Assembly: GCA_002104905.1 (NCBI GenBank)
Contig: MCFE01000066.1
Span: 62,001-126,000 of the forward strand
DNA length: 64,000 nucleotides
From: Basidiobolus meristosporus CBS 931.73
Taxonomy: Eukaryota; Basidiobolomycota; Basidiobolomycetes; Basidiobolales; Basidiobolaceae
Reading direction: 5' to 3'
This document shows positions 1-64,000 of the stretch, piece by piece; position 1 is the first letter of the stretch; each line of letters opens with the position of its first letter. Under the pieces are notes generated by a model. The model worked only from the letters and a program-made list of their open reading frames with translations. It was not told the DNA's origin and ran no database searches. A program made the translations under genes and the position numbers.

Positions 1-310
1 TCTAGTTATACCCTGCTTTCCATGCCTGCTTGAGCCCATACAACAATTTTGTAAGTTTGCACACTGTATATGGGCTTTTGGGATTGGTTAATACTTCTGG
101 TTGCTCAATATACATAGTTTCTTGCCAATCCCCATTTAGAGCAGCTGTATTGACATCCATTTGGTGTAGATCTAGACTGTACACAGCAACTAGAGCTTGA
201 GCTATCCTAATGGAGTTAAATTTGGCCACCAAAGTAAATGTTTCCTTAAAGTTTAGTCCCTGTATCTGAAAGATTCTAATGCAAGCCAAGTTGATGCGGA
301 TATTCAACAT
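1..310 (-). pseudogene. Ty1/copia reverse transcriptase fragment
   Basis: The minus strand encodes about 100 residues matching the N-terminal half of a copia reverse transcriptase: a FKETFTLVAKFNSI stretch, then LDLHQMDV, then LLYGLKQAW. These motifs occur in the same order in the copia copies at 5640-5880 and 20600-20900 of this window. The fragment is cut by the window edge on its C-terminal side and diverges from its relatives before the expected KARLVAKG segment. Several conserved residues are replaced (AALNGD instead of AFLNGD), so it is a decayed relic. The rest of its parent element lies outside the window or is lost. Confidence 0.85.
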
Positions 311-707
311 AGCTCCATTATATTATGATAATAAGTATCATAGCATCTAAACATATATCATGTAGTATGTCCCTAATTGATTTGGACTCCTGAATGGGAT
401 TATGCAGTTTCTCAAAGTTTCTTCCTTTTGCACATTTCATAATTTGAACCTTGTACAACATGACCTCCTTGGCATATGGCCTTCTTCTTCTCTTAGTGTC
501 TTCTTCAAAGGTAAAGGCCTCTCTCCCCTTAGTAGCATATCCCGTATAGTAGTTCTTTGCAATAGCACTACTCTTCTGTCTTTTGTAACTTCAGGTAGAG
601 AAGGCAGTCTTTATTCAAAATAAAGTGCCAGCTTTAAAGTAAAGTAGATACCCAAGATAGAGCAAGCTCAGCACCAATAACCTGCTAAAATAAAAGATAT
701 TTATATT
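311..707. other. unresolved intergenic stretch
   Basis: I see no recognisable gene or transposon domain in these roughly 400 bases. Short open frames exist on both strands but lack known motifs and are not repeated elsewhere in the window. It may be a decayed part of the neighbouring copia fragment. The last three bases (ATT, 705-707) are the left flank of the MITE that follows. Confidence 0.4.
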
Positions 708-1440
708 AGACTTGGTTTGTTACATAGTGCCACATTGAGCTATAAGTGCCAAATAATGCCCTAGTGGGCCACAGAGGCCAACTAGACCTATACTTGGCCA
801 CAGAGTGTGAAGCATAGTTTGGCATATTTGTGCAAAGCAGCTCCTGTGCTTCACCTAGTGTCTTGGAGAAAATATGTTTTTTGCCCTTTTATTTTGGATC
901 AATGTTGTGCATAATGTGTAGGAGTACTGAAGAACAGAAGATAAGCATTTGTTATCCACTACCCATGTCACTCTGAATCTAGCTCCAGAGGTTTGCAACA
1001 TGTCACAAAATTGCATTGCACTTTCTTGGTCTGCTGGTACTACTTGGTGCCATTAGTGTATTGTATAGGTCATAATTTAGGGCCAATATTTAAATGGAAT
1101 GGCAGCTACTACCAGTGGACCAAGACAGTGCCATACATTTTTGTGAAATGTTATAAGCCTCTGGAGCTAGATTCAGAGTACCACTTGTATTGGGGACCAA
1201 ATGCATATCTTCAATCCTTCTGTGCTCTTACACATCATGCACAACATTGATCCCAAAAAAAAAGGTCAATAAACTGGATTCTCTCCAGCACAGTAGGTGA
1301 AACACAGGAGCTGCTTTGCAGAAAAATGCAAAACTATATTTCACACTCCATTGCTAAATATAAATCTGCAGTGCCTCTCTAGCACACAATGGCACTATTT
1401 GGCACTCATGGCTCAATGTGGCACTGTCCAATGAAACAAG
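708..1440. mobile_element. Harbinger-type MITE copy 1 (palindromic, ~733 bp)
   Basis: This non-coding element is a long imperfect palindrome. The left end reads AGACTTGGTTTGTTACATAG, a mutated form of the AGACTTGTTCC terminus shared with the MITEs at 41679 and 58913 and with the Harbinger element at 53152. The arms carry repeated AGTGCC/GGCACT motifs and a conserved block with 'gtgaaacacagg'. The right end has lost the final TCT, and its outer flank is Tnp2 transposase sequence, while the left flank is unrelated. No matching target duplication is visible, so this copy is end-damaged or rearranged. It replaces the first ~10 codons of Tnp2 copy T1. Confidence 0.85.
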
Positions 1441-2665
1441 AGAAAAAAGACCATGTGGTTATTGTAGCAAGCCTCTCTGCCATTAAGCATGCAGACAGCA
1501 TAGGAAGTATTACAAGGATCATGGTCAATGTTTTGCCACACAAGTCATGCTTGACCATTCATCAGTCACTACTGTACCAACAATATCTTGCCAGCCACTT
1601 GATACTTCTACAGCAGCATCTGGCCATACTTGTCACCTTGTGTAAACCTTAAGAAAAAAACTAAGAAAAGGTCAGCAAAATACTATCATAATATCAGCCA
1701 AATTCCAGGTTTCTCAAAATTGCCAACTCTCCATATCTTTGTTGTTAGCTTATGAGCAGGCAAGCAAACAAGCCCTCCAGGAGGTGACTAGGCTAACTAG
1801 CATCCATGCCAAATTTGGTAATTAGGTGCTCATTACCTCTATCAAAAATTGCATATGAAATTTTGAGCCAAAAACACTAGCTGAATAATGCAAAATACCA
1901 TTTGAATACCAGCAGAATACCAGTTGAAAATAAGATGAACTCCAGGTCTGAGAGCTTACATAGGGATAATAAGTTTATAGAGTTTGTGATGCCTTTAGAC
2001 TCAACCCAGCACTATTAATATGGCTCACAGAGTGATAGACCTGAAGAAGCAGGCACATTGATGGATTGCAAGCCTATCTTCTCTAACAACAGTACCTTTT
2101 ATGAGCCCAGCAGAATTCCGTTATGCAATGAGACAACACCCATAAAAGAATACCAAGGATACTCTATGGAGTCAAGTGAGCCTGGTAATTGATCCACTGG
2201 TGAATGATGTGATGTTGTGGCTAGAGAAGTTGCGCATTTCCACTAATAGCAATAATGGGATCCTTGAGGATTTTCTACTACTTCTGGCCAAAGTCACCCC
2301 AGGATGCAACTTACCATGTACATGGTATAAATGCAAAACTCTCATATGGCTGACAACCTATGACCTAGAGACTGTGCTGATGCTAGCATGTGTTAACAGT
2401 TGTATGTCATTCACATCCAAAAATGCCACCATTGCAAGGTATCCAACTTGTCAGGTATCCACCACCATTGGGGCAAAATATTGTTCACACTGCGGCTATA
2501 TACCAGTAATACCCTGCATAGAGATACTCCTGCAATCCAACAAATATTGCAAAGCTATAAAGTACCTCATTCAGTATTGATCAAGTGCACATATATCAGG
2601 TATATATGATGGTAAACATTACAAACAGGCTAGAAGAAAGGGCTACTTTGAAAGTATGTATGACC
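1441..2665 (+). pseudogene. Tnp2-type transposase, N-terminal part (copy T1)
   Basis: The plus strand reads into a decayed Tnp2 (En/Spm-CACTA class) transposase. A basic zinc-finger-like start at 1441-1540 matches the CGYCGKPLSH...CRQHRKYYKDH segment of copies T2 and T8. A Ser/Pro-rich linker follows, then the conserved TYDLETVLMLACVNSCMSF block (around 2350-2410) and a Cys-rich stretch with TCQVSTTIGAKYCSHCG. Stops and frame breaks are frequent. The reading is interrupted at 2665 by copia C1 and resumes at 7350 after it, so the transposase gene is older than C1. Confidence 0.8.
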
Positions 2666-3034
2666 TGTTGAAATATTGGACTATTTGGTATCATTCAGCA
2701 GTTAAAAATTTACTTAACAATCCCAGACTAGTCTTAGTCACTGTAGGACTCATTTACTGCATTAACTTTGCCACTTTCTCCAGATATATGATCTTACGAT
2801 TATTCCCCTATAGTCAGGATCAAATTAGCACTATTACCAAATATTATGTACTAACCCTGAAACTGTTACAGAATGCTCCTGAATATTGAGAAACCCTCCT
2901 TACTTAGTGTTGCAGCTGTATTACTTCTACAAAGGTATAAATACTGAGCTTCTTTATGAATAAACAACAGTTCAACTATTATCACTATTTCTTGATAAGT
3001 TCCTTATATCCAAATCACTTCTTAAGTTGCAACA
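2666..3034 (+). repeat. 5' LTR of copia C1
   Basis: The 369-bp LTR starts TGTTG and ends CAACA. It contains a TATA-like GGTATAAATACTGAGC near 2933-2950, the likely transcription start region. It is the same family as the LTRs at 6981, 18560, 19174, 22953, 25358, 37383 and 42430. Confidence 0.93.
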
Positions 3035-3070
3035 GGTTATGAGCCCCAATTGCCTTAATCTATTCTAAAG

Positions 3071-6000
3071 ATGACTTCTACCAGCAAACAAAGCAATACC
3101 AACATCTTCCCTGTAAAGGAGAGGTTTGATGGGAAGAACTACAGACTTTGGAGAATCAAGATGCAGATCCACCTTGAGGAAAGAAAGCTTTGGAACATAG
3201 TAACAGGAAAGGAAGTTGAGCCCAAAGGAACAGCAGAATATGTGGAGAAGTTTCAAAAGAAGGAGAGAAAGGCCTTCAATGCCATATGCATCAATGTGTA
3301 AGACTCCTTCATTGACAAATCCATGCTTCAAATACTGCCAAAGCAGCATGGGAATCCTTAGAGAAGATCTTTAGAGCAAAGTGAGTATCAAGCAAGCTTT
3401 ATTTGAAGCTAAAGTTCTTCAACATGAGGAAGAATCCAGATGATGACATGCTACAACTCATACCAGAATGGAGACACTTGCAGAAGAACTTTACAGTATT
3501 AATGCTGGTGTAGATGATGAAGAAAAGATACTCTGTCTGCTTTGCAGCCTACCAGACAAGTATGAGCCACTCATACTTTCTTTTGAAAGCAGAGAAGACA
3601 ACTTGACTTTAGACTATGTCAAAGGAAGACTTCTCCATGAAGAACTCAGATGTAATGATCAAGCAGAGAAAATTGAAGATAATGCTTTATTCAGTTCAGA
3701 AAGGCATACAGAAAAGAAGGGAAAGCAACAAAACCAAAGAAAACCTGGCTGCTGCAACTACTGTAAGAAGCCAGGACACTAGGCAAGAGAATGCAAGAAG
3801 AAACAAGCAGACAAAAAACAGAAACTAGAGCAGGCAAACCATATAACTACTGATGAACAGGTATTTGTAACTGTACAAGAGAGTGCAAGTAACTAAAGTA
3901 ATGAATGGTATATTGACTCTGGAGCATCACAGCATATTTGTAGTATAATGGATTGGTTCAGCAACTTAAATACTATTCCTGTAAGAAAGGTTTATCTGGG
4001 AGATAACTCTGCATTGGAAGCTACCGCCAGTGGGTCTATACAACTAAATATGAGTGATAACTCAGGGGCAACAACAGCCAAACTGACTGACGTACTGTAT
4101 GTACCTGGAATAGCTAAGAACCTACTCTCAGTCAGTAAAGCAACTACTCAGGGACTGAAATTTGTTTTTACTAAGCTGAGCTGCTCAATATTGAGTGCTA
4201 ATGGACAAAAATTAGCTTTGGCAATCAGAGATCACAATATATACAAGTTACAATGCAAGATCATTGTACCTGAGTATGTCAACATTGCTGAAACTGATGA
4301 AACCAACTGGGAGACATGGCATAGGAGGCTAGGACAAATAGGGGAACAGAAAATGAGCCAATTGGTGAAAAATCAGCTTGTTTTGGGCCTAAAATACTAA
4401 ATTCCAAGCAAATTGAATGTTTGTAAGGGATGTTCATATGGCAAACAAGCTAGGCAACGTTTCAAGAGCTCAGAAGGCATCAATACCACCAAAATGTTGG
4501 CTATTGTACACTCAGACATATGTGGCCCCATGAGAACACTGTCCTTTGGAGCCAAGAGATACTTTATGATGTTTATTAATGACAAGACAAGATATACATG
4601 GGTGTACTTCCTAAAAACAAAGGATGAAGCTTTAGAGACGTTTAAGCACTTCAAGAACATGGCAGAAGCACAAACTGGGTGTAAATTGAAGGTACTACAA
4701 AGTGACATTGGAGGAGAATACTTGCCAAAGGAGTTTGCAAAATACTGCTTGTCTACTGGTATACTTCAACAGACCACAGTTCCTCATACTCCACAGCAAA
4801 ATGGAGTAGCAGAACGTGCAAATAGAACAATAGTAGAGATGGGAAGATCTATGCTACATGATAAGGGAATGGACTACAAGTTTTGGGCTGAATATGTTGC
4901 TACCGCTCTATACATCAAGAACAGAAGCCCAACAACAGCACTACGTGATTCTACACCCTTTGAAGCATATACAGGCAAAAAACCAGATCTCCAGCACCTC
5001 AGGATCTTTGGCAGTGATGTTTTTTATCACATCCCTGACAAAAAACGCTCAAAGTTGGAACCAAAGAGTAGGAAAGGGATCTTTCTTGGGTATTGTGAAG
5101 ATACTAAAGGGTATTGAGTGTATGATGGCAAAATTCAGAAGCTGATCAAGAGCAGGGACATTGTATATAAGGAGAATTCAGATCAGAAAGCCACGGAAAT
5201 CATTGGCCAGCTGCCTGATGAGGCAATCAACACAAATGAAGAAGAAACCTACCAAATCCAGCCAGAGATGGAAGATACTTCTACCAGTTCCAGATCAGAA
5301 CACATTGTCCCAGTTAGGAGATCTACCAGAATAAGAAATGCCCCTGGATCCTGGTGGCAGACATCCAATGATCATGAAGAAGCTTATCTTGCCTTATGTG
5401 CCAAACCTCAGAATCTGAAACAGGCAATGCAAGGTCCAGATGCTACTAAGTGGCAACAAGCCGTGCAGGAGGAGTACCAATCACTGATCAAGGCAAAAAC
5501 GTGGGAACTGGTAGATTTACCAAATGGGAGAAAGCCAATAGGATGTATATGGGCCTACAAGATCAAGATAACCTCAAATGGTGCTGTTGATAAGAACAAG
5601 GCTAGATTGGTGGCTAAGGGTTACTCCCATTTCCATGGACTAGACTTTAAGGAAACATATGCTCTGGTTGCCAGGTTTAACTCCATTGGGACAGTTCTAG
5701 CCCTGGCAGCTGTACACAGTCTAGATCTACACCAAATGGATGTCAAAACAGCCTTTCTAAATGGGAATTTGCAAGAAACTATATATATGGAGCAACCAGA
5801 AGGTTTTACCAATCCAAAAGGCTCCCATAAGGTGTGCAAACTTAGAAAACTGTTGTATGGGCTTAAGCAGACACCCAGAGCATGATATAACAAGATTGAC
5901 ACATATCTAGAGGAAATTGGGTTCTCTTGTAGCACTACAGATCACAGTATATATGTGAAACAGCTCAAAAAAGGTGTGATCATCCCAGTTCTTTATGTGG

Positions 6001-6986
6001 ATGACCTAATTATAGCTACAAGTGATCAAGAGGTACTTAAACAGACAAAATCAGATCTCTTCAGCAAGTTTGAGATGAATGATCTTGGAAAATTGAGCTA
6101 TTTTCTTGGAATTGAAATCAAATTTGACATACCTACGCAGAAAATTGTGCTGAATCAGTCTAAGTACATCAGCAACATTCTTAGATGCTTCAAAATGGAA
6201 AATTGCAAACCTGCAGCAACCCCTAAGGACAATAACCTGAAATTAAGCAAATCTCAGTCAGTTATAGATGAAAACAGCTCAAATATGGACCAAAACTTTC
6301 ACTATCAATCAATGGTTGGTAGCCTCATATACCTGATGGTGTCTACACGTCCAGATATTGCAGTAGCAGTTGGAATAGTCAGTCAATTCATGCAGAATTA
6401 TGGATCAGATCAAATTGCAGCAGTTAAGCGGATTTTCAGATATCTACAAGGTACCATAAATAAGGTACTGGAATACTCTGGAGCAGCTAATAGGCAAAAA
6501 TTTGATGGTTATAGTGATTCAGATTGGGGTAGGGATCTGATTGACAGATGCTCTACCACAGGCTATGTATTTCTTTATGCTGGTGCAGCTATTACTTGGA
6601 ATTGCAAGAAACAACCAACTGTGGCACTATCTACAACTGAAGCCAACTATATGGCTGCATGTCAAGCAACTAAGGAGGCTATATGGCTACAAAAACTATT
6701 CATAGACTTAGGTTTCAATTCAGGTGAACAAACATGTATTTACAAGGGTAATCAAAGTTGTATTTCATTAGCTAGAAATCCTACTAATCATGCCAGAACT
6801 AAGCACATTCATATACAGCATTACTTTGTGAGGGAAGCTGTAGAAAATAACTTAGTAGAGCTGGTTTACTGCCCAACTGACAAAATGGTGGCAGACATAT
6901 TGACAAAACCACTAGCTAGGCCACAGTTTGAGATCCTTAGAGAGAAATTGGGATTAAGAAATTATTTAGTTGAGGGGGAGTGTTGA
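3071..6986 (+). pseudogene. copia gag-pol polyprotein of C1 (broken)
   Basis: The reading starts at an ATG (3071, MTSTSK...) 36 bases after the LTR. Domains in order are gag (3071-3720); a CCHC zinc knuckle (CNYCKKPGH at ~3750-3785, its Trp codon now TAG at 3780); a protease with YIDSGAS (~3910); the GAG-pre-integrase segment with WHRRLGQIG (~4317); an integrase with the Asp, Asp, Glu positions in HSDICGP, LQSDIGGEY and NGVAERAN (4510-4820); a reverse transcriptase (5560-6060, YVDD at ~5994); and RNase H (6490-6800, DSDWG). The protein ended a few codons inside the 3' LTR (stop 6984). Further stops lie at 3299, 4398, 5115 and 5883, and there is a frame change in gag before 3468. From 3468 onward one frame carries everything, interrupted only by nonsense codons. 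Confidence 0.92.
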
Positions 6987-7349
6987 AATATTGGACTATT
7001 TGGTTTCATTCAGCAGCTAAAAATTTACTTAACAATTCCAGACTAGTCTTAGTCACTGTAGGACTCATTTACTGCCTTAACTTTGCCACTTTCTCCAGAT
7101 ATATGATCTTATGATTATTCCCCTAGAGTCAGGATCAAATTAGCACTATTACCAAACATTATGTACTAACCCTGAAACTGTTACAGAATGCTCCTGAATA
7201 TTGAGAAACCCTCCTTACTTAGTGTTGCAGCTGTATTACCTCTACAAAGGTATAAATACTGAGCTTCTTTATGAGTAAACAACAGCTCAACTATTATCAC
7301 TATTTCTTGATATGTTCCTTATATCCAAATCACTTCTTAAATTGCAACA
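6981..7349 (+). repeat. 3' LTR of copia C1
   Basis: This 369-bp LTR has the same length and ends as the 5' LTR at 2666 and is preceded by the polypurine tract GAGGGGGAG. The final six bases of the pol reading frame lie inside it. Confidence 0.93.
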
Positions 7350-8206
7350 TGACAATGCCTGTGCCTTGGCACTTGATGGATTCTTATTAAACAAGTACTC
7401 TACCACCAAATCCTGCTGGCCACTAATACTCATCAACTTGAATTTGCTGCCTATCCTACAGTATCAGAGCAGAAATGTGATGGAAGTCTCACTGGTATCT
7501 GGTCCTATATAACTGTCCAACCTGGATAGCTACCTGTATCCATTGTTGAATGAATTTTTTATGCTTTCCATCAGGAAGCATTAAATTGCTGTCATATAGA
7601 AGCACATATTATTGTCTGCATTGGAGATACCCCAGCCTTTGGCAAGACAGCCAGCTCTTCTAGCCACAATAGCTGGTATTGCTATAAAATGTGTGAGATC
7701 CAGGGGACTTAATTTATAGTTCACATACATTACTATTACCTGCACACCAACACTAAGAACATCATCTTTTCACAGAGGGAATGTACTGAAGTCAGCATGC
7801 AATTGCAGCAAAGTAGGCAAGCTATAAGCCATTGGCCAGAATATAGAATTAATTTGAAGCTGGAGACACTTAAGATAGAGGGTATCTGTTGGAGCAAAAG
7901 CTTTCCACTGAGATCAATGCAGTTGCTTTTCAAAAATATTCCTATACTGTTGACCTAGTTGTGCATTGAGCATTTTAGGCTAAATGAGCTCATTGAGATA
8001 CTGGAGAAATTTGAAAGAATTGGCAGAATATTACAGAGTATCTGCTATCCTTTGTACTTCTCACCAGCTCCAATCAACATTCATACACATATGTAGCAAT
8101 ACAAGTGAAAGTACTGGATGAGCTGGATATGAACTTGTTCCAGTGGCCTTCTGAAGTCATTTCTACCAAGAGTACATTGGAAGCATTGGGAGTCATATGT
8201 GGACAT
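7350..8206 (+). pseudogene. Tnp2-type transposase, central part (copy T1, continued)
   Basis: The Tnp2 reading resumes directly after C1. LALDGFLLNKYST and CWPLILINLNLLP (7360-7450) correspond to the conserved Tnp2 core, whose Asp in LDGF is a likely catalytic-core position. VSLVSGP and the LDSYLYPLLNEF-type segment follow (7490-7560), then the HTH-like 'FPQRECTEVSMQLQQS' region and the LxMEHFRLNEL-type segment up to 8206. The gene is cut here by a solo LTR. Many frameshifts and stops make it non-functional. Confidence 0.8.
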
Positions 8207-8903
8207 TGTTGTATCCAAGAGAAAGTGTAATAAAACTCTTGAATGGTTTAACTGAACCAAAGGGGCAATTAAGTGCAGAATCTTAGAATTGTCAGAGAGT
8301 GGCGGAAATATTAGCAGAAAGATTGTGATCTAATATTGGTCTTGGATATAGCTGGGTTGGCTATAAAGACAATGATATTTGTTAGCTAGGCAGGCTAGGC
8401 TTGGTGTTCTTTGGAGTGCTAGATATACTAGGCTTGGATAGAAACTAGAACGGAATTGTTGGATTCTTATTTTTCCTGAGACAGAATCTTAATTTTGTTG
8501 AGATACACACTAAACCAGAAGGTTCAGTAAGCTTTATTTATACTTTTCTGATCAAGTTGAATTAGTAAGCGCCAAGGGACTGGATTGATTGAAGTCAATT
8601 TGGATGTTCATAGGTGCATAAGATAAATGATAATTACATCATCAATCAACCGATGTCTTGGCAACTGCACAGTGGTTGGATAGATCTCAGATGACTAATC
8701 ACCTGGGAAGGCTTGGCAGATAAGTTGATAACGTAATGACCATTTGAAAATAGATCAGGTGTGATAGCTAAGAATAGATTCTGAGGTGGGATAAAATAAA
8801 CTGTAACTGGGATTTGTTATGTTTGGGTTAGGGAAAAGCAGTTAGGGTACTAGATTTTCAAACGGAGTAAAATTGGCTAAGTTTTAAATGTTGATGCACA
8901 ACA
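8207..8903. mobile_element. solo LTR (697 bp) in Tnp2 copy T1
   Basis: The sequence starts TGTTGTATCC and ends GCACAACA, a TG...CA LTR-type pair, and is bounded by a perfect 5-bp direct repeat GACAT (8202-8206 and 8904-8908). Removing it and one GACAT restores the Tnp2 sequence 'gtggacattgtaggaa' seen intact at the T8 copy near 60270 on the minus strand. No internal coding region remains, so this is a solo LTR left by LTR-LTR recombination. Its parent family is not otherwise present in the window. Confidence 0.85.
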
Positions 8904-9076
8904 GACATTGTAGGAATGTTTATTCAGAAGCAAATAACCAACGCCAACTTAGGAAAACTCTACCAAGGTATGCCAGGTTTCTCTGGGTCACAAGCCAACT
9001 TATAAACCATTTAATACAGAATTTGCACAAACAAGAGCCAGAACGCACCTATAATGGGGACTAGAATCCAGCACCT
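8904..9076 (+). pseudogene. Tnp2 transposase, C-terminal scraps (copy T1, end)
   Basis: The first ~45 bases continue the Tnp2 coding sequence after the solo LTR. An internal deletion then joins them to the downstream 'ctctaccaaggtatgcc' segment, which in copy T7 lies near 52500. Similarity to Tnp2 ends at about 9076, where gypsy integrase sequence begins. The junction is abrupt, so T1 has been truncated by rearrangement. Confidence 0.75.
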
Positions 9077-10392
9077 GGATTTAATACATAAGCAACACAA
9101 TGGATAGTAGAAGTTAACCATGCCACTAAATGGCTGGTAGCTAAAGCATTAGCAGTAGCATGTGAACAAGTAGTTGCAAGTTTCATCTACCATGAGATTC
9201 TTATGAAGTTTGGATGCCCTGTAGAGATATTATCCAATAAAGGAGCAAACTTTATGGCAAAGACATTGAAAGCTTACTTGGAAACGCAGCAGATCAAACA
9301 CTTGAAAACCTCAGTGTATCACCTTAGAGCTAATGGAGTCACTGAGTAGCTTAATGGATTAATTAAAAATGCTGACCAAGTATGCAAATGGAGCTGTCAG
9401 TAGATGGGATGAGTATACAGACCAAGCACCTTTTGCATGCAGAGTTAGAGTAAACAACACCACCCAACAATGACAATTTACTAAGTTTATGGATGTGAAC
9501 CAAGATTTACAGGAGATCTCACACAACCAAAGCTTACAGAGGCCTTAGAGATGAGCTCAGTTCACCCATTGGACATCAGCAGCTGCAACAAAGATTTCAA
9601 GAGGCACAGGCCAAAGTATCTCAAAGTGCAGAAAAGATGAAGCAGAAACTTGATAAGACTATATCACCAGAAGCATTGACAGCTCAGAACTTTGTGTTGC
9701 TGAGGAACAACACTTGTACAAAGTTTGAGCCACAACAAACAGGACCTTTTAAGATCATCAGACAGTGTCCATTTGCAACTTACCAACTAGTGGACAAACA
9801 AGGGAATATCCAGCAAAATTTAGCTCATAGACAGACTCAAGCTTGCAAGACTTGCCAACAGTACTGATCATCAAAATATTGGTATTACAAGAAAAGAGAT
9901 TCTGGAGAACCCTATCAACCTTTGTAGCGGAGAACATTAAGATCTACTGATTGAATGTCCAACTATTCTTCTGCTGTTGTCAGCAGTGGGGTTTGGTTGG
10001 GAACTAGATAGCTTTGCTTTATTTTGTTATGATCCGCCACTTGAATGTTTAAGTTAGATCAGCTTTAAGTCAAGTCAATTAGTTATATGTTTAACCTATC
10101 AGAATATCAGTGTTATTTATCAGATTGGTAGCATTAGTCAGCAGATGAATCAGCAGATTCTTACTGCACAGGATTAGATGTATTTAGTAGGATCTTATTG
10201 GGTGATGATGATGCAATCAAATGAGTCATCAGCCACAGCCTATATTAGAAAATATAATTAGGCAGCAATTGATCTGGCAAAAATGTATATAAGCAGCTGC
10301 TTGAACCCCAGTAAAAATCAGTTCAATTTAGTGAGTACAATGCTAGCTGAATTCCCTCTTCCTCCACCACACATATATCAAGACTTGTTACA
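9077..10392 (+). mobile_element. Ty3/gypsy remnant G2: integrase end plus 3' LTR
   Basis: The plus strand carries the C-terminal end of a gypsy polyprotein closely related to G1: NHATKWLVAKAL (9118), the integrase core segment CPVEILSNKGANFM (9220) and HLRANGVTE (9320), then the GPF/Y-type motif TGPFKII (9740) with ATYQLVDKQGN. A 368-bp LTR follows at 10025-10392 (TGTTATGATCCGCC ... CTTGTTACA). Everything upstream of the integrase is missing. Stops and frame breaks are frequent; the longest intact piece is 76 codons at 9637-9867. Confidence 0.88.
10025..10392 (+). repeat. 3' LTR of gypsy remnant G2
   Basis: This 368-bp LTR is the reverse-complement family match of the G1 LTRs at 25780 and 30351. 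It has diverged visibly from them, marking G2 as an older copy. Confidence 0.85.
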
Positions 10393-11950
10393 CACACATG
10401 CTCTTGAGACCTTCCTGACCCTGTTCTATATGTCTTTAGCTACATTTACCTCAATGTTAGGAACAAATTGCTAATTCAAAGGTCAAGAGCAGAAACTGCC
10501 AAGAATGCCTGAAAGGCATTCAACAGTATGTCCCAGTTGTGTTCAGGTACTGAGAGAATGTATCCTAGATAAATATACTCTCTACTAGCATGCTGACCAA
10601 AAATGAAATGAAAATTTAATATCAGAGTTATTTAGCTGGTTGCTGAAAGTGGAATCTATGGGCATACCTGCTACTGATGAAGGTGTGATAGGTGCCATCC
10701 TGAATAGCTTGACAAAGCAATCTCAGAGCCATGTTTGAGACCCAGTGTCCAGATTTAAAGATTTGGCCTTCATTGTCTATACAGAAGGTTTTAAGAAAGT
10801 CAAGTGCCAATGATTAGAAAAAAGAAAAATCTTTAACACATGATGATGAATAATAAAGGAGTTACTCAGTACCCTATAAAGCAACAGCAACCTGTTTAGC
10901 AGCTACTGCACAAGCAAGGGACACACATCAGACTGATGCCTCAAAAGGGATACAATCAGCAGATAATACCTGAGTATGGAAATGTTGAAGAAGCTGAGAG
11001 CAGACTATTTATGTCTGCACCAAATATGGCTACATAAAAGGACCCTTAAATATGATGTATATACCCTGGACTGTTGCAAAACTTGACAAACCAAAAGAAT
11101 CTTTTCTCTAATTATCAAGAAATTACATTTAAAAAGGTTTTCATGGAAAAGGATAGAGCAATTGATGCAGTTAAAGTAAGAACCATTGTAGTGCACCTGG
11201 GAAACAGAGCAGGAAGCTACACACTTACCTTCAAAGAAGTACTGCAGGTACCAGAAATAGCTAAGAACCTACTATCTGTATATAGAGCCGCATACAAAGT
11301 ACTTAATTAAAGTTCTGATGATTCTGGATGCAGGACTACTGTTAAGGATGTTGCTCATTTTTCTTTGGATTTTAGAGATCAAAATCTGCATAGGTAGACT
11401 TTATATTTCATCATATCTGGAAGCTAATATAACTAACTCAACTAACTCAAATGAGGAAACATTAGTTCTTTGGCACAGGCAATTTATGCACATCAATTTG
11501 GGCTTTTTGTACTAAATTATCAAGGATCAGTTTGTTTACCAATCAAAAGTTAACACCCAGCAAAGAGCCTCCATTTATGAGAAACAAACCAGAAAACAAT
11601 TTACAAGCTTTAGGGTAATCAAAGCTAGGAAGAAGCCTAATCTAACTCACTAAAATCTGTCTGATTCTATGTAGCATTGATCCTTAGGCAAGATGAAGTA
11701 TTGGATCACTTTTGTTGGCAAGTACACAAAATGCATGTTGGTCGACTTCCCAGAAAAAAAGGTAGAAGCTCTCTCTAAGCTTAGGAAGCTCAAAGTTATG
11801 GTGAAAAAAGAAACTGGTAAAAATTAAGAAAATATGTTCCAAAAAAGGTGGAGAATATATTGCAATACCCAGCATCTACACGCCAACATGATTAGTGACA
11901 CATCTGCTTGTTTTAGATGCAGATTTATAACCTAATTTAATACTTTCTTA
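10393..11950 (+). pseudogene. second-family copia gag-integrase fragment
   Basis: This stretch differs from C1-C4 but has copia order. The gag-like plus-strand segment near 10620-10800 has WLLKVESMGIPATDE and then VIGAILNSL. A protease/pre-integrase segment follows at 11060-11290, with FKEVLQVPEIAKNLLSVYRA; this matches DVLYVPGIAKNLLSVSKA of C1 and defines the class. Near 11460 LVLWHRQFMHIN corresponds to the WHRRLGHIG pre-integrase motif. Sequence around 11690-11780 (KMKYWITFVGKYTKCMLV) fits the start of the integrase core. Reverse transcriptase is absent. It is heavily decayed, and the right boundary near 11950 is approximate. Confidence 0.7.
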
Positions 11951-11959
11951 AAGCATCTC

Positions 11960-13240
11960 TCCCATCACTCATATCTATGCACATTATGAAAATTAACCTT
12001 TAGTCTGACCAACAAACTACCTAACTTGCCAACTGCTGTCTCAAAAAATATTGGGCTATCTACAACTCCATACTTGTTCCTCACACCGGTGGTGATACTC
12101 ACATAACATGCAGTAATTACTTTGCATGACAATATGAACACATAGGTATTTGAGCTTAAATTATCATGTTATGTTTACAAAAGGCTTAGAGACTATAATC
12201 AACAACATGTATTGCTCATGTGGCATCAATAACACCATTCATATTGAAACCAAATGTCCACAATGTAAAGCAAATCTTTTTTGTAGTTATTTTGTCACAA
12301 CAGATTGGTTTATTTACGCAGTCCCACCTTCAATTCTCCTCAAGACTCCAGCATAGAAATATCCTTGGAAAAAATTGTTCTGCCCCGCAAAAGAATTAAA
12401 ACTTGAAAATAATTCCCCATAACCAGTTACATTTTTAAATACATTCTCATCCCACCTACACAAACTTGCTCCTCACAATAGTCAGAGTATATGTCCAATT
12501 TATCTACCAAATGTATGCAGTTAGTAAACTATGCCAAAAAAGGCAAAGTTTATGACAATTATCATGCTTACGCAAATATTGTTGGCACTAAACATACAGA
12601 GAGTATGTCAATACTCCTGTCTGGAAAAGTCATTGCTGGTGGCATTATGTCTGGAATATATACAGAAAGATCTGCCTGTAGTGTTATTATCAGAGATCCA
12701 TGTCTTGATTTTAGCAAAATACAATTCCCAGAAGATATTACTGAAAGCATTGGAATTTCTATTTGATTTCACAAACATAAATTAATATCCTTCTCCAACC
12801 ACAAAAAAAATTAAACTTGACAACAAAGTTTTGGTCAACAACCTAAACTTAATATGTGTCAGCTGCACTTACAAGGAATTAATGTTGGATGATAGCAAAG
12901 CCCTTATAAACTGCAACCTTCTCTTAAAAACACTTCTGTTCTAGGATCTAAAGCTAAATACAACAGGATGACATAAGACTGTATCTATTAATTAACTTGA
13001 AACCCCACCTTTAACGTCAGTTTTGACAGTAATATAATGAGTATACTAGCTGTTCACAGTACAGAACACAAATCCAACCTGTTATTCAAAGTAACAAAGA
13101 TGAAATCACCTCCACACACTCAGGATAAAATTACAGGAGCATATTTCATGACTTTAATCAATGAGCCAGTTGCTCCTGATATTTCTACTGACTTCTTTCT
13201 ACTTTGCAAGCAAGATACATTTGTAAAAAGTATATACCTT
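11960..13240 (+). pseudogene. decayed RNA polymerase largest-subunit-like fragment (RPB1/RPC1/beta'-type)
   Basis: Translated pieces in two or three frames match, in order, the N-terminal half of the largest subunit of multisubunit RNA polymerases. A degenerate GH-x-GHI-like clamp segment (~12110-12170) leads into YHVMFTKGLETI. A CxC...CPQC metal-binding-like stretch lies at 12209-12275. DWFIYAVPP (~12300-12330) resembles the conserved DW...VPP. SGKVIAGGIMSG followed by ERSACSVIIRDPCLDF (12620-12715) resembles the GK-x-G-x-RGNL-x-GKR...SARTVI-x-DP block. QQPKLNMCQLHLQG (12834-12880) resembles NRQP-LHK. NPTFNVSFDSNIMS (13001-13042) sits where the catalytic NADFDGD loop belongs, with only the first Asp kept. 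ITGAYFMT and KQDTF follow. Spacing along about 300 residues agrees with RPB1. Frameshifts, stops and the lost Asp residues make it non-functional. The source (host paralogue, linear plasmid or large DNA virus) is undecided. Confidence 0.68.
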
Positions 13241-13242
13241 AT

Positions 13243-14237
13243 GCTGGTAGAGTACTTGTTTAATGAGAATCCATCAAGTGCTAAAGCAAAGGCGTGGTCA
13301 TACATACCTTCAAGGTAGCCCTTGCTTCTTAGCTGTTTGTAATGTTTGCCATTATATATATTGGATATGATTGCACTTGATTGATACTGAGTGCGGTACT
13401 GTATAGCTTTGTAATATTTGTTGGACTGCATCAGCTTCCTCAGTTGGGGTATAACCTGAATACATCCAGAGTGTGAATATCACTTTCCCTTAACAGTGGT
13501 GGATTCCTAACAATTTGGACACGTTGTAAGGATAGCATTTTGGATGTGAATGCCATGCAACTGCTAACGCATGCTGGAATCAGGACAGTCTCTGGATCAT
13601 ATGTTGCCAGCTGCATGATGGTTGTCCACTTGTACCATGTACATGGTAAGTTGCATCCTGGTATGATTTTGGCAAGAGGTAATAATTAATCCTCAAAGCC
13701 CCTGTTACTGATATTAGTGGAAATGCACAACTTCTCTAGCCTCAACATTATATCATTCACCAGTAGATGGATTACTGGACCCACTTGGCTCCATAAAGTA
13801 TCCTTGGCATTTGTTTCAATGGGTGTTGTCTCATTGCATATAGGGATTTGACCGGGCTTATACGTGGTACTGTTGTTGGGGGAGATAGGTTTAAAATCAA
13901 TCAGTGAACCTTCTTTGTCAGAGCTATCACTCTGCATGCTATATTCAGAAGGCTGAGGTGAGCCTAAAGGTATCACAAACTCACCTGACTCAGTTTGCGC
14001 AAGGTGACAAAGACAGCCAGGTGCCAATGTAGAAGTATCAACTGGCTGACAAGATAATGTTGGTACAGTAGTGACCAATGAATGGTCAATTATGACTTGG
14101 GTGGTAAAACACTGGCTGTGATCCTTGTAATACTTCCTATGCTGTCTGCATGCTTCATGGCTGAGAGGCTTGCCACAATAGCCACATGGTCTTTTTTCTC
14201 TTCTCTTAAGGTGTTGAGTCAAAGTAGTCTTGTCCAT
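13243..14237 (-). pseudogene. Tnp2-type transposase, N-terminal half (copy T2)
   Basis: This copy retains the best-preserved N-terminus. The ATG at 14237 opens a 183-codon frame down to 13686 (MDKTTLTQH...). A basic Cys/His-rich finger (CGYCGKPLSHEACRQHRKYYKDH) spans residues ~18-40, followed by an acidic Ser/Pro linker and a WSQVGPVIHLLVNDIM segment near residue 155. After a frame break the gene continues with the SNKYYKAIQYRTQYQ block (13431-13300) and MYDHAFALALDGFSLNKYSTS, and stops abruptly at ~13243, where the polymerase-like relic begins. The C-terminal half is missing. Confidence 0.85.
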
Positions 14238-14473
14238 GGGGGAAACAGTTTGACCCTCAACTACATAATGCTATTATATCACCTTTTGGTCAATACTCAT
14301 GTGAACTTAAGACAGTCTTGTATTTAGTACATTGCACCTACATGAGTGTAAGATTCAATAATGACCCACCATAGTACGCATTATAAACAAAGTTGTGGCA
14401 CCACATACCCATGTATATGTAACACTAATCCCCTTTGGTTTGACTCAATGACATATACATGCTTCCAAAAAAT
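14238..14473. promoter_or_regulatory. divergent intergenic region of Tnp2 copy T2
   Basis: This is the region between the transposase start (minus) and the first codons of the divergent accessory gene (plus; ATG near 14459). It holds a TATA-like ATTATAAACAAAG near 14380 and is alignable with the regions at 18226, 35432, 47058 and 62064. The accessory gene is cut after a few codons by the gypsy LTR at 14474. Confidence 0.55.
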
Positions 14474-14841
14474 TGTTACAAGTCTTGGTATAAGAGTTGT
14501 AGTGGAATAGAGAGTTTAGCTAGTTTTGTATTCACTAAAGCTTGAGCTGATTTTTATTGAGGTTCCTGCAGCTCCTTATATACATTTTTGCCAATTCAAT
14601 TGCTGAATAATTGTATTTCCTAATGCAGTTTGTGGCTGATGACTCATTTGATTGCATCATCATCACCCAATAAGAGCCTACTTAATATATCTATTCCTGT
14701 TTGATAAGGATATGCTGATTCATCTGCTGACTAATGATACTGATTTGATAGATAACACTGATATACTGATAGGTTAAATGTATAACTATTGATTTGACTA
14801 AAACTGATCTAACTTAAACATTCAAGCCGTAGATCACAACA
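14474..14841 (-). repeat. gypsy (G1-family) LTR in copy T2
   Basis: This 368-bp LTR runs from TGTTACAAGTC to GATCACAACA. It interrupts the accessory gene at the same base as the LTR at 35669 in copy T4 (both preceded by AAAAAAT). The expected AAAT duplicate is absent on the right, where copia sequence begins, so the right flank has been replaced by a rearrangement. Confidence 0.88.
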
Positions 14842-15628
14842 TAGGTAAGAAGCTATCTTGCAACTCAGGCTTTTAGTGATTGCCTCAAACCATACAGAGA
14901 TTTTTTAAGCTTGCATACCCAATGAGAGTTATCTTAGTCAGCAAACTCATGAGCCTGGTCCATGTACACATCTTCATCAACTTGCTTTTACTTTCAGATA
15001 TGACAGATTATAAGTCAACTTGTATAAACTCTGATCTCTGATACCCAAAGCAATATGGACACCGCTTTAATCAATGATCTTGCATCTAGAATTGTCAGCT
15101 GAAAACAGCTCCTTCTGATATGGCATTTTTTGTAGATAGTGGATTTATGGCCCATGCTGGTATATAGAGTACCTCCTGAAGGTAAGTGCGTGGCATCCTT
15201 CACTGCTCAAGCGGTTTACTTTAACAGTTCCACCTCCAACTGCATTAAGTGATTTATTGATACACATGAAAGCCTTCTTAGTTAGAATTTTGAGTGGAAT
15301 ATTCTTTTTGGAGTGTAAGTGTTGAGATGCTCTAGAGTCAATATGCCATATCTGAGAATATTTGCTTGTGGTCATGTTCAGTGCAGATATGAATAGTCTA
15401 GCCTCAGTTGTTGCAGTGTTCTATAATAAAGCATATCTTGCCTATTATGTCTCTTTGGAGTATTGGTCTAATGTGTGTTCTTTCCTTTTGTAATAGTTAC
15501 AAAAACAGGTTACTATTGACTTTAAAGGATCTTGGGTACCACCTCTGTTTGCTGTCATTACTTATGAAAGCATTTTCACCTTCTTATTTATTAGTGCCTG
15601 ACTTCTTAATTCTTCATCCTGGAGCATT
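14842..15628 (-). pseudogene. second-family copia protease-region fragment
   Basis: The minus strand encodes WHIDSRASQHLHSKKN (~15340), a mutated form of the copia protease motif DSGASQH, followed by an AVGGGTVKVN segment as in copia pre-integrase regions. It is the same family as the plus-strand fragment at 10393-11950. The rest (15400-15628) is coding-like but too decayed to assign. It ends where the terminus of Tnp2 copy T3 begins. Confidence 0.65.
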
Positions 15629-18225
15629 CCCTATGGATATTATTTGGTCCCACAGGTGGATCTGATCCAGATCAGCCATTGGGATCCCACAATGGGTCTG
15701 TCATAATGAGGGCAGCTTAGAATTACTGACCCTCCACACATTCTTATGATGGGATTGTTATAGAGTTTTACCAAGTTTACAGACAAATAAAGTAAAAAAT
15801 TTGACCATGTTTAAGTAGTCTTTTGACAAGAGTTGAATGACACTCCTATTGTCTTAATGCACTCTTCACTTATTTGAGCAGACCTGCCAGCCAATACATC
15901 CAATTGCCTTATATGCCAGGAGGGCTTCATGGTGTTCTGATATCCACATTGCAAACTGCTGCTGAAATTATACCAGCAGTATGGTAGCCCTAAAGCCAGT
16001 CCTATATAATGCAGCTGTAGCAACTTACCAATAATATTCTCTTTTTCATCCTCCCCTTGCACCAATCATATCACCACTGAAGAATTAGTTTTTTAGTGTG
16101 AAATTTGCAAAGTTACCATATACACATTTAATACTGAACTGATTACCCATACTGTAGGGCTGCTTAGCTTCTTAATGCCAAAGTTGTAAATGTCTCCATG
16201 TGCACACCTGTCCTCAGTATTTTCCAACTCCGTTTTGCTGTAATCCATGTGCCAACTCATTGCATCCATGACAGACTTGAAGATAACAATCTTGATGAGA
16301 TTGGGATATGGTAATACCTGAGACTTGACTTGTCCTCCTACTCCCCTGCACATCTGCACCATAGGGAACCCTCAAAAGGTGAATCAAGGCCCAATATTTT
16401 CCACATGCCAAGCAAGATGGAGTAGAGAATGGATACACTAGCAGCAGATCTACACATTCAGCTTTATGCGTGTAGTATGGCCACTCAAGTTGTGCCATAC
16501 ACTCCTTGCATAACACCTATAGATGCTTCAAGTTGGCATTGGTGATCCAACTGTGAATAAATAATTCTACAATCTCAGCATTTAACTCCCAATTCCTCCA
16601 ATATACTATTGATTGAAATGGCTTCAGAAGTTCACTTGAATAAATTCATTCTTAGCTCATACAGTCTGTGCATTTGTATTGTTGCATGTGAGTATCAATA
16701 TTGATAGGAGCCTGTGGGAAGTATTTTGGGTAGCAGATGCTCTGTGATCTCTTGCCAATTCTTTCAAATTTCTCTTGTCTCTTGAAGGGCTCATTCAGCT
16801 TGATATGCCCCATGTGCAACTTGGTCCTTAGTATGGGGATATTACTGAAAAGCAAATATATTGCTTGGAGTGGATGCATTTGCTCCAACAGATACCCACT
16901 ATCTTAAGTATCCCCAGTTTCAATTAAGCTCATGTGCTGGCCAATAGCTGATTGCTTTACAACTTTGCTGCAATTGCATGCTAGTTTTGGTATATTCTCT
17001 TTGTTGGAAGATGATGTTCTTTGTGTTGGTATTTGGACAATAATACTGTGTTTGAGTTATGGTGTAAATCTACTGTATCTCAAACATTTAAGAGCAATAC
17101 TGCTCATTGTGCCCAGAAGAGCCAGCTATCTTGCTGATGGCTGGGGTGTCTTCAATGCAAAGAATAAGATATGCTTTGATGTGATGGCACAGAGGTAGGT
17201 AGATAAGAATCAGTGGCCTGCAGGATTTGCTGGCAGAGTCTTTGTTTATTGAAAACCCATCATGTGCAAAGGCAAAGACATGGTCATATATACCTTCATA
17301 GTACCACTTGCTTCTTAGTTGCTTGCAATGTTCACCATCAAATATATTGGCAATACTTGTGCTTGTCTGATACTGAGTGTGGTACTTCATTGCTTCACAA
17401 TATTTGTTGGACTGCATGAGCTTCATTAGACTGGGTATTACTGGAATATATCCAGGGTGTGAATGCTGGTTCCTCCAATGGTGATAAATTCCTGCTAGGC
17501 TGGACACCTTGCAATAGTGGCATTTTTTGATGTGAATACCATATAGCTGCTACCATAGGCAGGTAACAGGACAGACTCTGGGTTGCATGTTGCCAGCTGC
17601 ATGGTGGTTGTTCATTTGTACCATATACATGTAGAGTTGCATTCTGGAATGATCTGGTAAAATGCTGTAGTAAATCATTAAAGTCCCCATTACTGATATT
17701 TTTTGAAACATCCCATTTAACTAGCCACAGTATTACATCTTAAACCTGTAGATAGTCTACTGGGCTCACTTGGCTTCATAAAATATCCTCACCACTATCT
17801 TCTACAGGTATTGTATCAATGCATATTGGATTTTGTGGGACACATACAAGGTACTGTTTTTAGCAAAGATAGGCTCAAAACCCACCAGTGAGCCTTCTTC
17901 TTTAGAGCTATTACACTGCATACCATATTCAGACAGCTGAGGTGAGCCTAAACGTGTCACAAACTCACCTGTCTCATCCTGCACCAAACCAGGTGATAAG
18001 TATAACTTGGTTCCATCAAAGCAGTGTTGAGTGCCAGCAAAATATTGCTCATATAGTAGTGATAGATGAATGGTCAGATATAACTTGTGTGACAAAACAC
18101 TGGCTATGATGCTTGTAATACTTGCGGTGCTGTCTGCATGTTTGATGGCTGAGAGGCTTGTTACAATAGCCATATAGTCTTTTTGCTCTTTTATTATGGC
18201 ATTGAACCAAAGTAGTCTTCTCCAT
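15629..18225 (-). pseudogene. Tnp2-type transposase (copy T3)
   Basis: The element terminus is CCCTATGGATATTATTTGG at 15629, so the C-terminal end of the gene runs almost to the element end. The start is the ATG at 18225 (MEKTTLVQ...). Recognisable parts on the minus strand are the finger-like start (18200-18110), the linker (17990-17810), the Cys-rich block and GFSINKDSASKSCRPLILI core (17500-17210), the KLHMGHIKLNEPF region (~16800), a divergent form of the HSLLHL...VEN...P Tnp2 region (16500-16380), and the C-terminal KENIIGKLLQLHYIGLALG segment (16050-15980). Many stops and small indels are present. No large insertion interrupts this gene. Confidence 0.8.
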
Positions 18226-18447
18226 AGGGCAACAGCTTAGTACTCAACAACATAGCAATATTCTATCTCTTTTGTATCAATAGTCATGTGAATTGAAAAG
18301 AGTCCTATATTTGAGACAATATACCCACATGGAAGTAAGATTTTGATGTGATTGGCCGTAGTAAGCATTATAAATAAAGCTGTAGCACTACAGAGACATG
18401 TATATGTAACACTATTTTATGTTTACTCTTCTCACTTTGTTATATAT
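18226..18447. promoter_or_regulatory. divergent promoter region of Tnp2 copy T3
   Basis: These ~222 bp separate the transposase (minus) from the accessory gene (plus). They contain GCATTATAAATAAAGC near 18365-18380, a TATA-like sequence oriented towards the accessory gene, and the conserved 'catgtatatgtaacac' segment. Its repetition in five Tnp2 copies at the same place supports a shared control region. Confidence 0.55.
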
Positions 18448-18559
18448 GCCACCAAAAAATAGAGCAATGTCAACTGGTTCCAAATCAAGTCCACTGTTGA
18501 CAGCAGCAGATGAATGGTTACACAACAGCTTACTTTAACATGTAGTGTAACAAGCCAGC
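18448..18559 (+). pseudogene. Tnp2-element accessory gene (ORF2), N-terminus, copy T3
   Basis: The first codons (MPPKNRAMSTGS) of the divergent accessory gene are readable from an ATG at 18448. The product has no family I recognise. The gene is cut at 18559 by copia C3. Further pieces of the same gene copy lie at 25728-25779, 30719-31164, 31521-31774, 43698-44147 and 44483-44830, each separated by a later insertion. Confidence 0.6.
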
Positions 18560-18928
18560 TGTTGAGTTATTGGACTATATGGTATCACTCAGCAGCTAAA
18601 AATTTACTTAACAATTCTAGACTAATCTTGGTCACTGTAGGACTGATGCACTGCTCTAGCTTTACCACTTTCTTACATCCTATGGTCCTAAAATTAATCC
18701 CTTGTAGTCCAGATTAAACTAACACTTTTTACCAGGTATTATGTACCAGTCCTGAAACTAATACACAATACTCCTGAATGTAGAGAGACCCTCTTTTCTT
18801 AGTGTTACAGATAATTACATCAACAAAGGTATAAATACGTTGCCTCTTTATGAATAAGCAACTGCTAAACTATTTTCACTAAATCTTGAATAGTTCCTTA
18901 TATCCTAATCACTTCTTAAATTGAAACT
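18560..18928 (+). repeat. 5' LTR of copia C3
   Basis: This 369-bp LTR starts TGTTGAGTTATTGG and ends TTGAAACT, followed by the primer-binding-type GGTTATGAGCCC. It is a diverged member of the C1/C4 LTR family. Confidence 0.85.
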
Positions 18929-18962
18929 GGTTATGAGCCCTGATTGCTATAATCTATTATGA

Positions 18963-19173
18963 GGATGACTTCTACCAGCAAATCAAACAATACAAACATC
19001 TTATCTGTGAAGAAGAACTTAGACGGGCAGAGCTACAGACTTTGGAGGGTCAAGATGCCAATCCACCTTGAGGAAAGAAAGCTCAGGAATATAGTGACAG
19101 GAAAAGTAGTTGAAACCATGATGGTGACACTTGCAGAAGAACATTACAGTATTAATGCTGGTGCTTTTGAATG
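18963..19173 (+). pseudogene. gag remnant of copia C3
   Basis: The ATG at 18965 (MTSTSKSNNTN...) opens a 69-residue stretch matching the start of copia gag. An internal deletion then joins VTGKVVE directly to TLAEEHYSINAGA, skipping about 85 residues present in C1 and C4. The frame stops where C2 inserted at 19174. Confidence 0.8.
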
Positions 19174-19542
19174 TGTTGCAATTTAAGGAGTGCTTTGGAT
19201 ACAAGGAACTTATCAAGAAATAGTGATAATAGTTGAACTGTTGTTTATTAATAAAGAAGCTCAGTATTTATACCTTTGTAGAAGTAAAATAGCTGTAGCA
19301 CTAAGTAAGGAGGGTTTCTCAATACTCAAGAGTATTCTGTAACAGTTTCAGGGTTAGCACATAATAGTTAGCATTAGTGCTAATTTGATCCTTACTATAG
19401 GGGAATAATCATATGAACGTAGATCTGAAGAAAGTGGCAAAGTTAAAGCTGTAGATTAGTCCCACAGTGACCAAGATTAGTCCAGAATTGTTAAGTAAAT
19501 TTTTAACTGCAGAATGATACCAAATAGTCCAATATTACAATA
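19174..19542 (-). repeat. 3' LTR of copia C2
   Basis: This is a full-length 369-bp LTR in minus orientation. The inner end adjoining the purine tract is mutated (TATTGTAATATTGG instead of TGTTGAAATATTGG). Confidence 0.85.
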
Positions 19543-19602
19543 CTCCCCCCAACTAAATAATTTTTTAATCCTAATTCCTCCCTGAGATTCTCAAATTGTG
19601 GC

Positions 19603-22600
19603 CTAGCTAGTGGTTTTCAATATATCCACCACCATTTTGTTAGTTGGGCAGTACACTAACTCTACCAAGTTATTTTCTACAATGTCCCTCACAAAGTGAT
19701 GCTGTATAGCAATGTGCTTAGTTCTGGCATGATTAGTAGGATTTCTAGCTAATGAAATACAGCTTTGATTATCCTTGTAGATACATGTTGGTTCATCTGA
19801 ATTAAAACCCAAGTCTTTGAATAATTTTTGTAGCCATAGAGCCTCCTTAGCTGCTTGACATGCAGCCATATATGCTGCTTTGGTTGTAGATAGGGCCACA
19901 GTTGGTTGTTTCTTGCAATTCCAAGTAATAGCTGCACCAGCATAAAGAAATACATAGCTTGTGCTAGAGCCTCTGTCAATCAGATCCCTACCCCAATCTG
20001 AATCACTATAACCATCAAATTTTTGCCTATTAGCTGCTTCAGAGTATTCCAGTACCATATTTATGGCACCTTGCAGATATCTAAAAATCTGCTTAACTGC
20101 TGCAATTTGATCTAATCCATAATTCTGCATGAATTGACTGACTATTCCAACTGCCACTCCAATAACTGGACATATAGACACCATCAAGCACATTAGGCTA
20201 CCAACCATTGATTGCTAGGGAAAGTTTTGGTCCATACTTGAGCCGTTTTCATCTATAACTGGCTGAGACTTGCTTAATTCAGGTTATTGTCCATAGGGTA
20301 ACTGAAGATTTGCAATTTTCCATTTTGAAGCATCTAAGAATATCCCTGATGTACTTAGACTGATTCTGCACAATTTTCTGTGCAGGTCTGTCAAGTTTGA
20401 CCTCAATTTCAAGAAAATAGCTCAATTTTCCAAGATCTTTCATCTCAAACTTGCTGAAGATATCTGATTTTGTCTGTTTAAGTGCCTCTTGGCCACTTGC
20501 AGCTATAATTATGTTGTCCACATAAAGAAGTAGGATGATCACACCCTTTTTGAGCTGTTTCACATATATACTCTGATCTGCAGTGCTACAAGAGAACCTA
20601 ATTTCCTCTAGATATGTATCAATCTTGTTATACCCTGCTCTAAGTGCCTGCTTAAGCCCATACAACAATTTTCTAAGTTTGCACACCTTATGGGGGCCTT
20701 TTGGATTGGTCAAACCTGATGGTTGCTCCATATATTTAGTTTGTTGCAAATCCCCATTTAGAAAGGCTGTTTTGACGTCCATTTGGTGTAGATCTAGACT
20801 CTGTACAGCTGCCAGGGCTAGAACTGTCCTAATGGAGTTAAACCTGGCAACCAGAGCATATGTTTCCTTAAAGTCTAGTCCCTGGAAATGGGAGTAACCC
20901 TTAGCCACCAATCTAGTCTTGTACTTATCAATGGCACCAGTTGAGGCTATCTTGATCTTGTTGACCCATCTACATCCTATTGGCTTTCTCCCATTCGGTA
21001 ATTCTACCAGTTCCCATGTTTTTGCCTTGATCAGTGATTTGTACTCCTCCTGCATGGCTTGTTGCCATATAGTAGCATCTGGACTTTGCAATGCCTGTTC
21101 CAGATTCTGAGATTTGGCACACAAGGCAAGATAAGCTTCTTCATGATCATTGGATGTCTGCCACTAGGATCCAGGGGCATTTCTTATTCTGGTAGATCTC
21201 CTAATTGGGATAATCTGTTCTGATCTGGAACTGGTAGAAGTATCTTCCATCTCTGGCTGGATTTGGTACATATCTTCTTCATTAGTGTTGATTACATCAT
21301 TAGGCAGCTGGCCAATGAGTTCTGTGACTTTCTGATCTAAATTCTGCTTCAGTACAATGTCCCTGCTCTTGATCAGCTTCCGAATTTTGCCATCATACAC
21401 TCTGTGCCCTTTAGTATCTTCACAATACCCAAGAATGATCCCTTTCCTACACTTTGGTTCCAACTTTGAGTGTTTTTTGTCAGGGACGTGATAAAAACCA
21501 TCACTGCCAAAGATCTTGAGGTGCTGGAGATCTGGTTTTTGCCTGTATATGCTTCAAAGGGTGTAGAATCACGTAGTACTGTTGTTGGGCATCTGTTCTT
21601 GATGTATACAGTGGCAGCAACAGATTCAGCCCAAAATTTGTAGTCCATTCCCTTATCATGTGGCAAAGATCTTCCCACCTCTACTACTGTTCTAGTTGCA
21701 CATTCTGCTACTCCATTTTGCCGTGGAGTAAGAGGAACTGTTGTCTGTTGAAGTATACCAGTAGGCAAGCAGCATTTTGCAAACTCCTTTGAATGGTATT
21801 CTCCTCCATTATCACTTTGTAGTACCTTCAATTAACACCCAGTTTGTGTTTTGGCCATGTCCTTGAAGTGCTTGACCTTCTCTAAAGCTTCATCCTTTGT
21901 TTTGAGAAAGTACACCCGTGTATATCTTGTTTTGTCATCAATAAATGTCATAAAGTATCTCTTGGCTCCAAAGCACAGTGTGCCCATAGGACCACATATA
22001 TCTGAGTGTACAATAGCCAATATTTTGGTGGTATTGATGCCTTCAGTGCTCTTGAAATGTTGCCTAGCTTGTTTGCCATAAGAACATCCCTTACAAACAT
22101 TCAACTTGATTGGAATTGAGTATTTTAGGCCCAAAATAGCCTGATTTTTCACCAATTGGCTCATTTTCTGTTTCCCAATGTGACCTAGCCTCCTAAGCCA
22201 CATCTACCAGTTGGTTTCATCAGTTTCAGCAATGTTGGCATACTCAGTTACAATGATCTTGCATTGTAGCTTGCATATACATTGTGATCTCTGATTCCCA
22301 AAGCTAATTTTTGTCCATTCTCACTCAATATTGAACGTCCGAGTTCTTCATGGAGAAGTCTTCCTTTGACATAGTCTAAAGTCAAGTTGTCTTCTCTGCT
22401 TTCAAAAGAAAGTATAGGTGGCTCATACTTGTCTGGTAGGCTGCAAAGCAGACAGAGTATCTTTTCTTCATCATCTACACCAGCATTAATACTGTGAAGT
22501 TCTTCTGCAAGTGTCTCCATTCTGGCAATGAGTTGTAGCATGTCATCATCTGGCTTCTTCCTCATGCTGAAGAACTTTAGTTTTAAATAAAGCTTGCTTG

Positions 22601-22916
22601 ATACTGACTTTGCTCTAAAGATCTTCTCTAAGGATTCCCATGCTGCTTTGGCAGTATTTGAGGCATGGATTTGTCCAATGGAGGAGTCTTGCACATTGAT
22701 GCATATGGCATTGCAGGCCTTTCTCTCCTCTTGAAACTTCTCCACATCTTCTGCTGTTCCTTTGGGCTCAACTTCTTTTCCTGCTACTATATTCCAAAGC
22801 TTCCTTTCCTCAAGGTGGATCTGCATCTTGATTCTCCAAAGTCTGTAGTTCTATACATCAAACCTCTCCTTTACAGGGAAGATGTTTGTGTTTTTCTGTT
22901 TCCTTGTCAAAGTCAT
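19603..22916 (-). pseudogene. copia gag-pol of C2 with loss of zinc knuckle and protease
   Basis: The minus-strand reading starts at the ATG at 22916. Gag runs to about 22340 (YVKGRLLHEELG) and there fuses directly to SILSENGQKLALG, a pre-integrase segment. The CCHC knuckle and the DSGAS protease present in C1 and C4 between these points are absent. Integrase follows (22200-21400; HSDICGP, LQSDNGGEY and NGVAECAT, the last with Glu kept and the next Arg changed to Cys). Then come reverse transcriptase (21120-20300; here YVDN rather than YVDD) and RNase H (20200-19610; DSDWG, STTKAAYM). Stops separate the pieces. The YVDN change removes one catalytic Asp. Confidence 0.9.
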
Positions 22917-22952
22917 CTTTAGAATAGATTAAAGCAATTGGGGCTCATAACT

Positions 22953-23254
22953 TGTTGCAATTTAAGAAGTGTTTTGGATATAAGGAACTTATTAAGAAAT
23001 AGCAATAATAGTTGAACTGTTGTTTATTAATAAAGAAGCTCAGTATTTATAGCTTGGTAGAAGTAATATAGCTGTAACACTAAGTAAGGAGGGTTTCTCA
23101 ACATTCAGGAGCATTCTGTAAAAGTTTCCGGGTTAGTACATAATAGTTAGTTTCAGTGCTAATTTGATCCTGACTATATGGGAACAATCATAAGATTATA
23201 GATCTGAAGAAAATGGCAAAGTTAGAGCTGTGAATTAGTCCCATACTGACCAAG
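22953..23254 (-). repeat. 5' LTR of copia C2 (truncated)
   Basis: About 302 bp of the 369-bp LTR remain. The outer ~67 bp are lost at the junction with C3 integrase sequence at 23255. Confidence 0.82.
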
Positions 23255-25346
23255 ACAGCAAAATGGAGTAGCTGAACATGCAAATATAGCAATAGTAGCA
23301 AAGGAAGATATATGCTACATGACAAGGGAATAGACTACAAGTTTTGGGCTGAATCTGTTGCTGCCCCAGTATACATCAAGAAAATATGCCCAACATCAGC
23401 ACTGCATGATTCTACACCCTGTGAAGCATATACAGGCAAAAAACCAGACCCCCAGCACCTCAGAATCTTTGGCAGTGGTGTCTTATATCAAATTACAGAC
23501 AAAAGACACTTAAAGGTAGACCCAAAGAGTAGAAAAGGGATCTTTCTTTGGTATTGTGATGGTACTAAAGGGTATAGAATGTTCAGTGGCAAAAAATAGC
23601 AGCTGATCAAGAGCAGGGATGTTGTACTTAAGGAGAATTCAGATCAGAAAGTCACTGAAATCAATGGCAAGCTGCCTGATATTGTTATTAGCACTAATGA
23701 AGAAGATATGTGAAGAAGATATGTAGCTAATTCCACCACATACAGAAGATAAGTCTGCCAGTTACAGATCAGAGCAGATTTTTGTAGTTAGGAGATCTAC
23801 CCAAATAAGAAATGCCCTTGGATCATGGTGGTAGACATCTAATCATCATTAACAAGTGTCTCTTGCTTTATGTACAAAACCTCAGAATCCAGAACAGGCA
23901 ATGCAAAGTCCAAGTACTATTATGTGGTAATAAGCCAAAAACATGGGATCTGGTAGATTTACCAAATTGGAGAAAGCCAACAAGATGTAAATGGGTCCAC
24001 AAGCTTAAGATAACTGCAAATAGTACCATTGACAAGTACCAGGCTAGATTAAAATCTAAAGGCTATTCCCACATCCAGCAACTAGACCTATAGGCAATTT
24101 TGCTCCAGATGTCAAGTTTAACTGTATTACGACAGTTCTAGACCTGGCAGTTGAACACAGACTAGATCCACACCAAATGTACATCAAGACAGCCTTACTA
24201 AATGGGAATTGCAAGTAACAATGTATATGGAGCAACCAGAAGGTTTTATCAATCCAAAAAGCCCACAAAAGGTGTGCAGACTTAGGAAATTGTTGCATGG
24301 GCTCAAGCCAGCACCTAGAGCATGGTATAAAAGATTCACATATATCCAGACAAGATTTGGTTCATTTGTACCATAGCAGATAGGGTATAACAAGATTGCT
24401 ACATATCTAGAGGAAATTAGGTTCACTTGTGGCACTGCAGATCAGAGTATATATGTTAAACAGCTCAGAAAGGGTGTGATCATCCCACTGCATTATGTGG
24501 ACCATCAAATAATACCTGCAAGTGAGTAACAGGCACTAAAACAGACAAAGTGGGATCTCTTCAGCAAGATTAAGATAACAGATATTGAAACACTGCGCTA
24601 TTTGCTGGAAACTGAAGTCAAATTTGAAATGCCTACGCAGATAATTGTGCTGATGCAGTTTAAGTACATCATGGACATTCCTAGATGCTTTAAAATGAAA
24701 GATTGCAAATCTGCAGCTACCCCTAGGAACAATAATCCAAAAGTGAGCTAATCTCGACCAGTGTTGGGTTGTAATGGTGCACATATGGATCAAAGCTTTT
24801 TCCATCAGCTGATTTCAAGTATATACCAGGGACCATAAATATGGTACTGTACTCCTCTGCAGTAGCAAATAGGCAAGAGTTTGATGGTTATAGTTACTCA
24901 GATTGGGGTAGGATCTGATTGACAGATGCTCTACCACTGGGTAAGTATTTATTTATGCTGGTGCAGCTATTACTTGGAATTGGAAGAATCAACCAACTTT
25001 GGCCCAATCTACAACTTGAGCTGAATATATCACTGTTTGTCAAGCAGCTAAGGAGGTTATATGGCTATGTAACTTACAGAAAGACTTGAGTTTTAACTCA
25101 GATGAACCAACATATATTTACAAAGATAATCAAAGTTGTGCTTTATTAGCTATGAATCTTACTTATCATTTCAGAACTAAGCACATATATATACAACACC
25201 ACTTTGTGAGTGAAGTTGTAGAATATTACTTAGTAGGGTTAGCTGACTGTCCAACTGACACAATAGTGGCAGATATATTGACAAAGCCACTAGCTAAACT
25301 GCAATTTGAGAATCACAGAGAGAAATTAGAATTAGTAATTTTGTAG
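23255..25346 (+). pseudogene. copia pol remnant of C3 (integrase end to RNase H)
   Basis: The plus strand resumes C3 within the integrase (NGVAEHAN at ~23268, DYKFWAESVAAPVYIK at 23335), followed by RIFGSGVLYQI and the linker. Reverse transcriptase traces lie at 23940-24530 (WDLVDLPNWRKPTRCKWVHK, DKYQARLKSKGYSH). RNase H lies at 24850-25340 (DLIDRCSTT-like, then KDNQSCALLAMNLTYHFRTKHI and DILTKPLAKLQFE). A stretch near 24330-24380 is duplicated relative to the other copies. Stops and frameshifts are dense. Confidence 0.85.
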
Positions 25347-25357
25347 TTGAGGGGTAG

Positions 25358-25727
25358 TATTGAAGTATTGAACTATATGGTATCATCCATCAGCTAAAAA
25401 CTTCCTTAATAGTTCTAAACTTGTCTTGGTTACTGTAGGACTAATATATAGCCCTTACTTTGCCACTTTCTTTAGATCTATAATCCCAAGATTAATTCCT
25501 AATAGTCAAGATCAAATTAACACTTCTTACCAAACATTATGTACCAACCCTGAAACTGTTACAGAATGCTCCTGAATGTTGAGAAACCCCCCTTACTTTG
25601 TGTTACTGCTGTATTACTTTGACAAAGGTATAAATACTGAGCCCCTTTATAAATAAGCATCAACTAAGTTATTGCAACTATTTCTTGATAGGTTCCAGTT
25701 ATCCAAATCACTTCTTAAATTGCAACA
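25358..25727 (+). repeat. 3' LTR of copia C3
   Basis: This 370-bp diverged LTR starts TATTGAAGTATTG and ends TTGCAACA. It is followed by accessory-gene sequence of Tnp2 copy T3. Confidence 0.85.
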
Positions 25728-25779
25728 CAGGCTACATCCAAAAAGCCATGCTGACAGTATGCCTGCTGAAGGTAATAAT
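25728..25779 (+). pseudogene. accessory gene (ORF2) piece of Tnp2 copy T3
   Basis: These 52 bases between C3 and gypsy G1 align with 36137-36190 of copy T4 ('ggctacattcaaaaaggccatg...'). They show that C3 and G1 inserted about 50 bases apart in the same gene. Confidence 0.75.
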
Positions 25780-26148
25780 GTGTTACAAGTCTTGGTATAA
25801 GAGTTGTAGAGGAATAGGGAGTTTAGCTAGTATTGTATTCACTAAAACTTGAACTGATTTTTATTGAGGTTCCAGCAGCTCCTTATATACATGTTGCCAG
25901 ATCAATTGTTGACTAATTGTATTTCCTAATGTAGGTTGTGGCTGATGACTCATTTGATTGCATCATCATCACCCAATAAGATCCTACTTAATATATCTAT
26001 TTCTGTCTGATAAGGATCTGCTGATTCATTTGCTGACTAATGCTACTGATTTCATAGATAATACTGATATACTGATAACCTAAACATATACTAATTGATT
26101 TGACTAAAAACTGATCTAACTTAACCACTCAAGCGGCAGATCATAACA
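25780..26148 (-). repeat. 3' LTR of gypsy G1
   Basis: The 369-bp LTR runs from TGTTACAAG to GATCATAACA. It is the same family as the LTRs at 14474, 30351, 32761 and 35669 and, reversed, at 10025. Confidence 0.93.
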
Positions 26149-26158
26149 TTCTCCCCTA

Positions 26159-26956
26159 CTAAAGTTGAGAGGGTTCTCCTGAATCTCTTTTCTTGTGATA
26201 CCAATATCTTGATGGTTCATTATTATCAGCAAGTCTTGCATGCTTGAGTCTGTCCCTATGCACTAAGTCTTCCCGGATATTGCCTTGTTTGTCCACCAGT
26301 TGGTAAGTTGCAAATGGACATTCTCTGATGATCTTGAATGGTCCTGTCCATTGTGGCTCAAATTTCTTCCGAGTGTTGTTTCTTAGCAATACAAAGTTCC
26401 CAACTGTCAATACTTCTGGTGCTATAGTCTTATCAAATCTCTGCTTCATCTTTTCTGCGCTTTGAGATACTTTGGTCTGTGCCTCTTGACGTCTTTGTTC
26501 CAGTTGCTGGTGTCTACTTGGCTGACTGAGTTCATCTTCTAAGGTGTCTGTAAGTTTTGGTTGTGTGAGATCTCCTGGAATCCTTGGTTCACATCCATAA
26601 ACTAAGTAAAATGGTGATTGCTGGGTGGTGTTGTGTACTCTGACTCTGCATGCAAAGAGTGCTTGGTCTATATACTCATCCCATCTACTGACAACTCCAT
26701 TTGCATACTTGGTCAGCATTTTCCCAAATAATCCATTGAACCGCTCAGTGACTCCATTAGTTCTGGGGTGATATGCTGAGGTTTTCAAGTGTCTGATCTA
26801 CTGCATTTCCAGGTAAGCCTCTAATGTCTTTGCCATAAAGTTTGCACCTCTATCAGATAAGATCTCCACAGGGCATCCAAACTTCATCAGGATCTCATGG
26901 TAAATGAAACTTGCAACTTCTTGTTCACTGGCTATTGGTACAGCTTTAGCAACTGG
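26159..26956 (-). pseudogene. gypsy G1 polyprotein, C-terminal integrase part after premature stops
   Basis: This continues the reading of the upstream gag-pol frame beyond the TGA at 26957-26959, where G2 at 9130 has TGG (Trp). A second nonsense codon, TAG at 26798-26800, stands where G2 has CAG (Gln). The intervening sequence has CPVEILSDRGANFM, with the second catalytic Asp. The last 209 codons (26788-26159) start after the second stop with HPRTNGVTERFNG, carrying the catalytic Glu, and end with a GPF/Y-type TGPFKII and VHRDRLKHARL tail. No chromodomain is evident. Both stops are single transitions and both are outside CpG on the minus strand. Confidence 0.9.
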
Positions 26957-29900
26957 TCATTTAGTGGCATGGTCAATTGCTACTAGGATCCAACGGTTGC
27001 ATTTCCTGGTAGTTGGCAGACTTCCAATAAAGTCAATTCCCCATCTCTCAAATGGTCTTACAGGCTCCAAAGGGAAGAGTTTGGCAATTCTTTGTGGCTG
27101 GCCTTGATTGATTTGGCAGTTTGGGCATGTTTTCACTAGCTTCTCAATATCTTGTTTCATTCTGGGCCACCATGCTCTGGCTTTCACAAGGCTATAGGTT
27201 CCTTCAATCCCAAGATGTCCATATCCATTGTGTAGCTTATGTATTAAATCCAGGCGAGCAACATAAGGACAATAGGCAATAGGGCTTCCATCAACAATTC
27301 GGTAGAGTGTTTCATCCTGTACAACAAATTTGCTGGCTTCATCACGGATTATCTTCTTGATATCTTCATCCACCTCATTAGGAATGGCTTGGTCCTCCAA
27401 GTACTTTGGTAATAGGCTAGGCCAATCTGATTCATGTACCAAGTTGAGTTGTGCAACTTGATCTAATCTTGATAAGGCATCAGCAACCGTGTTGTTTTTT
27501 CCTTGGCAGTAGACAATCTCCAGGTCAAATTGCTGAATGTATTCACTCCATCTTGTCATTCTTCTAGAGAGTACCTTCTGAGTTAATATATACTTGAGGG
27601 AGGCATGATCAGTCTTCACAGTGCATTTGACTCCTTCAATATAGCATCTCCATGTCTTCAAACAGTGTATTATAGCAAGCATCTCCTTCTCATGGACTGG
27701 ATAGCTTTGTTCTGCTGAGTTCAGTTTCTTGGATTCAAAGGCAACAGGGTGGTCCTTTCCCTTGTGTTCTTGGCTCAGCACTCCACCAATTGCATAATCT
27801 GAAGCATCTGTGCACAGAGTGAACTCTTTTCTGAAGTCTGGTATTCTTAGGCTTGGCAGCTTAGCAAGTTCATTCTTGAGCGTCTGGAAGGCAGTCTCAC
27901 AAGCTATGTCCCACTTATAGGTATTGTCTTTCTTGAGGATATCAGTTAAAGGGGCTGCAATACTTGCAAAAGACTTGACAAATCTCTGATAATAGGAAAC
28001 CATTCCGAGGAATGATCTGAGTTCTGATATGCTATGGGGTTGCTTCAAATTCTTGATTACTTCCACCTTCTTTGGGTCTAAGGTTACTCCTGTGCTAGTC
28101 ACTATGTGTCCCAGGTATTCAACGTGCTCCTTGAAGAATTCACACTTGGCTAGCTTGCCATATGGCTTGTTCTCTCTTAGTTTCTTCAAGACCTTTTCAA
28201 TGTGCACTATGTGATCCTCTTCTGTCTTGCTGTATATCAATATGTCATCCAGGTAGATTATCACAAACTTGTCTAAGTACTCCTGAAAGACAGTCTGCAT
28301 CAGCGTCATGAATGTTGCAGGGGCATTAGTGAGGCCAAAACTCATGACTAAGTACTTGTAATGTCCATATCTGGTCCTGAATGCTGTCTTAGGGATATCT
28401 TCTGGTTTCACCCTAATCTGGTTGTATCCTGACATGAGGTCAATCTTGCTGAAAATAGTGGCTCCATTAAGTTGGTCCAAAAGCTCATCAATCCAAGGTA
28501 TGGGGTACTTATTCTTGACGGTAACTGAGTTCAGGGCTCTGTAGTCAATGCACATCCTAAGTGTTCCATCCTTCTTTTTCACAAAAAGCACTGGTGCTCC
28601 CCAGGGTGACTTGCTGGGCCTGATGTATCCTTGCTCCAATAGCTGATCAATTTGTCTCTTCATTTCCTCCAATTCCAATGGACTCATTCGGTAAGGTGTC
28701 TTGCTCACTGGAGGGCTATCTCCTCTGTCTATGGCATGATCCACGTCTCTGACTGGTGGTAGGCTTACAAGCTCATCTGGAAACACGTCTGAATATTTCT
28801 TCAAGAGAGTCTGGACCTGCTGGGGTGCTGGGGTAGAGGAATCCTCCTGTAATACCGCCATGAGGAACATCTGGGTACCTTTTCTAAGTGCTCTACAGAA
28901 CTGGGTCTTGCTAAGTTCACTTGTCTCACACACACTGGAATTGACCAAGTTGAAATCCAGCCTGGCAGGTAATAGCTCATAGGTCTTGTTGTCTTTTTGG
29001 ATCTGAATTGCATGGGTTCTCCAGTTGATTGATGGATTACAACAAAATAGCCAGGTTTTCCCAAGTACAAGGTCAAACTTGCAGTTCCCAAATATATAAG
29101 CCTGTAGGTCTTCTTCATAGTCATTGATCTTCATTCTTACTGGCTGGGTGATACGGTTGATTATGTGGGAGTTCCCATCAGCTGTGGAAACTGAAGTTGA
29201 TTTGGTAGGTTCCGAGTTGATTCCAGCTTTCAAAGCAAATTGCTCTGACATGTACTCATGCGATGCTCCTGAGTCAATCATGATCTTGGCAGGTACTCCA
29301 TTGATTACTGCATTCAAGTACAATAACTTCCCTGAGTTTGAAGTCATTTGGGACAAGTACTCTTCTGTCATATGGAAGGTGAGTTCCAAGTCTTCTTCAA
29401 GCTCATCTTCCACATTACTGTGCTCATGGGACTCAATAAGGTTGAAGGTTCTTGTTGGCTGGTGGCCATTTCTTCTCTGAGGGCAGTACTTTGCAATATG
29501 TCCCTGCTGGTGGCAATTGAAGCAAAGTCCTCTCTTCTTGCATTCTTCTGAGGAGGGATTCTTCTGCATAGCGTCTATTTCCATTGGTACTACTTCTGAT
29601 TGTCTTCTTTCATAATGATTATAGCCTTTCTGATTAGTCACTGTAGGCTTCCCAACTCCAAACATAGCTGAGTCATAGTCAATGGCAATCTTGATGGCTT
29701 CTTCAATAGTCTGAGGTCTTTGGTAATTGACTTCCTTGCGAGTTCTTTCTTTCAACCCATCAATAAAGTATTCAACTTGATCCAAGGGGTCCATTCTTTC
29801 AATTTGTCCAAGTAGACATCTGTACTCATAGATGTATTGTTGCACCATTCCTTTCTGTCTGAGTGTCTTTAACTTCCTTCTTAGTAGTGTCTGCTGGTGT

Positions 29901-30292
29901 GGAGGTTCAAAAGCATCCTGAATTTCCGACACAAACTCATCCCAGGTAGAGATTGTAGAGCATCCCATCATAGTGGCTGACCTGATCTTGTTGTGGTACC
30001 ACTGTAAAGCTGCATCTGCCAGGTAAGAAGCTGCATAATGCAACTTGCTTTCTGGAGCAATTCCTTTAGCTTTAAAAGCTTCTTCAATCTGAAAGAGCCA
30101 AGTTCCCAGGTTTTCATTGACTCTGCCATGGTACCGGTTGACCTTCACACTAAAGTTGCTCTTGACAGGGCTTTGCTGGCTCTGAGCCATGGTAGTCATT
30201 CCTTGTTGCTGTTGGCTGAGGATCTGGAGTAACTGTTGCTGTTGGGCCAGGATTTGCTGCATGGCATTCTTCCATTCTTGATTGTCCAACAT
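26957..30292 (-). CDS. gypsy G1 gag-pol polyprotein (1,111 codons, prematurely ended)
   Basis: The ATG at 30292 opens an uninterrupted frame. In order it shows a Gln-rich start; a retrotransposon gag domain (~50-200, with WLFQIEEAF and ALQWYHNK); a CCHC knuckle with C257, C260, H265 and C270; an aspartic protease with D340 in IDSGAS; a reverse transcriptase (~530-720) with D618 in SKIDLMSG and YLDD at 680-683; an RNase H (~825-940) with D829, E870 and D895; an HHCC integrase finger (H1021, H1026, C1055, C1058); and the first catalytic Asp of the integrase (D1087). The frame ends at a TGA replacing Trp. Product and reactions follow the Ty3/gypsy family: virus-like particle formation, reverse transcription and integration. 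Whether it is expressed is unknown. It lacks the rest of the integrase, so as it stands it is not autonomous. Confidence 0.95.
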
Positions 30293-30350
30293 CTTGAGGG
30301 TGGTTTCTTCTTTCTTCAGGAGGGAGGTTTCTGGTTATCGCTGCTACCAA

Positions 30351-30718
30351 TGTTACAAGTCTTGGTATAAGAGTTGTAGAGGAATAGGGAGTTTATCTAG
30401 TATTGTATTCACTAAAACTTGAACTGATTTTTATTGAGGTTCCAGCAGCTCCTTATATACACGTTGCCAGATCAATTGCTGACTAATTGTATTTCCTAAT
30501 GTAGGTTGTGGCTGATGACTCATTTGATTGCATCATCATCACCCAATAAGATCCTACTTAATATATCTATTTCTGTCTGATAAGGATCTGCTGATTCATT
30601 TGCTGACTAATGCTACTGATTTCATAGATAATACTGATATACTGATAACCTAAACATATACTAATTGATTTGACTAAAAACTGATCTAACTTAACCATTC
30701 AAGCGGCAGATCATAACA
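30351..30718 (-). repeat. 5' LTR of gypsy G1
   Basis: The 368-bp LTR contains a 'ccttatataca' TATA-like segment in plus orientation (TGTATATAAGG on the coding strand) near 30450. It is nearly identical to the LTR at 25780. Confidence 0.93.
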
Positions 30719-31164
30719 AATGCAGACTCCTTGGGCTCTCAGTCAAGCAGGCAAATGAGAATATCTGTAGAGCCACAAGCACACCATAATACTGAGGCAT
30801 ATGAGAATGTTGCAAACATAGTACCACTGATTGAAGACCAACCAGTGGCCATCATAACATCAATCCCACACTTGACAGCAATTGAGTTGTCAACTCATAC
30901 CTAAGGATTAATGAGGCTATTAGGTGCAGTGGCTGGTAGGATAGTTGCAATGGCCTATAGAAAGCAGGAAATATTCCAGATTCAGGATGTGTGGATTATA
31001 TTTGTTGAGTAAATGATGTACCAGGTAGAGAATGCAGTATCTTTGCTGCAACAAGCAAGCTCATGTAGCTCAATGTCACTGCCAAGAATTGAGCCATTTC
31101 CCAATTTTACAGCAGAGGAGCACCATGTGGTACCAAAAGCACAACAATAGTTCCCAATAATAAA
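30719..31164 (+). pseudogene. accessory gene (ORF2) piece of Tnp2 copy T3, Ser-rich to middle region
   Basis: The plus strand continues the accessory gene after G1. Readable phrases such as SQSSRQ, LLGAVAGRIV and NFTAEEHHVVPKAQQ line up with 36195-36600 of copy T4. Stops are present in every frame, so the gene is dead. The piece ends where an M2 small element begins. Confidence 0.65.
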
Positions 31165-31520
31165 GTGTTTAGAAATGTTGTCAGATTCTTAGAGATATTG
31201 AAGGTGACTTAGAGCACAAGTAGATTTTGTGGTTTTGCTTAATGAGTTATTGAGTGTTTTAGTAATATTTATAATTTTTCACAGTCTTGGCCTGACAGAC
31301 ATATAGAATAGGCTTAAGAAGCTTCCAAGGGCATGTGTGCAAAGTTTGGGGCAGCTTGGATAACTCTGTGAATTTCAAGTCCTGGGTACTTGATATTTTG
31401 CTGAAAATATTCTACCTGAGTCCCAACAAGTAGCTTAGCCTGTATTCTCTAGAATTTGTAGGTAATGTTCTAAGTGACCAGGTTAGGTAACTCTTTGGGT
31501 GGAATAACAGATTTTTAAAA
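31165..31520 (+). mobile_element. M2 small non-coding element, copy 1
   Basis: About 350 bp interrupt the accessory gene between the segment encoding ...PKAQQ and the segment encoding ...KPI. The block runs from 'ttgtcagattcttagagatatt' through TTTTTCACAGTCTTGGC to 'gtggaataacagatttttaaaac'. It is alignable with 44148-44482, 51921-52265 and, partly, 56806-57089. It has no coding potential. Copy T4 lacks it at 36610, which gives an empty-site comparison. Edges are approximate. Confidence 0.6.
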
Positions 31521-31774
31521 CAAGAAAAACCTATCATAGTAAGGGAAGGAGTGACTGTGCAGTTTATACCCAATCCCAAAAATCAACACAAATTGATGAT
31601 CCATGAAGCCATTGAGTGCAATGATGAAGTTGGGACTAATATTTATGTGGCTGTTGGAAGTCTAGCATGACATCACTTTAAGGCTGGCATGCCATGGGAC
31701 CATCAGGAGCTTAAGGCCAAGCAGAATGCACACAGCCTATTCCATGAGGATTGTCCTGTATTCAAGCATGCATA
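31521..31774 (+). pseudogene. accessory gene (ORF2) core piece of Tnp2 copy T3
   Basis: The sequence resembles the conserved core of the accessory protein: HHFKAGMPWDHQELKAKQNA and SLFHEDCPVFKHA. It is interrupted at 31774 by the whole of Tnp2 copy T4. The missing continuation (FWVSIG-like) is found at 43701 after T4. The last three bases ATA are the target duplication of T4. Confidence 0.75.
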
Positions 31775-34700
31775 CCCTATGAAATATAATTTGGTGCTGC
31801 GGGAGAATCCAATCCAGATCAGCCATCAGGATCCCATTTGGAGACCGTAAAAGCACTAACAGCTTGGAATTAGAGACTCTCTTAACAATCTTTTGGTTGG
31901 ATTATGACAGCATTTAGTTAATTTTACTTCCTAATATAGTTATAAAACCTGACAAGGCTTGATTGGTGCTGTAGCAATAATTGCATGACATTGTTGCGGA
32001 CTTAATGTGCTCTACAACTATTTTAAGCAGATTCAACAGGCTAGTGCATCCAATTGCCTTACATGGCAAAAACCTGACAATGTATTAACTGCCTCATTGT
32101 AAGTCTCTGATGGCATTATTGTCGCAGTATGGCAGCCTATAGTTAGTTCTGTAAAATGCAACTGTACCAATTTACCAAATGATATTTTGTTTTCATACCT
32201 CTCCTTATGCAGTTAATAAACCACTGTAGAATATCCCTCATTATTTGCTGACTCACTATTACCTTAGGTATTCCACATATAGTTCAAATCAAGAAATACC
32301 ATGGCCTCCTCCTTACTAGCAACTACCAACACTCTCCCCACTGTAATTGACATGCTTCTATCATCTCAAGTTTATGGCTGTTTAATATGATACTTGCAAA
32401 GCTGACATATACCTTGTACTGCCGGTAACATAAACATCTTGCAAACATATGCCTGGTTGCCACCATTTGTGCCATGAATGCCTCCTTTATATCTGGAAAG
32501 AACTTTCTGATATTTAGCCAATATATTCCTTCTCCTTATTGGATTCTAGCTGCCTTACATATGTGCTCTTGCTCTTGTCTGAACAAGTTCTGTATGGAAT
32601 GGTGTCAAAGTTAGCTTGAGACCAACAGAAACCTGTTTACTATGGTAAAGTTTTCCTGATAAAGATTAGTTGCTTGTTGCACCTAACCCAACTTTGCATT
32701 ACTTTATGGATTACCCACACATTGGGGCTGCTTAGCTTCTTAATTCCATAGGCATAGATGTGTTACAAGTCTTGGTATAAGAGTTGTAGAGGAATAGGGA
32801 GTTTAGCTAGTATTGTATTCACTAAAACTTGAACTGATTTTTATTGAGGTTCCAGCAGCTCCTTATATACATTTTGCCAGATCAATTGCTGACTAATTAT
32901 ATTTCCTAATGTAGGTTGTGGCTGATGACTCATTTGATTGCATCATCAACACCCAATAAGATCCTACTTAATATATCTGTTTCTGTCTGATAAGGATCTG
33001 CTGATTCATTTGCTAACTGATGCTACTGATTTCATAGATAATACTGATATACTGATAACCTAAACATATACTATTTGATTTGACTAAAAACTGATCTAAC
33101 TTAAACATTCAAGCGGCAGATCATAACGATGTCTCTGTGTGAACATCTGTCTTCAGTACCCTTCAACTCTTCCTGGCAGTAACTCATGTGCCAACTCATT
33201 GCATTGGTCCCAGACTTGAAGGTAATATTCTGGATAAGATTAGGATATGGTAGTACCTGCAGCATGACTTGTCTTCCTATCTCCCCACACATCCACTCCA
33301 CAGGAAACTCCCTAAAGGTGAAGCAAGGCCCAATATTCTCCACACACCTAGCAAGATGGAGTAGAGAATGGATACAGTAGTGGCAGAGATCTACGCATGC
33401 AGCTTTGTGTTTGTAGTAGAGCAGCTTGAATACCATTATAAACTTGTTGCATAACAGTTGTAGATGTGTCAAGTTGTCATTGGTGATCCCCTTCTGGATA
33501 AATGTTCCTACAATGTCCACATATGACTCTCAAGGCTTTAATGTACTCTAGGTAGGAATGGCTTCAGAATGCTACTTGAATCAATATATATCCAGTTTAA
33601 CCAGTCTTGGCATTTGTATTGTGGCATATGCTTATGAATAGTGATTGGAGCCCATAAGAAGCACTTAAGATAGAGGCTGCATTGTAATATCTTGCCATCA
33701 CTTTCAAATTTCTTGGGTGTCTCAAAGGGCTTACTTATGTTGAAATGCTCCATGTACAACTTGGTCATTAGTATAGGATATTTGTTGAAAAGCAAATGCA
33801 ATGCTCTCAGTGGAAAGCTTTTGCTCTAACAAATACCCTTCATCTTCAGTATCTCCGGTTTCCAATTGATTCCATATTCTTGCTGATGGCTAATAGCTTG
33901 CCACCTTTGCTGCAATTGCAAGTTGACATCTGTAAGTTCTCTATATGGGGAGATGATTATCTCAGTGTTGGTGTTGAGGTAATAAAAATATTTGTGAGTT
34001 ATGGAGTAAATCCCTAGATCTCACACATTTAACAGCAATACCATCCATGGTGCTGAGAAAAGCTGGCTATCTTGCTGATGGCTGGGGTATCTCCAAAGCA
34101 GATAATAGTATGCATGTTGACATGATGGCCATTTACTGTTATCCTGCTGGAAAGCACACAACATTCATTCAGCAATGGATACAAGTAGCTATCCAGGTTG
34201 AACAGTGATTTAGGTCCAGATACCAGTGAGACTACCATCAGATAATTGCTCTGAAACCATAAGATGGGCAGCAGACTGGAAAGCATACAAAATTCATCCA
34301 GGTGGACACAGGTAGCTATCCAGTTTGGATGGTAATATAGGCCCAGATACCAGTGAGATTACCTTCAATCTTTACTCTGATACAGTATGATAGGCAACAG
34401 ATTCAGGTTGATGAAAATGAGTGGCCAGCATTAATTGCTGTTGGAGTACTTGTTTTATGAGAATCCATCAAGTGCTAGGGCAAATGTATGGTCTTAAATA
34501 CCTTTAAAGTAGCCCTTGCTTCAATGCTGTTTGCATTGTTTGCCATTAAATATATTGGATATGTTTGTACGTGATTGTTACTGAGTGTGGTATTTTATAG
34601 CTTTGCAATATTTGTTGGACTGTATGAGCTACCTTAGATGGGGTATTACCAGAATATATCTGAAGTGTGAACAATGTTTTCCCTTGTTAGTGTTGGATTC

Positions 34701-35431
34701 CTGACTGTTTGAACACATTGCAATGGTGGCCTTTTTGGATTTACATGCCATTCAACTGTCAACACATACTGGAATCAGGACAGTCTCTGGGTCATATGTT
34801 GCCAGTTGCATGATGGTTGTACACTTGTATTATGTATATGGTAAGTTGCATCCCAGAATGATTCTGGCAAGAAGTAGTTGTATATCATCAGAGCCCTCAT
34901 TACTGATATTGGTGGAAACATAGCACTTCTCTAGCCACAACATTATATCATTCACCAGTGGATGGATTACTGGACTCACTTGGCTCCACAAAGTATCCTT
35001 GGCATTTGTTTCAATGTGTGCTGTCTAAGAGCATACTGGGATTTGACCCTGCTCATACGTGGTACTGATGTTAGGGGAGATAGCCTCACAATCCATCAGT
35101 GAGCCTTCTTCATCAGAGATATCACTCTGAATGTTATATTCAAAAGGCTGGGGTGAGCCTAATGGTGCCAAAAACTCATCTGACTCAATTTGTGCAAGGT
35201 CACAATAATGGCAAGGTAAAAGTTTAGAAGTATTAGCTGGTGACAAGATACTGTTGGTGCAATTGTGACTGATGAATGGTCAAACATCACATATGTGGCA
35301 AAACACTGGCTGTGATCCTTGTTATACTTCCTATGCTGTCTGCATGCTGCATGGCTGAGTGGCGTTCTACAATAGCCACTTGGTCTTTTTTCTCTTTTCC
35401 TATAGTGTTGAATCAAAGTAGTCTTGTTCAT
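31775..35431 (-). pseudogene. Tnp2-type transposase (copy T4)
   Basis: The minus-strand start is the ATG at 35431 (MNKTTLIQH...). A Cys/His finger-like start with CRQHRKYNKDHSQCF lies at ~35390-35280 and the acidic linker at 35240-35030. The conserved core region lies at 34960-34080, with an 80-bp duplicated segment near 34160-34330 ('cagataccagtgagactacc' type). The helical MEHFNISKPFETP region lies at ~33760. The CHYCIHSLLHLARCVENIGP...EWMCGEIG block, diagnostic for Tnp2, lies at 33400-33280. A gypsy solo LTR interrupts at 32761-33127. The C-terminal part runs to the element end. Stops and frameshifts throughout show it is inactive. Confidence 0.83.
32761..33127 (-). repeat. gypsy solo LTR in Tnp2 copy T4
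   Basis: This 367-bp LTR of the G1 family is bounded by a perfect 4-bp repeat GATG (32757-32760 and 33128-33131). Removing it restores 'ataggcatagatgtctctg', comparable with 59875-59895 of copy T8. There is no internal region, so it is a solo LTR. It is very similar to the G1 LTRs, so the family was recently active. Confidence 0.92.
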
Positions 35432-35668
35432 AGTTCAAAAAGTTAGTCACCCAAGAATGTAATGCCATTATATTACTTTTTGGTCAATGCTCATATAAAT
35501 TTAAGACAGTCTTGTACATGAGATATTGCACCTACATGAGTGTAAGTTTTAGTGATGACCCACCATAGTAAGCATTATAAACAAAGTTGTGGCACCACAT
35601 ACCCATGTATATGTAACACTAATTCCCCTTTGGTTTCACTCAATGACATATATATGCTTCTAAAAAAT
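35432..35668. promoter_or_regulatory. divergent promoter region of Tnp2 copy T4
   Basis: This intergenic region is homologous to that of T8. It includes GCATTATAAACAAAG near 35573, TATA-like towards the accessory gene, and ends at the first accessory codons (ATG near 35653), which are cut by the LTR at 35669. Confidence 0.55.
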
Positions 35669-36037
35669 TGTTACAAGTCTTGGTATAAGAGTTGTAGAGG
35701 AATAGAGAGTTTAGCTAGTATTGTATTCACTAAAACTTGAACTGATTTGTATTGAGATTCCAGCAGCTCCTTATATACACTTTGCCAGATCAATTGCTGA
35801 CTAATTGTAATTCCTAATGTGGGTTGTGGCTGATGACTCATTTGATTGCATCACCATCACCCAATCAGTTCCTACTTAATATATCTTTTTCTGTCTGATA
35901 AAGATCTGCTGATTCCTTTGCTGACTAATGCTGCTGCTTCAATAGATAATGTTGATATACTGAGAGGTTAAGCATATAACTAATTGATTTGACTAAAAAT
36001 TGATCTAACTTTAACATTCAAGTGGCAGATCATCACA
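35669..36037 (-). repeat. gypsy solo LTR at the accessory gene start of T4
   Basis: This 369-bp LTR is bounded by AAAT (35665-35668 and 36038-36041). It splits the accessory gene after its first few codons. The same insertion site is occupied in copy T2 at 14474, so both copies probably descend from one already-interrupted element. Confidence 0.9.
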
Positions 36038-37382
36038 AAATAAAGCTAAGTTGTCTAGTTCCCAACCAAACACAACTGCTGACAGCTGCAGAAGAATGGT
36101 TGGACAACAGATTGCTTTGACATTCAGTGCAACAAGCAGGGCTACATTCAAAAAGGCCATGTTAATAGTGTGCCCACTGAATGGAATAATACAGACTCCT
36201 CAAGCTCTCAGTCAAGTAGGCACATGATAACCTCTGCAGAGCTTCAAGCTGACCTTGATGCTCAAGCAACTGAGAGTGTAGCAAATACTGTACCTTAAGT
36301 TGAAGACCAGCAAGTGGCTGACATAATATCACCACCACCCACATTAGCAAGTAAGTTGTTAGCTCATACCAAAGCGTTAATGAAGCAATAAGGTGCAGTG
36401 GCTAATAGGATAGATGCATGACCTAGGGAAAATGGGAAATAGTCCAGAAACAGGATGAGTGGATAATGCATGTTGAGCAATCAATATCCCAGGTGTAGAA
36501 AGCAGTAACTTGCTGCAAAGAAGGCACTGAAGTAGCCCAATGTCAAAGCCAAGTATTGAGCCATTTCACAATGTAGCAGCAGAGGAGCACTCCACAGTCT
36601 TTGAGGTACAAAAACAGTGGCCAAAGAAAAAGCCCACAGAGAAACCTATCACAGTATGGGAGGAAGGCAATGTGGTGTTTATACTAAAGCCTAAATATTA
36701 AATGACAATGAACAGGCACAAAGCCATTGAGCGCAATAATGAAGAGTGGGCTAATTTTCAGGAGGCTGCTAGAAGTCTAGCATGCCATCACCTTAAGGCT
36801 GGCATACCAGGGGATCATCAGGAACTCAAGACTAAGCAGAATGCACTTGGCTTATTCCATGAACCTTATCCTGGATTCAAATGGGCAAACAGATTTTGGG
36901 CCAGCATTTGTATGCTAAAAAAGTATCTTATGAGTAGAAAAGACTTTCAAAGACACGGCTAAAAATCAGTGGCTTCCTCAAGAGCCCCTCACAGGCTGGG
37001 CCAAAAGCGCCAGACAATTGTCAAAGAGATGTCAGGTAGCTGCAAGAGTGTCAATAAGGGGCAAGCAGGTAGACAAAGATGCACCAGCATCACATTTATC
37101 AAGTAAAATGCCTGGTACCAGTTGAGAAGCACTAAGTCACAGTAGCAGCAAAGGACCTGGCAATGATATCAACCAGCAGCTTTCTCAGAAACCAGTCACA
37201 GCTACAGCTGAGAGCTCCAAATAAGCAGCAAAGAAACATCTGGTTGCCAGAAGAGTGCCAGCAAGGGACTAGCAGGCTAAAACAGATGCATCAGAGTAGA
37301 ATTTATCAAGGAGAAAATGTAGTTCATTACAAGAAACACTCAGACAAAGCAGCAGTGAAAAACTTGGCAGTGATAAAGGAAA
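36038..37382 (+). pseudogene. Tnp2-element accessory gene (ORF2), copy T4, N-terminal to tail
   Basis: I recognise no known family. The plus strand first gives a Ser/Thr-rich region (IALTFSATSRATF, ~36110-36150), then a poorly conserved middle. The conserved core follows at 36690-36960: an 86-codon frame with NNEEWANFQEAARSLACHHL, then GIPGDHQELKTKQNALGLFHEPYPG, then RFWASIC. Equivalent cores occur at 31600 and 51700. After the core, two tandem units of ~198 bp (about 66 residues; compare 37029 and 37227) encode a basic, Ser/Gln-rich tail. The gene is cut at 37382 by copia C4 and continues at 42799. Divergent arrangement with the transposase suggests a second transposition protein comparable in role to plant TnpA; that is inference only. 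Confidence 0.65.
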
Positions 37383-37751
37383 TGTTGAAATATTGGACTA
37401 TTTGGTATCATTCAGCAGCTAAAAATTTACTTAACAATTCTAGACTAGTCTTAGTCCCTGAAGGACGCATTTACTGCCTTAACTTTGCCACTTTCTCCAG
37501 ATATATGATCTTATGATTATTCCCCTATAGTCAGGATCAAATTAGCACTATTACCAAATATTATGTACTAACCCTGAAACTGTTGCAGAATGCTCTTGAA
37601 TATTGAGAAACCATCCCTACTTAGTGTTACAGCTGTATTACTTCTACAAAGGTATAAATACTGAGCTTCTTTATGAATAAACAACAGTTCAACTATTATG
37701 ACTATTTCTTGATAAGTTCCCTATAACCAAATCACTTCTTAAATTGCAACA
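37383..37751 (+). repeat. 5' LTR of copia C4
   Basis: 369 bp, TGTTGAAATATTGG to TTGCAACA, followed by the primer-binding-type GGTTATGAGCCCC. A TATA-like GGTATAAATACTGAG lies near 37651. Confidence 0.93.
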
Positions 37752-37787
37752 GGTTATGAGCCCCAATTGCCTTAATCTATTCTAAAA

Positions 37788-40700
37788 ATGACTTCTACCA
37801 GCAAACAAAGCAATACCAACATCTTTCCTGTAAAGGAGAGGTTTGATGGGAAGAACTAGAGACTTTGGAGAATCAAGATGCAGATCCACCTTGAGGAAAG
37901 AAAGCTTTGCAACATAGTAACAGGAAAGGAAGTTGAGCCCAAAGGAACAGCAGAAGATGTGGAGAAGTTTCAAGAGGAGAGAAAGGCCTGCAATGCCATA
38001 TGCATCAATGTGCAAGACTCCTCCATTGGACAAATCCATGCCGCAAATACTGCCAAAGCAGCATGGGAATCCTTAGAGAAGATCTTTAGAGCAAAGTCAG
38101 TATCAAGCAAGCTTTATTTAAAACTAAAGTTCTTCAACATGAGGAAGAAGCCAGATGATGACATGCTACAACTCATTACCAGAATGGGGACACTTGCAGA
38201 AGACCTTTACAGTATTAATGCTGGTGTAGATGATGAAGAAAAGATACTCTGTCTGCTTTGCAGCCTACTAGATGAGTATGAACCACTCATACTTTCTTTT
38301 GAAAGCAGAGAAGACAACTTCACTTTAGACTATGTCAAAGGAAGACCTCTCCATGAAGTACTCAGATGTAATGATCAAGCAGAGAAAATTGAAGATAATG
38401 CTTTATTCAGTTCAGAAAGGCACACAGAAAAGAAGGGAAAGCAACAAAACCAAAGAAAACCTGGCTGCTGTAACTACTGTAAAAAGCCAGGACACTGGGC
38501 AAGAGAATGCAAGAAGAAACAAGCAGACAAAAAACAGAAACTAGAGCAGGCAAACCATATAACTACTGATGAACATTTATTTGTAACTGTACAAGAGAGT
38601 GCAAGTAACCAAAGTAATGAATGGTATATTGACTCTGGAGCATCACAGCATATTTGTCATATAAAGGATTGGTTCAGCAACTTAAAGACTATTCCCATAA
38701 GAAAGGTTTATCTGGGAGATTACTCTGCATTGGAAGCTACCGCCAGTGGGTCTGTACAACTAAATATGAGTGATAACTCAGGGGCAACAACAGCAAAACT
38801 GACTGACGTACTCTATGCACCTGGAATAGCTAAGAACCTACTCTCAGTCAGTAAAGCAACTACTCAGGGACTGAAATTTGTTTTTACTAAGCTGAGCTAC
38901 TCAATATTGAGTGAAAATGGACAAAAATTAGCTTTGGCAATCAGAGATCACAACATATACAAGTTACAATGCAAGATCATTGTACCTGAGTATGTAAACA
39001 TTGCTGAAACCGATGAAACCAACTGGGAAACGTAGCATAGGAGGCTAGGACACATTGGGGAACAGAAAATGAGCCAGTTGGTGAAAAATCAGCTTGTTTT
39101 GGGCCTAAAATATTCAATTCCAATCAAATTGAATGTTTGTAAGGGATGTTCATATGGCAAACAAGCTAGGCAACGTTTCAAGAGCTCAGAAGGCATCAAT
39201 ACCACCAAAATATTGGCTATTGTACACTCAGACATATGTGCCCCATGAGAACACTGTCCTTTGGAGCCAAGAGATACTTTATGACGTTTATTGATGACAA
39301 GACAAGATATACATGGGTGTATTTCCTCAAAACAAAGGATGAAGCTTTAGAGACGTTTAAGCACTTCAAGAACATGGCAGAAACTCAAACTGGGTGTAAG
39401 TTGAAGGTACTACAAAGTGACCATGGAGGAGAATACTGCTCAAAGGAGTTTGCAAAATACCGCTTGTCTACTGGTATACTTCAGCAGACCACAGTTCCTC
39501 ATACTCCACAGCAAAATGGAGTAGCAGAACGTCAAATAGAACAATGGTAGAGATGGGAAGATCTATGCTACATGATAATGGAATGGACTACAGGTTTTGG
39601 GCTGAATCTGTTGCTACCACTGTATACATCAAGAACAGATGCCCAACAACAGCACTACGTGATTCTACACCCTTTGAAGCTTATACAGGCAATAAACCAG
39701 ACCTCCAGCACCCCAAGATGTTTGGCAGTGATGTTTTTTATCACATCCCTGACAAAAAACGCTCAAAGTTGGAACCAAAGAGTAGGAAAGGGACCTTTCT
39801 TGGGTATTGTGAAGATACTAAAGGGTATAGAGTGTATGATGGCAAAATTCAGAAGCTGATCAGGAGCAGGGACGTTGTATTTGAGGAGAATTCAGATCAG
39901 AAAGCCACAGAAATCATTGGCCAGCTGCCTGATGATGCAATCAACACTAATAAAGAAGATACGTACCAAATCCAGCCAGATATGGAAGATACTTCTACCA
40001 GCTCTAGATCAGAACAGATTATCCCGGTTAGGTGATCTACTAGAATAAGAAATGCCCCTGGATCCTGGTGGCAGACATCCAATGATCATGAAGAAGCTTA
40101 TCTTGCCTTATGTGCCAAACCTCAGAATTAGGAACAGGCAATGCAAAGTCCAGATGCTACTAAGTGGCAACAAGCCATGCAGAAGGAGTACCAATCACTG
40201 ATCAAGGCAAAAACATGGGAACTGGTAGACTTACCAAATGGGAGAAAGCCAATAGGATGTAGATGGATCTACAAGATCAAGATAACCTCAAATGGTGCCG
40301 TTGATAAGTACAAGGCTAGATTGGTAGCTAAAGGCTATTCCCAGATCCAGGGACTAGACTTTAAGGAAAAATTTGCTCCGGTTGCCAAGTTTAACTCTAT
40401 TAGGACAGTTATAGCCCTGGCAGCTGTACACAGTCTGGATCTACACCAAATGGATGTCAAAAGAGCCTTTCAAAATGGGGATTTGCAAGAAACTATATAT
40501 ATGGAGCAACCAGAAGGTTTTACCAATCCAAAAGGCCCCCATAAGGTGTGCAAACTTAGAAAATTGTTGTATGGGCTTAAGCAGGCACCTAGAGCATGGT
40601 ATAACAAGATTAACACATATCTAGAGGAAATTGGGTTCTCTTGTAGCACTGCAGATCACGGTATATATGTGAAACAGCTCAAAAAAGGTGTGATCATCCT

Positions 40701-41680
40701 AGTTCTTTATGTGGACAACCTAATTATAGCTACAAGTGATCAAGAGGCACTTAATCAGACAAAATCAGATCTCTTCAGCAAGTTTGAGATGAAAGATCTT
40801 GAAAATAGAGCTAATTTCTTGGAATTGAGGTCAAATTTGACATACCTACGCAGAAAATTGGGCTGAATCAGTCTAAGTACATCAGGGACATTTGTAGTTG
40901 CTTCAAAATGGAAAATGCAAGCCTGCAGCAACCCCTATGGACAATAACCTGAAATTAAGCAAATCTTAGCCAGTTATAGATGAAAACGGCTCAAATATGG
41001 ACCAAAACTTTCCCTATCAATCAATGGTTGGTAGCCTAATGTACTTGATAGTGTCTACATGTCCAGATATTGCAGTAGCAGTTGGAATAGTCGGTCAATT
41101 CATGCAGAATTATGGATCAGATCAAATTGCAGCAGTTAAGCGGATTTTCAGATATCTACAAGATACCATAAATAAGGTACTGGAATACTCTGGAGCAGCT
41201 AATAGGCAAAAATTTGATGGTTATAGTGATTCAGATTGGGGTAGGGATCTGATTGACAGATGCTCTACCACAGGCTATGTATTTCTTTATGCTGGTGCAG
41301 CTATTACTTGGGATTGCAAGAAACAACCAACTGTGGCACTATCTACAACTGAAGCCAACTATATGGCTGCATGTCAAGCAACTAAGGAGGCTATATGGCT
41401 ACAAAAACTATTCATAGACTTAGGTTTCAATTCAGGTGAACAAACATGTATTTACAAGGGTAATCAAAGTTGTATTTCATTAGCTAGAAATCCTACTAAT
41501 CATGCCAGAACTAAGCACATTGATATACAGCATCACTTTGTGAGGGAAGCAGTAGAAAATAACTTAGTGGAGTTAGTTTACTGCCCAACTGACAAAATGG
41601 TGGCAGACATATTGACAAAACCATTAGCTAGGCCACAGTATGAGATCCTTAGAGAGAAATTGGGATTAAGAAATTATTAG
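37788..41680 (+). pseudogene. copia gag-pol polyprotein of C4 (broken)
   Basis: The start is the ATG at 37788 (MTSTSK...), with a TAG at 37857 replacing the Tyr codon seen in C1. From 37878 one frame runs 385 codons through gag, an intact CCHC knuckle (CNYCKKPGHWAREC, ~38460-38510), the protease YIDSGAS (~38625) and the pre-integrase region, to a TAG (Trp position) at 39033. Integrase follows with DDE positions in HSDIC, LQSDHGGEY and NGVAERQ; a one-base loss near 39240 and another near 39533 shift the frame. Reverse transcriptase spans 40140-40860, with YVDN instead of YVDD at ~40710. RNase H spans 40997-41680. The last residues are removed by the MITE at 41679. Confidence 0.92.
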
Positions 41681-42412
41681 ACTTGTTCCGTTGGATAGTG
41701 CCACATTGAGCCATGAGTGCCAAATGATGCCATAGTGTGCCAGAGAGGTAAAGTGAGCCTCTACCTGGCCACAGAGTGTGAAACATAGCTCCGCATCTTC
41801 ATGCAAAGCAGCCCCTGTGTTTCACCCGTTGCGCAGGAGAAAATCCATTTTTTGACCTTTTTTTGTGGATCAATGTAGCTCAGGATGTGTAAGAGCACAG
41901 GAGAACTGAAGATATGCATCTGGTACTCAATGCCCATGGCACTCTGAATCTAGCTCCTGTAGCTTGTATCATGTCACAAAAATGAATGGCACTATCTTGG
42001 TCCACTGGTACTATCTGGCACTATATTTAAATATTAGCCCTAAAGTAAGATCTATACAAAGCACTTTTAGTGCCAGATAGTACCAGTGGACCAAGATAGT
42101 GCCATTCATTTTTGTGACATGATGCAAGCTACAGGAGCTAGATTCAGAGTGTCATGGGTATTGAGTACCAGATGCATATCTTCAATCTGCTTGTGCTCTA
42201 ACACATCCTGCACAAAATTGATCCAAAAAAAAAGGTCAAAAAATGGATTTTCTCCAGCACAATGGGTGAAACACAGGGGCTGCTTTGCATGAAGATGCAG
42301 AGCTATGTTTCACACTCTGTGGCCAGGTAGAGGCTCACATGGCCTCTCTGGCACACTATGGCATCATTTGGCACTCATGGCTCAATGTGGCACTATCCAA
42401 CGGAACAAGTCT
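41679..42412. mobile_element. Harbinger-type MITE copy 2 (palindromic, 734 bp)
   Basis: The termini are AGACTTGTTCCGTTGG and its exact inverse CCAACGGAACAAGTCT. ATT at 41676-41678 and 42413-42415 is a 3-bp target duplication. Excising it restores 'gaaattatttagttgagg' as in copia C1 at 6958-6974. The whole element folds back on itself around a centre near 42045, with AGTGCC/GGCACT motifs in both arms. It has no coding capacity. It is the best-preserved MITE of the family and was inserted after C4. Confidence 0.95.
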
Positions 42413-42429
42413 ATTTAGTTGAGGGGCAG

Positions 42430-42798
42430 TGTTGAAATATTGAACTATTTGGTATCATTCAGCAGCTAAAAATTTACTTAACAATTCTAGACTAGTCTTG
42501 GTCACTGAAGGACGCATTTACTGCCTTAACTTTGCCACTTTCTCCAGATATATGATCTTATGATTATTCCCCTATAGTCAGGATCAAATTAGCACTATTA
42601 CCAAATATTATGTACTAACCCTGAAACTGTTACAGAATGCTCTTGAATATTGAGAAACCGTCCCTATTTAGTGTTACAGCTGTATTACTTCTACAAAGGT
42701 ATAAATACTGAGCTTCTTTATGAATAAACAACAGTTCAACTATTATCACTATTTCTTGATAAGTTCCCTATAACCAAATCACTTCTTAAATTGCAACA
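42430..42798 (+). repeat. 3' LTR of copia C4
   Basis: This 369-bp LTR is separated from the end of pol by the MITE. The purine tract GAGGGGCAG precedes it. Confidence 0.93.
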
Positions 42799-43697
42799 GG
42801 AAAAGGTAGAGAGAAAAGTTCTACCCAAGCCTCATACAGGGAAGCATGCAAAAAAACCTGCAGTTCTTACCATTTAATGTTGTAAGCCTGGAACAAACAG
42901 AATCCCATCATAGCCAAGAAGAATTAACAGCAAGAAAACAGACATTTTCACCAGAGTTAGATGCATAGGCAGTTGAGCTACAATGTCAAGAACTCAAAAG
43001 ACTATCACAATGCCTTCAGTGGAATTTTGGAGCACTAATATGCACACCAAGCAGTTGCAGCACCTCTTCAAGAGCAGTGCACAAGAACCTGCACTTGAAT
43101 ATTTCCAGGATCTATTGCAAAGACTGCAGAAAAGGTACTAGACCTTACAGTGCCAGCTGAAGACCAGGATGTGTGGGAACCAGTGAATGAATAGTGGCAT
43201 AAAGCCATTTGATTCCCAGCAGAGTCATGGAAACAGAGCATTACAGCAGAAATCACAAAGCTACTTGTTGCATGTGTGGTTAGGCTTAATGTTAGTGGAG
43301 GGTAGAGGGACTTATATAGGTCAGTACAATTGGCAATTGAGGTACAACTAAAGTCTCAAGGGAAATAAATCAATTTGTATATTTCAAATGTAAGAAAAAT
43401 GGTTATGTCAGGAAGTACTAAGTATGAAAAAGAGGCAAGAGTCAATCAATGTACACAAACATAGGAGGTGAATAAGTGTCTGGGATCAGAGAGTGAGCAA
43501 ATTGGCCGGGAACCAATCAAAAGCCCTTTATGTATTGTTGTAATGAAAATTTTTGACCAAGATTTTGTAAAATCTGGTATGCATACATTTTCAACAGTCA
43601 CTGCATGGCACCCTGACAGGATCAATACCTCTTAGTTACAGAACTTTAATTCTGTGATGGCCATTTTATGGGATCATTACAATAACCTCTCATAGGA
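42799..43697 (+). pseudogene. accessory gene (ORF2), copy T4, C-terminal part
   Basis: This continues the gene after C4 and runs to the element end. Recognisable phrases are shared with the antisense copy at 44831-45765: MSRTQKTI, VEFWSTNMHTKQLQHLFKSSAQEPALEY (43015-43110), then AEDQ-WE-VNEWWHEAI-like residues, LGSESEQIGREPIKS (43480-43525), and FNSVMAILWDHYNN ending at the terminus. A degenerate CxxC...H-like stretch (FKCKKNGYVRKY, ~43384) may be a lost zinc knuckle; this is weak. Stops occur in all frames. Confidence 0.62.
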
Positions 43698-44147
43698 ATA
43701 AAAATTCTGGGTCAGCATTGGTATGTAATGAAAGTATCTCAAGGGTAGCAGAAGCTATCAAAGGCATAAGTACAAGGGTGCCATGGCTAAAAACCATCAG
43801 CTTCCTTAAGAGCTTGCCACCAGCAGGGCTGAGAGCTACAAATAAGTGGCAAAGAAATGCCAGGTATGCAGAAACATGCCAGTAAGGAACAAGCTGGCAG
43901 ATAAAAGTGCATCTGTGCAGCATTTATCAAGGAGAAAATATAGTCTTATAAAAGAAGCACTTGGCCACAGCAGCAGAGAAGGACTTGAAAGTGATAAAGC
44001 CTATGAGCTTCTCCAGAGCCCATTACAAGCAGAGCTGAAAGCTCCAAACATGCAGCAAACAGATGTCTGCTTACTGAGATAGTGCTGGCTAAAGACAAGC
44101 AGATAAAAGTAGATTCACCATTGCGGCATTCATTTGTTATAAAGAAT
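43698..44147 (+). pseudogene. accessory gene (ORF2) of T3, end of core and repeat tail
   Basis: The reading resumes after T4 with the FWASIG-like motif (LGQHW in one frame, 43710-43725) and then the tail repeats: VAKKCQVCRNMPVRNKLADK and SVQHLSRRKYSLIKEAL (43846-43980), followed by a second unit (MQQTDVCLLR ...). The 78-codon frame at 43846-44082 is the longest intact piece. It is interrupted at ~44147 by an M2 element. Confidence 0.68.
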
Positions 44148-44482
44148 TGCAATTCCACCTAAGTATTCACCAAGTGTAGTTACTTAGATCCTCACCTTCT
44201 AGTCCTAGAGAATACTGACCAAATTTTTTACTGGGATCTACTCAAAGTATTTTAACCAAAATATCAGGTACCCAAAACATTAAAATTCTAAAACTTGTCC
44301 AAGCAGCCCCAAACTTTGCACAAATGTTCCTGGGACCTTCCTAAACCTATTGTACATGTTTCTCATGCCAAGATCAGGTAAAAGTATATGTACTACTTCT
44401 ACACTCAATGAATCATTAAGTGAAAACAACATAATCTCTTTATCTCCCCATCACTTAAAATACTCCCAGACTCATACAAAAT
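44148..44482 (-). mobile_element. M2 small non-coding element, copy 2
   Basis: About 335 bp, reverse orientation relative to the copy at 31165: 'ccacctaagtattcacc' at the left and CATGCCAAGATCAGG near 44366, then 'catcacttaaaatactcc'. It interrupts the repeat tail of the T3 accessory gene, a different site from copy 1, so M2 is mobile. Edges are approximate. Confidence 0.6.
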
Positions 44483-44830
44483 CACTAAAGAGTAAGCAAA
44501 GTACAATACAAGAAGCACTCAGTCAGTGTTGCAGTCAAAGACTTGGCAGATATTAAGGTAAAGGCAAATAGAAAAATGTCTGCTCAAGCCAGAGACATGG
44601 AATTATGTGGAAAGGCCTGAGATCTAACCAACTAATGTCATCATCCCAAAACAGGCTGAATTCCACTATAGCCAAGAAGAGTTACCCTCAAGACAGAAGT
44701 TATTTGGTCAATAGTTGGAAGTGCAGCCAGTTGAGCTACACTCCAGTAAGCAAGAAGAATTTGCAGAGAAAAGCAAATTGTCTACCACTGCCTGCACATC
44801 CTCCAGTGTAGACAGAGTGAAGATCCTACT
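44483..44830 (+). pseudogene. accessory gene (ORF2) of T3, last tail unit and C-terminal start
   Basis: After M2 the plus strand gives QSTIQEALSQCCSQRLG (tail repeat), a linker, then IAKKSYPQDRSYLVNSWK in one frame and, in the shifted frame, a sequence matching the minus-strand HHSQEELPIRKQLFSQEL of copy T5. It ends at '...gatcctact' where T5's terminus CCCTGGGAAATC starts, so T5 probably inserted here. Confidence 0.62.
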
Positions 44831-45732
44831 CCCTGGGAAATCATTATGATTATCCCATCCAATGATCATCACAGAATTAAAGTCCTGGGACCAAGTGGAA
44901 CTGATCCTGTCAGAACACTGTGCAGAGACCATTGAAAAATAATTGTACCACAGATCTTGAAAAAACTTAGTCAGAATCTTACATAACAACAATACATAGT
45001 GGCTTTTGGTTGGTTCCCTGCCAACTTGCTCACTTTCTGATCCCAGACACTCAATCACCTCCTATGTTTGTGTAAACCAATTGGCTATAGCCACTTTTTC
45101 ACACTCCTTACTTTCTGACTCAACCACTTCTCTTACTTTTGATATGTACAAGTTGATTTATTTCCTTTGAAACTTAAGTTGTACCTCAATTGCCAATTGT
45201 ACTGACCTATATAAGTGCCTCTACCCTACACTAACACTAAGCCTAACCACACACTCAACAAGTACTCCATTACTTAATGCTCTGTTTACATGACTTCAGC
45301 AGAAACCCAATGGCTTCATGCCACCATTCATTCACTTGTTCCCACATGACCTGGTCTTCAGCCAGCACTGTAAGAACTAGCACCTCATCTGCCAGTCTTT
45401 GCAATAAATCCCTGCAATATTTAAGTGCATTTTCTTGAGCACTACTCTGGAAGATGTGCTGCAACCTCTTGATGTAACTATCACTGTTCCAAAACTCCAC
45501 CTAAGGCATTGATAGTCTTTTGAGCTCTTGACATTGTAGCCTTGTCTGTCAGTGGGATCTCCACTCTGTCAACAATGGAGGCTGTGGCAGAAAAATTGCC
45601 TTTTTCAGCAAACTCATCTACCTTGCTGGAGTGTAGCTCTACTGGCTGCGCTTCCAACTCTTGTGAAAACAGCTGTTTCCTTATTGGTAATTCTTCTTGG
45701 CTATGATGGGATTCAGTCTGTTCCTGGCTTGC
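44831..45732 (-). pseudogene. accessory gene (ORF2), copy T5, C-terminal part
   Basis: Starting from the terminus CCCTGGGAAATC (44831), the minus strand encodes, from C- to N-terminus, LGSESEQVGREPTKSHYV (~45050), MEFWNSDSYIKRLQHIF... with QENALKYCRDLLQRLADEVL and MWEQVNEWWHEAIGFLL (45500-45290), and LPIRKQLFSQELEAQPVEL with FAEKGNFSATASIVDR (45700-45560). The frames at 45270-45500 and 45481-45765 are the best-preserved version of this C-terminal domain. It is predicted helical and of unknown function. Confidence 0.68.
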
Positions 45733-46253
45733 TGTCATGATCACATGACAACCATGAACACCCATGCCAAGTATTAGCTTCCTAGCTCAACTTCTAAGAG
45801 ATTCCATCTGGAACCTTCTACCACCTTCCAGAAAGTTCCTGACCATTCCAAACTATTGCTACACAATGGAACATTCCATGGAAGCTTCCCATTGTATTTT
45901 TCATAGTCCAGTACCATATATGGAAATACCAGGTCACATGACTTAGTCACATGATCAGGTGACCCAAACCATTTCCCCATCCTGTCTCAGTGCCTTGCCT
46001 TCTATATTATTGTCCCCAGCACTGCTGCTGTGCCTCACCCCACAACCCCACTAGTATTAGCTAATATCTCTTGGCATTGGTATAGCCAAAAAGTATATAT
46101 AGTCCTATTCCCCCTTAGGTATTCCTCAGTCTGATAAACACAGGTCTTGAATAAACAGCCTTGCCTTGAATCCTGTCTTGCCTTGATGGACCACACCTAA
46201 GTCCTTTCCTGCCATGCCTAGCTTTTCCTCCTGCCTTGTGTCTATTCACAACA
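45733..46253. mobile_element. solo LTR (521 bp) in Tnp2 copy T5
   Basis: The LTR-type termini are TGTCATGATCAC ... TTCACAACA, with a perfect 5-bp repeat CTTGC at 45728-45732 and 46254-46258. Excision restores 'ggcttgcggtgttaat', present uninterrupted at 51062-51080. A TATA-like 'gtatatatag' lies near 46095, followed by a probable start region. The start has the palindrome TCATGATCACATGA. No internal region remains. Confidence 0.92.
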
Positions 46254-47057
46254 CTTGCGGTGTTAATGGGCAAGAACTGCAGTTTTTTTTGCATGCCTCC
46301 CTGTCTCAGGCTTGGGTAGACATTATTCCCTTTACCTTTTCCTTTATCACTACCAGGTCTTCACTGCTACTCTGTCTGAGTGCCTCTTTTAATGGGTTAC
46401 ATTTTCTCCTTGATATATTCTGCTCTGACATATCTGTTTTGGCCTGCTTGTCCCTTGCTGACACCTTTCTGGCAACCTGATGTTTCTTTTCTGCTTGTTT
46501 AAGCTCTCAACCACAGTTGTGACATGCTCCTGTAAAAGCTACAGGCTTTTGTCACTGACAGGTCTTTCACTGATACTTTGACTGAGTGCTTCTTGAATGG
46601 TTCTGAGCATTTCCCTTGATATGTGCTGTGCTGGTGCATCAGCATCTACCTGCTTATTGCTTATAGGCACACTTCTGGGTATTTGGCATCTCTTTATGCT
46701 TATTAAGAGCTTCTGGCTATGCTTGTAATGTGCTCTTGAAGAAGCTGCTGGTAATTAGCCATTGCACCCTTGTTCTTCTGCCTTTGATAGTTGTGGCTAT
46801 CCTTAAGATACTTTCTTAGCATACCAATGCTGGCCCAAAATCTGTTTGCCTGCTTGAATCCAGAATAATGCTCATGGAACTTGAGGAGTCTGCATTATTA
46901 CTTTAGTGGGCACACTGTCAACATGGCCTTTTTTGGATGCAGCCCTGCTTGTTGCACTGAATGTTATAGCAAGCTGTTGTCCAACTGTGCTTCTGCTGCC
47001 CTCAGCAGTGGGGCTTGGTTGAGAACCAGACAACTTTGTGTTATTTTTTCATGGCAC
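46254..47057 (-). pseudogene. accessory gene (ORF2), copy T5, N-terminus and tail with internal deletion
   Basis: The minus strand encodes several tail-repeat units (46260-46780), the end of the core (the FWASIG-like motif at ~46835), then jumps at about 46890 to the Ser-rich N-terminal region (46895-47050). About 600 bases of middle region found in T4 are missing. The start codon region near 47050 is degraded. Confidence 0.6.
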
Positions 47058-47279
47058 ACAAATGGTAATGAGTCAAACCAAGGGGGAAATGGTGTTACAT
47101 ATACATATGTATATGGTTCCACAATTTTGTTTATAATGCTTATTATGGCAGATTATCATTGAATCTTACATTCATATAGGTAAAATGTCTCAAATACAAG
47201 GCTGTCTTAAATTCACATGAGTATTGACCAAAAAGTAATATAATAGCACTATGTTGTTCAGTGTCAAACTCTTTGCCCC
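47058..47279. promoter_or_regulatory. divergent promoter region of Tnp2 copy T5
   Basis: This is the same ~220-bp intergenic block as in T3, T4 and T8 but inverted. 'tttgtttataatgc' near 47125 is the TATA-like element on the minus strand (GCATTATAAACAAA). Confidence 0.55.
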
Positions 47280-47606
47280 ATAGACAAGACTACTTTGTTT
47301 CAACACCATAAGAGAAGAGAAAAAAGGCCAAGTGGCTATTGTATCAAGCCTTTCAGCCATGAAGCATACGGACAGTGTAGGAAGTATTACTAGGATCATG
47401 GCAAGTGTTCTCCCGCACAAGTAATGTTTGACCATTCATCAGTCACTATAGTACCAACAATATCTTGCTGCCAATTGAAACTTCTATATTGTCACTTTGC
47501 CATCTTTGTAACCTTGCTCAAACTGAGTCAGATTAGATTGTAACACCTTTAGGCTCACCTCAGCCCTCTGAATATGACATGCAGAGTGATATCTCTGATG
47601 AAGAAG
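47280..47606 (+). pseudogene. Tnp2-type transposase, N-terminus (copy T5)
   Basis: The start codon is mutated to ATA (47280-47282), followed by codons for DKTTLFQH and a basic finger-like region (47320-47410) as in T2. The Ser/Pro linker continues to 47606, where a 1.24-kb solo LTR interrupts. The gene resumes at 48850. Confidence 0.78.
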
Positions 47607-48849
47607 TGTTGTGTTGTATTATGATTAGTTTGGGGCTTGTTCTACAATGTAGAGGCTAGTCAACAATATACAACAACTTCCAGTATGCTAATACTGAAAT
47701 AGTTTATTGGGAGTTTGATATACCGATAGAAGATATAACTTTCACTAATTTCCTCAATCTTGGGCTCAAAATATACTGTAGGCAGTGTTTATCACTTCTA
47801 CAGCAGTGTTCTGACCTTCTGTCGACTAATGGGCTTATTTACTTTTATAGTAACTTTTCCTTATTTGGAAGTCACTTTCCTTTCTGAGAAAATATTTCCT
47901 AATATGGAAATTCTGAACTCCCCTTTAACCTAAAGGGGCGTGCTGTAGAAGTCTCTAAAGGGGTCTTTAGACCTAAAGCCGTGTCTAAAGGGGTGTCTTT
48001 AGAGTAAAGGGGCTTCTTGTAGTGGTCTCTAAAGTGGACTTTACACTAAAGGGGTGCCTAAAGGGGCTTCTTTAGAGTAAAGGGGTTTCTTAAAGGGGTC
48101 TCTAAAGGGGTCTTTAGACTAAAGGGGTGTCTAAAGGGGTGTCTTTAGAGTAAAGGGGTTTCTTAGAGGGGACTTTTCCGACAGAAAAGTGGTAGTTTCT
48201 TGCAGAACTTAGATTGGATTCTTGTGAGCTTTGCAGTCTCTTTACTGATGTAGTACCAATCAAAGTCAGAATACTCAACAGTGCAAGTGATGCAGGGGAA
48301 GTCTTTTAACCTTTAAACTTGTAATTGTAGTGTGGAGATTCTGGAAAGAGAGGCTCTCCCTTTATTTTTCAGCTGGGGAAGTCATATATATGAAAATTTT
48401 GAAGGATCAAAGTTTTTGGGCAATTGCGCAAGCAATACACGTGATACAAAGCTAAAATTTTGCAGTGGCGCAGATCGGACATAGGCGCAGCACCTGTGAA
48501 TATTTCACGTGATTTGATTGGCTGGTTCGAAAGTTACACGCAATCAAAGTCACCATAGTAATCCTAGCAATAAGGCATAGTATATATAATAGTTAGACTC
48601 TTTTGGTCATAGCTCCTTAAGTACTGCTTCAAATGAGCTGTAATTTGAAACATGTGTTGGCTACTACGTGTTCTGTATGACCTAATATTCTTGGGTGGAT
48701 TGCTTGTCAGGGTCTGGAGCATTTGTTCTTCAAAGTTGGAAATTCTTGATCTTTCACTTGTGTGTTACAATAGCAAAAAGCAAAATAAAGAAATGAGTGC
48801 AATATTGGTTTAGAGATATTGTAGTAATGGAATACTTTCCATTACCACA
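47607..48849. mobile_element. solo LTR (1,243 bp) with internal minisatellite
   Basis: It starts TGTTGTGTTG and ends CCATTACCACA, flanked by a 4-bp repeat GAAG (47603-47606 and 48850-48853). Excision restores 'gatgaagaaggcacactgatg', the expected Tnp2 sequence. A TATA-like 'gtatatataatagt' lies at ~48579-48592. It has no coding capacity and no relatives in the window, and retains more CpG than the surrounding Tnp2 sequence. Confidence 0.82.
47925..48180. repeat. CTAAAGGGG minisatellite inside the solo LTR
   Basis: About 250 bp are built from the 9-mer CTAAAGGGG and near variants, separated by short linkers such as TGTCTTTAGAGTAAAGGGG. A higher-order unit of roughly 70-75 bp is repeated about three times. 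CTTTAGACTAAAG and CTTTAGAGTAAAG are short palindromes within each unit. Confidence 0.88.
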
Positions 48850-50965
48850 GAAGGCACACTGATGTATTGTGAGCCTATCTCCCCTAACAACAGTACTACA
48901 TATGAACCTGGTTAAATCCCAATATCCAATGAAACAACGCCTATCAAGACAAATGCCAAGGATACTTTATGGAGCCAAGCAAGCCCAGTAGTCCATCCAC
49001 TGGTGAATGATGTAATGTTGTAGCTAGAGAAGTGGTGTGTTTCCACTAATATCAATAATGAGGGCCTTGAGGATTTACTATTACTCCTTGCCACAATCAT
49101 TCCAGGATGCAACTTACCTTATACATGGAACAAGTGGACAACCATCATGTTGCTGGCAACATATGATCCAGAGACTGTCCTGATCCCAGCATGTGTCAGC
49201 AGTTGCATGGTTTTTACATCCAAAAATGCCACCATTGCAACATGTCCAAGTTGTCAGTAATCAACCACCATTGAGGGAAAAAATTGCTCACACTCCAGAT
49301 ATATTCCGGTAGTACCCTGTCTAAAGAAGCTCATGCAGTTCAGCAAATATTACAAAGCACTAAATCACCGCACTCTGTATCAAGCAAGCGCAAATATATC
49401 CAGTATATTTGATGGCAAACATTAAAAACAGCTATGGAGCAAGTGCTACTTTGAAGGTATGCATGAACATGCCACTGCTTCAGCACTTCATGGATTCTTA
49501 TTAAACAAGTACTCTACCAGCAAACCCTGATGGCCACTGATTCTCATAAAGCTGAAACTGCTGCCCATTGTACGGTATCAGAGTAATAATCTGATGGTAG
49601 TCTTACTGATATCTGGGCCTAAATCACCATAAAACCTGGAAGGCAACCTGCATTCATTGCTTAATGACTTTGTATACTTTCCAGCAGGGTAACAGTAAAT
49701 GGCTGTCATGTCAAAGTGCATATTATTTTCTGCATTGGAGACACCCAAGCTATCTGCAAGAAAGCTGCCTTCTCTTGGCACAATAGATGGTATTGCTGTT
49801 GAATGTGTGAGATTCAGGGGATTTACTCCATAACTCACAGACACTATTTTTACCCAAACACCAACACTAAGAACATCATCTTCCCTCAGAGAGAACATAC
49901 AGAAGTCAGCTTGCAATTGCAGCAAAGTTGGCAAGCTATAAGCCAATGGCCTGGGTATAGAATCTATTGGAAGCTAGAGATACTTAGGATAGAGGGTTTC
50001 CATTGGAGCAAAAGCTTTCCACTGGGAGCAATGCATCTGCTTTTCAATACTATCCCTATACTGATGACCAAGCTGTACATGGGGCATTTCAAACTAAATG
50101 ACCCCTTTGAGATACCAGAGAAATTTGAAAGTATTGACATGACATTACAGAGTATGTGCTACTCTAAGTACTTCTCATGGGCACCACTCAATATACACAT
50201 GGGTATGCAACAATAAAAATGCAAAGACAGGATGAGCTGGAATTGTATTTATTCAAGAGGTGTTCTGAAGCCATCCCTATCAAGAGTATATTCAACGCAT
50301 TGGGAGTCACATGTTGACATTGTAGAAATATTTATCCAGAAGTGGATCACCAATGCCAATGTCTCACATCTACAGCTGTGTGTAAGGAGTTTTTAATGGG
50401 ATTTGAGCAGCCATACTACAAATACAAAGCTGAACATGTAGGTCTCTGCCATTACTGTATCCCATACTCTGCTTTATCTTGCTTAGTGTGTGAGGTATAT
50501 TGGGCCTTGCTTCACCTTTTGGGAGCTTCCAATGGAGCAGATATGTAAGGAGATAAGAAGACAAGTTAAGTCCAGGTACTACCATATCCCAATCTCATCA
50601 TGTATAATACTTTAAAGTCCATGATGGATGTGATGAGATAGTACATGGAGGACAGTCAGGAAGAGTTGGAAAATACTGAAGATAGATGAGCACATGGGGA
50701 CACCTATGCCTATGCAATTAAAAAGCTAAGCAGTCCCAATGTGTGGGTAATTAGTTGAGTAATACAAAGGTGGGTTGGGTGCAACAAGCAACTAACATTG
50801 ATTAGGGAAGCTCTACCAAAGTATACCAGTTAACTCTTGGTCACATGCCAACTTTGACACCATTCAATTTTGAATTTACACAAACAAGAGCCAGGGTGCG
50901 TCTGTAAGGGGGACTAAAATTCAGCAGGGAGGAGGAATATATTGGCTCATACCAAAAAATTGCTG
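48850..50965 (+). pseudogene. Tnp2-type transposase, remaining part (copy T5)
   Basis: The gene resumes with the linker and the VNDVM segment (49000), TYDPETVLIPACVSSCM (49160), a Cys-rich block (49220-49300), the core DGFLLNKYST (~49490), VSLVSGPK-like and LYP.LN.F segments (49600-49670), SFPLGAMHLLFNTIPILMTK with LYMGHFKLNDPFEIP (50010-50130), the CHYCIPYSALSCLVCE Tnp2 region (50440-50500) and the C-terminal region to about 50965. There it breaks into antisense accessory-gene sequence. Single-base changes and stops disable it, but long stretches remain readable (for example 137 codons at 49803-50216). Confidence 0.82.
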
Positions 50966-51920
50966 AAATATAGCTCAACTGGCTGTGCTTCCAATTCTTG
51001 TAAAAACAGCTGTTTTCTTGTTGGTAATTCTTCTTGGCTATGATGGGATTTAGTCTGTTCCAGGCTTGCGGTGTTAATTGGCAAGAACTGCAGTTTTTTT
51101 TGAATTCCTTCCTGTCTCAGGCTTGTGTCAACATTATTCCCTTTATCTTTTGCTTTATCACTGCCAGGTCATTCACTGTTACTTTGCATGAGTGCTACTT
51201 GTAATGAACTACATTTTACCTTGATACATTCTGCTCTAATGCATATGTTTTGACCTGCTTGTCCCTTGCCGGCACTCTTCTGGCAACCACATGTTTCTTT
51301 CCTGCTTGTTTTGAGCTCTCAACTGCAGTTGCAATGGTCTCCTGTAAAGCTGCTTGTTTTTATCACTGCCAGATCCTTCACTGCTACTGTTACTGAGTAC
51401 TGCTTGAGTGGTACTAAACTTGTTCCTTAACAAAGGTTGGGCTGGTGCATTTGTGTCTGCCTGCTTGTCCCTAATTGGCACTCTTCCAGCAACCTGACGT
51501 CTCTTTGATGCTTGTCTGGAGCTTTTGGCCCTGCTTGTAAAAGGCACTAGAGGAAGCTGCTGGTTCTTACTCATGGCACCCTTTTTCTTCTGCCTTTGAT
51601 TGTTTCTGCTATTCTTAAGATGCTTTCTGTGCGTACCAATGCTGGCCCAAAATCTGTTTGCCTGTTTGAATCCAGGATAATGATCATGGAACAAGTCAAG
51701 TGCATTCTGCTTGGCCTTGAGTTCCTGATGATCCCATGGTATGCCAGCCTTAAGGTGAAGGCATGCTTGACTTCTGGTGGTCTCTTGAATATTAGCCCAC
51801 TCTTCATTATTGCACTCAACAGCTTCAGGGATCTTCAATGTCTTTTGACATTTAGGCTTTGGCATAAACGCTATATTGTCTCCCTCCTATGCTGTGGTAG
51901 GTTTTTCTATGGGCTTTTAA
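50966..51920 (-). pseudogene. accessory gene (ORF2) fragment T6 with best-preserved core
   Basis: The minus strand holds a 209-codon frame (51865-51236). It runs from PKPKCQKTLKIPEAVECNNE into the core EWANIQETTRSQACLHL, then GIPWDHQELKAKQNALDLFH, and HYPGFKQANRFWASIG; then RKKKGAMSKNQQLP. The tail follows with RRQVAGRVPIRDKQADTNA and SSSEGSGSDKNKQL, and a second tail unit starting in a shifted frame. Sequence down to 50966 encodes further tail and the HHSQEELP-like start of the C-terminal domain. The family is unknown to me; the core looks helical and the tail is basic and polar. Confidence 0.72.
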
Positions 51921-52265
51921 GATGTAAAAAATTTGTTATTCCACCTAAATATTCACCAAATATAGTCACTTAGATCTTTACCTTCAAATCCTAGAGAATA
52001 CTGACCAAATTCCTTGTTGGGATTTACTTAGAATATTTTCACCAAAATACCAGGTACCCAAAACATGATAATTCTCAAAGTTGTCCAAGCAGCCCCAAAC
52101 TTTGCACACATGCTCTTGGGACCTTCCTTAACCTATTCTACATGTTTGTAATGCCAAGACCATGTAAAAGTATAAATACTACTTTTACATTCAATAGATC
52201 ATTAAGTGAAAACCACATAATCTACTGGTTCTCCCAATCACTTCCAATATCTCAAAGACTCTTAC
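51921..52265 (-). mobile_element. M2 small non-coding element, copy 3
   Basis: About 345 bp in reverse orientation, best aligned with the copy at 31165. It abuts the accessory gene at the same codon as copy 1 (before KPIEKP), but its other side joins Tnp2 transposase sequence. Either M2 was inherited at this site and a rearrangement followed, or M2 sits at a recombination junction. Confidence 0.6.
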
Positions 52266-53151
52266 AACAACCTTATCCCACTCTCATCAAGAATTTTACC
52301 TTCAAGTCCCTCATGGATGTGATGAGTTGGCATATGGAGGACAGCCTGGAAGTGTTGGAAAATGCTGAGGGCAGATGTGCATATGGAGACACCTATGCCT
52401 ATGGCATTAAGAAGCTAATCAGCTACAATGCATGGGTAACAAGTTAAGTATTGCAAAATAGGATTGGGTGCAACAAGAAACTAATTTTTATTAGGAGAAC
52501 TCTACCAAGGTATGCCAGATTTCTCTTGGTCACAAGCCAACTTCTACACCACTCAATATGGAATTCACACAAATAAGAGCCAGAGCAAACCTATAAGGGG
52601 GACTAGAATCCAGCAGGGAGATGGAATATATTGGCTAAATACCAAAAGGTTCTTTGCAAATATTCAGGAGGTATTGATGGTAGAAGTGGCAACAACCAAG
52701 TATATGTTTGCACAATGTATATGTTACCAGCAGTACAAGGTATATGGCAACTTTGCAAGTATCACACTAAAAAGCCATAAAGTTGAAGTGATAGAAGTAT
52801 GTCAATTGCGGCAGGTGTGTGTGTTTGTAGAGGTTAGTAAGCAGGAGGCCATAGTTTTTTTTGATTCAAACCATATGTGGAATAATACCCAAGGTAGTAG
52901 TGGGTAAGCAAATAAAGAAGGGTGATTCTACAGTGGAATGTATGAGTTGCACAAGGGGAGGAAGAAAAAGGAAATACCGTTTGGTAAATTGGTAAAGTTG
53001 CATTATACAGAGCTAGCTGTAGGCCACCATACTGCCATAATAATGCCAATAGAGACTTGTAATGAGGCCATTGAAATACTGTCGTGTTTTTTGCCATATA
53101 AGGCAATTGAATGTACTGGCTGGTTAGATCTATTCAAAATATTTGTATAGT
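52266..53151 (+). pseudogene. Tnp2-type transposase, C-terminal part (copy T7)
   Basis: The plus strand begins in the YPTLIKNFTFKSLMDVMSW segment (52266-52330) and continues into the C-terminal region, which is well preserved as a 131-codon frame (52512-52907): SQANFYTTQYGIHTNKSQS, TRIQQGDGIYWLNTKRFF, QLRQVCVFVEVSKQEAIVFF. Then comes a 70-codon frame (52938-53150) with GRKKKEIPFGKLVKLHYTELA. It is interrupted at 53151 by Harbinger H1 and concludes at 56570-56805. The N-terminal two thirds are missing. Confidence 0.8.
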
Positions 53152-53894
53152 AGACTTGTTCCATCGTACCGTGCCAGGGCGCGCGGCGCAATCCGCGGTT
53201 GCAAAGAACGATCGGGCGCGATATTATGGCTACCAGAAGACAGGATTGTTCTTGGACAATTTTGCACTATGCGGGACGATCTTGCACACTATGGCACAAT
53301 CTGACACGATGAGGTTGGCACGGATGATTGCGCCAACTTGTAATGTTTGCATCATGTGCGCAATTGGATACCACTATAATGGCAGGTAAAATCCGGTATT
53401 TGGATATGTTTCTTTAATGTAAATGGAAATAAATGTGTATCACACTATAAACTATACTGATACTTACCATTTTGGTTACCCTCACTCCAATTGGACGGTA
53501 TCTCAGTGGTTAATTGGTCCAAAAGTATCCTGAAGCTGGCATCCCCCAATTGGCTCATTGACTACTAAAAAAGCTACCTGATTCGCCAACAAATATCCCA
53601 TTTTGCCCATTGAGCAAGTAAATCCCTGATCCTAGTGATTGGGCTAGGTGTCATAGCTAGCACGCAAGCGATCATGTAGGTGCGGAACAGATCCAATTGC
53701 TGCACTGGTATTACAGATGATGTATATATATGCAGGGTGTTTATTTATTGGGGTTCTGTCTCAAATGTGAGACGACCTTGATATTACTTATATCAAAAAT
53801 TTGATGATCACTGATTTGCAATGGCTCGATTTGGATTGCAAAAAAAAAGGGTTGTTGGGATCATTACAAATGTGAGCAATTCAAAGTGATCGCA
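53152..53894. other. non-coding end of H1
   Basis: These ~740 bp lie between the left terminus and the end of the accessory gene. No convincing coding region is seen. The first ~240 bp are CpG-rich and contain the inverted motif GTGCC. The whole block is repeated, decayed, at 63322-64000. Confidence 0.6.
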
Positions 53895-55049
53895 TCATCT
53901 TCTCCTGGGTTTTTTTCTCACAGGGATTACTACTGAAGCATTTGGTAGTGACTCACTTTGCACACCTATACTACTTCCAGGCTGACTATCATCTTGGCTA
54001 CTTGTGTATTCGTAGTCAGTATTTTGCCTCCTAGTTGATGACTGCGATGCTGCAGCTTGGCCGTGCTGAATCGCTCCGACTGAACCAACTGAACCGGCCT
54101 GTAGTGCCACGCGCTGGCGCGTTCTTTTGCTTGCCAAGGGCTCTGGTGGTTGAGGCACTTCATGTTGGTCATCATCAGTCAGTTCACCAGAAGTAACTTG
54201 CTGATGGTCGGGCAAAACAGCACGCACAGGCGCGCCTTGACGCGTTGAGATGGCCCTTGGCTGAGTTTGATGGGATGCCGCATGTTGACGCGACTCGGTC
54301 CGCTCCAATGGACTCGTGTCTAAATGAGCAGTTTGGCGAGTTCTTGTGGTTTTGCTCTGAAGCGCGCGCGTTGACCCGACGCGCGTTGACTCGACGCGGG
54401 GCGTTCTGGTAAAGGTTGTTGGCGTGGTCTGGACTGACGTGCGCCGGCGTGCTGTGGTTGCAAGAGATGGTAGGGAATCCAGCAAGGCGTGCTGGCGCGA
54501 TCTGGACGATGTTGCCCGCGGTCTGTATTCTTCCTCCTGAAGCTCACCATCTGATTCCTCAAGGTATTCACTTACCCTCTGTCTGATACTTTGGAGCTGT
54601 TGCCTGGATGAGTCCTGTGTATATTGCTCTCGGAAGCCACTTAGCTCTACTAATATATCACGTAGTACATTAGTCATTTGAGGCAAAAAGTCATTCAAAA
54701 TCTCCTTGGTTCCCAAAGTTGAGGCACAAACGGACGCGTCCGGCCCGTACTGTGCAAATTGCGCGCAAAATTGTTCCCGCGCGGCTTCTTTGTCAAATCC
54801 CCTCACTCTCAGCTCATTCTTGATTTCAATACTTGTCTTGTTATATATCTTTTTACATACATTGGCTGGCATCTTGATGTAGAACTCATGCCACAGCTTT
54901 CTACTCAAATTCTTCCATCTTTGTTGACTCTCTGAGGTATCTAGTTCTGCTAGATTAATCAGTAGTGCTCAAATATCTGTATGAAGGCTCATCATAGACA
55001 CTTGGGCCATACTAAAATCATTTGGCAAGAACTCAAACGGATCCGACAT
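53895..55049 (-). CDS. H1 accessory protein, basic, unknown family
   Basis: The minus-strand ATG at 55049 (MSDPFEFLPNDF) opens a frame that meets TGA at 54971-54969, then stays open in the same frame to 53895 (337 codons in the long block). The TGA is either a CGA-to-TGA CpG transition or lies in a possible 62-bp intron (GTATGG...CTAG) that also keeps the frame. The N-terminal ~120 residues look folded (RWKNLSRKLWHEFYIK, then a Lys-rich helix). The rest is low-complexity, rich in Arg, Thr, Ser and Gln, ending RKKPRRR, a likely nuclear targeting signal. Harbinger elements usually encode a Myb/SANT-type DNA-binding partner for the transposase; I cannot confirm that fold here. It is head to head with the transposase. 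Confidence 0.7.
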
Positions 55050-55444
55050 TGACTTTTCCGGTCCGGACCGCGCTTGTGAGCTGGGGGATGGGTTTTGTCT
55101 GGGTTGTACTAAAGATGAGTTGAGGCTTGGTATGGGGACCATAGCAACGGATTTGGATACTTATACAGCAGTATATTGGCATCAACCTGGTCTTATATGA
55201 AATATATATGAAAACTAATGTGATTGTTGAATTTTCCATATATTATGCATGATGCATCTTGGATTGCGTTGACACGGATCAGATCACATCAATCGCAGAT
55301 TTCCTATTTGATTATAGACCTATGATTAAAGCATCAATAAAAGTACCAAGGCATTGTTTGCGGATGATTTTTGCGACATAATGATGGTATACATGGCAAT
55401 TGATGGAGATTTAACCATAATGTGTTAAAAATCAGATAAATAAC
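55050..55444. promoter_or_regulatory. divergent intergenic region of H1
   Basis: About 400 bp between the two H1 genes. 'cttatatgaaatatatatg' near 55192-55210 offers TATA-like sequence in both directions. The short CpG-containing motif TCCGGTCCGGACCG near 55060 is palindromic and lies just upstream of the accessory gene start. Confidence 0.5.
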
Positions 55445-56386
55445 GTGGATCGCGCCAAATCAATTCAAACCGCCTTTATACAATCATCCATCAATTTTAA
55501 TATGACTTACTCATCTGAATGGTCTTTTCTCATCAATCCCATCACTACCACTGGATTTCCTTTTGACACACTGGAGGAGATCTATACCAAGTACTGTGGA
55601 CCATCAACCCTAATCTACTCAAGGAGATCCCTTGTTAAGCTTCTCTGCTATTACAAGAACTATTGCCCTACAAGGTTTCATCCCACCATCCATGGCAACA
55701 AAAGTCCTAGAAGCTTTCATTCCCAGCTGACAGCAATGGAGAACCACCTTGCAGAGGGTATGAATGACTTAGAGCAAGCTTGGAATACTAGGTTCAGAAG
55801 CTCCAATAGATTTCCATATCCCAGAGTGTTCAGCAACAGGTTCCATATCAGGAGTATTTTGGATACCTTCCCAGTGAGGATTAACAGACCTTCTAGAGGG
55901 CAGAGGCACTTTTATTCTGGCAAGTACAAGGCACACTGTGTGAAGTTTCAAGCACTGTCTGACATTGAGGGCAACATCATCTGGTTTAGTGGGCCATTTG
56001 CTGGAAGTAGGCATGACAAAGCACTCTGGGTAGAGAATCATCCTGAATTCAGTAGAGGGGAGAAATGTATGGCAGACTTAGCCTATATAGGAGAGGATTG
56101 TCAGAGATTAGGATGTATTACAGCTTATAGGAAGCCAAGGAATGGTGTGCTTAGCAGGAAGCAGAAGCTCTACAATGAGATATTTAATCATTTCAGAGTG
56201 AGGGTAGAGGACACATTTGGATATCTGAAGAGATTCAGCATATTGGCAGGTAAATACAGAGGAAAGTCATATATAGGTGAAAACAGCAGGATAGGTAAAA
56301 TAGTTAAGATACTTATTAATGCACAGTATGTTCATACAAGAAGACATCCACTGAGAGAAATGTGTCTGGAGCATTATGAAGAGTAA
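55445..56386 (+). CDS. PIF/Harbinger-type DDE transposase of H1
   Basis: The open frame gives 313 residues if read from GTG at 55445; the first in-frame ATG is residue 20 (55502), so the true start may be there or in an upstream exon. Features of the DDE_Tnp_4 class are visible: D140 in SILDTFPVRI, then FSGPFAGSRHDKALW with D191, MADLAYIGED with D211, and VEDTFGYLKRF with E255. The N-terminal half holds SRRSLVKLLCYYKNY, possibly a helix-turn-helix. It is shorter than typical Harbinger transposases. No stop or frameshift is seen, so it may be functional. It is expected to cut and paste H1 and the MITEs sharing its ends, in the nucleus, with the accessory protein. Confidence 0.88.
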   Translation: MDRAKSIQTAFIQSSINFNMTYSSEWSFLINPITTTGFPFDTLEEIYTKYCGPSTLIYSRRSLVKLLCYYKNYCPTRFHPTIHGNKSPRSFHSQLTAMENHLAEGMNDLEQAWNTRFRSSNRFPYPRVFSNRFHIRSILDTFPVRINRPSRGQRHFYSGKYKAHCVKFQALSDIEGNIIWFSGPFAGSRHDKALWVENHPEFSRGEKCMADLAYIGEDCQRLGCITAYRKPRNGVLSRKQKLYNEIFNHFRVRVEDTFGYLKRFSILAGKYRGKSYIGENSRIGKIVKILINAQYVHTRRHPLREMCLEHYEE

Positions 56387-56569
56387 ATAAAGCAAGGAAA
56401 GCACTATTCTGAGCAACATAAGTAAGATTGAGTAAAATTACCAGTAACTGTATCATACCACTGGCATCATGGTAGAAATTATAGTGCCGGATAGTGCCGT
56501 AGAGTGCCAGATCAATCCGGCACTATAAACAGGCTGGCACTATGTGGCACTATCCAACGGAACAAGTCT
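56387..56569. promoter_or_regulatory. subterminal AGTGCC/GGCACT array of H1
   Basis: Between the transposase stop and the right end are about six copies of AGTGCC or its complement GGCACT (56482-56551). The same hexamer recurs in the arms of the three MITEs. The position and repetition suggest transposase-binding sites; that is inference. Confidence 0.55.
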
Positions 56570-56805
56570 AGTGCATTAAGTCCACATCAATGTCAAGCAA
56601 TTATTGTTATAGCACCATTCCAACCCTGTCAAGTTTTATCGCTTTATTTGGCAGTAAAATTAGCAAATGCTATTGTGATCCCACCATAAAATTGTCAAGA
56701 GGGTCAATAGTTCCAAGCTACTGGTATTATGACAGTATCCAAACAGGATCCTCATGGCTGATCTGCATTAGATCCACCTGCAGGACTAAATTATTTTTCA
56801 TAGGG
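56570..56805 (+). pseudogene. Tnp2 transposase, extreme C-terminus and terminus of copy T7
   Basis: The coding sequence after H1 (MSSNYCYSTIPTLSSFI, ALFGSKISKCYCD) continues the C-terminal segment and runs to the element terminus ...TTTTTCATAGGG at 56805, the inverted form of CCCTATGAAAAA. This is one arm of a long inverted repeat with T8. Confidence 0.75.
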
Positions 56806-57089
56806 GTAGTATTTGTACTTTTACATGGTCTTGGCAAAACAGATATATAGGATATATTCAGGAAGGTCCCAAGAGCATCTGACAAAGGTTTGGTGCTGTT
56901 TTGGCAACTTACAAATTGTTAAGAATTTTGACCAAGTTCTTTGTTGGGATTTACTTGCAGTATTCTCACCAAAACATCAGGTGTCTACAACACAAAATTT
57001 TGTGAAGTGATGTTCCAAGTGACCAGTCAGGTGAACCTTTAAGTGCAATTACAAACTTTTACATGCCTTGCCAAGGCCATGTAAAATCA
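56806..57089. other. spacer between inverted Tnp2 copies T7 and T8, M2-derived
   Basis: These 284 bp lie exactly between the two inverted Tnp2 termini. They begin with TTTTACATGGTCTTGGC (56818) and end with GCCAAGGCCATGTAAAA (near 57070-57086), an inverted repeat, and align with the M2 elements at 31165 and 51921. They may be an M2 copy that served as target for both Tnp2 copies. Confidence 0.55.
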
Positions 57090-57647
57090 CCCTATGAAGA
57101 ATAATTTGGTCCTGCAGGTGGATCCAATCCAGATCATCTGTCAAGATCCTGTTTAGAGACCATCATAACAGCAGCAGCTTAGAATTAGTGACACTCCTGA
57201 CAATCTTATAACAAGATCATGACAGTGTTTTGCAAATTTTACAGCCAAATAAAGGGATAAAACTTGACAATTTTTATTTGATGCTGTGACAATATTGCAT
57301 GGCATTGTTGCAGACTTTCAGCGCTCTATTACTATTTTAAGTGGATCCAGTTGGCCAGGACTTCCAATTGCCTTATATGGCAAGAAACCTGTTGGTATTT
57401 TGATGGCCTCACCGCAAGACTGATGACATTTTCTTGGCAGTATGATGGCCAACCACTGGTTCTATATAATGCTACCAAACCAATTTAACAAATGGTATTT
57501 CCTTTTTCTACCTCCCCTTGTGCAATTCATATATTCCACTGTAGAAGCACCTTTCTTTATTTGCTTGCCTACTACTACCCTGGGTATTCCACATATAGTT
57601 TGAATCAAAAAAACTATGGCCTCCTGCTTACTAACCTCTACAAACGC

Positions 57648-58717
57648 TGTAGTGGGGTGACAGTGACACCCACTGACAGATGTGCTCATTCCCTTATTTT
57701 CTACTTCCCTATATCTCTACTACACTTATTTTAGTTTTATCCCATTTGTCTTACCCAATCAGTACTATCCCATAAGCCGGTTGACTATCACACTTGCTTA
57801 CCTTATTGCATAAGTTACCCCTCACTTTATGTAAGATTACTAGCTATAAGTACTTCAATATTAGGCAAGTACCCGCGCCAGTACCCGTGACACATGATCA
57901 GCCCGTGTCACCATCCCTACCATTTCCATACCATATATGGTATCCCCATGTTACACAGGTCTCAGAATACTGATTCCTGATTGGTTGGATGTGCTGTGCC
58001 ACTTAGAACCTTCCGGCACCTACTTAGAACATTCTTAGGTCATTCTGATGTCATTAAGATTTCTATTGATCTCTGGAACCTTCTGGAACACCATGATTAG
58101 TAATCACTTAGCCAGTGAGAAAAGTATATAAGGGAGGCTATCCCTCAACAATAAATCATCATCCCTTTTATCAATATACCAACTTGTTGATTAGTGTGAT
58201 CACTGCTACCTGCTGCTACCTGAACTTCCAACCCCAGACCACAGGACACTCCCAGGAAACCGTGCTGACAGCCAACTACCTTGGAGGCACTACTTGTGAG
58301 GAATACTCAGAGTAGCTATCTTTTATTATATTTGATTCTTTCCCAAGTTTGTTCTTGTACAGGCAAAGATACTTTTCTGTCTTTGTAACTATTGACCACA
58401 GCTGCATTCTTATCAAGTCCCTGCTGGTGGGGTTTACAGTTGTTTTGACTTTGGAAGCTTTAGTACATTGTCATCTCAAAGGATGCTGAACCCAGCACAT
58501 ACTTTTGTTAAGACGCCAACTAAGTTAGGGACTGTAGCTCAATAGTTTTCCCTTGACATGCTTGTGGCTTTATTCCCCTTCACATTAGATTAGAGACAGA
58601 ACCCAAGTATTCCTAGCAAGCTTTTGCCAGAGGTTATTGCACCCAGTGAACACCCCACACACAAAACACTTGAGAAGTGTTGGACGTATCTCTCCCTTGG
58701 ACCTATACACCACCACA
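57648..58717. mobile_element. solo LTR (1,070 bp) in Tnp2 copy T8
   Basis: It starts TGTAGTGGGGTGAC and ends ACACCACCACA. A 4-bp repeat ACGC (57644-57647 and 58718-58721) flanks it. Excision gives 'caaacgcgcacacctgccgc', comparable with the uninterrupted sequence at 52805-52840 (minus strand) of T7. A TATA-like 'agtatataagggagg' lies near 58121-58135. A partial second copy is at 62482-63321. Confidence 0.85.
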
Positions 58718-58912
58718 ACGCGCACACCTGCCGCAATTGACATACTTCTGTCACTTCAACTTTACGGCTTTTTCGTGTGATACTTGCAAAGTTGCCATAT
58801 ACCTTGTACTACTGGTAGCATATACATCTTGCAAGCATATGCTTGGTTGTTGCCACTTCTGCCATGAATACCTCCTGAATATTGGCAAAGAACTTCTTGG
58901 TATTTAGCTAAT

Positions 58913-59646
58913 AGACTTGTTCTGTTGGATAGTGCCACATTGAGCCATGAGTGCCAAATGATGCCATAGTGTGCCAGGGAGGCCAAGTGAGCCTACACTT
59001 GGCCAAAGAGTGTGCAGCACAGCTCTGCATCTTTGTGCAAAGTAGCCCCTGTGTTTCACTCATTGTGATGGAGAAAATCCATTTTTTGACCTTTTTTTTT
59101 AGGTAAATGGTGTACAGGATGTGCAAGTGCACAAAAGGATTGAAGATATGCATCTGGTGGTCAATACCCATGACACTCTGAATCTAGCTCCTGTGGCTTG
59201 TAACATGTCACAAAAATGGATGGCACTATCTTGGTCCACTGGTACTATCTGGCACTATAAGTGCTTTGTATTGATCTTACTTTAGGGCTAATATTTAAAT
59301 ATAGTGCCGGATAGTACCAGTGGACCAAGATAGTGCCATCCATTTTTGTGACATGTTACAAGCCACAGGAGCTAGATTCAGAGTGCCATGGGTATTGAGT
59401 ACCAGATTTATATCTTCAATCCTTTAGTGCTCTTACACATCCTGCACAATATTGATCCACAAAAAAACGTCAAAAAATGGATTTTCTCCTGCATCATAAG
59501 TGAAACATAGGGGCTGCTTTGCATGAAGATGCATATCTATGTTTCACATTCTGTGGCCAAGTATAGGCTCACTTGGCCTCTCTGGCACACTATGGCATCA
59601 TTTGGCACTCATGGCTCAATGTGGCACTATCCAATGGAACAAGTCT
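58913..59646. mobile_element. Harbinger-type MITE copy 3 (palindromic, 734 bp)
   Basis: The ends AGACTTGTTCTGTTGG and CCAATGGAACAAGTCT are bounded by AAT (58910-58912 and 59647-59649), a 3-bp target duplication. The uninterrupted paralogue 'tagccaatatattcc' at 32515-32529 in copy T4 confirms the site. The arms pair along nearly the whole length, with a centre near 59275. It has no coding capacity and the same length as copy 2. Confidence 0.95.
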
Positions 59647-62063
59647 AATATATTCCTTCTCCCTGCTGGATTCTAGTCCCCCTTATAGGTGTGCTCTGGC
59701 TTTTGTTTGTGTGAATTCTGTATTAAATGGTGTAGAAGTTGGCTTGTGTCCATAAGAAATCCAGCATATCTTAGTGGAGCTTTCCTGATATAAATTAGTT
59801 GCATGTTGCACCCAATCCAACTTTGCATTACTTAACTGATTACCCACGCAATGGGGCTGCTTAGCTTCTTAATGTTATAGGTGTAGGTGTCTCCATGTGC
59901 ACATTTGTCATCAGTATTTTCCAACTCTTTCTGGCTGTCCTTGAGGTGCCAACTCATCACATCCATCACAGACTTGAAGGTAATATTCTTGATGAAACTT
60001 GGATACAGTAGTACCTGCAGCCTGACTTGTCTTCCTATCTCCCCACACATCCACTCCATAGGAGACTCCCAGAAGGTGAAGCAAAGGCCAATATTCTCCA
60101 CACACCATGCAAGATGGAGTAGAGAATGGATACAGTAGTGGCAAAGATCTACACATTCAGTTTTATGTTTGTAGTATAGCCACTCAAATCCCATCACAAA
60201 CTCCTCACACAATAGCTGCAGATGCGTCAAGTTGGCATTGGTGATCTGCTTCTGGATAAATTTTCCTACAATGTCCACATATGACTCCCAATGCTTCAAA
60301 TGTACTCTTGGTAGGAATGGGCTCAGAATACCACTTGAATCAATACATATCCAGTTCATCCAGTCTTTGCATTTGTGTTATTGCATATGCGTATGAATAT
60401 TAATTGGAGCCTATGAAAAGTACTTAGGGTAGCGGATACTCTGTAATATCTTGCCAATTTTTTAAATTTCTCCGGTATCTCAAAGTGCTTATTTAGCTTG
60501 AAATGCCCCATGTACAACTTGGTCATCAGTACAGGGATATTGTTGAAAAGCAACTGCCTTGCTCCCAGTGGAAAGCTTTTGCTCCAACAAATACACTCTA
60601 TCTTAAGTTTTCTGGTGTCCAATTGATTCCATATTGCAGGCAATGGCTTATAGCCTGCCAACTTTGCTGTAATTGCATGCTTACTTCTGTACGTTCTCTC
60701 TGTGGAAAGATGATGTTCTTAGTGCTGGTGTTTGGATAATAAAAATGTGTGTGAGTTATGAAGTAAATCCCCTAGATCTCACACATTCAACAGCAATACC
60801 ATTGATTTTGCCCAGAAAAACCTGCTATCTTGCTAATGGCTGGGTATCTCCAATGCAGATAATAATATGCACTTTTACATGATGGCCATTTACTGTTATC
60901 CTGCTGGAAAGCATACAAAATTCATCCAGGAATGGATACAGGTAGCTATCCAGGTTGGACAGTGCTTTAGGCCCAGATACCAGTGAGACTACCATCAGAT
61001 TATTGCTCTGAAACCATAAGATGGGCAGCAGATTCAGATTGATGAGAATCAGTGGCCAGCAGGATATGCTGGTAGAGTACTTGTTTAATGAGAATCCATC
61101 AAGTGCTAAAGCAAAGGCGTGGTCATACATACCTTCAAGGTAGCCCTTGCTTCTTAGATGTTTGTAATGTTTGCCATCAAATATATCAGATATGTTTGCA
61201 CTTGATTGATACTGAGTGTGGTACTGTATAGCTTTGCAATATTTGTTGGACTGCATCAGCTTCCTCAAATGGGGTATGACTGGTATACATCCAAAGTGTG
61301 AACAATGTTTTCCCTCAATGGTGGTGGATTGCTGACAATTTGGACACGTTGCAATGGTAGCATTTTTGGATGTGAATGCCATGCAACTGTTAAAACATGC
61401 TGGAATCAGGACAGTCTCTGGGTCATATGTTGCCAGCCCCATTACAGTTGTCCACTTGTACCAGGTACATGGTAAGTTTCATCCCGGTATGATTTTGGCA
61501 AGAAGTAGTAATAAATCCTCAAAGCCCCCATTACTCATTTTAGTGGAAATGCACCACTTCTCTAGCAAAAACATTACATCATTCACCAGTAGATGGATTA
61601 CTGGGCTCACTTGGCTCCATAAAGTATCCTTGGCATTTGTTTCAATGGGTGTTGTCTCATTGCATATAGGGATTTGACTAGGCTTATATGTGGTACTGTT
61701 GTTAGGGGAGATAGGCTCAAAATCCATCAGTGAGCCTTCTTTGCCAGAGCTATCACTCTGCGTGCCATATTCAGAAGGCTGAGGTGAGCCTAAGGGTGTC
61801 ACAAACTCACCTGACTCAGTTTGCACAAGGTGACAAAGACGGCCAGGTGCCAATATAGAAGTATCAACTGGCTGGCAAGATAATGTTGGTACAGTAGGGA
61901 CCAATAAATGGTCCAATATGACTTGGGTGGCAAAACACTGGCCGTGATCCTTGTAATACATCCTTTGCTGCCTGCATGCTTCATGGCTGAGAGGCTTGCC
62001 ACAATAGCCACATGGTCTTTTTTCTCTTCTCTTACAGCATTAAGTCAAAGTAGTCTTGTCCAT

Positions 62064-62285
62064 GGGGCAAACAGTTTGACCTTTAACAACGTAAAGCTAC
62101 TATATCACTTATTAGTCAATACTCATGTGAACTTAACACAGTCTTGTATTTGAGACATCACACCTACATGAATGTAAGATTCAATGATGACCCGCCATAG
62201 TAGGCATTATAAATAAAGTTGTGGCACCACATACACATGTATCTGTAACACTACTTCCCCTATGGTTTGACTCACTTCCATATAT
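62064..62285. promoter_or_regulatory. divergent promoter region of Tnp2 copy T8
   Basis: These 222 bp separate the transposase start (62063, minus) from the accessory start (62286, plus). TATAAATA at 62208-62215 lies about 75 bp before the accessory ATG. The same arrangement is seen at 18226 (T3), 35432 (T4) and 47058 (T5, inverted). Confidence 0.6.
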
Positions 62286-62481
62286 ATGCCGCCAAAAATA
62301 AAGCAAAGTCAACTGGTTCTCAACCAGATGCCACCACTGACAGCAATAGAACAGCAGATGGACAACAGCTTGCTTTGACATTCAGTGCAACAAGCAGTGC
62401 TATATCTAAAAAAGGCCATGTTAACAGTGTCCCCACTGAATGGAATAATACAGACTCCTCAAGCTCTCAGTCAAGTAGGCA
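62286..62481 (+). pseudogene. accessory gene (ORF2), N-terminus, copy T8
   Basis: The ATG at 62286 starts MPPK; a run of five A residues (six in T3) puts the downstream Ser/Thr-rich sequence in another frame, where KAKSTGSQPDATTDSN, LALTFSATSSA and SKKGHVNSVPTEWNN are readable. The gene stops at ~62481, joined to a partial LTR at the short shared sequence 'taggca'. It is too short to assign a function. Confidence 0.65.
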
Positions 62482-63321
62482 CCAGTACCTGAGACACATG
62501 GTCATACCATGTCTCCATCCCTACCATTTCTATACCGTATATGGTATCCCTATGTTACACAGGTTTCAGAATACTGCTTCCTGATTGGTTGGATGAGCTG
62601 TGCCACTTAGAATCTTCTGGCACCCACTTAGAGCATTCTTAGGTCATTCTGATGTCATTAAGATTTCTACTGATATTTGGAACCTTCTGGAACACCATGG
62701 TTAGTAATCACTTAGCCAGTAAGAGCAGTATATAAGGGAGGCTATTCCTCAACAATAAATCATCATCCCTTTTATCAATATACCAACTTGTTGATTAGTG
62801 TGATCACTGCTACCTGCTGCTACCTGAACTTCCAACCCCAGACCACAGGACACTCCCAGGAAACCATGCTGACAGCCAACTGACCTTGGAGGCACTACTT
62901 TTAAGGAATACTCAGAGTAGGTATCTTTATTATATTTGATTCTTTCCTAAGTCTGTTCTTGTACAGGCAAAGATACTTTTCTGTCTTTGTAACTATTGAC
63001 CACAGCTGCATTCTTATCAGGTCCCTGCTGGTGGAGTTTACAGTTGTTTTGACTTTGGAAGCTTTAGTACATTGTCATCTCAAAGGATGCTGAACCCAGC
63101 ACATACTTTTGTTAAGACGCCAACTAAGTTAGGGACTGTAGCTCAATAGTTTTCCCTTGACATGCTTGTGGCTTTATTCCCCATCACATTAGATTAGAGA
63201 CAGAACCCAAGTATTCCTAGCAAGCTATTGCCAGAGGTTATTGCACCCAGTTAACACCCCACACACAAAACACTTGAGAAGTGTTGGACATATCTCTCCC
63301 TTGGACTTATACACCACCACA
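62482..63321. repeat. partial LTR, same family as 57648-58717
   Basis: These 840 bp align with 57878-58717 of the full LTR; the first ~230 bp are missing. The right end is the true LTR end (ACACCACCACA). The left junction lies in accessory-gene sequence of T8 and the right junction in Harbinger copy H2, so the two flanks come from different elements. It is therefore a recombination product, not a simple insertion. Confidence 0.85.
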
Positions 63322-64000
63322 GCACAATCTGCAGTCATTAAGAACAATTAGGTGCCATATTGTAGCTACCAGTAGGCAGGATTGCTCTTGGACAATTTTG
63401 CACCATGTGGGACAATCTTTCACACTATGGCACAATCTAACACAATGAGGTTGGCACAAATGATTGGGCCCACTTGTAATGTTTGCATCACGTGCACAAT
63501 TGGATACCGCTATTATGGTAGGTAAAATCTGGTATTTGGATATGTTTTGTTAATGTAAATGGAAATACATGCATATCACACTAAAAACTACACTGATACT
63601 TACCATTTTGCTTACCATCACTCCAATTGGATGGTATCTCAGTGGTTAATTGGTCCAAAAGTATCCTGAAGCTGTCAGCCCCCAGTTAGCTCTTTGACCA
63701 ATAGACAAGCTACCTGATTTGCCATCAAATATCCCATTTTGCCCATTAAGCAAGTAAATCCCTGATCCTAGTGATTGGATAAGGTGTTATAGCTAGCACG
63801 CAATCAATTGTATGGGTGCAAATCAGATCAAATGGCTGCACTGGTGCCACAGATGATGTATACATATGCAGGGTGTTTATCTTTAGGGATCCTGTCACAA
63901 ATGTGAGACAACCTTAATATTGCTTATACCAAAAATTTAGTGATCACTGATTTGCAATGGTTTGATGCAGATTGCAAAAAAAAATGTGTTGTTTAGATCA
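63322..64000. mobile_element. PIF/Harbinger copy H2, 5'-truncated, CpG-decayed, runs off the window
   Basis: It aligns with 53187-53850 of H1 over its whole visible length, starting about 35 bp inside the H1 terminus. Most CpG sites of H1 are TpG or CpA here. The coding part would lie beyond position 64000. The left end is joined to the partial LTR. Confidence 0.9.

What the first reader, a model, noticed from the sequence alone, without database searches (positions are those of the whole stretch)
11960..13240. Fossil of an RNA polymerase largest subunit among transposons
Five ordered blocks match the N-terminal half of an RPB1/beta'-type polymerase subunit at roughly correct spacing: VPP, the GK-x-G...SARTVI-x-DP type block, NRQP-like, the NADFDGD loop position and the GAY/DTF region. 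The metal-binding loop is degenerate (FDSN), and frameshifts are frequent. Wording of the blocks is far from ordinary fungal Pol II (for example ERSACSVIIRDPCLDF). Established knowledge: such genes occur in all cellular life, in some linear plasmids and in large DNA viruses, and relics of the last have been reported in fungal genomes. That this one is foreign is only my inference.
Basis: partly seen in the sequence, partly recalled or inferred. Interest (0 to 1): 0.88.

Follow-up and report, generated by a model that had tools for sequence, protein, structure and literature searches.

The report
Viral polymerase fossil in a fungus
A decayed piece of a large DNA virus's RNA-making enzyme lies among jumping genes in the fungus Basidiobolus, and the family it came from appears to make that enzyme's biggest part as two separate proteins, much as many archaea do.

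Summary
Window 11886-13251 is DNA-homologous (77.8% over 1380 bp) to a better-preserved locus of the same genome (C367), which encodes an RPB1-type subunit beside an RPB5 homologue and a primase-like gene. The host is Basidiobolus meristosporus (source names). The window copy is dead: several frames and in-frame stops, changes spread evenly over codon positions.

The closest relative found outside Basidiobolus is a 17-kb IMG/VR contig (36.8% identity, E 2e-77) with the same RPB1 start, a homologous primase-like neighbour, PolB, helicase, UDG and TFIIS. A tree joins the two at 100/99; Basidiobolus plus host Pol II is rejected (p-AU 2e-5).

Beyond the finding: the RPB1 frame stops just after the bridge helix in both C367 and the free contig. 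The rest, with the trigger loop, is a separate gene of about 358 codons in Basidiobolus. I found no report of such a split in a eukaryotic virus. Membership of Nucleocytoviricota is neither shown nor excluded; no capsid gene was found.

The parts
11886..13251 (+). Whole stretch of viral-derived DNA, homologous to C367:75580-74203
   Evidence: blastn 77.8% over 1380 bp
11886..11935 (+). Probable last codons of the primase-like gene that precedes RPB1 at C367 (end approximate)
   Evidence: Coordinates only: the DNA match starts at C367 75580 and the primase-like ORF ends about 75534; inference
11986..13237 (+). Relic of the 5' two thirds of the A' (RPB1 N-terminal) gene, aa 1-422 of P0002, in three frames, with in-frame stops
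12482..12763 (+). Longest conserved open piece, 94 codons, 62% aa / 79.9% nt identical to C367
13001..13240 (+). Second open piece with the degenerate metal-binding loop (FDSN) and the GAY/DTF region, 63% aa identical to C367
11056..11307 (+). Left neighbour: retrotransposon Pol beta-barrel domain piece
   Evidence: Pfam Pol_BBD E 2.5e-12
13376..14261 (.). Right neighbour: repeat also present near the C575 copy, 75% nt

Best explanation
The stretch is a decayed fragment of a large DNA virus genome that entered the Basidiobolus nuclear genome and was then broken up by retrotransposons and neutral mutation. It is the 5' two thirds of the gene for the N-terminal half (A') of the viral RNA polymerase's largest subunit. 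In the parent virus the largest subunit is inferred to be two polypeptides. A' carries the zinc-binding N-terminal region, the metal-binding loop and the bridge helix. A'' carries the trigger loop and the C-terminal part. They would assemble without a covalent link, as archaeal Rpo1N and Rpo1C do, together with an RPB5-type subunit, and transcribe viral genes independently of host Pol II. Shown: homology, a relative catalogued as viral, two separate genes, decay of the window copy. Inferred: assembly of A' with A'', activity, and infection of the fungus.
For: Homology to an Rpb1-domain gene. Free relative with the same RPB1 start (36.8% over 438 aligned positions, E 2.4e-77; the next best of the other 10 sequences compared was E 5.7e-35) and a homologous primase-like neighbour (35%, E 7e-42). 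Further shared genes: PolB with an 884-aa open frame at C1116 (45% over aa 4-797), helicase (46% at C1212, 42% at C1116), UDG-like (32%, E 3e-17), ORF227 (39% over 51 aa, E 2e-9). Tree support 100/99; host grouping rejected. Split: the L065 A' frame (629 aa) and the C367 frame end within 7 alignment columns of each other; A'' is a separate protein in 5 of 5 database hits and its best NCBIfam model is archaeal A'' (TIGR02389). Nuclear insertion: C367 also has ORFs that read by eye as ordinary cellular proteins, and retroelements around the C367, C574 and C575 blocks match those of the window.
Against: No NCLDV capsid match in the genome (a search in which no positive control rang). A'' and RPB5 are not on the 17-kb contig, so A' and A'' have not been seen in one viral genome; in B. 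meristosporus they lie on different contigs. Candidates were limited to 0.55-1.75 times the query length, so fused relatives would not have been listed. Viral branches in the tree are long and the program warns of it. Some Rpb1-domain matches lie under Pfam's cut-off (domain 3 in C367; domains 1 and 5 in L065). The contig's viral label is IMG/VR's. The viral RPB2 and capping enzyme were not identified in the fungus.
Confidence: 0.85

Rival explanations
1. A decayed duplicate of the host's own Pol I, II or III largest subunit.
For: The genome does hold two similar Pol II-type largest-subunit genes (C425, C679) and a damaged Rpb2-like copy (C683), so polymerase gene duplicates occur.
Against: Host pieces score 30.7-42.5 bits against P0002 where C367 scores 755. 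Basidiobolus plus host Pol II is rejected, p-AU 2.1e-5. Neighbouring genes have relatives on the virus contig.
Confidence: 0.02
2. Relic of a linear or other plasmid with its own RNA polymerase rather than of a virus.
For: Fungal linear plasmids carry RNA polymerase genes (recalled). No capsid gene was found in the genome, and I recognised none among the free contig's ORFs.
Against: RPB5, a primase-like gene, UDG, TFIIS, PolB, a capping-enzyme-like ORF and a large helicase look like a large-virus set; the relative was catalogued as viral by IMG/VR.
Confidence: 0.08
3. The split is an artefact: A' frames end by mutation, and A'' is the tail of a once continuous gene displaced by rearrangement.
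For: The copies in B. meristosporus are insertions of varying damage, and A'' has not been seen beside A' in one virus genome.
Against: The free contig has the same end point, and its next gene starts about 40 bases on. A'' proteins of 358-359 aa start at the same residue in 3 of 5 hits, and the other 2 have N-terminal extensions of about 30 and 15 residues. The C754 copy of A'' also begins at residue 1 (what lies upstream could not be fetched).
Confidence: 0.13
4. Contaminating virus sequence assembled with the fungus.
For: C1116 begins inside a helicase and goes on with PolB; it may be a virus-derived contig, and its cellular flanks were not seen.
Against: The window, C367 and C575 copies are embedded in contigs with shared retrotransposons; the window and C575 copies carry stops and broken frames, C367 one stop.
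Confidence: 0.02

Closest known systems
IMG/VR contig IMGVR_UViG_3300046454_001203 (17,169 bp)
   Same: RPB1 A' of the same layout and end, homologous primase-like neighbour, and PolB, helicase, UDG and ORF227 relatives in Basidiobolus
   Different: 37% identity only; a free contig, not an insertion; A'' and RPB5 not on it
1.5-Mb endogenous Asfarviridae-like region of Rhizophagus irregularis (PMC10640383; abstract, Introduction, MCP section and Discussion read)
   Same: Large DNA virus genes in a fungal genome; PolB and the large and small RNA polymerase subunits used as markers; no MCP found
   Different: One long recent region there; here short, scattered, partly old fragments. Relation to Asfarviridae was not tested
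NCLDV-derived DNA polymerase genes in basal fungi (Gong, Zhang and Han 2020; not held; known from the Introduction of PMC10640383 and recall)
   Same: Endogenous genes of large DNA viruses in early-diverging fungi
   Different: Whether Basidiobolus was in that survey could not be checked
Archaeal RNA polymerase Rpo1N/Rpo1C (A'/A'')
   Same: Largest subunit in two genes, cut between bridge helix and trigger loop; the viral halves score best against the A' and A'' models among NCBIfam families, below the curated cut-offs
   Different: Archaeal A' runs on some residues past the viral end (by eye); the tree does not place the viral A' inside the archaea; some archaeal loci have a continuous gene (for example L087, L094, L096, L107, L114, L143: 1258-1305 aa)
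Baculovirus-type polymerases with a short beta'-like LEF-9 (recalled, not tested)
   Same: Reduced beta' in a eukaryotic DNA virus
   Different: No comparison was made here

Membership tests
Multisubunit RNA polymerase largest subunit (RPB1/beta') | Rpb1 domains 2-5 in order | tested here: met
   C367 frames: domains 2, 4 and the start of 5 over the cut-off, domain 3 just under it; P0009: rest of domain 5, E 3.9e-20. Window pieces alone: not met
Multisubunit RNA polymerase largest subunit (RPB1/beta') | Intact NADFDGD metal loop | tested here: inconclusive
   Present in P0002 and L065; altered in C367 and in the window copy
Archaeal-style split A'/A'' | Two separate genes cut between bridge helix and trigger loop | tested here: met
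Archaeal-style split A'/A'' | Both halves from one genome, assembling into one enzyme | not tested
   Both are present in B. meristosporus but on different contigs; A'' absent from the free contig; assembly needs the bench
Nucleocytoviricota | NCLDV major capsid protein | tested here: inconclusive
   No match to PF04451 at E 0.1 in the genome; no positive control rang
Nucleocytoviricota | PolB, RNA polymerase subunits, TFIIS, D6/D11-type helicase | tested here: met
   the helicase subtype is recalled, Pfam gives generic helicase domains; these genes are not exclusive to the phylum
Nucleocytoviricota | RPB1 groups with other nucleocytoviruses | tested here: inconclusive
   One clade with the 10 other viral rows is not rejected (p-AU 0.062) but not recovered; those rows (7 IMG/VR loci, 3 database proteins) were taken as nucleocytovirus-like by eye
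Host Pol II largest subunit | Groups with host RPB1 | tested here: not met
   p-AU 2.1e-5
Archaeo-eukaryotic primase (for the neighbouring gene) | Sequence profile match | tested here: not met
   No Pfam, NCBIfam or PDB-sequence match, only chance-level PHROGs and Pfam rows. The word primase-like rests on motifs seen by eye
Archaeo-eukaryotic primase (for the neighbouring gene) | Fold match | not tested
   Two models were too poor to search (mean pLDDT 43 and 41)

The most novel reading that the evidence does not exclude
A deep, still largely unseen lineage of fungus-infecting large DNA viruses, distinct from the sampled nucleocytoviruses, that kept or acquired an archaeal-type two-piece largest polymerase subunit, and that has entered Basidiobolus genomes more than once.
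Probability: 0.25. Interest if true: 0.92.

Novelty: new variant of a known kind. Interest (0 to 1): 0.72.

Why it matters
As of 2023 no double-stranded DNA virus of fungi had been identified directly, though indirect signs existed (PMC10640383, Introduction read). This adds a second kind of fossil and names a free contig that may be a living relative. A largest polymerase subunit made as two genes in a eukaryotic virus, cut close to the archaeal break point, bears on how often and why that break arises between the bridge helix and the trigger loop, the two moving parts of the active site.

Tried and rejected
Window ORF pieces alone against Pfam and PDB sequences: no useful hit. Viral-contig scans (8 of 8 used): P0002, P0013 and alignment A2 found no relative; alignment A1 found two loci that read as phage; the motif pattern found 17; the L055 RPB1 returned its own contig and 14 contigs already known; alignment A5 and PolB returned only the same contig. 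PF00562 search: 15 matches on 10 contigs; the one fetched (C683) reads by eye as a fungal Rpb2 copy, so the viral RPB2 is not identified. Capping enzyme of the free contig: the only match in the genome is E 0.005. RPB5: the only match in the genome is the C367 gene itself. Two structure models of the primase-like protein were poor and no fold search was run. RIP-like decay: not seen, C>T 46 and G>A 34 against T>C 42 and A>G 36, with C367 as the reference. Literature: 10 of 10 searches used; Basidiobolus with giant virus or Nucleocytovir: 0 papers each; Basidiobolus with dsDNA virus: 1 unrelated paper, listing seen only. PMC9501531, PMC12198294 and PMC11814242: found passages only. I first thought the window copy older than the split of the B. 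meristosporus and B. ranarum elements because of its low protein identity; the codon-position counts and small tree speak against that.

Full report
What is there. The window lies in an 89-Mb assembly (G000, contig C935). Database names for proteins identical to ORFs of its contigs give the host as Basidiobolus meristosporus CBS 931.73. The DNA match to the same genome's C367 locus runs from 11886 to 13251 at 77.8%. It is far beyond chance.

State of the copy. The three pieces lie in three frames and hold 6, 1 and 11 in-frame stops. Between the window and C367, differences fall evenly on the three codon positions: 20, 16, 20 over 93 codons and 12, 19, 19 over 79 codons. That pattern fits mostly neutral decay after integration. 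The C575, C936 and C980 copies are 94-96% identical to C367 over the codons compared; the C768 piece is 70% identical with more changes at third positions (16, 12, 27; p 0.037), which may mean a separate, functional past. In a small tree the window piece groups with C367, C575 and C936 (97/93), apart from B. ranarum, but its branch is long and the alignment short.

The better-preserved relatives. At C367 two frames separated by one in-frame stop hit Pfam Rpb1 domains 2, 4 and the start of 5 over the cut-off, and domain 3 just under it. Next to them, on the same strand, lie an RPB5 C-terminal homologue (E 8.6e-10) and a primase-like gene (named from motifs by eye; no profile match). C367 also has ORFs that read by eye as an ABC transporter and kinases, and retroelements flank the block, so it sits in a fungal contig. 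In B. ranarum the primase-like gene and RPB1 have consecutive locus tags and the same 3498-bp contig length.

Not a host polymerase copy. The tree of 31 rows and 868 columns joins Basidiobolus with the viral contig L065 at 100/99. Its rows are two from Basidiobolus, L065, 10 others taken as nucleocytovirus-like (7 IMG/VR loci and 3 database proteins, judged by eye), two host Pol II-type genes, and 16 archaea that I chose from the 80 loci listed. The window pieces themselves were not in it. A clade of Basidiobolus plus host is rejected (p-AU 2.1e-5); one clade with the other viral rows is not (p-AU 0.062). Host Pol I and III genes were not held. The program warns of long branches, so the deep placement is open.

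The free relative. A degenerate search for the metal-loop motif found 17 viral contigs. Of the 11 sequences from them that I compared, one contig (L055, L065) stood out: 36.8% identity to P0002, E 2.4e-77, with the next at E 5.7e-35. By Pfam it carries PolB and helicase domains, a UDG and a TFIIS zinc ribbon; a capping-enzyme-like ORF is called from sub-threshold matches and by eye. Its PolB finds an 884-aa open frame without stops at C1116 in B. meristosporus (45% over residues 4-797) among 29 matches, which include broken pieces on other contigs and probably host DNA polymerase genes (C578, C538). Its helicase finds C1212, the start of C1116 and other places (7 matches). Its UDG and ORF227 have relatives in the C574 block, though that UDG-like ORF has no Pfam match itself. 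A primase-like gene adjoins RPB1 in both (35%, E 7e-42), downstream in the free contig and upstream at C367.

The split. In L065 the RPB1 frame is 629 residues and stops just after the bridge helix; the next gene starts about 40 bases on. The C367 frame stops 7 alignment columns later. The missing remainder is a separate 360-codon frame on contig C574, matching Rpb1 domain 5 from position 68 on (E 3.9e-20). Five of five database relatives are separate proteins of 324-389 residues, including a B. ranarum protein named Rpoa2p; that search only considered proteins of similar length. A second genomic piece at C754 also begins at residue 1. Of the 17 loci, I set aside 6 as phage types by eye and L055 itself; of the remaining 10, 9 read on past this point and 1 is cut short by the end of the stretch held. 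Four of these ten look like near copies of one another. Among NCBIfam models the two halves score best against archaeal A' and A'', below the curated cut-offs. In the archaeal loci most A' frames end some 400-450 residues after the metal loop against 279 here, and several archaeal loci have one continuous gene. So the viral break is near the archaeal one, not shown to be the same event.

How it most likely works. Inference from archaeal and Pol II structures (recalled): A' and A'' pack together so that the bridge helix and trigger loop meet at the active site, with RPB5 at the downstream jaw. The window copy does nothing of the kind; it is a relic.

What is known. Large DNA virus genes in fungi are reported (PMC10640383, sections read). 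I found no paper that joins Basidiobolus with giant viruses or Nucleocytoviricota, and no report of a split largest subunit in a eukaryotic virus (of one search's 52 papers only 20 were listed and none of those was read for this beyond passages of PMC11814242). Phrase searches of an open-licence library can miss such papers.

Noticed in passing
G000 contig C1116:1-4359: Helicase end followed by an uninterrupted viral-type PolB frame of 884 aa; whether it is an insertion or a virus-derived contig is unknown.
   Followed up: partly
G000 C757:118493-159515, C127:6079-6808, C1248:20901-21521: Repeated broken PolB pieces with the same numbers of stops on different contigs in part, which suggests duplication after decay.
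   Followed up: no
G000 C425 and C679: Two closely similar Pol II-type largest-subunit genes (1634- and 1460-aa open frames) in the host.
   Followed up: no
L042 (C683:4100-7100): Damaged copy of an Rpb2-like gene that reads as fungal Pol II by eye.
   Followed up: partly
L047 and L043 (C574 about 13.0-20.4 kb): Block of several unassigned ORFs (302, 168, 218, 160 aa) beside A'', between retroelements; none reaches a Pfam cut-off.
   Followed up: partly
L005:5582-5923: ORF with a small cysteine-rich motif on the far side of RPB5; no significant family match.
   Followed up: no
L055:9502-12936: 1145-codon ORF of the free contig with a D-mannose-binding lectin match (E 6.3e-8), perhaps a surface protein.
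   Followed up: no
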